43,206 nucleotides of DNA from a virus. The stretch covers positions 1 to 43,206 of IMG/VR virus record IMGVR_UViG_3300036719_004441. The stretch is one strand, 5' to 3'. Below the pieces are notes generated by a model. The model made no database searches. It was not told the origin of the DNA and was given only the letters and a program-made list of their open reading frames with translations. Below, in pieces: positions 1-43,206 of this stretch. Numbering within the stretch: the stretch's first letter is position 1; every line of letters starts with the position of its first letter. Made by a program: the position numbers and the translations under genes.

Positions 1-1
1 A

Positions 2-442
2 TCTATGCACATGCATAAGCATTCTGTAGGGATTGAAGTTTGTAATTATGGATATGTAACCAAAGGTAGATACCGTAAAGGTAATGCCTGGGTAGCAAAA
101 GATCCTAGCAAATATTATAACTATGCCGGCGGTGAAGTGATTGCATCACATGTAACTACATTGCCAAAAGCATTTCGTGGTCATACAACATGGCATCGAT
201 ATTCAGATAAACAATTACAAGTATTAAAAGATTGGATTCTGTTTATCGCAAATCGTGATAACATTGATATCCATAAAGGATTGATTGAAGAAGTTAAATC
301 AAAAGGCGCAGCAGGTTTTGAATTCAATGAGAACGCCTATTATGGACGAGTTAAAGGAATGTGGACTCATACTAATACTAGAAAAGATAAAGTAGATATG
401 TTTCCTCAGCCTGAACTCATTGACATGTTATTGAGTTTGTAA
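2..442 (+). CDS. N-acetylmuramoyl-L-alanine amidase, C-terminal part (5' end outside window)
   Basis: This appears to be the C-terminal part of an Amidase_2-type peptidoglycan hydrolase, which cuts the bond between MurNAc and L-alanine for lysis or entry. The segment HSVGIEVCNYGY matches the central strand of the family (sxGIElxNxG). YSDKQLQVLKDWI matches the usual helix before the last part of the domain. The C-terminal HTNTRKDKVDMFPQPELI resembles the end of phage amidases and supplies a candidate late zinc ligand. The reading frame is open to the window edge and the N-terminal zinc-binding half is missing, so the ATG at base 5 is probably internal. The next gene begins 3 bases after the stop, suggesting co-transcription. 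Confidence 0.72.
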   Translation, partial: SMHMHKHSVGIEVCNYGYVTKGRYRKGNAWVAKDPSKYYNYAGGEVIASHVTTLPKAFRGHTTWHRYSDKQLQVLKDWILFIANRDNIDIHKGLIEEVKSKGAAGFEFNENAYYGRVKGMWTHTNTRKDKVDMFPQPELIDMLLSL

Positions 443-445
443 ATT

Positions 446-1051
446 ATGGAAAGTGTATTATTAGGAATACTCACGACCGTATTAGGTATCATTGGTACAT
501 TATCAGCTATATGGTTAAAATATTATCTCGAGAAAAAAGCTAAAGCACGAGAATGTGTTGTACAACGTACGGTTGATGAAGATAGTGAAATAATTGAACG
601 ATTGGAAGAACTTAAAGATGAGATTGGTGCAGACCGTATTTCTATATTTTCATTTCATAATGGCGGAGAATATTATTCTGGGCGTAGTATGCAAAAACTA
701 TCTTGTTCATATGAGGTTGTTCGGCCAGGAATTGCTAGACACCAAATGAGATTACAAAACGTTCCAGTATCAGCATGCTTATCGACTATTAAACATTTAA
801 TTGAACGTAAAGAATTTTTATGTTATGATGTAGATAAAGATTTTCCAGAATCTGGATGCAAAAGTTATTTAATTGAATACGGTGTTAAATCAACTTATCA
901 ATATGCTATTTTTGATTTGAATCGTAAAGCAATTGGAATATTACGAGCAGATTTTGTATTAGATAAAGAAAAAATAAATACTAAAGAAACAGATGCATTA
1001 CGATATACTGCAATTAAACTTTCTGGTTATCTGATCGCACAAAAACATTAA
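446..1051 (+). CDS. Membrane-anchored protein with GAF-like domain
   Basis: The protein has 201 residues. Residues 3-25 form one hydrophobic segment followed by a basic, charged stretch (KYYLEKKAKARE), suggesting an N-terminal membrane anchor with the rest in the cytoplasm. Residues about 60-200 have the alternating pattern of a small GAF/PAS-like fold, including FSFHNGGEYYSGRSMQK and a C-terminal strand AIGILRADFVLD. I do not recognise a catalytic motif. It sits directly behind the amidase gene, so a role in lysis or its timing is possible. The GAF-like call rests on pattern only and could be wrong. Confidence 0.5.
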   Translation: MESVLLGILTTVLGIIGTLSAIWLKYYLEKKAKARECVVQRTVDEDSEIIERLEELKDEIGADRISIFSFHNGGEYYSGRSMQKLSCSYEVVRPGIARHQMRLQNVPVSACLSTIKHLIERKEFLCYDVDKDFPESGCKSYLIEYGVKSTYQYAIFDLNRKAIGILRADFVLDKEKINTKETDALRYTAIKLSGYLIAQKH

Positions 1052-1052
1052 T

Positions 1053-1700
1053 ATGAGTTATTTGAACGCAAACATTCCAACCATTACGTGTTTTATACGT
1101 AACGAATTTCTTTTTAATCATACTCAAGGCCATGATGAATATACATTGGTAGATGTACATTCCGTAGCATCAATACAGAAACGTGTTCCATTATTTGAAG
1201 CATTTTTAGAAAATGGAGTAAATTGGACTCGTCGTCCTATACATGCATTCTGTTGGAAACATGATGCTGAACGATTACCATTGACAGAACATATGTACTG
1301 GGATTGCTTTTCATCTTATATCGATGTACAGATACGTGAACGGCTGTCTGGGTTACGTGCTGATTTGATATCTATCACAGGAGTTAAACGTCAAGGCGTA
1401 TACATGTTCACATTGGATTGGTCACATGAAAATCGTAACATGTTGGATACAAATTTCTCTGAAACGCCAGAACATAAATGCGGACATGTTTTCAAAATGG
1501 ATAATGGCAACTATTTCATTTATCCTAACAATCGTATCATATGGATGGACAATGCTTGGACATATCATCGTATAGATAAGAATCCTGGATACAAAATTGA
1601 TATGACAGTTTATTCAGTGGAAGGTAATGGTAAATACGAAACTGATTATAATTACATGACAAATTTTATAAAAAAAGATGAAAAAGATTTGGAAAATTGA
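1053..1700 (+). CDS. Hypothetical protein, 215 aa
   Basis: I do not recognise this protein. It is soluble, rich in aromatic residues and histidine (for example WTRRPIHAFCWKHDAER and MYWDCFSSYIDVQIRERL), and shows no signal peptide or membrane segment. It starts one base after the previous stop, and its C-terminus is lysine-rich. It ends at a middle-type promoter: the TTTG box lies inside its last codons, so it closes the operon begun upstream. Its compact, well-formed sequence and position argue that it is a real gene. Confidence 0.6.
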   Translation: MSYLNANIPTITCFIRNEFLFNHTQGHDEYTLVDVHSVASIQKRVPLFEAFLENGVNWTRRPIHAFCWKHDAERLPLTEHMYWDCFSSYIDVQIRERLSGLRADLISITGVKRQGVYMFTLDWSHENRNMLDTNFSETPEHKCGHVFKMDNGNYFIYPNNRIIWMDNAWTYHRIDKNPGYKIDMTVYSVEGNGKYETDYNYMTNFIKKDEKDLEN

Positions 1701-1719
1701 AAAAGAGTTATTATATTTA
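1688..1719 (+). promoter_or_regulatory. Bacteroidota-type promoter 1 (upstream of the queD-queE operon)
   Basis: TTTG at 1688-1691, then a 20-base spacer, then TATATTTA at 1712-1719 followed by TG. This fits the -33 TTTG / -7 TAnnTTTG layout known from Bacteroidota, except that the last base of the -7 box is A. The spacer contains TTGAAAAAGAGTTAT, nearly the same as in four other sites in this window. The predicted transcript would start near 1723, about 20 bases before the ATG at 1743. Confidence 0.62.
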
Positions 1720-1742
1720 TGTAAATATTAAAAATAAAAGTT

Positions 1743-2084
1743 ATGACCAACGAAAAAGAGTTTAAGTTTAAAGATGTAGAATTAGCAATTAACTTTAAAA
1801 AACTACCAATGTATGATCAAGAATACATTCGTACGATGTTTTATGAAACCGCATTAGACCGTTCAGTGAAATTTACTGGTATCGGTTTCAGCGAATTTTA
1901 TCCCGGCGCTGCTAACTTTACAGTTTTTGATTCTGAACAAGCAATGCATAATGCAATGAGTGAATATGCTAATCCGTATAAGTATACAGCATCACATCGT
2001 TTAAATGGTAAAAAATATTTCTTAGCTTGGACATATGATTATAATAGAGCAAATGCAGTTCAACATATAAAAGAGTTATATTAA
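1743..2084 (+). CDS. Hypothetical protein, 113 aa
   Basis: This is a small acidic-to-neutral soluble protein that I do not recognise. It has no membrane segment and no obvious metal motif; aromatic residues are frequent (for example FSEFYPGAANFTVFD). It is the first gene behind promoter 1, and its stop codon overlaps the start of the QueD-like gene (TAATG), so the two are probably translationally coupled. By position it may belong to the deazaguanine operon, but nothing in the sequence shows a function. Confidence 0.55.
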   Translation: MTNEKEFKFKDVELAINFKKLPMYDQEYIRTMFYETALDRSVKFTGIGFSEFYPGAANFTVFDSEQAMHNAMSEYANPYKYTASHRLNGKKYFLAWTYDYNRANAVQHIKELY

Positions 2085-2548
2085 TGGCTAAATTTCAATC
2101 AACAAAATTATTTGACGGTTACTCAACATGTTTTCGTCAATGGAAAGCAGAAGGAACTCATTGTAGATTTTTACATGGATATGCAGTATCATTCCGAGTA
2201 TGGTTTGAAGGTGATCTAGATCATCGTAATTGGGTATGGGATTTTGGTGGTATGAAACGAGCAAAAAATCAAATTGATGGGATGTCTCCTAAAGATTATT
2301 TCGCATATCTACTAGACCATACTACCATCATTGCTGAAGATGATCCTCATTTAACTTTGTTTAAACAAATGAATGTAGAAGGTATTATACAATTGCGAAT
2401 TTTACCTGCTACGGGATGTGAACGATTTGCAGAATTCTTATACCATACAATAAATGATTTTTTAGCAGTAGAAACAAATGGTAGAGTTAAAGCTACTAAA
2501 GTAGAAGTGTATGAACACGAACGAAACTCGGCAAGTTATGAACAATAA
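2084..2548 (+). CDS. queD: QueD-like 6-carboxytetrahydropterin synthase
   Basis: This QueD/PTPS-fold protein (154 aa) would convert dihydroneopterin triphosphate to 6-carboxy-tetrahydropterin, the second step of 7-deazaguanine synthesis. C27-RFL-H31-G-Y33 aligns with the C...lHGH motif. WDFGGMK (52-58) matches the xDFxxLK strand, LLDHT (76-80) the catalytic Asp-His, and VEVYEHERNSASY the final strand with Glu. The catalytic Cys is kept, but two of the three expected zinc histidines are replaced: AAH reads as TCFRQW and HGH as HGY. It may be a phage-adapted variant or bind metal differently. It lies upstream of QueE, with FolE 2.2 kb further on. Confidence 0.8.
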   Translation: MAKFQSTKLFDGYSTCFRQWKAEGTHCRFLHGYAVSFRVWFEGDLDHRNWVWDFGGMKRAKNQIDGMSPKDYFAYLLDHTTIIAEDDPHLTLFKQMNVEGIIQLRILPATGCERFAEFLYHTINDFLAVETNGRVKATKVEVYEHERNSASYEQ

Positions 2549-2753
2549 TAAAGACCAAATGAAAGTAGAAGTTAATGAGATGGCAATAACTCAACAAATT
2601 AAAATTGCTTTAGAAAACTCCAACCTAAGTGTTGTAGTTACACCGATTATGTTTGATCCTAATGAATTTATACCAGTACTAGGTGTGTTAGTAAAAAACG
2701 AAGATTCTAGTTATACTAGAAAATATACAATAACGGTTAAACTAAATAACTAA
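2538..2753 (+). CDS. Small hypothetical protein, 71 aa
   Basis: This short gene overlaps the end of the QueD-like gene. The ATG at 2538 is used here; an earlier in-frame ATG at 2511 would overlap by 38 bases. The protein has a charged N-terminus and a C-terminal half with beta-type alternation (NLSVVVTPIMFDP, then RKYTITVKL). I know no function. It is kept as a gene because it fills the space exactly between two coupled genes and the next start follows after 3 bases. Confidence 0.45.
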   Translation: MNNNKDQMKVEVNEMAITQQIKIALENSNLSVVVTPIMFDPNEFIPVLGVLVKNEDSSYTRKYTITVKLNN

Positions 2754-2756
2754 ACC

Positions 2757-3131
2757 ATGAAGGATAATGAAGAAACATATATATCGCTTTTTGAATATTT
2801 AGGTAAAGGTTCTGGCGGATCGAACATCGGTCGAGAAGTAACAGCAGAAGCTGTTAAACAAGGCATTGAGATTAAATGGAGAATGTTACCGAAAGAAATT
2901 CAAAAACCAGAATACTCTCAAGTGCAATTATATCCTATATCATTTTTAGATGAATATTTTGCAACTAAGCCTGAGATGGATTTAACACCAATTGTACGAC
3001 GATCTGCTTTAATACAAATATATCAGCGACTCGAAGAGCTAGAATTGAAAATTAAAGTTTTATTAGATAAATTAGAAACAAATGTTACCAATAGTAATGA
3101 GCACGATGACACAGATGAACTACCGTTTTGA
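2757..3131 (+). CDS. Hypothetical protein with SSB-like acidic C-terminal tip
   Basis: This 124-residue protein is of unknown function. The N-terminal part contains a conserved-looking stretch SLFEYLGKGSGGSNIGRE, and residues 85-110 form a probable coiled helix (RRSALIQIYQRLEELELK). The very end, HDDTDELPF, resembles the acidic tip of bacterial single-strand binding proteins (DDxIPF type), which docks replication and repair enzymes. That likeness covers only a few residues and there is no evident OB fold. It overlaps the QueE gene. Confidence 0.55.
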   Translation: MKDNEETYISLFEYLGKGSGGSNIGREVTAEAVKQGIEIKWRMLPKEIQKPEYSQVQLYPISFLDEYFATKPEMDLTPIVRRSALIQIYQRLEELELKIKVLLDKLETNVTNSNEHDDTDELPF

Positions 3132-3915
3132 ACCACGGCCAGGAGATGTACGAATTTTTGATTATGATAAAGTTCTACCAATAGTCGAATTGTACAGATG
3201 CGTACAAAGCGAAGGCAGTAGATTTGGACGACCGACAATTGCAATCCGTACGACCGGATGTACGCACCGATGTTACTTCGGAGAAGGTGGATGGTGTGAC
3301 AGTTGGTACACATCTATTCATCCAGAGAAAGGTAAATTCACATTCAATGATATCATTAAAATATACGATGAAAACCCTCATGTTAAAGAAATGATGATCA
3401 CTGGCGGATCGCCTACAATGCATCCAGCATTGTTAAATGAATTGACTGTATTTGCACTGAAACGTGGCATTGTAACTACATTGGAAACCGAAGGTAGTCA
3501 TTTCATTGAAACTACGTTGCCAATTGATCTTATTTCATTATCACCTAAATTCAATAATTCAATTCCTAAATTAGGAGCTATAACACCTCAAGGTGCAGTC
3601 GTTGATCAGAAAATGATTAACCAACATAACAAATTCAGACTGCATAAAGAAAACATTGCAAAGATGATTAAGTATCATCATAACTATCATTACAAACCAG
3701 TATGGGATGGTACAGAAGAAAATTTAAAAGAAATAGAAGATTTTCGTGTTGAACTTGGCATTCCAAAGCATAGAACATATATTATGCCAGCCGGTGATAC
3801 AAGAGAAGAACTAATTAAAATGTATCCTATCGTATTTGAAATGGTCGCAGAACATGGTTATAATATGACCGGTAGAGACCATATCATTGCATATGATACT
3901 GAACGAGGAGTATAA
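3097..3915 (+). CDS. queE: QueE-like 7-carboxy-7-deazaguanine synthase (radical SAM)
   Basis: QueE turns 6-carboxytetrahydropterin into 7-carboxy-7-deazaguanine (CDG) using SAM and a 4Fe-4S cluster. The leader LYRCVQSEGSRFGRPTIAIR matches the QueE start (xSlQGEGxxxGxpxxFiR). The cluster cysteines are spaced C-X3-C-X7-C (GCTHRCYFGEGGWCDSW), longer than the common CX3CX2C. MMITGGSP is the GGEP-like SAM motif, and LETEGSHF and LISLSPK are the later strands. The C-terminal half is ordinary for the family. Start choice is uncertain: in-frame ATGs lie at 3082, 3097, 3106 and 3115, all overlapping the previous gene, without a clear ribosome site. Confidence 0.85.
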   Translation: MSTMTQMNYRFEPRPGDVRIFDYDKVLPIVELYRCVQSEGSRFGRPTIAIRTTGCTHRCYFGEGGWCDSWYTSIHPEKGKFTFNDIIKIYDENPHVKEMMITGGSPTMHPALLNELTVFALKRGIVTTLETEGSHFIETTLPIDLISLSPKFNNSIPKLGAITPQGAVVDQKMINQHNKFRLHKENIAKMIKYHHNYHYKPVWDGTEENLKEIEDFRVELGIPKHRTYIMPAGDTREELIKMYPIVFEMVAEHGYNMTGRDHIIAYDTERGV

Positions 3916-3935
3916 AAAATAAAAAAAGGAAAACA

Positions 3936-4244
3936 ATGCAAGAAACTTATGATTGGCAACCGATAGGTGACCTAGTTTTATTAAAAGAAATTGAAGCACC
4001 AACCAAATCAAAAGGTGGTTTGATATTATCAAATGCATCGACAGATTATGTGAAAGCTAAGGTAACGGCTGTCGGTCCTGGTCTGTTTACACATACGGGT
4101 GACAGGATTCCAATGACCGTTGCAGTCGGTGATATCGTAATGATTCATAAAAATCAAAGCGGTGAAAATAAAAAAGTTAAACTTAATGATGAATCATTTC
4201 TTTTAGTACATGAAGGTGATTTATCATTAAGATGCTTATGTTAA
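3936..4244 (+). CDS. GroES-like co-chaperonin
   Basis: A 102-residue cpn10-family protein that would cap a chaperonin ring. IGDLVLLKEIEAPTKSKGG matches the first strand and the start of the mobile loop, KVTAVGPG the central turn, and VAVGDIVMIHKNQSGE plus FLLVHEGDL the second half of the fold. The mobile loop KSKGGLILS is recognisable. T4 uses gp31 in this role with host GroEL, but this genome also encodes its own GroEL at 13.1 kb. An A-rich AAAGGAAAA ribosome site precedes the ATG. The gene sits between QueE and a small membrane protein. Confidence 0.85.
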   Translation: MQETYDWQPIGDLVLLKEIEAPTKSKGGLILSNASTDYVKAKVTAVGPGLFTHTGDRIPMTVAVGDIVMIHKNQSGENKKVKLNDESFLLVHEGDLSLRCLC

Positions 4245-4283
4245 ACAAATGTCTCGCGCGACACTAAATTAAAAGGAGTAAAT

Positions 4284-4667
4284 ATGGAAACATTAATTTT
4301 CGTTTTAGGTACACTCAGTGGTTTGGTGTTATTAGCGCTTGGCTACGCGGTAGTGGGTGTGATTAAGATTAACAAATTAACAAAATCACTACAACAACAA
4401 ATCGAAGGAATTCATCGTGATGGATTTCGAGATATATGGCAAACTATAGATCAAAGGTCATCTGAAGTAGATCGTCGTTTTCATGAACTATTTATGGAAA
4501 TGGACAAGCGTTGGAACGAATTGCATCACGAATTAAACAATCGATTTAGCGATGTAAATTCAGAAATCAATGAAACGCGAAGATATACTGATTCGCGATT
4601 AGACAAGATGATTGATAGTCTTACTAACAAAGACAGTAAAAACAAAAAAACTGTGGAAACAGTTTAA
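4284..4667 (+). CDS. Small membrane protein with coiled-coil tail
   Basis: This 127-residue protein has one strong hydrophobic N-terminal segment (residues 4-28, LIFVLGTLSGLVLLALGYAV). A long charged helix with heptad spacing follows (about 33-115, for example IDQRSSEVDRRFHELFMEMD). The layout is a membrane-anchored coiled coil. AAAAGGAGTAAAT before the ATG is a good Shine-Dalgarno sequence, in contrast to most neighbours. The function is unknown; a spanin-like or membrane-scaffold role is possible but not shown. A short GC-rich palindrome TCGCGCGA lies in the gap upstream. Confidence 0.6.
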   Translation: METLIFVLGTLSGLVLLALGYAVVGVIKINKLTKSLQQQIEGIHRDGFRDIWQTIDQRSSEVDRRFHELFMEMDKRWNELHHELNNRFSDVNSEINETRRYTDSRLDKMIDSLTNKDSKNKKTVETV

Positions 4668-4690
4668 TAATTAAAATTGTCGTGCGAGCA

Positions 4691-4722
4691 TTTGTTTTAT
4701 TGAAAAAGATTTTTTATATTTA
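4691..4722 (+). promoter_or_regulatory. Bacteroidota-type promoter 2 (upstream of folE and DNA polymerase)
   Basis: TTTG at 4691-4694, a 20-base spacer containing TTGAAAAAGATTTTT, and TATATTTA at 4715-4722. Start of transcription would be near 4726. The ATG at 4728 would then be nearly leaderless, while the in-frame ATG at 4740 would have a short leader. Confidence 0.62.
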
Positions 4723-4727
4723 TTGAA

Positions 4728-5408
4728 ATGAAAAAAAATATGACGAATAATAAATTTGAAATTGAACTAGTTAAACTAGGATATGCAAATGGCTCAGCCC
4801 CCGGGGCTCCTTTTACCAGAGATGAAAAAGATAAGATGATCCAAGAGGCTGCTGATGCATTTGGTAAGTTTTTAGATGCATTGAAATGTGATTGGCGTAA
4901 TGATCCAAATTCGAGTGATACACCTCGCCGTGTTGCCAAAGCATATGTGAATGACTTATGGGCAGGTCGATATAATGGTACACCTGATATCACTGCATTT
5001 CCATCTGACGGATATGATGGTATGGTTTTTGAAGGAGGTATTCCGTTAACATCGATGTGTTCGCACCATCATCAAACCATAATGGGTCGTGTACATGTTG
5101 CATATATTCCAGGAGCTGATAGTAAAGTAATAGGTCTTTCCAAATTGAATAGACTAGTAGAGCACTTTGGAAGACGAGGCGCCATTCAAGAGCAATTAAC
5201 TGTTGCAATTCATAATGCCATAGATACCATTATCAATGACAATAAAGGCGTTGCTGTTATGATAGAAGCTACTCATAACTGTGTACAATGTCGTGGTGTT
5301 AAGCATGGCGGTGCATCAATGAAGACATCTAAATTGACAGGTGCATTCAAAGAGAATGATGCTACTCGAGCAGAGTTTTATGAATTTGTAAAAGGTTATA
5401 ACAACTAA
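4728..5408 (+). CDS. folE: GTP cyclohydrolase I
   Basis: FolE converts GTP to dihydroneopterin triphosphate, the entry step of folate and 7-deazaguanine synthesis. All core motifs are present: C111-SHH (zinc Cys and His114), GRVHVAYIPG, VIGLSKLNRLVEHFGRR, IQEQLT and ATHNC185VQCRGV with the third zinc ligand. The 226-residue length is normal. It follows promoter 2 and sits 2 bases ahead of the DNA polymerase gene, linking precursor supply to replication. With QueD, QueE and DpdA in the same region, its purpose is probably DNA base modification rather than folate. The translation start may be the ATG at 4740, given the promoter position. Confidence 0.93.
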   Translation: MKKNMTNNKFEIELVKLGYANGSAPGAPFTRDEKDKMIQEAADAFGKFLDALKCDWRNDPNSSDTPRRVAKAYVNDLWAGRYNGTPDITAFPSDGYDGMVFEGGIPLTSMCSHHHQTIMGRVHVAYIPGADSKVIGLSKLNRLVEHFGRRGAIQEQLTVAIHNAIDTIINDNKGVAVMIEATHNCVQCRGVKHGGASMKTSKLTGAFKENDATRAEFYEFVKGYNN

Positions 5409-5410
5409 GA

Positions 5411-7891
5411 ATGTATCAAGCAATCGCGTATCATAAGAACACCAATACGGTGCATATCTGGGATGATCATAAAGGTCATATCAAATTAAAATATAAACCT
5501 TACGCATATCGTAAATCATCATATGGAAAGTATGTTGCATTAGATGGTACGTTAGTTGATAAGATTTTCGAATTTGACCCTCATGATAAAAATTTATATG
5601 AATCTGATATCAATCCAGAAACTCGTACATTAATTGATATGTACAAAGAATCGGATGATTCTTCAATAGGACATAGATTATTAACTATAGATATTGAGGT
5701 TGATATAGCTGACGGATTTCCTGTTCCAGAAACAGCAGAGCATGAGATAACATCGATTGCAATTTACGACCATGCCGGTGATAATCGGTATGTATGGATT
5801 TTAGATAAGGAAGGCGTTGTTGAGTCAACAACAAAGAACAATGTACAGATCATTAGTTGTAATGACGAGTATACATTGTTATCAAAATTCATGTCGACAT
5901 ATTATGAAGTACAGCCTACTATCATAACTGGATGGAACATTGACTTCTTTGATATTCCATATCTTTATAATCGATTAGTAAAAGTGCTAGGCGAAAGTAC
6001 TGCCAGAACAATGTCACCTATCAAAGATGTTATCTGGCTGAAACATAGAAACCGCTATCGTATATCAGGCGTATCATGTCTTGACTATATGGCATTGTAT
6101 AAAAACTTTACATATTCTCAGGAGTCAAGTTATTCATTAGAAGCTATATCTCAAAAAGAATTAGGTAAAGGTAAAATTAAATACGAAGGTTCATTAGATG
6201 ATTTATTGAAGCGCGATATTCAAGCGTATATCGATTATAACATGAACGACGTCGACCTGGTAGTTGAGCTAGATAAAAAAATGAAACTTATTGATTTGGC
6301 TCGTGGCATATGTCATAAAGGTCATGTTCCGTATGAAGACTTTTTATTTGCTACTAGATATTTGGATGGCGCCGCTGTTACATATCTTAACCGCTTGAAT
6401 CTGGTTGCTCCTAATCGAAAAGAACGAGATTCTGATGAGCCATTGGACTTGCTTGGAGCGTATGTTAAAGCCCCAAATCCGGGCCGTTACAAATGGGTAT
6501 ATGACCTTGACTTAACATCGCTATATCCTAGTATCATTATGACACTTGGAATTTCGCCCGAAACGAAAGTAACTAAATTAAATAACTTTGATGGTCAGAA
6601 ATATATAAAGAATCATGAGGTTCGATATAGCGATGGCTGGAATGAATGGAAAGACAGTGAAGAACTACGTAGTTATTTAGAATCGAATCAATATTCGATT
6701 GCAGCTAATGGAGTCGTGTATGATACAAAGATTGTCGGATTTTTACCATCGATATTAAATAAATGGTTTGATGAACGCGTTGACTATAAGAACCTACGTA
6801 AAAAATATGAAAAAGAAGGCGATGAAGCTAAAGCAGAATATTATGATAGGATGCAGTTAGTAACCAAAATTCTTTTGAATTCATTTTATGGTGTACTTGG
6901 TAATCCAGGTTTCCGATTCTTTGATCCAGATAATGCAACAGCTATTACATCGACCGGCCAGCAATTAATTAAATTTACTGCTGATATAGGTAATCAGTAT
7001 TATACAAAAGAACTTGGAGAACAAAAAGACTATTGTATTTATACAGATACCGATTCAACTTTCTTTTCATCGCTTCCAATCATACAAAAGCGATATCCTG
7101 GATTCGATGTTAAAGATGAAAAATGGATGGCTGAAAAAACTATTGAAGTTGCATCCGAAGTTCAGAATTTCATTAACAGAGCTTATGATATTTATGCTCA
7201 GCGATTTCATAATGTTGCAACTCATAGATTTGATATCAAACAAGAATTTGTAGCCAAAGCTGGTTTATGGATTGCAAAGAAACGGTATGCTCAGTGGCTG
7301 ATCAATCAGGAAGGTCATACTATTTCAAAACTTGATGTGAAAGGATTAGATGTTGTAAGATCATCTTTCCCAGCAGCATTTCGTAAGTTCATGGCTGAAG
7401 TGTTGGAGGATATCTTAAATGATATTTCAAAAGAAGAATTAGATGAAAAGATACTCAACTTCAAAGAGTATATGAAGACGGTTGATATCATTTCAGTAAT
7501 GTTTCCAATCGGTGTTAAAGATATAAAGAAACATTTATTTAGAGGACGTAAAGCATTTGATGCTCCATTGAAAGGAACGCCGGTCCATGTTAAGTCAGCA
7601 GTTAGTTATAATGATTTGTTGCAATATCATAACATCAAAAATATTCGTGAGATCATCGATGGTGAAAAAATAAAATGGACTTATCTTAAACAGAATTCAT
7701 TTGGATTGCAACAAGTAGCTATCAAAGGTTCTGAAGATCCAGATGTTATTATGAATTTTGTTAAGCAACATATTGATTATGATAAAGTATTCAAATCAGC
7801 GTTTGAAAATAAGCTTAATGATTTCTATGGTGCATTGAATTGGGGTAGGGTTCCTGAGAATAATAATTTAGGAAAGTTTTTTGCATTTTAA
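5411..7891 (+). CDS. Family B DNA polymerase (T4 gp43-like)
   Basis: This is a replicative polymerase of 826 residues with an intact proofreading domain. Exo I is LLTIDIEVD (D94, E96), Exo II GWNIDFFDIP (N177, D178) and Exo III YNMND (276-280). Polymerase motif A is DLDLTSLYPS (D365/D367), motif B KILLNSFYGVLG (487-498), and motif C YTDTDSTFF (D546, D548). KKRY (623-626) precedes the thumb. The length is somewhat below T4 gp43 (about 900). It is co-transcribed with folE, and the clamp and clamp-loader genes lie 3-9 kb downstream. No intein, split or frameshift is seen. Confidence 0.95.
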   Translation: MYQAIAYHKNTNTVHIWDDHKGHIKLKYKPYAYRKSSYGKYVALDGTLVDKIFEFDPHDKNLYESDINPETRTLIDMYKESDDSSIGHRLLTIDIEVDIADGFPVPETAEHEITSIAIYDHAGDNRYVWILDKEGVVESTTKNNVQIISCNDEYTLLSKFMSTYYEVQPTIITGWNIDFFDIPYLYNRLVKVLGESTARTMSPIKDVIWLKHRNRYRISGVSCLDYMALYKNFTYSQESSYSLEAISQKELGKGKIKYEGSLDDLLKRDIQAYIDYNMNDVDLVVELDKKMKLIDLARGICHKGHVPYEDFLFATRYLDGAAVTYLNRLNLVAPNRKERDSDEPLDLLGAYVKAPNPGRYKWVYDLDLTSLYPSIIMTLGISPETKVTKLNNFDGQKYIKNHEVRYSDGWNEWKDSEELRSYLESNQYSIAANGVVYDTKIVGFLPSILNKWFDERVDYKNLRKKYEKEGDEAKAEYYDRMQLVTKILLNSFYGVLGNPGFRFFDPDNATAITSTGQQLIKFTADIGNQYYTKELGEQKDYCIYTDTDSTFFSSLPIIQKRYPGFDVKDEKWMAEKTIEVASEVQNFINRAYDIYAQRFHNVATHRFDIKQEFVAKAGLWIAKKRYAQWLINQEGHTISKLDVKGLDVVRSSFPAAFRKFMAEVLEDILNDISKEELDEKILNFKEYMKTVDIISVMFPIGVKDIKKHLFRGRKAFDAPLKGTPVHVKSAVSYNDLLQYHNIKNIREIIDGEKIKWTYLKQNSFGLQQVAIKGSEDPDVIMNFVKQHIDYDKVFKSAFENKLNDFYGALNWGRVPENNNLGKFFAF

Positions 7892-7923
7892 TTAGGACGT
7901 TTGAAAAATAGTTATTATATTAA
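7892..7923 (+). promoter_or_regulatory. Bacteroidota-type promoter 3 (upstream of the glycosyltransferase-dpdA-clamp operon)
   Basis: TTAG at 7892-7895 (one mismatch to TTTG), a 20-base spacer containing TTGAAAAATAGTTAT, and TATATTAA at 7916-7923. It is the weakest member of the family at both boxes, but the internal spacer block is identical to promoter 5. Predicted start is near 7927, 12 bases before the ATG at 7939. Confidence 0.5.
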
Positions 7924-7938
7924 ATCAAAATTAAAAAT

Positions 7939-8358
7939 ATGTACGGAAAAAGTTATTGGTATGGTAAAGAGGTAGAAGGCAGATTGTCTGATATCGAAAC
8001 GGTATTTGTAAGAGGAGCAGTACCAGATAATTATACAGAATATCCTCATATCTATTTTACAACTGAATATATTGAAATGTGTTGCGTGCATAACAATTGG
8101 AAAGAGATTCATAGTATTTTAGAAACTAAACAGTATGTAACAGTGGAAGCGAATGCTAAAACCTTTGAAAAGATTCCGATGTCTGTATTCAATAGAGCTC
8201 ATATCATATATCGTATCGCCGATCCTAATGTTACTAAACTTAAAAAGACTGATACATTATCAATTGATGCTGGCTGGTATAGAGTGCATCAGATAATGAA
8301 ATGCAACCTTATGGAAATTACTCCAGATGATTATAAATTTGATAGGATAGAACAATGA
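7939..8358 (+). CDS. Hypothetical protein, 139 aa
   Basis: This is a soluble protein of unknown function with mixed alpha/beta composition and several aromatic residues (for example EYPHIYFTTEYIEM). No known motif is visible. It is the first gene after promoter 3, and its stop overlaps the start of the glycosyltransferase gene (ATGA), so the two are probably translationally coupled. Position puts it in an operon with the glycosyltransferase and the DpdA-like enzyme, so a role in DNA base modification is possible. Confidence 0.55.
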   Translation: MYGKSYWYGKEVEGRLSDIETVFVRGAVPDNYTEYPHIYFTTEYIEMCCVHNNWKEIHSILETKQYVTVEANAKTFEKIPMSVFNRAHIIYRIADPNVTKLKKTDTLSIDAGWYRVHQIMKCNLMEITPDDYKFDRIEQ

Positions 8359-9560
8359 AAAGAAAATTATTTTATTTTGGCCTAGAGCCACTTAAAGCTC
8401 GTTATACATATCAGTTATGTAAAGAATGGATGCCAGCTACTTTTGAACCATACAAAGATCGTTTAGAGTTCATTGAAATTGAAGGAGAGTTCGATCCGGA
8501 CCAAGAAATCAAAGTAGGCGCTGTATTAGATGCTATCGGTCGTGGTAAGTATAGTCTTAGTCAATGTGAAAAGTTTTTGCAAATGATTTATGATGGTACG
8601 GTACGCGATGGTGATATTATTTATCTGCAAGATTACTGGACACCTGGTTTAGATGCGATTTGGTATGCATTGGACTTATATAAAATCAACGTTAAAGTAT
8701 ATGCTATGTTACATGCACAATCAGTTGATGAATATGATTTCACATATCCAATGAGCAGTTGGATGCGTCATTATGAATTAGGTTTAGATAAACGAATGAC
8801 AGGTATATTTGTTGGTTCAACGGTTCATAAAGAACAATTAAGAGCAGCCGGGTTTACATCGCCGATACATGTCGTATCATTACCAATTCATAAACAAGCT
8901 ACATTAGCAAAATTGCCAATGTATACGCCAGACCGATTTAGTTGTAAACAAAATGTGGTTGTATATTCATCGCGATTTGACAAAGAGAAGAATCCATTTT
9001 TTATGCTCAAAGTAGCTAAAGAATTTTTGAAATTGAATCCGACTTGGGAATGGCATGTTACGACATCTGGAAAAGAGTTCCGGTCAATGTTACCTGGTGT
9101 TATTGATGCAATGAATACATTGGCATCAGAGGAGCCAAGATTCAAATTATTGAAAGGACTTACAAAAGAAGAATATTATACAGAATTAGCAACTTGCAGG
9201 ATACAATTCAATACATCATTACAAGATTATGTGTCATGGACTGTCATCGAAGCAACTGCATTTGGTGCTGATATTGTATATCCAAATTTCAGATCATTTC
9301 CAGAATTTGTCGATGAGAATCGAATGTATAAAGCATTTGATTGGAGAGATGCAATATTAGTTATGAACAGATCAATATTGTCGCCTCGTAATCATTATGA
9401 CATTGTAGAAAAATCTGATTTAGGTAGACGTATGGAAGGATATATCATTGCCAATGATTATTCAAATGAGATATGCGTTTGGCATGAGAGTGAATTATGT
9501 GAGGCATTATTAGAGACTGAAAAAGTAAATAGCAAACAATTGGAGTTTAATTTCGCATGA
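8355..9560 (+). CDS. GT-B fold glycosyltransferase, coupled to the DpdA-like gene
   Basis: A 401-residue protein with the layout of a GT4-type retaining glycosyltransferase. The N-terminal Rossmann-like half includes DGDIIYLQDYWTPGLDAIWY and VKVYAMLHAQSVDEYDF. The linker VVYSSRFDKEKNPFFMLKVA matches the typical xGRlxxeKg segment. The C-terminal donor-site region has TELATCRIQFNTSLQDYVSWTVIEATAFGADIVYPN, where the S-x-x-E-A-x-x-x-G pattern holds the sugar nucleotide. It overlaps both neighbours by 4 bases. Unlike the other glycosyltransferases of this window it lies in the replication block, so DNA could be its substrate. That is inference; the acceptor is not shown by the sequence. Confidence 0.75.
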   Translation: MKRKLFYFGLEPLKARYTYQLCKEWMPATFEPYKDRLEFIEIEGEFDPDQEIKVGAVLDAIGRGKYSLSQCEKFLQMIYDGTVRDGDIIYLQDYWTPGLDAIWYALDLYKINVKVYAMLHAQSVDEYDFTYPMSSWMRHYELGLDKRMTGIFVGSTVHKEQLRAAGFTSPIHVVSLPIHKQATLAKLPMYTPDRFSCKQNVVVYSSRFDKEKNPFFMLKVAKEFLKLNPTWEWHVTTSGKEFRSMLPGVIDAMNTLASEEPRFKLLKGLTKEEYYTELATCRIQFNTSLQDYVSWTVIEATAFGADIVYPNFRSFPEFVDENRMYKAFDWRDAILVMNRSILSPRNHYDIVEKSDLGRRMEGYIIANDYSNEICVWHESELCEALLETEKVNSKQLEFNFA

Positions 9561-10750
9561 AAGATTTAATTTATTATCCTTCGTTATCTGCAGGTGGTTG
9601 TGCCGGCGACTTTAAAAATAATAAAGAAGTCAAGCCCGGCCTTACAAGTAGATTTTATTCAAAGGACTTTCCGGAAAGATGGAGACATCCGTATTTCCTT
9701 ATTACAGCAGGTCACCATTACAAATGGGCGGATGCAAGACAACGTTATGGATTAGAGGATGACGTATTAGTGTTAGGAGATTCTGGAGGATTCCAGTTAG
9801 CTACTGGTGCGATCAAATGGGACCCGAAGTTTAAAGAAACTATTTTCAATTGGTTAGAAGCTAATTGTGACCTAGGAGTAAATTTAGATATTCCGCCTCG
9901 CGCTAAATACGATGGAAAATTTTATGAATGTTTGGATATTAGTTATGATAACTTCAAATACTTTTCAGAAAATCAAAGTGGTAAATGTAAATTCCTTAAT
10001 GTGATACAAGGTAACAATGTTGATGAATATGAACATTGGTACAAGCGTGTTAAGGATTTTGATTTCAATGGTTGGTGTATTGGTGGTACTCAAAAACGTA
10101 TTACAATGTTCTTTGCAGCATTAGCTCCAATGATTCGTAATAGAGAATTTGAAAATCCTCGTAATCAATTTGTACACGTATTAGGAATTTCAAAGATATC
10201 TGATTTCTTTATGTTGAGTTTCTTTCAGAAGATGTTGAACAAATATCATGGAGGAAGAATACAGGTATCAACGGATTCATCATCTCCAGGACAGTATCCT
10301 GTATATGGAACATATTTGCATTCACCTCAGTTAAATAAAATGGTGTTTACTCATTTGTATTTTCCAAAAGGAGAAAATCTTCCGTATAATCCAACTGATT
10401 TAGTTCCTAATCCATTTGGTCATCCAGTTAGTGAAGGATTTACATTCGGTGAGGTTTCAAACTACAAAGGTGATGTTACAATGAAAATGACATTGAATAA
10501 TTTATTTGTTTACAATGAAACAGTTAAACAAGTAGAAGAAATTGTAAAATGTCATAATGAATTGCTTCAAACAGTTATCCCGGCAGATTTTTATAGTGTG
10601 TTAATGTCAATGGAAGAAATGTTTTTGAACCCAGACAATGCAATTAACATCTATGAAAAGAATGTTCAATTATACAACCGCTTTGGTGGCGGAACTAAGG
10701 ATTTAGTAAATAATCAAGTTATAACACAATTTTTTGATCTAGGACAGTAA
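9557..10750 (+). CDS. dpdA: DpdA-like DNA deazaguanine transglycosylase (TGT superfamily)
   Basis: TGT-family enzymes exchange guanine for a 7-deazaguanine; DpdA relatives act on DNA. Family marks are DSGGFQ (75-80, general-base Asp75), LDIPP (110-114), NVIQG (148-152), WCIGGTQK (173-180), HVLGISK (207-213) and STDSSSP (238-244) with Asp240 as candidate nucleophile. I do not see the CXCXXC...H zinc signature of tRNA-type TGT in the last third, and the length (397) is in the usual range. The presence of FolE, QueD and QueE nearby, and a coupled glycosyltransferase, favour a DNA rather than tRNA target. Confidence 0.82.
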   Translation: MKDLIYYPSLSAGGCAGDFKNNKEVKPGLTSRFYSKDFPERWRHPYFLITAGHHYKWADARQRYGLEDDVLVLGDSGGFQLATGAIKWDPKFKETIFNWLEANCDLGVNLDIPPRAKYDGKFYECLDISYDNFKYFSENQSGKCKFLNVIQGNNVDEYEHWYKRVKDFDFNGWCIGGTQKRITMFFAALAPMIRNREFENPRNQFVHVLGISKISDFFMLSFFQKMLNKYHGGRIQVSTDSSSPGQYPVYGTYLHSPQLNKMVFTHLYFPKGENLPYNPTDLVPNPFGHPVSEGFTFGEVSNYKGDVTMKMTLNNLFVYNETVKQVEEIVKCHNELLQTVIPADFYSVLMSMEEMFLNPDNAINIYEKNVQLYNRFGGGTKDLVNNQVITQFFDLGQ

Positions 10751-10751
10751 A

Positions 10752-11471
10752 ATGAAAAAAGCAGACTTATTAAACTTTATTAATCGATATTATCTTGCAG
10801 GAGCAACTACATCGGTTAAATGGACGGCCGAAAACGGCCATGTAGAAACTAAATTTATTACAGATGACCAGAACGTTATTGGTTCGGTTGTATCTAGTCT
10901 AGATTTAGGAAGCAATGATTTAGGTGTTTATGCAACACCCCAATTAACTAAAATGTTATCGGCATTGGGTGAAGATATCAATGTTAAGGTTAATGCTATT
11001 GATACAAAATCAGTAAGCATCGATATTGATGATTCGGATGTTGATATGAAATTCATGTTAGCTGACTTATCTGTTATCCGGCAAGTACCTGAATTAAAGC
11101 AACTTCCAGATATGAGTGTTACAATTAATATCGATAAAGATTTTGTTGCTAAATTTATTAAAGCAAAAAATGCATTACCAGATACAGAAAATTTTGGTAT
11201 TTCATGTAAGAATGGTCAAGTCGATATGATTATTAATTATTCATCAATTAATACAAACCGTATCAAATTCTCAATGCCATGTAATAGTGATTCATGTGCA
11301 GATATGGGAGTGACATGTTTTTCATCAAATTTGTTCAAAGAAATTCTTCAGGCAAATAAAGATTGCATATCTGGAACATTGGAAGTATCGGCAGCTGGAT
11401 TAGCAAGAGTAGTATTCACCGGGCCATCATATACGTCGACATATTATTTAGTACAATTACAAACTGCATAA
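10752..11471 (+). CDS. DNA polymerase sliding clamp (T4 gp45-like)
   Basis: The protein has 239 residues, close to T4 gp45 (228). Features consistent with a PCNA-like trimer clamp are the early strand TSVKWTAENGHVETKFIT, the segment SLDLGSNDLGVYATPQLTKMLSAL (typical for gp45) and the long run of short beta strands to the end (ARVVFTGPSYTSTYYLVQL). Family recognition is moderate from sequence, but position supports it strongly: it follows the polymerase block and precedes a gp44-like and a gp62-like gene. In T4 the clamp also activates late transcription, which is relevant to the late-like promoters of this window. Confidence 0.82.
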   Translation: MKKADLLNFINRYYLAGATTSVKWTAENGHVETKFITDDQNVIGSVVSSLDLGSNDLGVYATPQLTKMLSALGEDINVKVNAIDTKSVSIDIDDSDVDMKFMLADLSVIRQVPELKQLPDMSVTINIDKDFVAKFIKAKNALPDTENFGISCKNGQVDMIINYSSINTNRIKFSMPCNSDSCADMGVTCFSSNLFKEILQANKDCISGTLEVSAAGLARVVFTGPSYTSTYYLVQLQTA

Positions 11472-11473
11472 TC

Positions 11474-11911
11474 ATGAAAGTTAAATTCAAAAAGTTATCA
11501 CCTAAAGCAGTAACACCTTCATATGCAAAAGAAGGAGATGCCGGTTTAGATATTACGTGTATTGGATATCAGATCGATAAAGAAAATAATTACATTGAAT
11601 ACTTTACTGGATTAGCTTTAGAAATTCCTAAAGGATATGTAGGATTGATATTTCCAAGATCATCGGTATCCAAAACGGATTTGCAATTGGCAAACTGTGT
11701 TGGTGTTGTTGATTCAGGATATCGTGGAGAAATTACATTTCGATATAAATTTCGTAAGGATGCATTTTTTGCATCATTAAAAAGATATCAAGAGGGTGAT
11801 CGAATCGGGCAATTAATAATATTGCCATATCCTCAAATTGAGTTAGATGAAATTGGAGAATTGGCAGAATCAGAAAGAGGTGCTGGCGGTTATGGTTCAA
11901 CAGGTAAATAA
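11474..11911 (+). CDS. dut: dUTP pyrophosphatase
   Basis: A trimeric-type dUTPase of 145 residues that hydrolyses dUTP to dUMP and keeps uracil out of DNA. All five motifs are present in order: GDAGLDI (1), FPRSSVSK (2), GVVDSGYRGEITF (3), GDRIGQLIILP (4) and ERGAGGYGSTGK (5). The ATG at 11474 is chosen because it starts 2 bases after the clamp stop and gives the normal N-terminus; the longer frame from 11363 would run through the clamp gene. It lies between clamp and clamp-loader genes, an insertion relative to the T4 order. Confidence 0.94.
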   Translation: MKVKFKKLSPKAVTPSYAKEGDAGLDITCIGYQIDKENNYIEYFTGLALEIPKGYVGLIFPRSSVSKTDLQLANCVGVVDSGYRGEITFRYKFRKDAFFASLKRYQEGDRIGQLIILPYPQIELDEIGELAESERGAGGYGSTGK

Positions 11912-11916
11912 AACAT

Positions 11917-12846
11917 ATGTTTGGTAATCAAGAGAATACATTATGGGTTGAGAAGTTTCGACCTGGTACATTAGATGGATATGTCGGTAACGAGCATATC
12001 ATTGAAAAGGTAAAGATATATCTTAAAAGCGGTGATGTGCCTCATTTATTATTTTATGGTAATGCTGGTACTGGTAAAACAACTTTAGCAAAAATCATTG
12101 CAAATAACGTCGATGCCGATGTAATGTACGTAAACGCATCAGATGAAAACAATATTGAAACGGTTAGGACTAAAATTAAAAATTTTGCATCAACTGTTGG
12201 ATTCCGTCAATGGAAGATTGTGATATTAGATGAGGCAGATTATATGACTCCGAATGGTCAGGCAGCGCTGCGTAATCTAATGGAAACGTTTTCAAAAACA
12301 ACTAGATTTATTTTAACGTGTAACTATGTTGAAAAAATTATCGATCCAATTCAATCACGATGCCAGACATTTGCAATTACACCTCCAAGCAAAAAAGAAG
12401 TTGCAAAACGTATTGTAGATATCTTAAATGAACAGCAGGTCGATTACAAGATGGAAGATGTGGCTACTATCATAAACGCAGGATATCCAGACATTAGACG
12501 TGTATTAAATTCATGTCAACGGCAAGTTATTGATAATAATTTGATCATTGATAAGGCTAGTCTTGTACAAGCCAATTATATGACTAAGGTATTGGACATA
12601 TTAAAGAGTGATCAATCAGTTAAAGATTCATTTGCAAATATTAGACAGGTAATTGCTGACAGCAAAGTACAAGATTTTACGGCATTGTATAAGTTTTTAT
12701 TTGATGAAATCGATAATTATGCTAAAGGGCATATTGGCCCAGTTATATTGATTTTAGCAGAGGCTCAATATCAAGATGCCTTTGCAGTAGATAAAGAGTT
12801 GCATGTCATGTCAATGATAGTTAAACTAGTAAGTGAACTTAAATAA
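11917..12846 (+). CDS. Clamp loader ATPase subunit (T4 gp44-like, RFC small-subunit family)
   Basis: This AAA+ protein of 309 residues (T4 gp44 has 319) loads the sliding clamp. LWVEKFRPGTLDGYVGNE is the classic RFC start. Walker A is GNAGTGKT (48-55), Walker B VILDEAD (101-107), sensor 1 ILTCNY (131-136), and the arginine-finger motif SRC (146-148). The C-terminal part is the helical collar domain. It should assemble with the gp62-like subunit at 14.7 kb. It starts 5 bases after dUTPase. Confidence 0.94.
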   Translation: MFGNQENTLWVEKFRPGTLDGYVGNEHIIEKVKIYLKSGDVPHLLFYGNAGTGKTTLAKIIANNVDADVMYVNASDENNIETVRTKIKNFASTVGFRQWKIVILDEADYMTPNGQAALRNLMETFSKTTRFILTCNYVEKIIDPIQSRCQTFAITPPSKKEVAKRIVDILNEQQVDYKMEDVATIINAGYPDIRRVLNSCQRQVIDNNLIIDKASLVQANYMTKVLDILKSDQSVKDSFANIRQVIADSKVQDFTALYKFLFDEIDNYAKGHIGPVILILAEAQYQDAFAVDKELHVMSMIVKLVSELK

Positions 12847-12854
12847 AGGGAGTT

Positions 12855-15115
<2,261 letters not shown>

Positions 15116-15128
<13 letters not shown>

Positions 15129-15373
15129 TTAAAGACAGTAAAGTAAAAGTTGAATTCAGTGAAAGAGTAGACCATCCAGAATACTATGGAGGAGATGAAA
15201 ATCCGTATGAAGCAATAAAAGTTATTGAAGCATGGGATTTAGATTTCAATTTAGGAAACGCAGTTAAATACATATCGCGAGCAGGTAAGAAAAATCCAGA
15301 TACTGAAGTTGAAGATTTGGAAAAGGCATTATGGTATTTACAGCGATCATTAGGTAAATTATCTAAAAAATAA
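15116..15373 (+). CDS. DUF3310-family protein
   Basis: 85 residues. The core HPEYYGGDENPYEAIKVIEAWD, then GNAVKYISRAGKKN and the DLEKALWYLQRSL helix match DUF3310, a small phage family sometimes labelled nucleotide-kinase-like. The biochemical role is unclear; proximity to replication genes fits nucleotide or DNA metabolism. It overlaps the gp62-like gene by 13 bases, so both are probably coupled. It ends right at promoter 4: the TTTG box begins one base after the stop. Confidence 0.82.
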
Positions 15374-15405
15374 TTTGGTTCTTTGCAAAAGATTTATTAT
15401 ATTTA
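15374..15405 (+). promoter_or_regulatory. Bacteroidota-type promoter 4 (upstream of the nuclease gene)
   Basis: TTTG at 15374-15377, a 20-base spacer with TTGCAAAAGATTTAT, and TATATTTA at 15398-15405 followed by TG. Projected start of transcription is about 15409, the same base as the ATG of the nuclease gene, so the message may be leaderless. Confidence 0.62.
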
Positions 15406-15408
15406 TGT

Positions 15409-16341
15409 ATGCATAAGTTGATAAAGTTTAATATTAGAGAGCCAAAATCCGGCGAGAAAAAAATATCATATTCGCAATTTGCAATGTATGAGAAATGTCC
15501 GAAGTCATGGGAATTGACATATATACAAGGACATAGGCAATTTTCTCAAAATATCAATACATTATTTGGTACAGCATTTCATGAGACGTTGCAGCATTAT
15601 CTGACTATTATGTATACAGATAGTGTTAAAAAGGCTGATGAAATTGATCTAAATAAGTATCTGTTAGATAAAATGCAGACTTTGTATAAAACAGCAGTCG
15701 ATGAAATGGGTGAACATTTTTCAAATAAATTTGAATTGATTGAATATTATGAAGACGGCGTTGCAATTCTTAATTATATCAAACGTAATCGCGGTAAGTA
15801 TTTTTCTCCAAAAAATGAAGAATTGATCGGAATTGAGATTCCTATATATCATCCAGTCGGTGAAGATATGCCTATATTCATGTTAGGCTATTTAGATGTG
15901 GTTATACGAGATAAGCGAACCGATCGTAAAAAGATAATTGATATTAAGACTAGTAATCAAGGTTGGAACAAATATCAGAAAGCTGATAAAACAAAAGCAT
16001 CTCAGTTAGTGTTATACAAAGAATATTATGCTAAGCAGTTCGGTTGGGACCCAGAAAAGATTGATATAGTTTACATGATCGTTAAACGTAAATTGATTGA
16101 AGGTGCAATGTTTCCTCAAAAGCGAGTACAAGAATTTATTCCAGCAAGCGGTAAACCAACTCGTAATAAACTAAACGAATCGATCAAAAGCTTTGTTAAT
16201 TCTTCTTTCAAAGAAGATGGTACATATAATGATCAAAGAGAATATCCAGCAATCGCTGGTAAAGGTAAGAAGAACTGCAAATATTGTGAATTTGCAAACA
16301 AAGAAGATTTATGTCCAAAGGCCAAACGAATTTGTGTATGA
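15409..16341 (+). CDS. PD-(D/E)XK nuclease, RecB/Cas4-like with probable Fe-S cluster
   Basis: 310 residues. KISYSQFAMYEKCPKSWEL starts the domain; GTAFHE (54-59) is the RecB-family GxxxH motif. The catalytic core is LGYLDVVIRD (D163) and IIDIKTS (D178, K180), followed by QLVLYKEYY (QxxxY motif). C30 with C290, C293 and C302 near the end (CKYC...LC) reproduces the four-cysteine Fe-S site of Cas4 and AddB-type nucleases. It is probably a DNA exonuclease for recombination, end processing or host DNA breakdown. The next in-frame ATG lies inside the conserved motif, so translation must start near 15409 despite the overlapping promoter. Confidence 0.88.
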   Translation: MHKLIKFNIREPKSGEKKISYSQFAMYEKCPKSWELTYIQGHRQFSQNINTLFGTAFHETLQHYLTIMYTDSVKKADEIDLNKYLLDKMQTLYKTAVDEMGEHFSNKFELIEYYEDGVAILNYIKRNRGKYFSPKNEELIGIEIPIYHPVGEDMPIFMLGYLDVVIRDKRTDRKKIIDIKTSNQGWNKYQKADKTKASQLVLYKEYYAKQFGWDPEKIDIVYMIVKRKLIEGAMFPQKRVQEFIPASGKPTRNKLNESIKSFVNSSFKEDGTYNDQREYPAIAGKGKKNCKYCEFANKEDLCPKAKRICV

Positions 16342-16739
16342 AAATTGCAATCATTGGAAGTCGTACATATGAAAACGCGCGTAAAGTAAAAACATTACTT
16401 TCAGATTTGAAACGTCGATTTGGTAATGAATTGACAGTTATATCAGGAGGATGTCCAGACGGTGCTGATAAATATGTTAAAAAATTTTCTATTGAATTTG
16501 AAATAGATTACAAAGAATATAATCTAGCTCATACACCAAAAAATTTATATAGTGCAATGTCAGAACATTATTATGGTAAACCATATCATGTATCTCAATT
16601 TCATCATCGTAACAATTTAATTGCAAAAAATTGTGATATGATGATTGCATTGATACCAGAAGGAGAAAATGCTAAAGGCTCTGAAAGTGCAATTCAATCA
16701 GCCCAAAAGCATAATAAAAAAGTAGTTATACTAACTTAA
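16338..16739 (+). CDS. SLOG/DUF2493-family nucleotide-binding protein
   Basis: 133 residues from the ATG at 16338, overlapping the nuclease stop as ATGA. KIAIIGSRTY is the first strand of a Rossmann-like fold. VISGGCPDGADKYVKKF and HRNNLIAKNCDMMIALIPEG are the two hallmark motifs of the SLOG superfamily (DprA/YspA-like). These proteins bind nucleotides or their derivatives; phage members have no firm function. A longer frame from 16311 would start inside the nuclease gene. It ends the operon, before a late-like promoter. Confidence 0.82.
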   Translation: MKIAIIGSRTYENARKVKTLLSDLKRRFGNELTVISGGCPDGADKYVKKFSIEFEIDYKEYNLAHTPKNLYSAMSEHYYGKPYHVSQFHHRNNLIAKNCDMMIALIPEGENAKGSESAIQSAQKHNKKVVILT

Positions 16740-16742
16740 TTA

Positions 16743-16752
16743 CATATTTATA
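16743..16752 (+). promoter_or_regulatory. Late-like promoter candidate A (start of glycan cassette)
   Basis: CATATTTATA sits 30 bases before the ATG at 16773, in the only gap between the DNA-metabolism block and the glycan cassette. No TTTG box lies 20 bases upstream. Two similar sites at 35650 and 40342 share the ATATTTAT core. A strong ACAAGGAGT ribosome site follows. Confidence 0.4.
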
Positions 16753-16772
16753 TTAAAGTTACAAGGAGTAAA

Positions 16773-18227
16773 ATGCAACCAATACAGTTACCAAAACTTC
16801 GGAAGATTGATCCGAACAGACCAAAGAAAAAGAAAATCTTATTATTATCAGATGATTTGCGAATGCATTCTGGAATTGCTACAATGTCACGTGAATTTGT
16901 CATAGGCACTGCGCATGAATACGATTGGGTGCAATTAGGGGCAGCTATTAAACATCCAGATGAAGGTAAGGTATTTGATATTTCAGCTGATGTAAATAAA
17001 GAAGCTGGAATTGATCATGCATCTGTTAAAATTTATGCATGTTCAGGTTATGGCAATCCGCAGATATTACAGCAAGTAATGAATGCAGAACAACCAGATG
17101 CAATATTGCATTTTACAGATCCACGTTTTTGGATTTGGTTGTATCAGATAGAACATACCATTCGTCAACATATTCCAATCATGTATTACAATATTTGGGA
17201 TGACCTGCCATATCCATTTTGGAATGAATCATATTATGAGTCATGTGATTTGATAATGAACATTTCAAGACAAACGCAGAACATAGTTAAGAATGTATTG
17301 AGAAAACATCCAAAGCCGGATTGGGCAGTACAATGGGTACCACATGGTGTTAGTTCAAATAGATTTTTCCCTATCACAGAAACACATCCTCAATGGGCAG
17401 AATATAACACGTTTGTTAGCAATTTTAATAATGGCGTACGTCCAGAATTCATTTTATTTTGGAACAACAGAAATATTAGACGTAAACAACCAGGCGATGT
17501 AATTCTAGCATATAAACATTTTTGCGATCAGCTCACGCCAGAAGAGGCAAAGAAATGTGTGCTGTTTATGCATACTCAACCAATAGATGAAAATGGTACT
17601 GACTTGTTTGCAGTGAAAGAAGCTGTATGTCCTAACTATACAGTTATATTCAGTACGAATCCTGTAGATGCTAAGACATTGAATTTTTATTATAACATCG
17701 CAGACGTGACAATTAACATAGCATCAAATGAAGGATTTGGTATTTCATGGTGTGAATCGTTGCATGCAGGTACACCTATTATTAATAATGTAACCGGTGG
17801 TTTGCAAGACGGATGTCGATTCCAAGATGATAAAGGTGAATGGATTGAATTTACAACCGAGTTCCCTACTAATCATGCTGGTACATATACTGAACATGCA
17901 CCGTGGACAATACCTGTATACCCCTCAAACCGTTCATTACAAGGTTCTCCAATGACTCCGTATATATTTGATGACCGCGTAGACTTTAAAGAAGTAGGTG
18001 ATGCCGTTTATACATGGTGGAAGCAATCACGTGAAGACCGTAAAAGTAAAGGTATGCAAGGACATTTATGGGTTAATGGTACGGAGTCTAATATGTCAGC
18101 TAAAAGAATGTCCGATCGATTCATTGAATGTATCAGTGAATGTTTAGAGAAATGGACACCGAGAGAAAAATTTGCATTATATAAAGTCGAACGTAAACAA
18201 ACAATTGAAACCCCAGGAGTAATATGA
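16773..18227 (+). CDS. GT-B fold glycosyltransferase (GT4-like)
   Basis: 484 residues. KKILLLSDDLRMHSGIATMS is an N-terminal nucleotide-sugar transferase strand and G-rich loop. PEFILFWNNRNIRRKQPGDV begins the second Rossmann domain, and NIASNEGFGISWCESLHAGTPIINN is the E-x7-E type donor-binding region (EGFG...ES). The first 12 residues contain the basic motif LPKLRK, which reappears twice at the C-terminus of the next gene. It opens the glycan cassette behind an ACAAGGAG ribosome site and overlaps the following gene by ATGA. Sugar and acceptor are unknown. Confidence 0.82.
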   Translation: MQPIQLPKLRKIDPNRPKKKKILLLSDDLRMHSGIATMSREFVIGTAHEYDWVQLGAAIKHPDEGKVFDISADVNKEAGIDHASVKIYACSGYGNPQILQQVMNAEQPDAILHFTDPRFWIWLYQIEHTIRQHIPIMYYNIWDDLPYPFWNESYYESCDLIMNISRQTQNIVKNVLRKHPKPDWAVQWVPHGVSSNRFFPITETHPQWAEYNTFVSNFNNGVRPEFILFWNNRNIRRKQPGDVILAYKHFCDQLTPEEAKKCVLFMHTQPIDENGTDLFAVKEAVCPNYTVIFSTNPVDAKTLNFYYNIADVTINIASNEGFGISWCESLHAGTPIINNVTGGLQDGCRFQDDKGEWIEFTTEFPTNHAGTYTEHAPWTIPVYPSNRSLQGSPMTPYIFDDRVDFKEVGDAVYTWWKQSREDRKSKGMQGHLWVNGTESNMSAKRMSDRFIECISECLEKWTPREKFALYKVERKQTIETPGVI

Positions 18228-19546
18228 AACCATTTATAGTTGTACAAGGACCGGTAGCTACGAGATCCGGATATGGTAACCATACTAGAGATCTAGTATT
18301 AAGTTTAATCAAATCAGATAAATATGATATACAAATTGTATCACTGCCATGGGGTAACACTCCGACAAATGCATTGAAATCTGATAATACAGACCATAAA
18401 ATGATTTTAGATCGCATTGCTACTCAAAACATTAATCGTCAACCAGATGTATTTATTCAGGTGTCTGTGCCTAATGAGTTTCAGCGATTGGGTAAATATA
18501 ACATTGGAGTCACTGCTGGTATTGAAACCAATCAAGTATCGCCAGAGTTTATAGATGGTTGCAATCGTATGGATCTGATCATCACAACATCAGAACATTC
18601 AAAGCAAGGTTTCATTCAATGCACGTATGACAAAATGGATTCTAAAACCAATCAAAAAATTGGTACATTGCAATTAGATAAACCTGTTGAAGTTTTATTT
18701 GAAGGACTAGATACTGCTATATATAAACATACAACCAAAATTCATGACTCAATAAATGAACAGTTATCTCAAGTCAAAGAAAATTTTGCATTTCTATTTG
18801 TCGGACATTGGTTGCGTGGTGATTTAGGTCATGACCGAAAAGATGTAGGTATGTTGATTAAAACATTCGCCGAGACATTTAAGAACAAGGCAAGTCATAA
18901 TAAACCTGCGTTAGTATTGAAAACAAGTCACGCAGGGTTTTCGATTATGGACAGAGATGAAATTTTGAAGAAAATTCAGATATTGTTAGAGCCATATGGA
19001 ACTAAAGCACCTAGCGTATATTTGTTACATGGAGATTTGACAGATGAAGAAATGAATTCATTGTATAATCATTCCAAGATAAAAGCTATGGTTTCATTTA
19101 CTAAAGGCGAAGGATTCGGTCGACCATTATTAGAGTTTACAGCAACTGGTAAACCGGTTATTGCTTCTGGATGGTCTGGTCATATAGATTTTCTGAAACA
19201 TTCAATATTATTGCCTGGCGACTTGGCAGATGTACATCCATCCGCGGCAGATCAGTTTTTACTGAAAGGTTCAAAGTGGTTTACTGTTAACTATCAATAT
19301 GCAATGCATGTACTTAAAGATGTGGTGGAAAACTATAAAGATTATCTACAATCGGCGAAACAGCAATCTAAATATAGCATTCAGAATTTCAATTTGGAAG
19401 CGATGGATACATTGTTTTGCCAGTATGTTGATAAAGGATTAGCCGGCGTACCAAAACAAATCGAATTGAAATTACCGGCATTGAAAAAGCCAGCTGCATC
19501 AGCACCTACTATTACATTACCAAAACTAAAAAAGGTTAACGCATGA
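18224..19546 (+). CDS. GT-B fold glycosyltransferase with LPxLKK tail
   Basis: 440 residues. The start VVQGPVATRSGYGNHTRDLV is the usual G-rich first loop of GT4-type enzymes. FAFLFVGHWLRGDLGHDRKD opens the second domain, and VSFTKGEGFGRPLLEFTATGKPVIAS carries the donor-site EGFG...E motif. The last 29 residues are a low-complexity basic tail with two copies of an LP(A/K)LKK motif separated by an Ala/Pro/Thr stretch. A related LPKLRK motif starts the upstream glycosyltransferase. The tail may dock the two enzymes or bind a partner. The gene is coupled to both neighbours by 4-base overlaps. Confidence 0.83.
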   Translation: MKPFIVVQGPVATRSGYGNHTRDLVLSLIKSDKYDIQIVSLPWGNTPTNALKSDNTDHKMILDRIATQNINRQPDVFIQVSVPNEFQRLGKYNIGVTAGIETNQVSPEFIDGCNRMDLIITTSEHSKQGFIQCTYDKMDSKTNQKIGTLQLDKPVEVLFEGLDTAIYKHTTKIHDSINEQLSQVKENFAFLFVGHWLRGDLGHDRKDVGMLIKTFAETFKNKASHNKPALVLKTSHAGFSIMDRDEILKKIQILLEPYGTKAPSVYLLHGDLTDEEMNSLYNHSKIKAMVSFTKGEGFGRPLLEFTATGKPVIASGWSGHIDFLKHSILLPGDLADVHPSAADQFLLKGSKWFTVNYQYAMHVLKDVVENYKDYLQSAKQQSKYSIQNFNLEAMDTLFCQYVDKGLAGVPKQIELKLPALKKPAASAPTITLPKLKKVNA

Positions 19547-20040
19547 ACTTAAAATTAGAATATGACGAGAAATCGCCAATGACAGGTAATCAATGTGTAC
19601 TCATTGAAACCGATGAAATGACCGGTCTAGAATCATACATATGTATGGAATCCGGATTTACAACTCATGAGAAACTAACTATAGGATCTGAGTTTGTTCA
19701 AGCATATGAAGAAAATCTCACTCAGTTAATGCGCGACGTTAAATTTGTTGATGAAGAACGAGGCCTCATATGGTACCCATCATTCATTCAGATTCCTGGT
19801 GTAGGAATGTTATATACAATTGGAACTAATAAATCTGATATGGAATGGCAGGTTGCTCGAGTAGTTGATATCGTCGGCGAAGAAAGATTGCAGTATCCTA
19901 TTCCAGGTAAAGAAAATGAATATTTTACAAGTCGTCTCGATGTTGAAAATGCATTAACATTTGATTCATCGCAATTTGAAAACGCATTAGATCTGTTATA
20001 TACGTATATGGCAGAGTTAATGTCTAATACGGAAGCCTAA
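19543..20040 (+). CDS. Conserved phage protein of unknown function, 165 aa
   Basis: An acidic soluble protein. The start MTGNQCVLIETD with a later CMESGFTTHEKL looks like a small paired-cysteine (zinc-finger-like) N-terminal module. The middle RGLIWYPSFIQIPGVGMLY is rich in aromatic residues. I recall this general layout from T4-like marine phages, but without a known role. It is embedded between glycosyltransferase genes with overlaps on both sides (ATGA and TAATG), so it is transcribed with the cassette. Confidence 0.55.
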   Translation: MNLKLEYDEKSPMTGNQCVLIETDEMTGLESYICMESGFTTHEKLTIGSEFVQAYEENLTQLMRDVKFVDEERGLIWYPSFIQIPGVGMLYTIGTNKSDMEWQVARVVDIVGEERLQYPIPGKENEYFTSRLDVENALTFDSSQFENALDLLYTYMAELMSNTEA

Positions 20041-20687
20041 TGAAAATAAGTTATGCAGTAACGGTATGTAATGAGTTCATTGAAATCCAACGGCTCATTA
20101 CATTTCTTTTGCAACATAAAAGGCCCCAAGATGAGATCGTAGTGCAGATGGATTTGACTCTTGATGATATTAAAAATCATCCAGAAGATAAACGTCAAGT
20201 ACATTCATATCTTATGAAACATAATGCACAAGGTAATATTCGACTTGCATTTTGTCCATTAAATAATGATTTTGCCGCATTTAAAAATAATTTAACTCAG
20301 CATTGTACCGGCGATTATATTTTTCAAATTGATGCCGATGAAATACCATGTACACCGATATTAGAATCATTGCCAGATATATTACAAGGAAATCCTGACG
20401 TCGATGTATATCTAGTTCCGAGAGTTAATACAGTAGAAGGCATGAATCAAGATCATATGCAACAATGGGGTTGGAATGTAAATGCTGAAGGATGGGTGAA
20501 TTGGCCAGATTATCAATGGCGAATATATCGCAATGATGGTACAGTTACATGGAAAAACCGAGTACATGAAGTACTGCAAGGTTTTAAGAAATATGCAACT
20601 TTGCCAATGGAAGAAGATTATTCGCTATATCATCCAAAAACAATTGAACGTCAAATAAAACAAAATCAATATTACAATACATTATGA
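20040..20687 (+). CDS. Family 2 glycosyltransferase
   Basis: A 215-residue GT-A enzyme. ISYAVTVCNEFIEIQRLI is the standard first strand. DYIFQIDADEIPCTPIL holds the metal-binding DxD (DAD) and following Glu. The C-terminal part has WRIYRNDGTVTWKNRVHEVLQGF, the H-x-E pattern common in GT2 enzymes such as the lipooligosaccharide WaaE group. Soluble, without membrane segments. It overlaps the next gene by ATGA. The sugar donor cannot be told. Confidence 0.88.
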   Translation: MKISYAVTVCNEFIEIQRLITFLLQHKRPQDEIVVQMDLTLDDIKNHPEDKRQVHSYLMKHNAQGNIRLAFCPLNNDFAAFKNNLTQHCTGDYIFQIDADEIPCTPILESLPDILQGNPDVDVYLVPRVNTVEGMNQDHMQQWGWNVNAEGWVNWPDYQWRIYRNDGTVTWKNRVHEVLQGFKKYATLPMEEDYSLYHPKTIERQIKQNQYYNTL

Positions 20688-21700
20688 TCAAAATAAAACT
20701 TATTGAATATGATAAGCATCGAAATGAGATTGCATTCCGACCTTATATGTTTGCACGATCATTATTTAACGATGTAGGTATTGAATTTGTTACTGACAGT
20801 GATTCATATGATTTTGCATTTATTGCCCAAGCTAGTTTTATTGATAAGCAAATTGAATTAGAAAAATCGATAGAACAAGGAATTAAATTTGTCAGTGGAT
20901 TTGGAAAGAATGTATTTTTATTAGACGGTCAGGATTCGCATTCATTGATTGGTACGGTTGAAGTGCTAAAAAATACAGATGTTTTGGTAATGTTTAAAAA
21001 TACATTATTAAAAGATATATCATTGTATAAGCAAGGATGGGTTAACGGAAGAATGTATTGGGGAACTGGTGACTATTGTGTACCATACATTGACGAAGTT
21101 ATAGATCGGATCAAATTGAGCGGTACTAACTGGTTATCGACGATTCAACCGACATGGCATCAATATGATACAAATAAACCATATGATGTTTCTTGCATGT
21201 TTAGTTGGGGTGATGCAGAAAATTATGAATATAAAAAATTAACATCGACATATTACGATGACCATCGCCGCAGATTATTAGACAGATTATCAAATACATC
21301 ATTTAATATAGTTAAGCGAGATAGAGGTATACGTATACCTCAGCAACAATTTTATCAAAATATGTATGATTCAAAAATTGTAATGGCGCCTATAGGATAT
21401 GGAGAAATGGCTGTTAGAGATATCGAAGCAGCAAGTTTTGGAAGCGTACTAATTAAACCGGACATGTCACATTTACAATCATATCCAAATATATATGAAG
21501 ATGGAAAAACATATATTTCTTGTATGTATGATTGGTCTGATGTTGAAGAAAAGATTGAATACGTTTTATCAAATTATATTGAATTACAACCACTATTAAC
21601 TGAAAATATGAGAAAAGCGTATCAAGAACAATATTCAGCTGAAAATTTAGTTAGACATTTTTATAAACAATTATTAACAATAGAAGGAATAGGAACATGA
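20684..21700 (+). CDS. Putative GT-B glycosyltransferase
   Basis: 338 residues. The N-terminal half has no clear motif. The C-terminal half reads like the donor domain of a GT-B transferase: MYDSKIVMAPIGYGEMAVRD, then EAASFGSVLIKPDMSHL, then the segment NIYEDGKTYISCMYDWSDVEEKI. This order is typical of the GT group that includes exostosin-like and CgeB-like proteins. It overlaps neighbours at both ends by 4 bases. The fold call is fair; the reaction is unknown. Confidence 0.65.
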   Translation: MIKIKLIEYDKHRNEIAFRPYMFARSLFNDVGIEFVTDSDSYDFAFIAQASFIDKQIELEKSIEQGIKFVSGFGKNVFLLDGQDSHSLIGTVEVLKNTDVLVMFKNTLLKDISLYKQGWVNGRMYWGTGDYCVPYIDEVIDRIKLSGTNWLSTIQPTWHQYDTNKPYDVSCMFSWGDAENYEYKKLTSTYYDDHRRRLLDRLSNTSFNIVKRDRGIRIPQQQFYQNMYDSKIVMAPIGYGEMAVRDIEAASFGSVLIKPDMSHLQSYPNIYEDGKTYISCMYDWSDVEEKIEYVLSNYIELQPLLTENMRKAYQEQYSAENLVRHFYKQLLTIEGIGT

Positions 21701-22128
21701 GAATAACTAATATTGATACGATGAGCGCGTATTTTGATAGGCTAATAACAGAAAATATAAAATTATACTTTTTTGAAAAAGATATGTTGCTAGAAAAAGT
21801 AGAACATCAGCGTATAATAATCACAGAAATTAAACAAAAAATATCTGAACTTTTTCTTGAAATATTGAAAAATAATCAATATAATTATGTAGAGGAATAT
21901 AGAACGTTTGATGAAACTAGTATTATCGAAGAGTTAGAGGATTTGATTCGAAATGATATTAACATTGGCGAGGCGGATAGAGCTCGATTAGAAGAAACTA
22001 AAAAAGAACATCCTAGTTTAGACCGTATGGTAGTAAATGAAAAACGATTACGAAAAGCTAACGAAGGCCGTGCTAGAAATAAGAACAATATTGACAGTAT
22101 TTTTAAAAGTCAATTTAAAAAAAAATAA
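21697..22128 (+). CDS. Hypothetical charged helical protein, 143 aa
   Basis: A highly charged, mostly helical protein (for example EHQRIIITEIKQKISELF and RLEETKKEHPSLDRMVVNE) with a basic C-terminus ending in polylysine. No catalytic or membrane motif is visible. It might be a structural or adaptor protein within the glycan cassette. The gene overlaps the previous one by ATGA and ends 4 bases before the next ATG. Confidence 0.5.
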   Translation: MRITNIDTMSAYFDRLITENIKLYFFEKDMLLEKVEHQRIIITEIKQKISELFLEILKNNQYNYVEEYRTFDETSIIEELEDLIRNDINIGEADRARLEETKKEHPSLDRMVVNEKRLRKANEGRARNKNNIDSIFKSQFKKK

Positions 22129-22132
22129 AAAT

Positions 22133-22777
22133 ATGATTACACAAGAAGAAAAAGAGAAGTTAGGTGTATTTGATACAATCGAAGAAATGTTCGATTTTAT
22201 AAGTTCACCATCGTCAGTGTCAAAAGTGTCAAACCAAAAAGGAAAAAATTCTATACAATGGATAGGTCATTATATGAATGTACTTAAAGAATTGTCAGAA
22301 AATTGTGATACGATTATTGAATTAGGTATTAACGAAGTGAATTCGACATGGGCCTTTATGATGAATCGTCCTAAAAAAATTACATGTGTAGACTTACAGT
22401 TAAAGACGGAACATAGAAAACATTTATATCACACAACCCCACATTTATGTAATCCATGGTTAGATAAAGCTATAGAATTAGCAAAACAAGAAAATATTGA
22501 ATTAGTTATAATAGAAGGCGATTCTAGAAAAGTAGATTTAGAGCCAGCTGATATGATGTTTATCGATACTGAACATACGTATGAATGTCTTAAACAAGAA
22601 TTAACACTTCATGGGCCTAAAATTAAAAAATATATTGCAATTCATGACACGGAATTATATCCTGAAGAATTAGTAGCTATTGAAGAATTTATCGCTGAAA
22701 ACCCGGACTGGAGTATTAAAATGAAATATACTTCAAAACCAGGATTAACTATATTAGAAAATAAAAAGCAAATTTAA
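22133..22777 (+). CDS. Class I SAM methyltransferase-like protein (paralogue 1)
   Basis: 214 residues from the ATG at 22133; the longer frame from 22037 runs into the previous gene. TIIELGINEVNSTWAF is the SAM-binding first strand (ELGxxxxxST), ITCVDLQ the second with its acidic residue, and ADMMFIDTEHTYECLKQEL the motif IV region. YIAIHDTELYP follows. The pattern fits the Methyltransf_24/cephalosporin-hydroxylase-like group. It is a paralogue of the gene at 25.5 kb, sharing the STWAF, FIDTxH and HDT motifs in order. Likely a sugar-modifying methyltransferase, given its setting. Confidence 0.7.
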   Translation: MITQEEKEKLGVFDTIEEMFDFISSPSSVSKVSNQKGKNSIQWIGHYMNVLKELSENCDTIIELGINEVNSTWAFMMNRPKKITCVDLQLKTEHRKHLYHTTPHLCNPWLDKAIELAKQENIELVIIEGDSRKVDLEPADMMFIDTEHTYECLKQELTLHGPKIKKYIAIHDTELYPEELVAIEEFIAENPDWSIKMKYTSKPGLTILENKKQI

Positions 22778-22782
22778 GTACT

Positions 22783-23775
22783 ATGAAAGTATTAATTACA
22801 GGCGTAGCTGGCTTATTAGGTAGTAGATTAGCAGACTGGCTAATAAAAAATAAACCAGAATACCAAGTTATCGGAGTCGACGATCTATCAGGCGGATATA
22901 TAGAAAATATACATCCAGATGTTATATTTTATAAAATTGATGCGAAGGATATTACTTTACGGTCAATATTTGATACACATAGGCCAGACTATGTATTTCA
23001 TTTAGCTGCATATGCTGCCGAAGGCCTTTCTCCTTTTATACGTATATTTAACTATCAAAATAACTTAGTAGCTACAGCTAATATAGTTAACGAATGTATA
23101 CGGCATGATGTGAAACGTTTAGTTTTTACATCTACTATGGCAGTTTATGGCCATGGCGAAGGAGGATTATTTCATGAAGATATGCATCGTAATCCGATTG
23201 ATCCGTATGGTGTTGCAAAAGCTGCATGTGAACGCGACATTGAAATTGCTAATGAACAACATGGATTAGATTATTGTATTATACGTCCACATAATGTATA
23301 TGGTGCAAAGCAGAACATATGGGATAAGTATCGTAACGTATTAGGTATATGGATGTATTATAGTTTAAATGATCAACCTATTACAATTTTCGGAGATGGT
23401 ACGCAACAGCGAGCATTTAGTTACATCGATGATAGTTTAGAGCCATTATGGAATGCAGCTATCGAGCCGAAGGCATCTAAACAAATTATTAATTTAGGTG
23501 GTATTCACGAATATACAATTAATGAAGCAGCTGATACATTAATAGATGTTATGGGAGGCGGTACTAAAATACATTTAGAAGGCCGTCATGAGGTACATAC
23601 TGCAATACCTAGTTATCAAAAATCGGTTGATTTATTAGGATTTCAACATAAGACAGACCTTAAAGAAGGATTGATTAAGATGTGGCAATGGGCACAGCAA
23701 CAACCTAACCGAGAACGTTTCATATGGTCCGATTATGAATTAGATAATGGTATATATTCGTTTTGGAAGGCATGA
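22783..23775 (+). CDS. NAD-dependent sugar epimerase/dehydratase (extended SDR)
   Basis: 330 residues. GVAGLLG (7-13) is the NAD-binding GxxGxxG; VFTSTMAVYG carries the catalytic Ser/Thr (S117) and Y142-GVAK146 the YxxxK pair. The C-terminal part has AFSYIDDSLEPLWNA and the substrate region GDGTQQR, typical of UDP-glucose and UDP-glucuronate 4-epimerases or decarboxylases. The neighbour downstream is a UDP-sugar 6-dehydrogenase, so UDP-glucuronate is a likely substrate. The exact product cannot be read from the sequence. Confidence 0.88.
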   Translation: MKVLITGVAGLLGSRLADWLIKNKPEYQVIGVDDLSGGYIENIHPDVIFYKIDAKDITLRSIFDTHRPDYVFHLAAYAAEGLSPFIRIFNYQNNLVATANIVNECIRHDVKRLVFTSTMAVYGHGEGGLFHEDMHRNPIDPYGVAKAACERDIEIANEQHGLDYCIIRPHNVYGAKQNIWDKYRNVLGIWMYYSLNDQPITIFGDGTQQRAFSYIDDSLEPLWNAAIEPKASKQIINLGGIHEYTINEAADTLIDVMGGGTKIHLEGRHEVHTAIPSYQKSVDLLGFQHKTDLKEGLIKMWQWAQQQPNRERFIWSDYELDNGIYSFWKA

Positions 23776-23776
23776 T

Positions 23777-24637
23777 ATGAAAAAAATAGGAATTATAGGT
23801 CAAGGATTTGTGGGTACTGCTGTTAAAGAGGGAATGAAAAATTTTTTCGATGTACGTACATATGATATTAACGGAAACTGTAACGAAACTAGTCTAGAGA
23901 ATTTAATTCTCAATGTAAATGAAACTTTTTTGTGCCTACCGACACCGATGCATAGTAGCGGTCAATGTGATTTATCAATTGTAAAAAATTGTTTAATGCA
24001 GATATCGACTATTGTTTCTTTTCATAACAAAAAAAACTTTATTGTTATTATTAAATCGACAATACCACCTGGCACGACTGAACAACTAAATCGCGAATAT
24101 CCAGCATTTAACATAGCATTTAATCCAGAATTTTTAACTGAGGCAAATGCTAATGAAGATTTTAAAAATCAAAATAGAATAATCATTGGAGCAGATAAAG
24201 ACTGTTCATCGCGAGTAAGACAAATATTCGTTAAAGCTTTTCCGAAAGTTCCTATCATCAAAACATCCTCAACTATCGCAGAAACTATTAAGTATGTTAC
24301 CAATACATTCTTAGCTATGAAGGTTTCTTATGCAAACGAAATTTACCAGTTATGTGAAAAATTAGGCGTTGATTATGATAAAGTAATTGAATATGCAAGA
24401 TACGATGACCGTTTAGGCAATTCACATTGGTCAGTTCCAGGACCGGATGGCGATTTTGGTTTTGGTGGGCATTGTTTTCCAAAAGATTTAGCTGCTTTAG
24501 CTTATATTGCTAATCAACTTGACGTCGATAGAACAATGCTAGTAGCAGCAATGACAAAAAACATATTAGTTCGTACAGATTTTGATTGGACAAGACAAAT
24601 TGGCCGAGCTGTTTCAAAAGAAGATACTAATCAATGA
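23777..24637 (+). CDS. Short UDP-glucose/GDP-mannose 6-dehydrogenase
   Basis: 286 residues from the ATG at 23777, one base after the SDR stop. GQGFVG (8-13) binds NAD; STIPPGT and NPEFLTE (116-122) are family motifs. The active site is FGFGGHC233FPKDL with K172 in TIKYVTN. It would oxidise the C6 alcohol of a nucleotide sugar to a uronic acid. Usual enzymes have about 400-450 residues; here the C-terminal NAD/UDP-binding domain is missing and the protein ends soon after the central helix, with no downstream remnant. The active-site residues are intact, so it may be a minimal enzyme. Confidence 0.85.
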   Translation: MKKIGIIGQGFVGTAVKEGMKNFFDVRTYDINGNCNETSLENLILNVNETFLCLPTPMHSSGQCDLSIVKNCLMQISTIVSFHNKKNFIVIIKSTIPPGTTEQLNREYPAFNIAFNPEFLTEANANEDFKNQNRIIIGADKDCSSRVRQIFVKAFPKVPIIKTSSTIAETIKYVTNTFLAMKVSYANEIYQLCEKLGVDYDKVIEYARYDDRLGNSHWSVPGPDGDFGFGGHCFPKDLAALAYIANQLDVDRTMLVAAMTKNILVRTDFDWTRQIGRAVSKEDTNQ

Positions 24638-25512
24638 AAAAGATAGTAATTATTCCATGTTTTGCAGAATCGCATTTTACTGAACTGCAGATCGATAATT
24701 TAGTCAACACTATATCACCGGATATTATCATATACAATGAAGGATTATTTCCAACAGGGCCAGAAGGTAAAGGTGGTGTTGATAATGAGTTTAAACGCGA
24801 GTTTTGTTTTGAAGATACTAATTTAGCTTGGGATACATTAGAATTGCAAACAAAAATATGTAATGCTCAGCAGAAATATCCTAATATACGTATCATATGG
24901 AATCGCATGACATATGAAAATATACATGATCCGAATGAGTGTTATGTAAAAGCTGTTTCTAATTTTGAGATGTTTGGTATTACTGTCGAACCTGGAGATT
25001 TGATATTTCCATTAGAAGGGGATGTATTCTTTCATATTAATGATATAGCGTTACTTGACAGTTACATAAAAACTCTTACTAACGATAGTGGGTTACAGGC
25101 TCCGTATTTAGATTTTATTGAAAATCAACATTATGTTGAGGCTGAAAGTTTAGATGAAACGCGTATACATAAACGTAGGATTGTTATAAAATTTGGTACA
25201 TGGGATTATTACAAAAATATAGTAAGTAACTTTACTAGTCAAAAGTATCCACGATTAGAACTGTTTCCTAGATACGTATTTCATTATGCATGGTGGCGTC
25301 CTGGCAAGTATAAAGATCTTAGATTTAGACAACTCATACGGCCTGATCATTATTCAAACGCTGTTCGACAAGCTTTATCACAGGCACAGGAAAATCGTTT
25401 AGATAAAATTATAATACGACCAGATAGACATGAAGATGACTTACTGCGATATATAGTACGTATCGATATCGATCATCCAATAGAAATAAAACAACATAAT
25501 AATTTCATATGA
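24634..25512 (+). CDS. Putative GT-A glycosyltransferase
   Basis: 292 residues. KKIVIIPCFAESHFTELQI is a GT-A-like first strand, and GDLIFPLEGDVFFHINDI carries an ExD motif where the metal-binding DxD would be. Later parts, FPRYVFHYAWWRPGKYKDLR, are aromatic and basic. No membrane segment. The reading as a transferase comes from this layout and from the setting. It overlaps both neighbours by ATGA. Confidence 0.55.
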   Translation: MKKIVIIPCFAESHFTELQIDNLVNTISPDIIIYNEGLFPTGPEGKGGVDNEFKREFCFEDTNLAWDTLELQTKICNAQQKYPNIRIIWNRMTYENIHDPNECYVKAVSNFEMFGITVEPGDLIFPLEGDVFFHINDIALLDSYIKTLTNDSGLQAPYLDFIENQHYVEAESLDETRIHKRRIVIKFGTWDYYKNIVSNFTSQKYPRLELFPRYVFHYAWWRPGKYKDLRFRQLIRPDHYSNAVRQALSQAQENRLDKIIIRPDRHEDDLLRYIVRIDIDHPIEIKQHNNFI

Positions 25513-26045
25513 TAAACAACTATTACTCGCATTACTGCGAACAAAAATCAGATATTAATGAGCATATGCCGACATTATATCAACATGCATCAGAATGCAG
25601 ACATATTACAGAAATGGGAGTTCGATCAGTAGTATCGACTTGGGCATTTCTAAAAGGTAAACCGGACCGACTTATTTGTTATGATATAATACGATCGAAT
25701 AATATCGATGTGGCTATATCAGCTGCTAGCAAAGACGGAATTGAGTTGGAATTTCATCAAAAAGATGTATTGGCAGTAGAAATAGAAGAAACAGATTTAT
25801 TGTTTATTGATACATTACATCAACATGATCAATTAACTCAGGAATTAAAATTACATGCAGATAAAGTACGTAAATATATTATCTTCCATGATACTTCTAA
25901 ATTTGCGTATACAGATGAAGTCACAGGTAACACCGGCGGCCTTTGGCCTGTAGTTGAGATGTTTTTATCTGAGCATCCTGAATGGCAGTTAAAAGAAAGA
26001 TATACAAACAATAACGGATTAACTATAATACAACGAAATGATTAA
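25509..26045 (+). CDS. Class I SAM methyltransferase-like protein (paralogue 2)
   Basis: 178 residues. HITEMGVRSVVSTWAFL, LICYDII, TDLLFIDTLHQHDQLTQEL and YIIFHDTSKF line up in order with the protein encoded at 22.1 kb, as does the C-terminal GLTII strand. It lacks about 35 N-terminal residues of its paralogue. The two probably arose by duplication and may modify different sugar positions. It overlaps the TylF-like gene by 8 bases. Confidence 0.68.
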   Translation: MINNYYSHYCEQKSDINEHMPTLYQHASECRHITEMGVRSVVSTWAFLKGKPDRLICYDIIRSNNIDVAISAASKDGIELEFHQKDVLAVEIEETDLLFIDTLHQHDQLTQELKLHADKVRKYIIFHDTSKFAYTDEVTGNTGGLWPVVEMFLSEHPEWQLKERYTNNNGLTIIQRND

Positions 26046-26676
26046 CTTAGCACAACAAATAATTAACAATAAACTTACTAAAGTTACGTTAGAACGATTC
26101 GAGACGATAATTCGCCATCGCGATAATATTAAATTACTAGACGGAGACATTATTGAATGCGGTGTATGGAAAGGTGGAATGGGAATATTCCTGCGAAAGA
26201 TGTTTGCTGACAAAAGATTATGGCTAGCCGATAGTTTTTCAGGATTTCAAGATCCGATCAAAGCTAAATATAATTTCGCCGGCGAAAGTCATAAGTTAGG
26301 TGGAATGACTGTACCGTATAAAGATGTAATTAATGCATTTAATGCTATGGGAGTTGAATCAGATAATATTGATTTTTTAGTTGGTTATGTAAATGATACT
26401 TTACCTAAAGCTAATATACAACGATTGAGTTTACTGAGAATCGATGTAGATGCGTATTCAGCTACCATGGAAGTATTAGAGCACTTATACGATAAAGTTG
26501 TAACGAATGGCTATATTATTTTCGATGATACATGTTTAATAGAAACTCGTCATGCAATAAACGATTTTTTCACTGCCCGCGGTATTGATATTAAACTACG
26601 ACATCCAGCAACTGATCAAATTATAAAGTTTGAGTTGAACAATATGCCATGCGGGTGTTATATGATAAAGGAATAA
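26038..26676 (+). CDS. TylF/MycF-like sugar O-methyltransferase
   Basis: 212 residues, matching the macrocin O-methyltransferase family. GDIIECGVWKGGMGIFLRKM (36-55) is the SAM-binding motif and LWLADSFSGF (61-70) the acidic second motif. RIDVDAYSATMEVLEHLYD (134-152) holds the metal Asp residues (D136, D138), and IIFDDTCLIETRHAINDFF the third motif. Known members methylate sugar hydroxyls of antibiotics and glycans using SAM and Mg. In this cassette a methylated sugar is the obvious product. Confidence 0.9.
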   Translation: MINLAQQIINNKLTKVTLERFETIIRHRDNIKLLDGDIIECGVWKGGMGIFLRKMFADKRLWLADSFSGFQDPIKAKYNFAGESHKLGGMTVPYKDVINAFNAMGVESDNIDFLVGYVNDTLPKANIQRLSLLRIDVDAYSATMEVLEHLYDKVVTNGYIIFDDTCLIETRHAINDFFTARGIDIKLRHPATDQIIKFELNNMPCGCYMIKE

Positions 26677-27408
26677 ATGAAAACATTAGCAGTAATATAT
26701 AATCATAATATGCCAGAGATTACAGATTCTCTCTGGGAAAGTTTAAAGCCGTATGAACGTGATGATTACGATTTAATTTTAATTGATAATGGATCGCGTG
26801 ATGATCGTAAAAGTAAATATACTACGCACGAGACAGGACAGAATACATATTTTGGTGGAGCTTTGAATATTGCATTACAGTTCTTTAAAGAGTCTGGTAA
26901 ATATGATAGTTTGTTATCGCTTAATAACGATTTGATCCTGCAAGGGCCAAATTTTATAAAAACGTTACGCGATGAAATGTTTAAGGGAGAATATAAAATT
27001 GTATCGCCATGTGTACTACAAGTAAATAATCAATGCAAATGGAAATACATGCATTGTTGGAATACTAACGGTACGCGCGATGTAAAATGGGTAGATTTTC
27101 AAGCTCCATTATTACATAAAGACTTTATTGACCATGTACAACAGTTTCCGGATGAATTAATATACGGATGGGGTCAAGATGTATTATCAGGTATTATTTG
27201 TGAGCAACAAGGGTGGAAAGTCGGAGTAGTGGATCGTTGTCCGTTAATTCATCATTCAGCCCAAACATATAAAGCTGGAGCTAGTGACATTGATTTAACA
27301 ACATATTGTTATAATGCAGAAACAAATATGTTTAAATATTTTGAAAATTCCAATTTAATTGGTATATTCAATGAGTATAGAAATTTATCAATAAACTATT
27401 CAATATGA
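26677..27408 (+). CDS. Family 2 glycosyltransferase
   Basis: 243 residues. LAVIYNHNMPEITDSLWESL and LILIDNGSRDD form the GT2 start with the UDP-contact Asp, NTYFGGALNIAL the G-rich helix, and SLLSLNNDLIL the NDD-like metal motif. The later part VLSGIICEQQGWKVGVVD and LIHHSAQTY gives the acceptor-side His. Soluble. It starts right at the previous stop and overlaps the next gene by ATGA. Confidence 0.87.
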   Translation: MKTLAVIYNHNMPEITDSLWESLKPYERDDYDLILIDNGSRDDRKSKYTTHETGQNTYFGGALNIALQFFKESGKYDSLLSLNNDLILQGPNFIKTLRDEMFKGEYKIVSPCVLQVNNQCKWKYMHCWNTNGTRDVKWVDFQAPLLHKDFIDHVQQFPDELIYGWGQDVLSGIICEQQGWKVGVVDRCPLIHHSAQTYKAGASDIDLTTYCYNAETNMFKYFENSNLIGIFNEYRNLSINYSI

Positions 27409-28130
27409 GTCGTAACCTAGTAGTAATTCCGTCGATGTCCGGTGATGTTGATAATTCGTGTGAAGAATATTGTGTATCAACCTGGAGATATTGGTGTAAT
27501 AAACATGATATCGATTTAATTGTTCTGAATGAGCCAATTGCCAATACTAAATATACAAAACCAACATGGCAGCGATGGTATATATGGGACATATTAAACA
27601 CTAATGAAATGAAATATGATAAAGTTTTATTAGTTGATGTTGATACCATGATACATTGGAATAGTCCTAATATATTTGATGAGGTTACTGATGAAATAGG
27701 AGTATGCGTTGATAATGATAACATTGGTTGGGTCATTGAAAGTATAAATGGTTATAAGCATATGTTTACGACTATCGTAGACTGGCCTGATTATTTTAAT
27801 TGTGGTATGGTCTTGTTATCATCGTCATCAAAAGCTTTTTGTAAAGAAATAACTCATTTTTGGGAAACTAATCACGAAAAATTAGTTGAACTGCAATCAA
27901 CTTTAAGTAAAGGTACAGATCAGACGCCAGTAAATTACATTGCAAAAAAATATAAATTAAAATATCTTTCGAAAAAATGGAATTTAACACATCTAAATCG
28001 AAAAGAAATATTGAATAATGCGATGTTTATTGATTGTGGATATATTTGGCATTTTAATGGATTTGATAAATCAATGAGAACATCGATTATGCAACAGACA
28101 TGGAATATAATAAAACAACATTATGAGTAA
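27405..28130 (+). CDS. Putative GT-A glycosyltransferase (GT8/GT34-like)
   Basis: 241 residues. KVLLVDVDTMIHWNSPN carries the DxD metal motif (VDVDT), YFNCGMVLLSSSS the FNxGvxlx strand found in GT8 and GT34 enzymes, and GYIWHFNG a late His-x-x-Gly motif that contacts the nucleotide. Such enzymes are often retaining galactosyl- or glucosyltransferases. The donor is not known. It overlaps the downstream gene by 8 bases. Confidence 0.75.
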   Translation: MSRNLVVIPSMSGDVDNSCEEYCVSTWRYWCNKHDIDLIVLNEPIANTKYTKPTWQRWYIWDILNTNEMKYDKVLLVDVDTMIHWNSPNIFDEVTDEIGVCVDNDNIGWVIESINGYKHMFTTIVDWPDYFNCGMVLLSSSSKAFCKEITHFWETNHEKLVELQSTLSKGTDQTPVNYIAKKYKLKYLSKKWNLTHLNRKEILNNAMFIDCGYIWHFNGFDKSMRTSIMQQTWNIIKQHYE

Positions 28131-29079
28131 AACTAAATTTGCAATAGGATGTTTAGTTCAATGGTATGAATGCGACATCATCAATGAATATATTGAAACG
28201 CTTAAAGAAGCAATTGATCAATATGATGGTGAAGTAATTGTAGACATTAACATTATAACCGATGAGACTTTGGAAAAGTGTATTTCTCGAGAACAGCATG
28301 ATAAATGTATACTAAAAATTAGTTCTATCATAGGTACGCCGGTGCCTAAAAATTGGAATGTCAATGTCATTGGATATTTACATACAATTGCTGATTATCG
28401 GCGAGAATTTAATGAGTCATATTGCGATACTGCCGATGTATTAATATGGGGTGAATCTGATATGTTAGTACCAAAACAAATGTTTCGAGTATTAGATCTG
28501 TTACATCAAAATGTTAATACACCTAAATATATAGCTACATTTGGAATTTGTAAAATGTGGGATGATACATGGAAACCATTAGAACATCCAGAGTTTACAG
28601 ATAAACCTTTTATTACTGGCGATACCAAGAATTGGTGGAGTATACCATATACAATGACCAAAGATGAAATGAATTCATTCAATGATAAAATTGAACCACT
28701 AGAAGTAACGCAGATAACACCTCATAAATTTAATGGATGTGGTTTGGTAATATCATCAGAGGTAATTCGATCTGGTGTTAATATTCCTAAATCAGTTTTC
28801 TTTGTACATGAAGATACTGCATTTATGTTGATGATTCGTAAAGTGTTAGGCGATATACCACAATACCATATAAGAAATATTCTTGTTGTACATAATCGCA
28901 AACATCCAAATAAACGTATGTATGTACAAGGAGAACAAATATATGAGAACAATGATATAGATGCTAAACGTAAATTACATGCATGGTATTCAAAAGCTAA
29001 TAAGCTTTGTTCTGATAATTGTTATAATTTATTTAATGCAAATTTTAAATCATATACTTGGCAAGATGTTTGGAACTAA
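28123..29079 (+). CDS. Putative GT-A-like glycosyltransferase, 318 aa
   Basis: The N-terminal segment KFAIGCLVQWYECDIINEYIETL resembles a GT-A first strand and helix. ADVLIWGESDMLVPKQMFRV has an ExD motif in the place of the DxD. FNGCGLVISSEVI resembles the FxGxGxxi strand ahead of the catalytic helix in GT2-like enzymes. The C-terminal third is basic and aromatic. No membrane segment. Function is inferred from layout and neighbours and remains uncertain. Confidence 0.5.
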   Translation: MSKTKFAIGCLVQWYECDIINEYIETLKEAIDQYDGEVIVDINIITDETLEKCISREQHDKCILKISSIIGTPVPKNWNVNVIGYLHTIADYRREFNESYCDTADVLIWGESDMLVPKQMFRVLDLLHQNVNTPKYIATFGICKMWDDTWKPLEHPEFTDKPFITGDTKNWWSIPYTMTKDEMNSFNDKIEPLEVTQITPHKFNGCGLVISSEVIRSGVNIPKSVFFVHEDTAFMLMIRKVLGDIPQYHIRNILVVHNRKHPNKRMYVQGEQIYENNDIDAKRKLHAWYSKANKLCSDNCYNLFNANFKSYTWQDVWN

Positions 29080-29080
29080 T

Positions 29081-29809
29081 ATGAAAATTTACTATAGAAT
29101 ATCAGATGGCGGATATGCTAAAATCAAACCTCCATATATTAATAACGAAAATTGTTTACGTAATTTTATTAAAGAATTTACTGCTAATGAACTAGTAGTG
29201 ATTGCTGACAATGTATGTGAGTCGACTATGAATATGATACGAACATACGTTAATGATTCGCAAATCATATCATGTAATATTGGTAATGGTGCTGGTACAT
29301 TTACATTATCGTATGATTTAGCATTGAAAGAACCAGATGATACAATAATCTATTTTGTTGAAAATGATTATTTACATAAACCAAACTCGAAAAAAATATT
29401 ACTCGAGGGCTTTACATTATCAACAGATTATGTAACGTTATATGATCATCCGGATAAATACATGTTACGCGAAAACGGCGGAAATAAATTTTGTGAAGAA
29501 GGTTCAGAACTAACTCGCGTATATGCAACTGATTCAACACATTGGAAATTGACAAATTCGACGACAATGACATTTGCAGCTCGTGTTAGTACATTAAAGG
29601 ATGATGAATTAATAATTCGCAAATATACATGTGGTATACATCCAGAAAATGGAGAGATGACAGGCCATCCATATGATTTTTCAATGTTTATTGAATTAAA
29701 TAAAAAAGGAAAAGCGCTTATAAGTCCTTTGCCGGGGTATTCAACTCATGGCGAATCGCGCTGGCTTACAAACTTTACAGATTGGGAGACTATTTCAAAT
29801 GAATCATAA
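29081..29809 (+). CDS. Putative GT-A-like glycosyltransferase, 242 aa
   Basis: The ATG at 29081 is chosen because it begins one base after the previous stop; the frame is open back to 28961 but that overlaps. DDTIIYFVENDYLHKPNSKK contains an acidic END motif in a strand-turn context typical of GT-A enzymes, and GYSTHGESRWLT gives a His-Gly-Glu near the end. This is a likely transferase without a clear family. It overlaps the next gene by 11 bases. Confidence 0.5.
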   Translation: MKIYYRISDGGYAKIKPPYINNENCLRNFIKEFTANELVVIADNVCESTMNMIRTYVNDSQIISCNIGNGAGTFTLSYDLALKEPDDTIIYFVENDYLHKPNSKKILLEGFTLSTDYVTLYDHPDKYMLRENGGNKFCEEGSELTRVYATDSTHWKLTNSTTMTFAARVSTLKDDELIIRKYTCGIHPENGEMTGHPYDFSMFIELNKKGKALISPLPGYSTHGESRWLTNFTDWETISNES

Positions 29810-30695
29810 AATAACAACTTGCATATCTACGAATAACAATTTAGAATATCTTAAACTAGCAGTACATTCCGTTAGACGTAATGCATATTATAATGATCAG
29901 CCTATCATTGTATACGCTGAAAATTGTACAGATGGTACTAATGAATGGTTATCAGATAATGCCAAATCATTAAATGTAAGGTACCTTATCGAACATAACA
30001 CAAAGCCAAAAGGTATTGGTGGAGGTATGAATAATTGTGTACACTTAGCAGAAACTGAATTCGTAAATATCATTCATTCAGACATGTGGATTGCACCTAA
30101 TCAGGATTTGGAACTATTGAAATTATATGAAGACGGGGCTGAAAAATTAATTGCATCGTCATTCAGAATACAGCCAAAAATATTTCCAGGCGATCCAGAC
30201 TACAGGCCAGGTACGGTATTTGTGCCTGTGGATGAATTTGGTGCATATCATAACGATTTCAATTTTGATATGTTCGATGAGTATGCAGTAGAGTTTTCAT
30301 CTATCAATGATGTGACAGTGCGAAAAGGCGGCGGGGCTGGATTTTTCTGTAGACGTCAAGACTTCATTGATATTGGCGGTAACGATCCTTTGTTTGCACC
30401 AGCTAGCTGGGAAGATATGGACTTGTTTATACGTATGCAGTTAGAAGGATATGAATTTAAAATGACATCTAAATCATTGGTATGGCATTTTTCAGCTCGA
30501 GGTAGCCATTTTCGTGATGAAGCAAAAGATAATTTTAATTCAAAATCGAATCGGCAGCAGGAAGCTGAAAATAATAACATTCAGAAATTTATCACTAAAT
30601 GGGGAAGATTGCCAGATCATGATGACCATACTTTTGTAAAACCAATTTATAACAAAAACGTTCCTACAAAACTTGTTTTTACAAAAAATATTTAA
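29799..30695 (+). CDS. Family 2 glycosyltransferase (paralogue of 33.3 kb gene)
   Basis: 298 residues from the ATG at 29799. ITTCISTNNNLEYLKLAVHSV is the first GT2 strand, FVNIIHSDMWIAPNQDL the metal motif (HSDM), and PASWEDMDLFIRMQLEGYEF the EDxDL catalytic segment. LVWHFSARGSHF supplies the final His motif. The second half aligns with the protein from 33.3 kb (WEDMD versus KEDSD, RGSHF versus RGSRF, KWGRL versus KWGHF). The longer frame from 29748 is an overlap artefact. Confidence 0.87.
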   Translation: MNHKITTCISTNNNLEYLKLAVHSVRRNAYYNDQPIIVYAENCTDGTNEWLSDNAKSLNVRYLIEHNTKPKGIGGGMNNCVHLAETEFVNIIHSDMWIAPNQDLELLKLYEDGAEKLIASSFRIQPKIFPGDPDYRPGTVFVPVDEFGAYHNDFNFDMFDEYAVEFSSINDVTVRKGGGAGFFCRRQDFIDIGGNDPLFAPASWEDMDLFIRMQLEGYEFKMTSKSLVWHFSARGSHFRDEAKDNFNSKSNRQQEAENNNIQKFITKWGRLPDHDDHTFVKPIYNKNVPTKLVFTKNI

Positions 30696-30707
30696 TATAT
30701 TAAGAGT

Positions 30708-31640
30708 ATGAGAGGTAAAAAAATTTTTATAACAGGCGGTGCTGGATATTTAGGAAAGCATTTAGTCAAACGATATTATGCAGATAATGAAATTACTGTT
30801 TATAGTCGAGATGAAGCTAAACACTATTATTTAAAGAAAGAATTTCCTAATATTAATTGTGTAGTCGGTGATATACGTAATTATGATTTAATGAAACGTG
30901 CATCTGCCGGCCATGATATTGGAATCTTCGCTGCATCATTAAAACAAATAGAAGCTGTCGATCAAAACGTTGAAGAAAGTGTTCGGGTGATAATAGACGG
31001 TGCAATTAATTCTCGACGAGTTGCTGAAGAGAATAATTTTGAAGCAGCGTGTTTTATATCATCAGATAAATCTCGAGCAGCTACTACATTATACGGTTCG
31101 ATGAAGTTTGTAGCTGGCGAATCATTTATAGTTAATGCAGAAAAATCTAATGTACGGCTATCGACTGCGATATATGGAAATGTATTAAATTCAACTGGAT
31201 CGATCATTCCGTTGATGTGGGATGCAATAAACAAGAAGTATAAATTGAAATTGTATTCTCTGGATATGACTCGATTTATGATTGATATTGAACAGGCAAT
31301 TGATTTAATAGAAACTGCATTATCTGTATCTGGATACAATGTTATTCCGAATATACGATCATTCAAAGTATCTGATTTATTTGAAATTTATTCAGAAAAA
31401 TTTGGACTTGAATATGAAGTTGGACAGCCTCGTATATCAGAAAAAATACATGAAATGATGTTTTCAAAAGAAGAATCGACGCGAATATCATTTCACGTAG
31501 ATACGTTTATGATGCATTATAAAAATCAATTTGATCGTATACATCCACTTAAAGAGTTTACGAGTGATCATGTTGTTGTTACAAAAGATGAATTAAAAAC
31601 TATTTTAGAAAAATATGAATATTTTAATACTCGGCCATAA
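30708..31640 (+). CDS. CapD-like UDP-sugar 4,6-dehydratase (SDR)
   Basis: 310 residues. TGGAGYLG (9-16) is the NAD loop, VYSRDEAKHYYLKKEF and VVGDIRNYDLMKRA are typical for the CapD/PseB group, and FAASLKQIEAVDQNVEES matches the HAAAlKqV...ExnP segment. ISSDKS (118-122) and Y129-GSMK133 form the active site; MTRFMI is the family's C-terminal mark. Members remove water from UDP-GlcNAc to a 4-keto-6-deoxy sugar. The next gene is RmlD-like, suggesting reduction of that intermediate. No transmembrane part, as in the short soluble forms. Confidence 0.88.
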   Translation: MRGKKIFITGGAGYLGKHLVKRYYADNEITVYSRDEAKHYYLKKEFPNINCVVGDIRNYDLMKRASAGHDIGIFAASLKQIEAVDQNVEESVRVIIDGAINSRRVAEENNFEAACFISSDKSRAATTLYGSMKFVAGESFIVNAEKSNVRLSTAIYGNVLNSTGSIIPLMWDAINKKYKLKLYSLDMTRFMIDIEQAIDLIETALSVSGYNVIPNIRSFKVSDLFEIYSEKFGLEYEVGQPRISEKIHEMMFSKEESTRISFHVDTFMMHYKNQFDRIHPLKEFTSDHVVVTKDELKTILEKYEYFNTRP

Positions 31641-32340
31641 AGGCATGTTAGGGCATATGTTAGTAAAGTATTTTACTGATAAAGGTTATAATGTACATAC
31701 TACCGATGCTCGATTTAAATCTGTTCAGTTTGGTAATATGATAATGAATTTTCATGGCGACTTTATTATTAATGCAATAGGCGCTATACCGCAAAAAACA
31801 AATGACTTTTCTATAAATGCTGAATTGCCGATTTGGTTAGATGTGACGTCAAATGTTCCAGTAATACATCCCGGTACGGATTGTGAAATGGATGATGATG
31901 AGTATGGTATATCAAAAAGAAAAGCTCGTGATTATATTGTTAATAACGGTGTAAGAACGAAAATCATCCGCGCGTCTATTATCGGGCCCGAGCTCAATGA
32001 TAAAAAAAGTTTATTAGAATGGTTTTTGAATAATGATGAAGTATCATGTAATGGATTTACCAAAGCCATGTGGAATGGAATAACTACATATGAATGGGCT
32101 GTACAATGTGAACAATTGATGAACAATTGGGATGTATACCTCAAAGAAACGATTATATCTGGCAATTGTATTTCAAAATTTGCATTACTAGACATTATTG
32201 CATCTGTATTTGAAAAATCGATCAACATTTTACCAATTGAGCTTGGTATTGATAAATGCTTAGTAGCTGATATTAAAACAAAAAATATTAAGGAACAGTT
32301 AATTGAACTAAAGGAATATTATTATGATAATAGACGTTAA
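31615..32340 (+). CDS. RmlD-like dTDP/UDP-sugar reductase (SDR)
   Basis: 241 residues. LILGHKGMLGHMLVKYF is the NADPH loop as in RmlD (GxxGxLG). DFIINAIGAIPQK corresponds to the DxViNxAA strand, and Y97-GISK101-RKARDYI is the catalytic YxxxK. RmlD itself has about 300 residues; this protein is shorter and lacks the usual C-terminal end. It probably reduces the 4-keto sugar made by the CapD-like enzyme, similar in logic to the CapE/CapF route to N-acetyl-fucosamine, but without the cupin domain of CapF. Starts 26 bases inside the previous gene. Confidence 0.72.
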   Translation: MNILILGHKGMLGHMLVKYFTDKGYNVHTTDARFKSVQFGNMIMNFHGDFIINAIGAIPQKTNDFSINAELPIWLDVTSNVPVIHPGTDCEMDDDEYGISKRKARDYIVNNGVRTKIIRASIIGPELNDKKSLLEWFLNNDEVSCNGFTKAMWNGITTYEWAVQCEQLMNNWDVYLKETIISGNCISKFALLDIIASVFEKSINILPIELGIDKCLVADIKTKNIKEQLIELKEYYYDNRR

Positions 32341-33259
32341 TCCAGAATTTGGGTATGAATTAGTTTGTTCAATTCCATACGCCAATTGGTTACATCAAAA
32401 CAATCAATTAGAAAAGGTAATTACATGTACAGATATGAAACCTTTTTACTTTTTTGCAGATAATGTTGAAGAACGATATACTAAACGTAGTATAGATAAT
32501 AATACTAACGGTGTTCAAAACTTGCCAAATTCATGGATTCATCATAATGCTTTAGCATTGACTGGCAAAGATTATTCCGAATTAACGGAGCAACAGCAAT
32601 ATGATGTAAATGGATGTTTAGATTATAGTCAATGGACGGCACCCGATTTTAAAACAAAGTATTATGATGATTCCTTGCAATTACCAGAAAATTACATTGT
32701 AATATCAAATCGATATAATTTAGAACATGGAGCAGCCCCGGTTGGATATTTTGACATAGAATCGTTATATAACATTATTACATATTTGACGGAACAAGGA
32801 TATACAGTCATATATAAACGTCCAAAAAATACAGAATTTGCTACTGATCCTAATGAGCTAGTCAATATTGATATTACAGCTAATGTTAAAGATATAGGTA
32901 TCATAACAGATTATCAATTAATTGAAATGTTAGATGGCGCCTATTTATTTGATGATATACAAAAAAATATACCCGGGACATATAATGAAACTCAATTAAA
33001 AATATATGCTCGATCATCTGGATTTATATCAATGGGCGGCGGTTCTAGTATATTATGTAGTTATTTTGATACTCCGGTTGTAATATACGTAAACACCTCC
33101 GGTGATATACGTCCTGGATACTTCGACGGTGATTCTTATTTTAAGAAATTATCTAATGCGATGATCTATCCGGTAATTGATAAAAAAGATGATATACTAT
33201 TACGTGGGTATCATGATTATGCTAAATTATATAAAACAATACGTAATGTATTCAAATAA
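32324..33259 (+). CDS. Putative GT-B-type glycosyltransferase, 311 aa
   Basis: I do not recognise the N-terminal half (PEFGYELVCSIPYANWL, aromatic and acidic). The C-terminal half has the order expected in a GT-B donor domain: VISNRYNLEHG, ITDYQLIEMLDGA and FISMGGGSSILCSYFDTPVVIYVN, where SMGGGSS would be the nucleotide-binding turn. GT1, ADP-heptose-transferase and fucosyltransferase-like proteins share this form. It overlaps the RmlD-like gene by 17 bases. Confidence 0.5.
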   Translation: MIIDVNPEFGYELVCSIPYANWLHQNNQLEKVITCTDMKPFYFFADNVEERYTKRSIDNNTNGVQNLPNSWIHHNALALTGKDYSELTEQQQYDVNGCLDYSQWTAPDFKTKYYDDSLQLPENYIVISNRYNLEHGAAPVGYFDIESLYNIITYLTEQGYTVIYKRPKNTEFATDPNELVNIDITANVKDIGIITDYQLIEMLDGAYLFDDIQKNIPGTYNETQLKIYARSSGFISMGGGSSILCSYFDTPVVIYVNTSGDIRPGYFDGDSYFKKLSNAMIYPVIDKKDDILLRGYHDYAKLYKTIRNVFK

Positions 33260-33268
33260 AGAAAATAT

Positions 33269-34498
33269 ATGAAAATTTCAATAATTCAACCAAGTAGAAA
33301 CAATCTAAAGTATCTTAAATGGTCTTATGATGCAATTCGTAAAAATCAAGGAGAACATGAAGTAGAAATTTGCGTAGCAGATGACTTCAGTGATAAGGAC
33401 GGTACATGGGATTGGTGTACGGAAATGATGGCGAAAGATCCGCATTTCAAAGCAATACGTAATGAAGGTCCAACTCGTTTAGGTCATACGATATTATATG
33501 ACCGATTAATTAATGAAGTGGCAAGTCATGATGTTTGTATGATATATCACGCTGATATGTATTTATGTCCTGGAGCGTTAGATGAAATTGAAAGACATAT
33601 TGCTCCAAAAAAAATTGTATCGCTTACTAGAATTGAACCACCATTACATCCTCCGGGGCCAGAAAAGATATTACAAGATTTTGGTACTGAACCTGAAGAG
33701 TTTAATGAATCAAAATTAATACAATTTGTCCACTTATTAGCAGTGACAGGCGATGAGGAAAAAGCACCTACGTTTGGTGTATTTGCACCATGGGCTTTTA
33801 TGAAAGCGGATTTTCAAGAGATAGGAGGACATGATCCATTATATGCACCTCAATCAAAAGAAGACTCGGACATCTTTAATCGATTTCAATTAAATGGAGT
33901 TGAATTTATTCAGACTTGGCAAGGATTTGTATATCATATGACATGTAGAGGTAGCAGATTTAATCCAGAACTAACTACTCCAGGAAAGAATTCAAATGAA
34001 TGGGAAGCTCAGAATATGAGATCAACTCGTAACTTTATACGCAAATGGGGACATTTCTGTAAACATGATGAATTAATGAAACCTATCATTCCAAGTAAAT
34101 ATAACATTGCCTTTGTAGTTAGGAACTGTAATCAATTGATGTTATCATATATTGAACCATGGGGTGATAGGACATATATTGAAGATGATATGCATATATT
34201 AATCGATTCGTATATTGAATTGGAACAATCTAATACCATGTTTGATCTGAAAAAACGTGTATTTCATATTGGCCACAATGATCCATACGGTGAAAATGAT
34301 ATTGTAGTTGAATTTGATATGAATCGATTGACCAGAGATGATTATAACAATATACAGTCATTGTCAGAAATTTTAGATGCATCTGATTTATTAACTGAAT
34401 TCCATGAACCAGGTGAAGAGTTTCAATTAGGAAATCTCAAAATAACAATTTACAGTGTACAACATTATGAAAAGGATTTAATTTTATGCAAAAAGTAG
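33269..34498 (+). CDS. Family 2 glycosyltransferase with C-terminal extension
   Basis: 409 residues. ISIIQPSRNNLKYLKWSYDAI and ICVADDFSDKDGTW start the GT2 domain, DVCMIYHADMYLCPGALD has the metal motif HAD, and SKEDSDIFNRFQLNGVEF the catalytic segment. FVYHMTCRGSRF gives the final His. After residue about 280 follows a 120-residue acidic C-terminal region unlike a GT2 domain, with many Asp and Glu, possibly for acceptor or partner binding. The first part is a paralogue of the gene at 29.8 kb. It overlaps the GalE-like gene by 13 bases. Confidence 0.86.
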   Translation: MKISIIQPSRNNLKYLKWSYDAIRKNQGEHEVEICVADDFSDKDGTWDWCTEMMAKDPHFKAIRNEGPTRLGHTILYDRLINEVASHDVCMIYHADMYLCPGALDEIERHIAPKKIVSLTRIEPPLHPPGPEKILQDFGTEPEEFNESKLIQFVHLLAVTGDEEKAPTFGVFAPWAFMKADFQEIGGHDPLYAPQSKEDSDIFNRFQLNGVEFIQTWQGFVYHMTCRGSRFNPELTTPGKNSNEWEAQNMRSTRNFIRKWGHFCKHDELMKPIIPSKYNIAFVVRNCNQLMLSYIEPWGDRTYIEDDMHILIDSYIELEQSNTMFDLKKRVFHIGHNDPYGENDIVVEFDMNRLTRDDYNNIQSLSEILDASDLLTEFHEPGEEFQLGNLKITIYSVQHYEKDLILCKK

Positions 34499-35394
34499 TA
34501 GTGACAGGAGGAGCCGGTTTTATTGGTTCTAATATGGTCGATCGTTTAATACACGAAGGAAAAGAGGTGATAGTACTCGATAATTTATCAACAGGTAAGC
34601 TTGAAAATGTTAATAGTAAAGCAACGTTTTACAAAATTGATTTAGCAGAAATCGAAGTAGATGAGTTAGTTACTTTATTTAAAGACGTTGATGTAGTATT
34701 TCATTTTGCTGCATTAGCGCGTGTACAGCCATCAATTGAAGATCCGTTAACATTTAATAATGCCAATGTCAATAGCACGTTAAAAGTTCTTATGGCGTCT
34801 CATAAAGCAGGTGTTAGTCGAGTTGTATACAGCGCATCATCATCTGCATACGGCAATACAGAAACATTACCAACACCAGAATCAGAATCAACGAATCCGT
34901 TATCACCATACGGATTGCAAAAATTAATTGGCGAGCAATATTGCAAACTGTTTAGTGAAGTATATGGTTTAGATACTGTATCACTTCGATATTTTAATGT
35001 ATACGGTGAACGTATGTTATTAGAAGGTGCATATTGTTTAGTGATGGGTATTTTTGCAAAACAAATGCTTGAAGGTAAGCCATTGACTATTACAAACAAT
35101 GGAGAACAACGTAGAGATTTTACGTATGTACAAGACGTTGTTGAAGCTAATTGGTTAGCGGCTACATATTTGGATAAATTGAATGGCGAAGTATTTAATA
35201 TAGGAAACGGCAATAATTATTCAGTTAATGATGTAGCAGACATGATGGGCGGACAAAAAACATATGGGTTTCCGCGTATCGAACCGTATGAAACATTAGC
35301 TGACAATACTAAAGCTAAACGTATTTTAAAATGGAAACCAATTGGTAATTTGACAAATTGGATCAAAAAATATAAAATAGATCTAGGTATATGA
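34486..35394 (+). CDS. GalE-like NAD-dependent nucleotide-sugar epimerase
   Basis: 302 residues. VVVTGGAGFIGSNMVDRLI (NAD loop), VFHFAALARVQPSIEDP (the HxAA and the SxxDP motif typical of UDP-glucose and UDP-glucuronate 4-epimerases), YSASSSAYG (catalytic Ser) and Y142-GLQK146. RYFNVYGERM and GEQRRDFTYVQDVVEAN complete the family pattern. It probably interconverts 4-epimers of a UDP-sugar. It is the last enzyme of the cassette; its stop overlaps the next start (ATGA). Confidence 0.92.
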   Translation: MQKVVVTGGAGFIGSNMVDRLIHEGKEVIVLDNLSTGKLENVNSKATFYKIDLAEIEVDELVTLFKDVDVVFHFAALARVQPSIEDPLTFNNANVNSTLKVLMASHKAGVSRVVYSASSSAYGNTETLPTPESESTNPLSPYGLQKLIGEQYCKLFSEVYGLDTVSLRYFNVYGERMLLEGAYCLVMGIFAKQMLEGKPLTITNNGEQRRDFTYVQDVVEANWLAATYLDKLNGEVFNIGNGNNYSVNDVADMMGGQKTYGFPRIEPYETLADNTKAKRILKWKPIGNLTNWIKKYKIDLGI

Positions 35395-35642
35395 ATTATT
35401 ATATACTTTTTCCGGGTGATACAGAAGCAGATACCATTAATGACCAAAACCATCTAGGCGATGATAATGGATTTGGAGTGTTTTGGGCTGGCGGCGGATT
35501 CAGATTACTTCAGCGGTTAGTAACAGAAAATCATACAGAGACGCTTGATGCTAGTCGTATATTTAATGACCGAGGAAACCAGATATCAGTTGAAGATTTT
35601 TTAGATACTATATCAAAACGCCAAATACGAGTACCGAAATAA
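35391..35642 (+). CDS. Hypothetical protein, 83 aa
   Basis: A small acidic protein (NYYILFPGDTEADTINDQN, FWAGGGFRLLQRLV). It has no known domain. I recall similar short acidic proteins near the structural genes of T4-like marine phages, without a role. It overlaps the GalE-like gene by ATGA, so is translated with it, and is followed by a late-like promoter. Confidence 0.55.
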   Translation: MNYYILFPGDTEADTINDQNHLGDDNGFGVFWAGGGFRLLQRLVTENHTETLDASRIFNDRGNQISVEDFLDTISKRQIRVPK

Positions 35643-35649
35643 ACTTTTG

Positions 35650-35659
35650 CATATTTATT
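35650..35659 (+). promoter_or_regulatory. Late-like promoter candidate B
   Basis: CATATTTATT lies 24 bases before the ATG at 35674, in a 31-base gap, followed by AAAAGGA as ribosome site. The core ATATTTAT equals candidates A and C. There is no TTTG box 20 bases upstream. Confidence 0.4.
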
Positions 35660-35673
35660 CAAAAGGAATAAGT

Positions 35674-35964
35674 ATGATCAAGAAAAAGATACAAGACTTT
35701 AAAAACGCTGTTGATCGGTTTTCGTTTGCTCAGATGACGTCTAACTCAGATGGAAAAACATCGGGGTCGGGTACGATGGGTATATTGATATGTACAATAG
35801 GATGTTTAACATTCTTATTAGGATGTATAGATAAAATGTTCATAAACAATGACATTGACATTTTAACACAAACTATTATATTTACTGGAATAGGCGCAGC
35901 ATTATTAGGATATCGTAAATCAATTGATCAGAATTTACCTGAATCAAGAAATGAGGAGCAATAA
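35674..35964 (+). CDS. Small two-span membrane protein
   Basis: 96 residues from the ATG at 35674, chosen because AAAAGGAATAAGT sits right before it; a TTG start at 35647 would overlap promoter candidate B. Two hydrophobic segments are seen, about residues 35-55 (GILICTIGCLTFLLGCI) and 67-82 (IFTGIGAALLG). The N-terminus is basic and the C-terminal tail charged. A holin or other small membrane role is possible because of size and topology, but nothing in the sequence proves it. The stop overlaps the next start (TAATG). Confidence 0.6.
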   Translation: MIKKKIQDFKNAVDRFSFAQMTSNSDGKTSGSGTMGILICTIGCLTFLLGCIDKMFINNDIDILTQTIIFTGIGAALLGYRKSIDQNLPESRNEEQ

Positions 35965-36692
35965 TGCCATATACGTATAAAAAGGTTGGTGACAAATATT
36001 GTGTGTATAAAAAAGATGGTGGTGCAAAAGTTGGATGTACGGCAGGCAATAAAACTGCTCTTAAAAAATATTTAAGTGCATTACATGTTAATGAATCACA
36101 TTCATACGATCATGAAGTTTCCATGGCAGAAAAACAGTTAGAAGATATCATTCGTAATGCCGTTGAACTAATTCAAAAGCTTGGAACTCAAGAGCGTAAC
36201 ATCCCAGGTTGGATATCAGATCATATATCTCAGTCACAAAATTTCATCAATCAAGCTAATTACGGATTTCATGAGTTAGATGAATCATTGAATGAGGATA
36301 AACCGTGCTGGAAAGATTATGAAATGATAGGAATGAAAACAAAAAATGGTAAACAAGTTCCTAACTGTGTTCCAAAAAATGAACGTGTATTGTATCGTAA
36401 TGAATCGATGCGTTTTGAAATAGTCGAATCAGATGAACCATATCCAATTGAAGAAGCAGAATACCAAGGACGTAATGTAAAGCTAGGTAAACCTATGCAA
36501 GGCGATGTCAAAAAATTTAAAGTATATGTGAAAAATGAAAAAGGTAACGTTGTTAAAGTTAACTTTGGACAAAAAGGTATGACCATCAAGAAAAATAATC
36601 CAGAACGACGTAGGTCTTTCAGAGCACGTCATAACTGTGATAATCCCGGACCTCGTGATAAAGCCAGATACTGGTCATGTCGTAAATGGTAA
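35964..36692 (+). CDS. Modular basic protein, probable head core/structural protein
   Basis: 242 residues in three blocks. The N-terminal block YKKVGDKYCVYKKDGG ends in LHVNES, a possible prohead-protease site. The middle block CWKDYEMIGMKTKNGKQVP, then NCVP, recurs in T4-like phages. The C-terminal block is strongly basic: ERRRSFRARHNCDNPGPRDK followed by ARYWSCRKW, known to me from head/prohead-associated proteins of marine myoviruses, possibly a zinc or nucleic-acid binding end. GAGGAG before the ATG is a ribosome site. It likely binds DNA or the scaffold during head assembly. Confidence 0.6.
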   Translation: MPYTYKKVGDKYCVYKKDGGAKVGCTAGNKTALKKYLSALHVNESHSYDHEVSMAEKQLEDIIRNAVELIQKLGTQERNIPGWISDHISQSQNFINQANYGFHELDESLNEDKPCWKDYEMIGMKTKNGKQVPNCVPKNERVLYRNESMRFEIVESDEPYPIEEAEYQGRNVKLGKPMQGDVKKFKVYVKNEKGNVVKVNFGQKGMTIKKNNPERRRSFRARHNCDNPGPRDKARYWSCRKW

Positions 36693-36735
36693 TGTTATGG
36701 AAGATGAATGGTATCCTGATCAAGGATTGTAAATT

Positions 36736-37413
36736 ATGATTAAATTAGCAAACTTATTAAAAGAACAAATGCAACCGCAATTTGAACCGGTAAAATTGCA
36801 TTGGAAATATGAAGACTATGAACCTGCGTTTGACGCGGAAACAATGAAACTTCATTATACTAAACATTACATAGGTTATATCGATAAACTTAATAAAGCA
36901 GTTGTCGATGAAAACATTCCGGTAGTGTTTGATGATAAAATGGGCGGCATTCATCGCATATTAGAAACAGTATCTCAGTACAGTAATACAGTTCGAAATA
37001 ACGGCGGAGGATTTCTTAATCATACAATTTGGTTTGATCAACTCAATCCAGAACATAAAGGAAAGATATCGGGAATGATTGAACCAATGTTTAATGATCA
37101 GTATGGTGATTATGAAAAATTCAAAGAAGAATTTAAACAGGCATCATTAGATCATTTTGGTTCAGGTTGGGTCTGGTTGATGTATGACAAAGGCGAACTA
37201 CGTATCACCAGTACCGATAATCAAGACAATCCATATATGGACATTGTGAATGAACCAGGTAAAATTCTTATGGGTATTGATTTATGGGAGCATTCATATT
37301 ACTTGAAATATAAAAATGATCGAGCAAAATACGTCGATAACTTTTTCAAATTGATTTGTTATGACATGGTCAATGATCGTTTAGACAGGGCAATTAACTC
37401 ATTAACATATTGA
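36736..37413 (+). CDS. Mn/Fe superoxide dismutase with capsid-targeting-like leader
   Basis: 225 residues. After the leader MIKLANLLKE (1-10) a full Fe/Mn SOD follows. The ligands are H40 (LHYTKHY), H96 (FLNHTIWF), D182 and H186 (GIDLWEHSYYLKY); H44 and Y48 correspond to E. coli H30 and Y34. NNGGG with G92, and NQD with Q163, are the Gly/Gln combination of the Mn type. FGSGWVWL (141-148) is also present. The enzyme would turn superoxide into peroxide and oxygen. Relative to E. coli SodA the N-terminus is longer by about 13 residues, just the leader. Its place among other leader-bearing genes suggests packaging in the head. Confidence 0.92.
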   Translation: MIKLANLLKEQMQPQFEPVKLHWKYEDYEPAFDAETMKLHYTKHYIGYIDKLNKAVVDENIPVVFDDKMGGIHRILETVSQYSNTVRNNGGGFLNHTIWFDQLNPEHKGKISGMIEPMFNDQYGDYEKFKEEFKQASLDHFGSGWVWLMYDKGELRITSTDNQDNPYMDIVNEPGKILMGIDLWEHSYYLKYKNDRAKYVDNFFKLICYDMVNDRLDRAINSLTY

Positions 37414-37414
37414 T

Positions 37415-38182
37415 ATGGAAAAGGTATTAGGATATATTCGACCGGCAGCTGCCTTTCATACATTGCAAGAATGGCAAACTGTTGCCAAGCGCATGTTAGC
37501 ATTACAGAAACAAGGCATTGATACGAGGGGTGGTTTTCTTAACAATCATCCAGAACTACATTCACTCATTGATAAATACTTCTCATATCAGTTTTATACT
37601 GAAGAACCTCGTTATGATTTGCTTACAAAAAAGAATGTGTTAGATTTCGTTGAAGATTTTATTAATCATAGACTTTGGTCGTTGGATGAAGAATATGGTC
37701 GATATTTCAAAAACATATGGGATTTAAAATTTACATATTTTTATTCACGCGGTGATATAGAACCTTATGTGATGTTAGATGAAGAATATACAACACAAAT
37801 TTATGGAAGTACAAACAATGTAATGCAACTTAAACATTATACAGATATGGATGGAGTTGCTCGATTGGAATCAGCTTTGGAAACAGGTAATGTATTTGAC
37901 ATATCAGCATTCACAATGGCGGAGCGAGCATTCTTTCGCAAAGAATCAAATCTAGTAGTTGAATTCATAGGCAATGTACGTGCTGGATTCAAAAGCGATA
38001 TAAAATCATATGCAATAGATAATGGTAGAAAGGCATGCAATCTTTATCGGTTAGGATATCCTAGTGATACCGAAAACAATATCTGTTATGAATTAGAATC
38101 TTGTCAGTCAGCTGTAGAAACTGCGTTATGGAATGAATACATTGCAACGCCAATGCAAATATTAAAAGTGAGTAGAATATGA
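37415..38182 (+). CDS. Hypothetical protein, possible ADP-ribosyltransferase-like fold
   Basis: 255 residues, starting one base after the superoxide dismutase stop. The N-terminal half is helical without a known domain. The C-terminal half reads LKHYTDMDGVARLESAL, then DISAFT, then LVVEFIGNVRAGFKSDIKS, and ends ALWNEYIATPMQILKV. The sequence H-Y-T, S-x-F-T and a Glu before a last strand recalls the order of the three motifs in ADP-ribosyltransferase folds. Evidence is weak and no family was confirmed. It has no leader like the neighbouring genes. It overlaps the next gene by ATGA. Confidence 0.4.
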   Translation: MEKVLGYIRPAAAFHTLQEWQTVAKRMLALQKQGIDTRGGFLNNHPELHSLIDKYFSYQFYTEEPRYDLLTKKNVLDFVEDFINHRLWSLDEEYGRYFKNIWDLKFTYFYSRGDIEPYVMLDEEYTTQIYGSTNNVMQLKHYTDMDGVARLESALETGNVFDISAFTMAERAFFRKESNLVVEFIGNVRAGFKSDIKSYAIDNGRKACNLYRLGYPSDTENNICYELESCQSAVETALWNEYIATPMQILKVSRI

Positions 38183-38730
38183 TATCATTAAAAAAAATAA
38201 TGCAAGAAGCATTCGGTGATTATTACAAAAAGAATGTTTGGACAGAATTGCCAAAACGAATGGTCGCGGATAATGCAGATGAACTATTTGATTTGATACA
38301 ATCGGCGTATGCTGATAAAGGCGGCAATCTTAAGATTAAAAGTCGTAATGATGTCATGAATCGTTCTGAAATCAATTATTGGTTAGCAATTGATACTGAC
38401 AACGATCCTGATCCAGATGCAACCGTAGCCGGACGAACTACACCAGTTGGTCATAAAATATCAATAATAGGACAAGATGGTGGTAAAGATGCAAAACGAG
38501 CAGCAGTTGAAAAATTTATTGCGTTAATGAAGAGGCGCGGCTTTTACGCAGAGATAGATATAGATCTAGCTAATAAATTTGGATTAGATGTTATTACAGA
38601 TCCAGCTATTATATCAAAAGTATTGGCAGGTAAAGAAATTGAACATCTTGGAAAAGGTTTATATAAACGTACTATTGGAGCTGCTGGTAAAGCCAAAGAA
38701 AAAGTATTAATAGGAATACCAAAAGTATGA
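38179..38730 (+). CDS. Putative internal head protein with leader, 183 aa
   Basis: The N-terminus MISLKKIMQEAF matches the leader pattern M-(I/P)-x-L-x-x-I-(L/M)-x-E of this region. The body has a mixed fold with NYWLAIDTDNDPDPDATVAG, GHKISIIGQDGGKDAKRA and a helix-strand LMKRRGFYAEID. The layout could be acetyltransferase-like, but the acetyl-CoA loop is not clear, so I give no function. The C-terminal end is basic. It overlaps both neighbours by 4 bases. Confidence 0.55.
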   Translation: MISLKKIMQEAFGDYYKKNVWTELPKRMVADNADELFDLIQSAYADKGGNLKIKSRNDVMNRSEINYWLAIDTDNDPDPDATVAGRTTPVGHKISIIGQDGGKDAKRAAVEKFIALMKRRGFYAEIDIDLANKFGLDVITDPAIISKVLAGKEIEHLGKGLYKRTIGAAGKAKEKVLIGIPKV

Positions 38731-39419
38731 TTAGATTATACGAGATATTACGGCATTCATTGATAAAAGAATTTTCCGATGATTTAGAAAAGTCTATATC
38801 AGAAGCTTCAGTATCACCATCATCTCGTTTGAAAATGTTACTTCGTAAGGCCGATTCAACTGTATTCAAACCATTTGGAATTAAACCGTCTCAACAAAAA
38901 TATTTTATCGCAGGATCGGCTCGAATATACTTATATCCTGAATTAGTTAAATCATTAAATCTCAAACCAATTGGTGATTTAGACATAGTCGTTCCAGATA
39001 ATACGTATTGGAATCATGTTGAAAAATATATACAACAGTATCCGAATGATGCAGTAGGTCCTAAAGAAATTGAAATGAAAAGATATTCTCCTACTCCGGA
39101 AGAAGATATCGATGTATTTGACGCGTGGTTGCCAAAATATGATGAAGAATCAACTGGAAATTTTGAAGTTAGAAATACTGATATAATACTTAAAAATGCT
39201 AGAAACTTAGGAGGATACTATTATATGAGTTTCTACGATATCATTGATTATAAATTTGCATTGAAGCGGGAAAAAGAAAAACCTATCATCGATTTATTGA
39301 TTAAATATAAAAATGCATCAGATTCAGAAAAAGAAACTATTAAAAAACAAGTTATGTCTATAGTAGGAAATGATTCACGCGAAGCTGATGAATTTTTACA
39401 ACCTGCCGTAAATAGTTAA
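38727..39419 (+). CDS. Nucleotidyltransferase-fold protein with leader
   Basis: 230 residues. The N-terminus MIRLYEILRHSLIKE is a leader of the type seen in the neighbours. The core YFIAGSARIYL (G63-S64) and IGDLDIVVP (D84, D86) form the GS...DxD signature of Pol-beta-type nucleotidyltransferases, and EEDIDVFDAW gives the third acid (D127/D129). MSFYDIIDYKFALKREKEK resembles the helix after the core in minimal NTases. Such enzymes move NMP onto protein, RNA or drugs, and occur in toxin systems. A packaged effector that modifies host RNA or protein would fit. It ends just before promoter 5. Confidence 0.68.
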   Translation: MIRLYEILRHSLIKEFSDDLEKSISEASVSPSSRLKMLLRKADSTVFKPFGIKPSQQKYFIAGSARIYLYPELVKSLNLKPIGDLDIVVPDNTYWNHVEKYIQQYPNDAVGPKEIEMKRYSPTPEEDIDVFDAWLPKYDEESTGNFEVRNTDIILKNARNLGGYYYMSFYDIIDYKFALKREKEKPIIDLLIKYKNASDSEKETIKKQVMSIVGNDSREADEFLQPAVNS

Positions 39420-39426
39420 CAAAAGC

Positions 39427-39458
39427 TTTGGTACTTTGAAAAATAGTTATTATATTTA
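39427..39458 (+). promoter_or_regulatory. Bacteroidota-type promoter 5 (upstream of hydrolase)
   Basis: TTTG at 39427-39430, 20-base spacer with TTGAAAAATAGTTAT, TATATTTA at 39451-39458 and TG. The ATG at 39458 overlaps the -7 box and cannot be the start of this transcript. The ATG at 39476 is therefore chosen, about 14 bases after the predicted transcript start. Confidence 0.65.
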
Positions 39459-39475
39459 TGTATAAATTAAAAGTT

Positions 39476-39997
39476 ATGCATATTTTATATCTTCATGGAT
39501 TAGAATCTCCCGCGGGTGGTGAGAAGGTTGAGTATTTAAGAATGTTAGGCCATATGGTCGAATCTCCAGAAATTGATTATACTGATGAAAAGACGTTTAA
39601 TCAGTTAAGAACGTTCATTCAGTTCGCAGAGATGGAAGAGCCAGTCGATTTAATTATTGGTTCAAGTATGGGTGGTTATTTTGCATATGAGTTAGGTAAG
39701 TATTACGGCATACCGGTATTGTTATTTAATCCTGCATTGCATAGTCGTCCATATGAACCTGTTTGTAAAACAATTGATCCGGCATTAGCTTCGTCTCCGT
39801 TAATCTTTTTAGGAGTTGGTGAGCATGACGATGTTATTGATTATACAAAGACGTTAGATATCTTAGATAACAATGTTGGTGAGTCATTCTTCCGTGGTAA
39901 TTATTGGAAAGGTGATCACGGACATAAAACGCCAATAGAATTCTTTCAGAAAGTATTTGCCAATACAGAAGAACGCTTATCAAAAATTACTCAATGA
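39476..39997 (+). CDS. Alpha/beta hydrolase (YqiA/UPF0227-like esterase)
   Basis: 173 residues. HILYLHGLESPAGGEK is the oxyanion strand with HG; IIGSSMGGYFAYELG has the nucleophile elbow GxSxG (S64). GVGEHDDVIDY supplies the acid (D118/D119) and GDHGHKTP the catalytic His (148 or 150). The short single-domain form matches YqiA-type esterases. Substrate unknown; possible roles are host lipid or ester breakdown. The longer frame from 39458 is excluded by promoter 5. It overlaps the next gene by ATGA. Confidence 0.85.
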   Translation: MHILYLHGLESPAGGEKVEYLRMLGHMVESPEIDYTDEKTFNQLRTFIQFAEMEEPVDLIIGSSMGGYFAYELGKYYGIPVLLFNPALHSRPYEPVCKTIDPALASSPLIFLGVGEHDDVIDYTKTLDILDNNVGESFFRGNYWKGDHGHKTPIEFFQKVFANTEERLSKITQ

Positions 39998-40332
39998 ATC
40001 TTGCATTAGGATTAATATATTTCTTAGTCGGTCAAACCGTAGTCTGGTTTACAACTAATGCTCAATTCTATAACAAATGGGCAGAAGACAAACCTATCAT
40101 AATGACTATGATCGCAGCACCTGTGACATATCTGTTCATATTAGGCACCAAGCATTGCGCATTACATTTTGATGGCATGTTATGGCCTGGTCGATTCATT
40201 GGATTCGCAATGGGTATGGTGGCATTTACCATGTTAACATATTGGGTTATGGATGAGGCTATCAATATCAAAACCATTATATCATTGGTGTTAGCAGTAA
40301 TATTAGTTTGTATACAAATTTTCTGGAAATAG
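39994..40332 (+). CDS. Multi-span membrane protein, 112 aa
   Basis: Four hydrophobic segments are visible: about residues 2-20 (LALGLIYFLVGQTVVWF), 33-51 (MTMIAAPVTYLFILGT), 63-86 (PGRFIGFAMGMVAFTMLTYWV) and 92-110 (TIISLVLAVILVCIQIF). Loops are short. I recall similar small proteins in T4-like marine phages, with unknown role. It is coupled to the hydrolase gene, so the pair may act together at the membrane. Confidence 0.65.
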   Translation: MNLALGLIYFLVGQTVVWFTTNAQFYNKWAEDKPIIMTMIAAPVTYLFILGTKHCALHFDGMLWPGRFIGFAMGMVAFTMLTYWVMDEAINIKTIISLVLAVILVCIQIFWK

Positions 40333-40341
40333 AATTGCGTG

Positions 40342-40351
40342 TATATTTATT
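40342..40351 (+). promoter_or_regulatory. Late-like promoter candidate C
   Basis: TATATTTATT lies 33 bases before the GTG start at 40375, in the 42-base gap behind the membrane protein. Its ATATTTAT core equals candidates A and B. No TTTG box is found at 20 bases upstream, so it does not belong to the first promoter class. Confidence 0.38.
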
Positions 40352-40374
40352 AATAAATTAAAAAAAGTAATATC

Positions 40375-40848
40375 GTGAAAACAACTAAACAAAGATTAAT
40401 GGAGCTAGCTGGTTTAGTAAATGAAGCAGTAGATCCAAGCAATTGGCCTCTTGGGTATTTCGAAGTTAAAAACACGTTTGAAATCACTCCCGGTGGTGGT
40501 TGGCGCGTTACATTTACCAAAGGCGATATCCTACAAGTAGCAGTATCCAAGATAGATCGTAGCATACAAACTATCACACGTTGGAACGCCTTAAAGCAAG
40601 ACTGGGAAGTAAAAGCTCCACCGATTAGCGGGTACAAAGATAACGGTGGTATGTTCCCTATCTCAGCGTTTGGCGGGTCACAATCTTGGACAGCTAAATT
40701 TGCTCAAAACACCATTCCACTATCGAAAGGCAAAGCGGACACTAAGATCAAATCCGCCGCGGCTGAGACTGTATTGACTGCTAGAGAGGCTGTTAATATG
40801 TTGTCTAAATTGCCATCAAATCAAAAGGTCAAAATCACAATTGTATAG
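40375..40848 (+). CDS. Putative internal head protein with leader, 157 aa
   Basis: A GTG start is used; the N-terminus MKTTKQRLMELAGLVNEA follows and is amphipathic, ending in a Glu as in a T4-like capsid-targeting leader (T4 internal proteins begin MKTYQEFI). The body is basic and strand-rich (YFEVKNTFEITPGGGWRVTF), then TAREAVNMLSKLPSNQKVKI. No enzyme motif is seen. Base composition is slightly richer in G and C than the neighbours. It is probably a DNA-associated protein packed in the head; function unknown. Confidence 0.6.
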   Translation: MKTTKQRLMELAGLVNEAVDPSNWPLGYFEVKNTFEITPGGGWRVTFTKGDILQVAVSKIDRSIQTITRWNALKQDWEVKAPPISGYKDNGGMFPISAFGGSQSWTAKFAQNTIPLSKGKADTKIKSAAAETVLTAREAVNMLSKLPSNQKVKITIV

Positions 40849-40859
40849 AAGGAAATCGC

Positions 40860-41747
40860 ATGCCAATCAAATTGAAATCGATATTAAAAGAATCGCGTAT
40901 AAGATTACGTGAGGATGAAACAACTGATACACTTAAAAATACACTGACTAGTAGTAGTTATGAAACATTTGTTACTCAATTAGGCGATGCCGTTAAAGAT
41001 TCTAAAGTGAAAGCTGTGCTCGCCGCGGGCGAGGAAGATGGTGTTCCTGCAGATGAAAAAATTACATTAACAGATGGCGACATTGACGTTACAGCATTAC
41101 GTCCAACTCAAAATGAAATTGCTTTAGATAAATCATTGACATATCCATTGACAGATGTGAAATCAGCTGAGTCTTGTTTAAAAGGCGGTACCGTAGCAAT
41201 TGCCGGAAAACGTATTATAACCGCGGAAGGTAGTTATATTGTCGATGGACATCACCGGTGGTCTCAACTATATGCAATGAATAAGGATGCAAAGATTGCT
41301 GTAACAGATATGGTGTCTCGCGATCTAAAGAATCCATTGGACTTCTTAAAAATAACACAAGTAGCTATCGCAGCTGATTTAGGTAAAGTTCCTACTCAGA
41401 CTGCGAAAGGTTCTATCAATTTAATAACTATATCAGAAGATCAGCTTAAAAAGTTTGTTATTGATACTATTAAAGATCCGGTATTGGACGTATTTAAAAA
41501 ATATAATAAAGCAACTACTAAAGAAGAAGCAGCTGATTATATTTGGACCAACGTTCAATCAATGCAGAAAACATCGAAGCCAGTTGCTGGCGCGCCGAAA
41601 CGCGACTTTATGCCTCAAACTGATGATGCAAAGAATTGGGAGAAATTAGCTGCAGCTGGATCATTAAATTATAAAGAACCATTTACAACATCAGAATCGA
41701 TTAACAAAACACGTTGGCGTCAAATCGCAAACATAAAAAAGAAATAA
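40860..41747 (+). CDS. ParB-like (ParB/sulfiredoxin fold) protein with leader
   Basis: 295 residues. MPIKLKSILKESRIRLRED is the leader type of this region. The middle GSYIVDGHHRWSQLYAMN (DGHHRWS at 129-135) is the signature of the ParB/sulfiredoxin NTPase fold, known from ParB, Srx and phage nucleases or kinase-like proteins. The N-terminal segment is acidic, the C-terminal part basic and helical. A ParB-like DNA-binding or nuclease/NTPase role is probable, partner unknown. GAAGGAAAT precedes the ATG. A short GC hairpin lies in the coding region at 41019-41033. Confidence 0.72.
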   Translation: MPIKLKSILKESRIRLREDETTDTLKNTLTSSSYETFVTQLGDAVKDSKVKAVLAAGEEDGVPADEKITLTDGDIDVTALRPTQNEIALDKSLTYPLTDVKSAESCLKGGTVAIAGKRIITAEGSYIVDGHHRWSQLYAMNKDAKIAVTDMVSRDLKNPLDFLKITQVAIAADLGKVPTQTAKGSINLITISEDQLKKFVIDTIKDPVLDVFKKYNKATTKEEAADYIWTNVQSMQKTSKPVAGAPKRDFMPQTDDAKNWEKLAAAGSLNYKEPFTTSESINKTRWRQIANIKKK

Positions 41748-41748
41748 C

Positions 41749-43206
41749 ATGGCAAACGAACTACCAGAATATTTTGATAACATTGTACTAGGACAATATG
41801 CAATGACAGGCGTACCGCTTAAGGTATTTGCAAATGATCGTTATTATATCATCCCATCACCTGATGATGTTGATGATCCGCTTATTGGATATGGTATGAC
41901 GCCATCTGGTAAAATGGAACCATTTGATTATCGTGATATTGAACATATTATGGTATCTGGGAACAAAGTTGACTTGGCAGCATATACAAAAGCAATGGGA
42001 GATGAACTCAAAGGCGTTAAAAAAGCGTCTGATGCCAAAGGCGGTGAGGAGAAAAAAGAAGAAGGCGGTGAAGAAGAAAAGCCTGCAGCTGAAGAAGAAG
42101 GCGAAGCTCCAAAAAGCCCGTTTGAATCATTTGATCCTTATGCAAAGAAATGGTCATTGAAAGCATTGTATGAAATTTCCAAAGAAGAGCATAAAGCTCA
42201 GGAAGATGCATTGAAAGCAGAAATGGAAGCCGGTAAAGCAAAAATCGCTGCGGCTAAAGACAAAATGAGTGATCTTAAGAAACAACCTATTGATGATGGT
42301 GTTATCATTGAAGGCCCGTATGATAATATGACAATCAAAGATCTTCACTTTGAAATCGATCCTAAAAAATTTGAGGCAATGAAACTTGCTTTAGGTGCTA
42401 GGACGGGCGGTATCACATCTCGCGAGAAAATTGAAAATGCTGATTATGAACTTAAACGATTTAGAAAACAAATTCAGTACGGTGATGGAAATAATTTAGA
42501 ACCGTTTAAAGTAGATTCATATGAATCTCTCACATCTAAGTTAGTTAATGGACCTCATGCAAAAAAACGAGCTCCAGAGCGTTGGACTCAAAAAAAGTAT
42601 GATCAATGGATTGAAGATATTGCATCCGAGGGCGGTGCTGATAATGCATATGATATGGCACGTAATGCATCGAAAGAACTTCAACAATGGGTTAAACGTA
42701 ATCTAGTATATGATGAAACGCCGTTAGAAAGAATACAATATGATATTGAAGCATTAGCCGAGGGAGTGATTAGTGAAAGTGTTATCAGCGACATACTAAT
42801 TATAGCAATGGAAAGTACTACGTATGATAAATTTATATCCGAACTGATCAAACAAAAATTACTTAAGCGTGAAGATCTTCGCGATCCAGAACTAGTTGAT
42901 GAATTAAAAACAATGTATCGCGGCCAAGCTTTAGGTAAGCGAGAATCAGTTAATGAACTCAAATTAACATCGGCAGGTGTTAAAGAATTGTTAGCAGCGA
43001 TTTATTATAATTGGGATAAACTACGCAGCGTAATGAAACGAGAAAGATATTTCAATTCCTTCAAGGATATTGTTGCGTATCTTAAATCAGGAGATCAGGA
43101 AGAACAACAATCACTTGAAAAGTTTGTCCGAGCTCAAGGAATTAAAATAGGTACTCTTGAATCAGCTCATGTAAATGAATCTGATTATCAGATCAGACCA
43201 GCTCTG
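41749..43206 (+). CDS. Large acidic-linker protein, 3' end outside window
   Basis: The reading frame is open for 486 codons to the window end. The N-terminal part (to about residue 80) contains GMTPSGKMEPFDYRDIEHIM. A low-complexity Glu/Lys/Ala linker follows (about 90-120). Then come helical, charged segments with WSLKALYEISKEEHKAQED, PERWTQKKYDQWIEDI and ATYDKFISELIK-type repeats of helices. Candidate prohead-protease sites ending in Glu appear as ESVNE and AHVNES. I do not recognise the family. Neighbours suggest a head or structural protein, perhaps cut during maturation. Confidence 0.6.
   Translation, partial: MANELPEYFDNIVLGQYAMTGVPLKVFANDRYYIIPSPDDVDDPLIGYGMTPSGKMEPFDYRDIEHIMVSGNKVDLAAYTKAMGDELKGVKKASDAKGGEEKKEEGGEEEKPAAEEEGEAPKSPFESFDPYAKKWSLKALYEISKEEHKAQEDALKAEMEAGKAKIAAAKDKMSDLKKQPIDDGVIIEGPYDNMTIKDLHFEIDPKKFEAMKLALGARTGGITSREKIENADYELKRFRKQIQYGDGNNLEPFKVDSYESLTSKLVNGPHAKKRAPERWTQKKYDQWIEDIASEGGADNAYDMARNASKELQQWVKRNLVYDETPLERIQYDIEALAEGVISESVISDILIIAMESTTYDKFISELIKQKLLKREDLRDPELVDELKTMYRGQALGKRESVNELKLTSAGVKELLAAIYYNWDKLRSVMKRERYFNSFKDIVAYLKSGDQEEQQSLEKFVRAQGIKIGTLESAHVNESDYQIRPAL

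Follow-up and report, generated by a model that had tools for sequence, protein, structure and literature searches.

A gene for a Mn-type superoxide dismutase (SOD) with an N-terminal leader lies on the plus strand of the window, which comprises the entire IMG/VR record IMGVR_UViG_3300036719_004441, a linear fragment of 43,206 bases, and several genes downstream encode proteins that begin in a similar way (Table 1). ORFs were called mechanically throughout, and the viral contigs compared are fragments. The virus is uncultured, bacteria-infecting, and T4-related; its DNA polymerase is T4-like and nearest to that of Microcystis phage Mel-JY01 (44% identity), followed by cyanophage and pelagiphage polymerases. 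No paper on Mel-JY01 was found in a literature search conducted mostly outside the subscription journals. Genes for the gp21 protease, the gp23 capsid protein, and other head proteins are absent from this 43-kb fragment, and the three SOD relatives nearest to that of the window (L013-L015) also lie on fragments from which gp21 and gp23 are absent. The T4 late-promoter word TATAAATA matched only twice on the two strands of the window, both times on the minus strand, against ~11 matches expected; T4-type late promoters are thus unsupported in the window, where the word is apparently avoided. Elsewhere in the window, QueD-like (2084-2548), radical-SAM (QueE-like; 3082-3915), GTP cyclohydrolase I (4728-5408), and TGT-like (9557-10750) genes likely form a 7-deazaguanine DNA modification set, GroES (3936-4244) and GroEL (13106-14713) homologues are phage-encoded, and positions 8355-35394 contain numerous apparent glycosyltransferases, sugar-nucleotide epimerases, and small methyltransferases, a large outlay of sugar genes for a T4-like phage.

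Table 1. Features of the SOD locus and neighboring leader-bearing genes in the 43,206-base window; a slash marks the predicted cleavage site.
Feature	Coordinates	Strand	Basis or remarks
Gene directly upstream of SOD, without N-terminal leader	35964..36692	+	Relatives in L014 and L016 bear the leader
Mn-type SOD gene with N-terminal leader	36736..37413	+	225 aa; Pfam, structures, alignment, model
Leader MIKLANLLKE, predicted capsid-targeting sequence; predicted prohead-protease cut E10/Q11	36736..36765	+	T4 IPIII register, E10 conservation, T4 control
Metal ligand His40	36853..36855	+	Alignment to SodA
Metal ligand His96, then swapped Trp99-Phe100	37021..37023	+	Alignment to SodA
Gln163, outer-sphere Gln of Mn-type enzymes	37222..37224	+	Alignment to SodA
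Metal ligands Asp182 and His186 (DLWEH)	37279..37293	+	Alignment to SodA
Hypothetical protein, leader MISLKKIMQE/A	38179..38730	+	Motif match; no Pfam or PHROG match
Weak candidate; N-terminus MIRLYEILRHSLIKE leader-like, possible site later	38727..39419	+	Sequence; strict motif unmatched
Candidate packaged protein, N-terminus MKTTKQRLMELAGLVNE/A	40375..40848	+	Motif from internal ATG at 40399
VDGHHRW protein, leader MPIKLKSILKE/S	40860..41747	+	Relatives adjoin gp21/gp23 (e.g., L094, L105, L106, L127)

The ORF is genuine, and its product is an Fe/Mn-family SOD of the Mn type, as the original prediction had proposed. The ORF extends from an ATG at 36736 to a stop codon at 37411-37413 and contains no internal stops, and its product matched both Sod_Fe_C (PF02777, 113.5 bits, 5.6e-33) and Sod_Fe_N (PF00081, 57.4 bits, 2.1e-15) above the Pfam cut-offs; the PHROGs database returned no family for it. 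The solved structures closest by sequence were MnSODs, and the AlphaFold2 model (mean pLDDT 82) found Sphingobacterium MnSOD 6gsb as its top Foldseek match (E 4.6e-17). Alignment to Salmonella SodA placed the metal ligands at H40, H96, D182, and H186, and showed that the outer-sphere residues H44, Y48, W145, Q163, W184, E185, and Y189 are kept. MnSODs are marked by an outer-sphere Gln in the C-terminal domain and by a Gly at the fourth position ahead of the second His ligand; both are present here, as Q163 (in NQD) and G92. All four ligands are thus in place, as predicted, but the second shell is not complete as had been claimed, since the Trp following the second His ligand is a Phe: in place of the usual Phe-Trp pair (NHxxFW), the protein has Trp99-Phe100 (NHTIWF, 37021-37035), with Phe100 shared by every one of the 14 leader-bearing phage SODs among the best 80 of at least 585 SOD-encoding stretches described below. 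The NHxxFW pair is usual in Fe/Mn SODs and does not define them, and the swap is a variation inside that family; given the Trp-to-Phe change, activity of the enzyme is not certain from its sequence.

Bacterial SodA proteins begin with the SOD domain at residue 1 (MAFELPxLPY) or with a secretion-type extension ahead of it, whereas the window protein carries MIKLANLLKE-QMQPQ, an extra stretch of 13-15 residues. The original prediction of a leader of about 13 residues holds for the length of this stretch, although its functional part, judged by comparison, is the first ten residues only. In T4, the first ten residues of internal protein IPIII (MKTYQEFIAE/A) are enough for head targeting, with positions 4 and 7 serving targeting and positions 8 and 10 serving processing, and the gp21 protease cleaves after L/I-x-E (PMC9026906); such capsid-targeting sequence (CTS) propeptides are borne by gp24 and the internal proteins (PMC5694885). 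The N-terminus of T4 gp24 reads MAKINELLRE/S. A T4-type CTS leader spans 10-20 residues with hydrophobic positions 4 and 7. Residues L4, L7, L8, and E10 of the SOD leader fall in the T4 CTS register, and the leader ends in L-x-E (L8-K9-E10/Q11), so that the predicted cut after E10 would leave QMQPQFEPVKL-SOD. The leader forms a short amphipathic helix, with residues 4-12 helical, at low confidence, in the model. Alignment of the 14 leader-bearing phage SODs, which are 39-64% identical to the window protein, revealed a hydrophobic residue at position 4, L or I at positions 7 and 8, and E at position 10 in every sequence, whereas positions 5 and 9 drift, as does the linker in both length and sequence.

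The leader is shared by unrelated proteins. It was formalized as a motif of M, one to three residues, a hydrophobic residue, two residues, a hydrophobic residue, L/I/M/V, any residue, and E, with a background of about 1%. In the window, the motif was present on four of 58 ORFs, all between 36.7 and 41.8 kb, compared with one of 306 internal Met, bearing out the claim that the leader matches those of neighboring genes. Across 16 leader-SOD loci it was present on 57 of 293 ORFs, compared with 12 of 1,072 internal Met. Because these loci were picked for leader-SOD and the SODs account for 14 of the 57, a fair count is about 43/277. When ORFs were grouped by homology of the sequence downstream of the leader, 41 non-homologous families bore the leader at least once, against a mean of 4.5 and a maximum of 10 for random internal Met. 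These families include relatives of Zeta-type P-loop kinase and 5′-nucleotidase, a weakly ADP-ribosyltransferase-like protein (L118), and the VDGHHRW protein, whose family adjoins gp21 and gp23 in many contigs.

T4 served as a positive control: six of its 265 ORFs carried the motif, namely IPII, IPIII, gp24, gp2, 61.1, and rnh, and Alt also matched if Phe was permitted at position 8. IPII, IPIII, and gp24 are annotated as T4 head proteins, gp2 is likewise a head protein, and the rnh match is likely a false positive. In Mel-JY01, the motif was present on seven ORFs, three of them paralogues. Cyanophage Syn9, picked for its structural-annotated proteins, had one convincing leader only, on a protein without structural annotation, which is too few to test the link.

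To recruit relatives, viral contigs were scanned with an alignment including bacterial SODs, which yielded at least 585 SOD-encoding stretches; the best 80 that were kept are those most like the window's and are no random sample. The same scan with a single SOD sequence as query gave no matches. Two architectures occurred among these best 80 of at least 585: the leader stood directly before the SOD, or the SOD formed part of a larger fusion protein, with sizes near 360, 510, and 730 aa and reaching 1,600 aa. The fusions of L025 and L035 contain a full copy of the leader internally, between an upstream domain and the SOD, and the 510-aa fusion type has the junction [LIF]-x-E-M-K-K-I-G-I-E-K-L-P-Y. 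With one sequence counted per 85%-identity group and the phage side drawn from the best 80 of at least 585, 33 of 34 phage SODs had an [LI]xE in the 24 aa preceding the SOD domain, compared with four of 65 bacterial ones; when the upstream residues were shuffled 2,000 times, the mean was 19.7 and the maximum 27.

Some phage SODs sit within polyproteins alongside other predicted enzymes. The SODs of L020, L026, L028, L046, L050, and their kin carry an HExxH-containing domain at the N-terminus, a long C-terminal domain without a Pfam match, or both, and the [LI]xE at their junctions suggests head polyproteins cut into enzymes. A 1,410-aa protein (L047, 1431-5663) has a SOD followed by a plastocyanin-like domain, as well as a GNAT domain, and a 1,602-aa protein (L063, 8219-13027) combines a SOD with a Zeta-type kinase domain; both contain many L-x-E sites between domains. 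Several records were set aside, specifically the Listeria, Staphylococcus, Enterococcus, Salmonella, E. coli, and Acinetobacter 'phage' SOD records, which look like bacterial DNA, and MW462191 ('Bacteriophage sp.'), which looks like a piece of bacterial chromosome; some of the former served as bacterial references.

A quick-method tree placed the leader SODs in one group (support 83) and the fused SODs in another (support 99), both adjoining Bacteroidota SodA and two archaeal sequences on long stems. The tree gives two phage clades and no date for the gain of the leader; because the phage groups stand apart with long stems, recent capture from a host is unlikely in these lineages. The closest cellular homologues are the Bacteroidota SodA proteins, which are about 40% identical to the window SOD but begin in one of the two ways given above for bacterial SodA. 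One exception is a SOD on a Bacteroidales-binned contig (L191, about 4001-4618) that starts MLNTLIKELKFSELPY, which is leader-like; this is possibly a phage contig inside a MAG.

Larger relatives place the leader-SOD genes in the head-gene cluster. In G001, a T4-like contig of 159 kb, leader proteins and the SOD occupy 45.4-48.1 kb, with the SOD at 47.4 kb, followed by terminase (51.9 kb), portal (53.5 kb), gp21 (57.8 kb), a gp22-like gene (58.6 kb), and gp23 (60.0 kb); the gene order in G003 is the same. A gp21-type protease (Peptidase_S77) was present in four SOD-bearing contigs (G001, G003, G011, and G016) and gp23 in six, and the capsid-protein N-termini in SOD-bearing contigs likely contain maturation sites of similar shape (QLVVE-S, QIVAE-Q). 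Among the fragments nearest the window, L014 and L015 have several of the window genes around the SOD in common. In G001, a ferritin-like gene (46089-46646, equivalent to L258 6089-6646; PF00210, 4.6e-17) is the second gene upstream of the leader-SOD; it is beside the SOD in this locus only, and BLAST of the other SOD loci found none.

Taken together, the T4 register of the leader, its L-x-E ending, its unrelated carriers, the position of the genes in the head-gene cluster, and the T4 control lead us to infer that the SOD is very probably packaged in the head and matured by the prohead protease. The original prediction of a head-packaged enzyme is therefore strongly supported, by comparative sequence only, while the gp21 and gp23 genes that would complete the picture are absent from the window. 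In the proposed mechanism, the SOD would be made as a head-targeted precursor whose amphipathic leader, M-I-K-L4-A-N-L7-L8-K-E10, would bind the prohead scaffold core as the T4 CTS does; a T4-type prohead protease would then cleave after L-K-E10, leaving active SOD in the mature head with the DNA. It would most likely be ejected with the DNA, like T4 Alt and the internal proteins, and would clear superoxide during the first minutes of infection. Core binding, cleavage, presence in the virion, ejection, catalysis, and benefit are each inferred, and we regard this reading as a whole, a head-targeted, protease-matured, ejected Mn-type SOD, as the best explanation and a probable one.

The original prediction put forward three possible roles: quenching superoxide at infection, protecting DNA in the head, or countering an oxidative defence of the host. 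Given packaging, injection is somewhat favored as the main purpose of the SOD, by analogy with T4. Most T4 internal proteins are ejected, and even beta-galactosidase, a foreign enzyme, is ejected from T4 heads (PMC9026906), a precedent that favors ejection over action inside the head. T-even internal proteins form a varied counter-defence set with only the CTS in common (PMC3012670), and a counter-defence role for the SOD is thus possible. Against ejection, passage through the tail tube would require a folded SOD dimer to unfold. The SOD might instead stay with the DNA in the virion and protect the packaged DNA and proteins against superoxide where the water is sunlit or oxic. The evidence for packaging serves this alternative equally, and the ferritin-like gene of G001 and the plastocyanin-like domain of L047 would suit a redox-protection set; it is nonetheless unlikely, if a serious contender, as most T4 internal proteins leave the head, ferritin adjoins the SOD in a single locus, and it is hard to see what would produce superoxide within a phage head.

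That the SOD is an auxiliary metabolic gene, active in the cytosol of the infected cell at replication and with a leader that is irrelevant or serves another purpose, is improbable. Leaderless or differently leadered SODs do occur amid metabolic genes in Vibrio phage 2.275.O and the PA5oct-like jumbo phages, but here the leader, the remainder of which drifts, is kept exactly where targeting and cleavage are determined, is common to about 40 unrelated families, and belongs to SOD genes in a head cluster. Some poxvirus SOD homologues are inactive, and a packaged but catalytically dead protein with a structural or metal-binding role would agree with the conserved active-site Trp-to-Phe change of the leader clade; retention of the four ligands and of Gln163, Tyr48, His44, Trp145, Trp184, Glu185, and Tyr189 makes this a rather remote alternative. 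Least credible is a tag of another kind (membrane, protein complex, or degradation signal) resembling a CTS by chance, for although short amphipathic helices such as that modeled here have many uses, the invariant Glu10, the L/I at P3, the match to T4 head proteins, and the internal copies at polyprotein junctions all speak against it.

The packaged, ejected SOD that we favor would resemble T4 IPI, IPII, IPIII, Alt, and gp24 in having a ten-residue leader with hydrophobic positions 4, 7, and 8, Glu10, an L/I-x-E end, and unrelated cargo, but the letters of the leader differ (MIKLxxLLxE here, MKTYQEFIAE in T4), and the cargo belongs to a family of redox enzymes that descends from bacteria. PA5oct/MIJ3-type Pseudomonas phages and Vibrio phage 2.275.O are also tailed phages with an Fe/Mn-family SOD; however, the SODs of these jumbo phages are 23-28% identical to the window SOD, have no MIKL leader, and lie amid metabolic and chaperone genes. 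The SOD of MIJ3 (PA5oct-type; L004, 4965-5513) starts MNDSIKKYISIAE-AASS and has an I-x-E ahead of the domain (ISIAE/A), by which it could be packaged as well.

The original prediction knew of no described case of a packaged SOD. This stands for phages, in that the literature search, conducted mostly outside the subscription journals, turned up no account of a phage virion containing a SOD, but not for viruses at large: chlorovirus PBCV-1 packages a functional Cu/Zn SOD, A245R, in its virion, and superoxide is lower in its infection than in that by a virus without the SOD gene (PMC7019647), and SOD is listed among giant-virus virion proteins (PMC9405923). The PBCV-1 enzyme has a Cu/Zn fold, a eukaryotic host, and no prohead-protease leader, whereas the window SOD has the Fe/Mn fold by Pfam and Foldseek, which is unrelated to the Cu/Zn fold.

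At its broadest, the finding would mean that a large, old, uncultured T4-related group packs modular tagged enzymes, including the SOD, nucleotidase, P-loop kinase, ADP-ribosyltransferase-like, and VDGHHRW proteins among others, that the SOD is a long-standing member disarming superoxide at entry, and that the tag predicts cargo from sequence alone; we consider this proposition evenly poised. If packaging of the SOD is true, this would be, to the extent of our search, the first bacterial virus with a particle-borne superoxide dismutase, and superoxide would be implied to pose a genuine danger as infection begins. That hundreds of viral contigs encode the SOD domain, across two phage clades with unlike architectures and like cut sites, suggests a persistent advantage, and a leader present on about 40 unrelated families would make the question of what unknown phages inject a sequence search.
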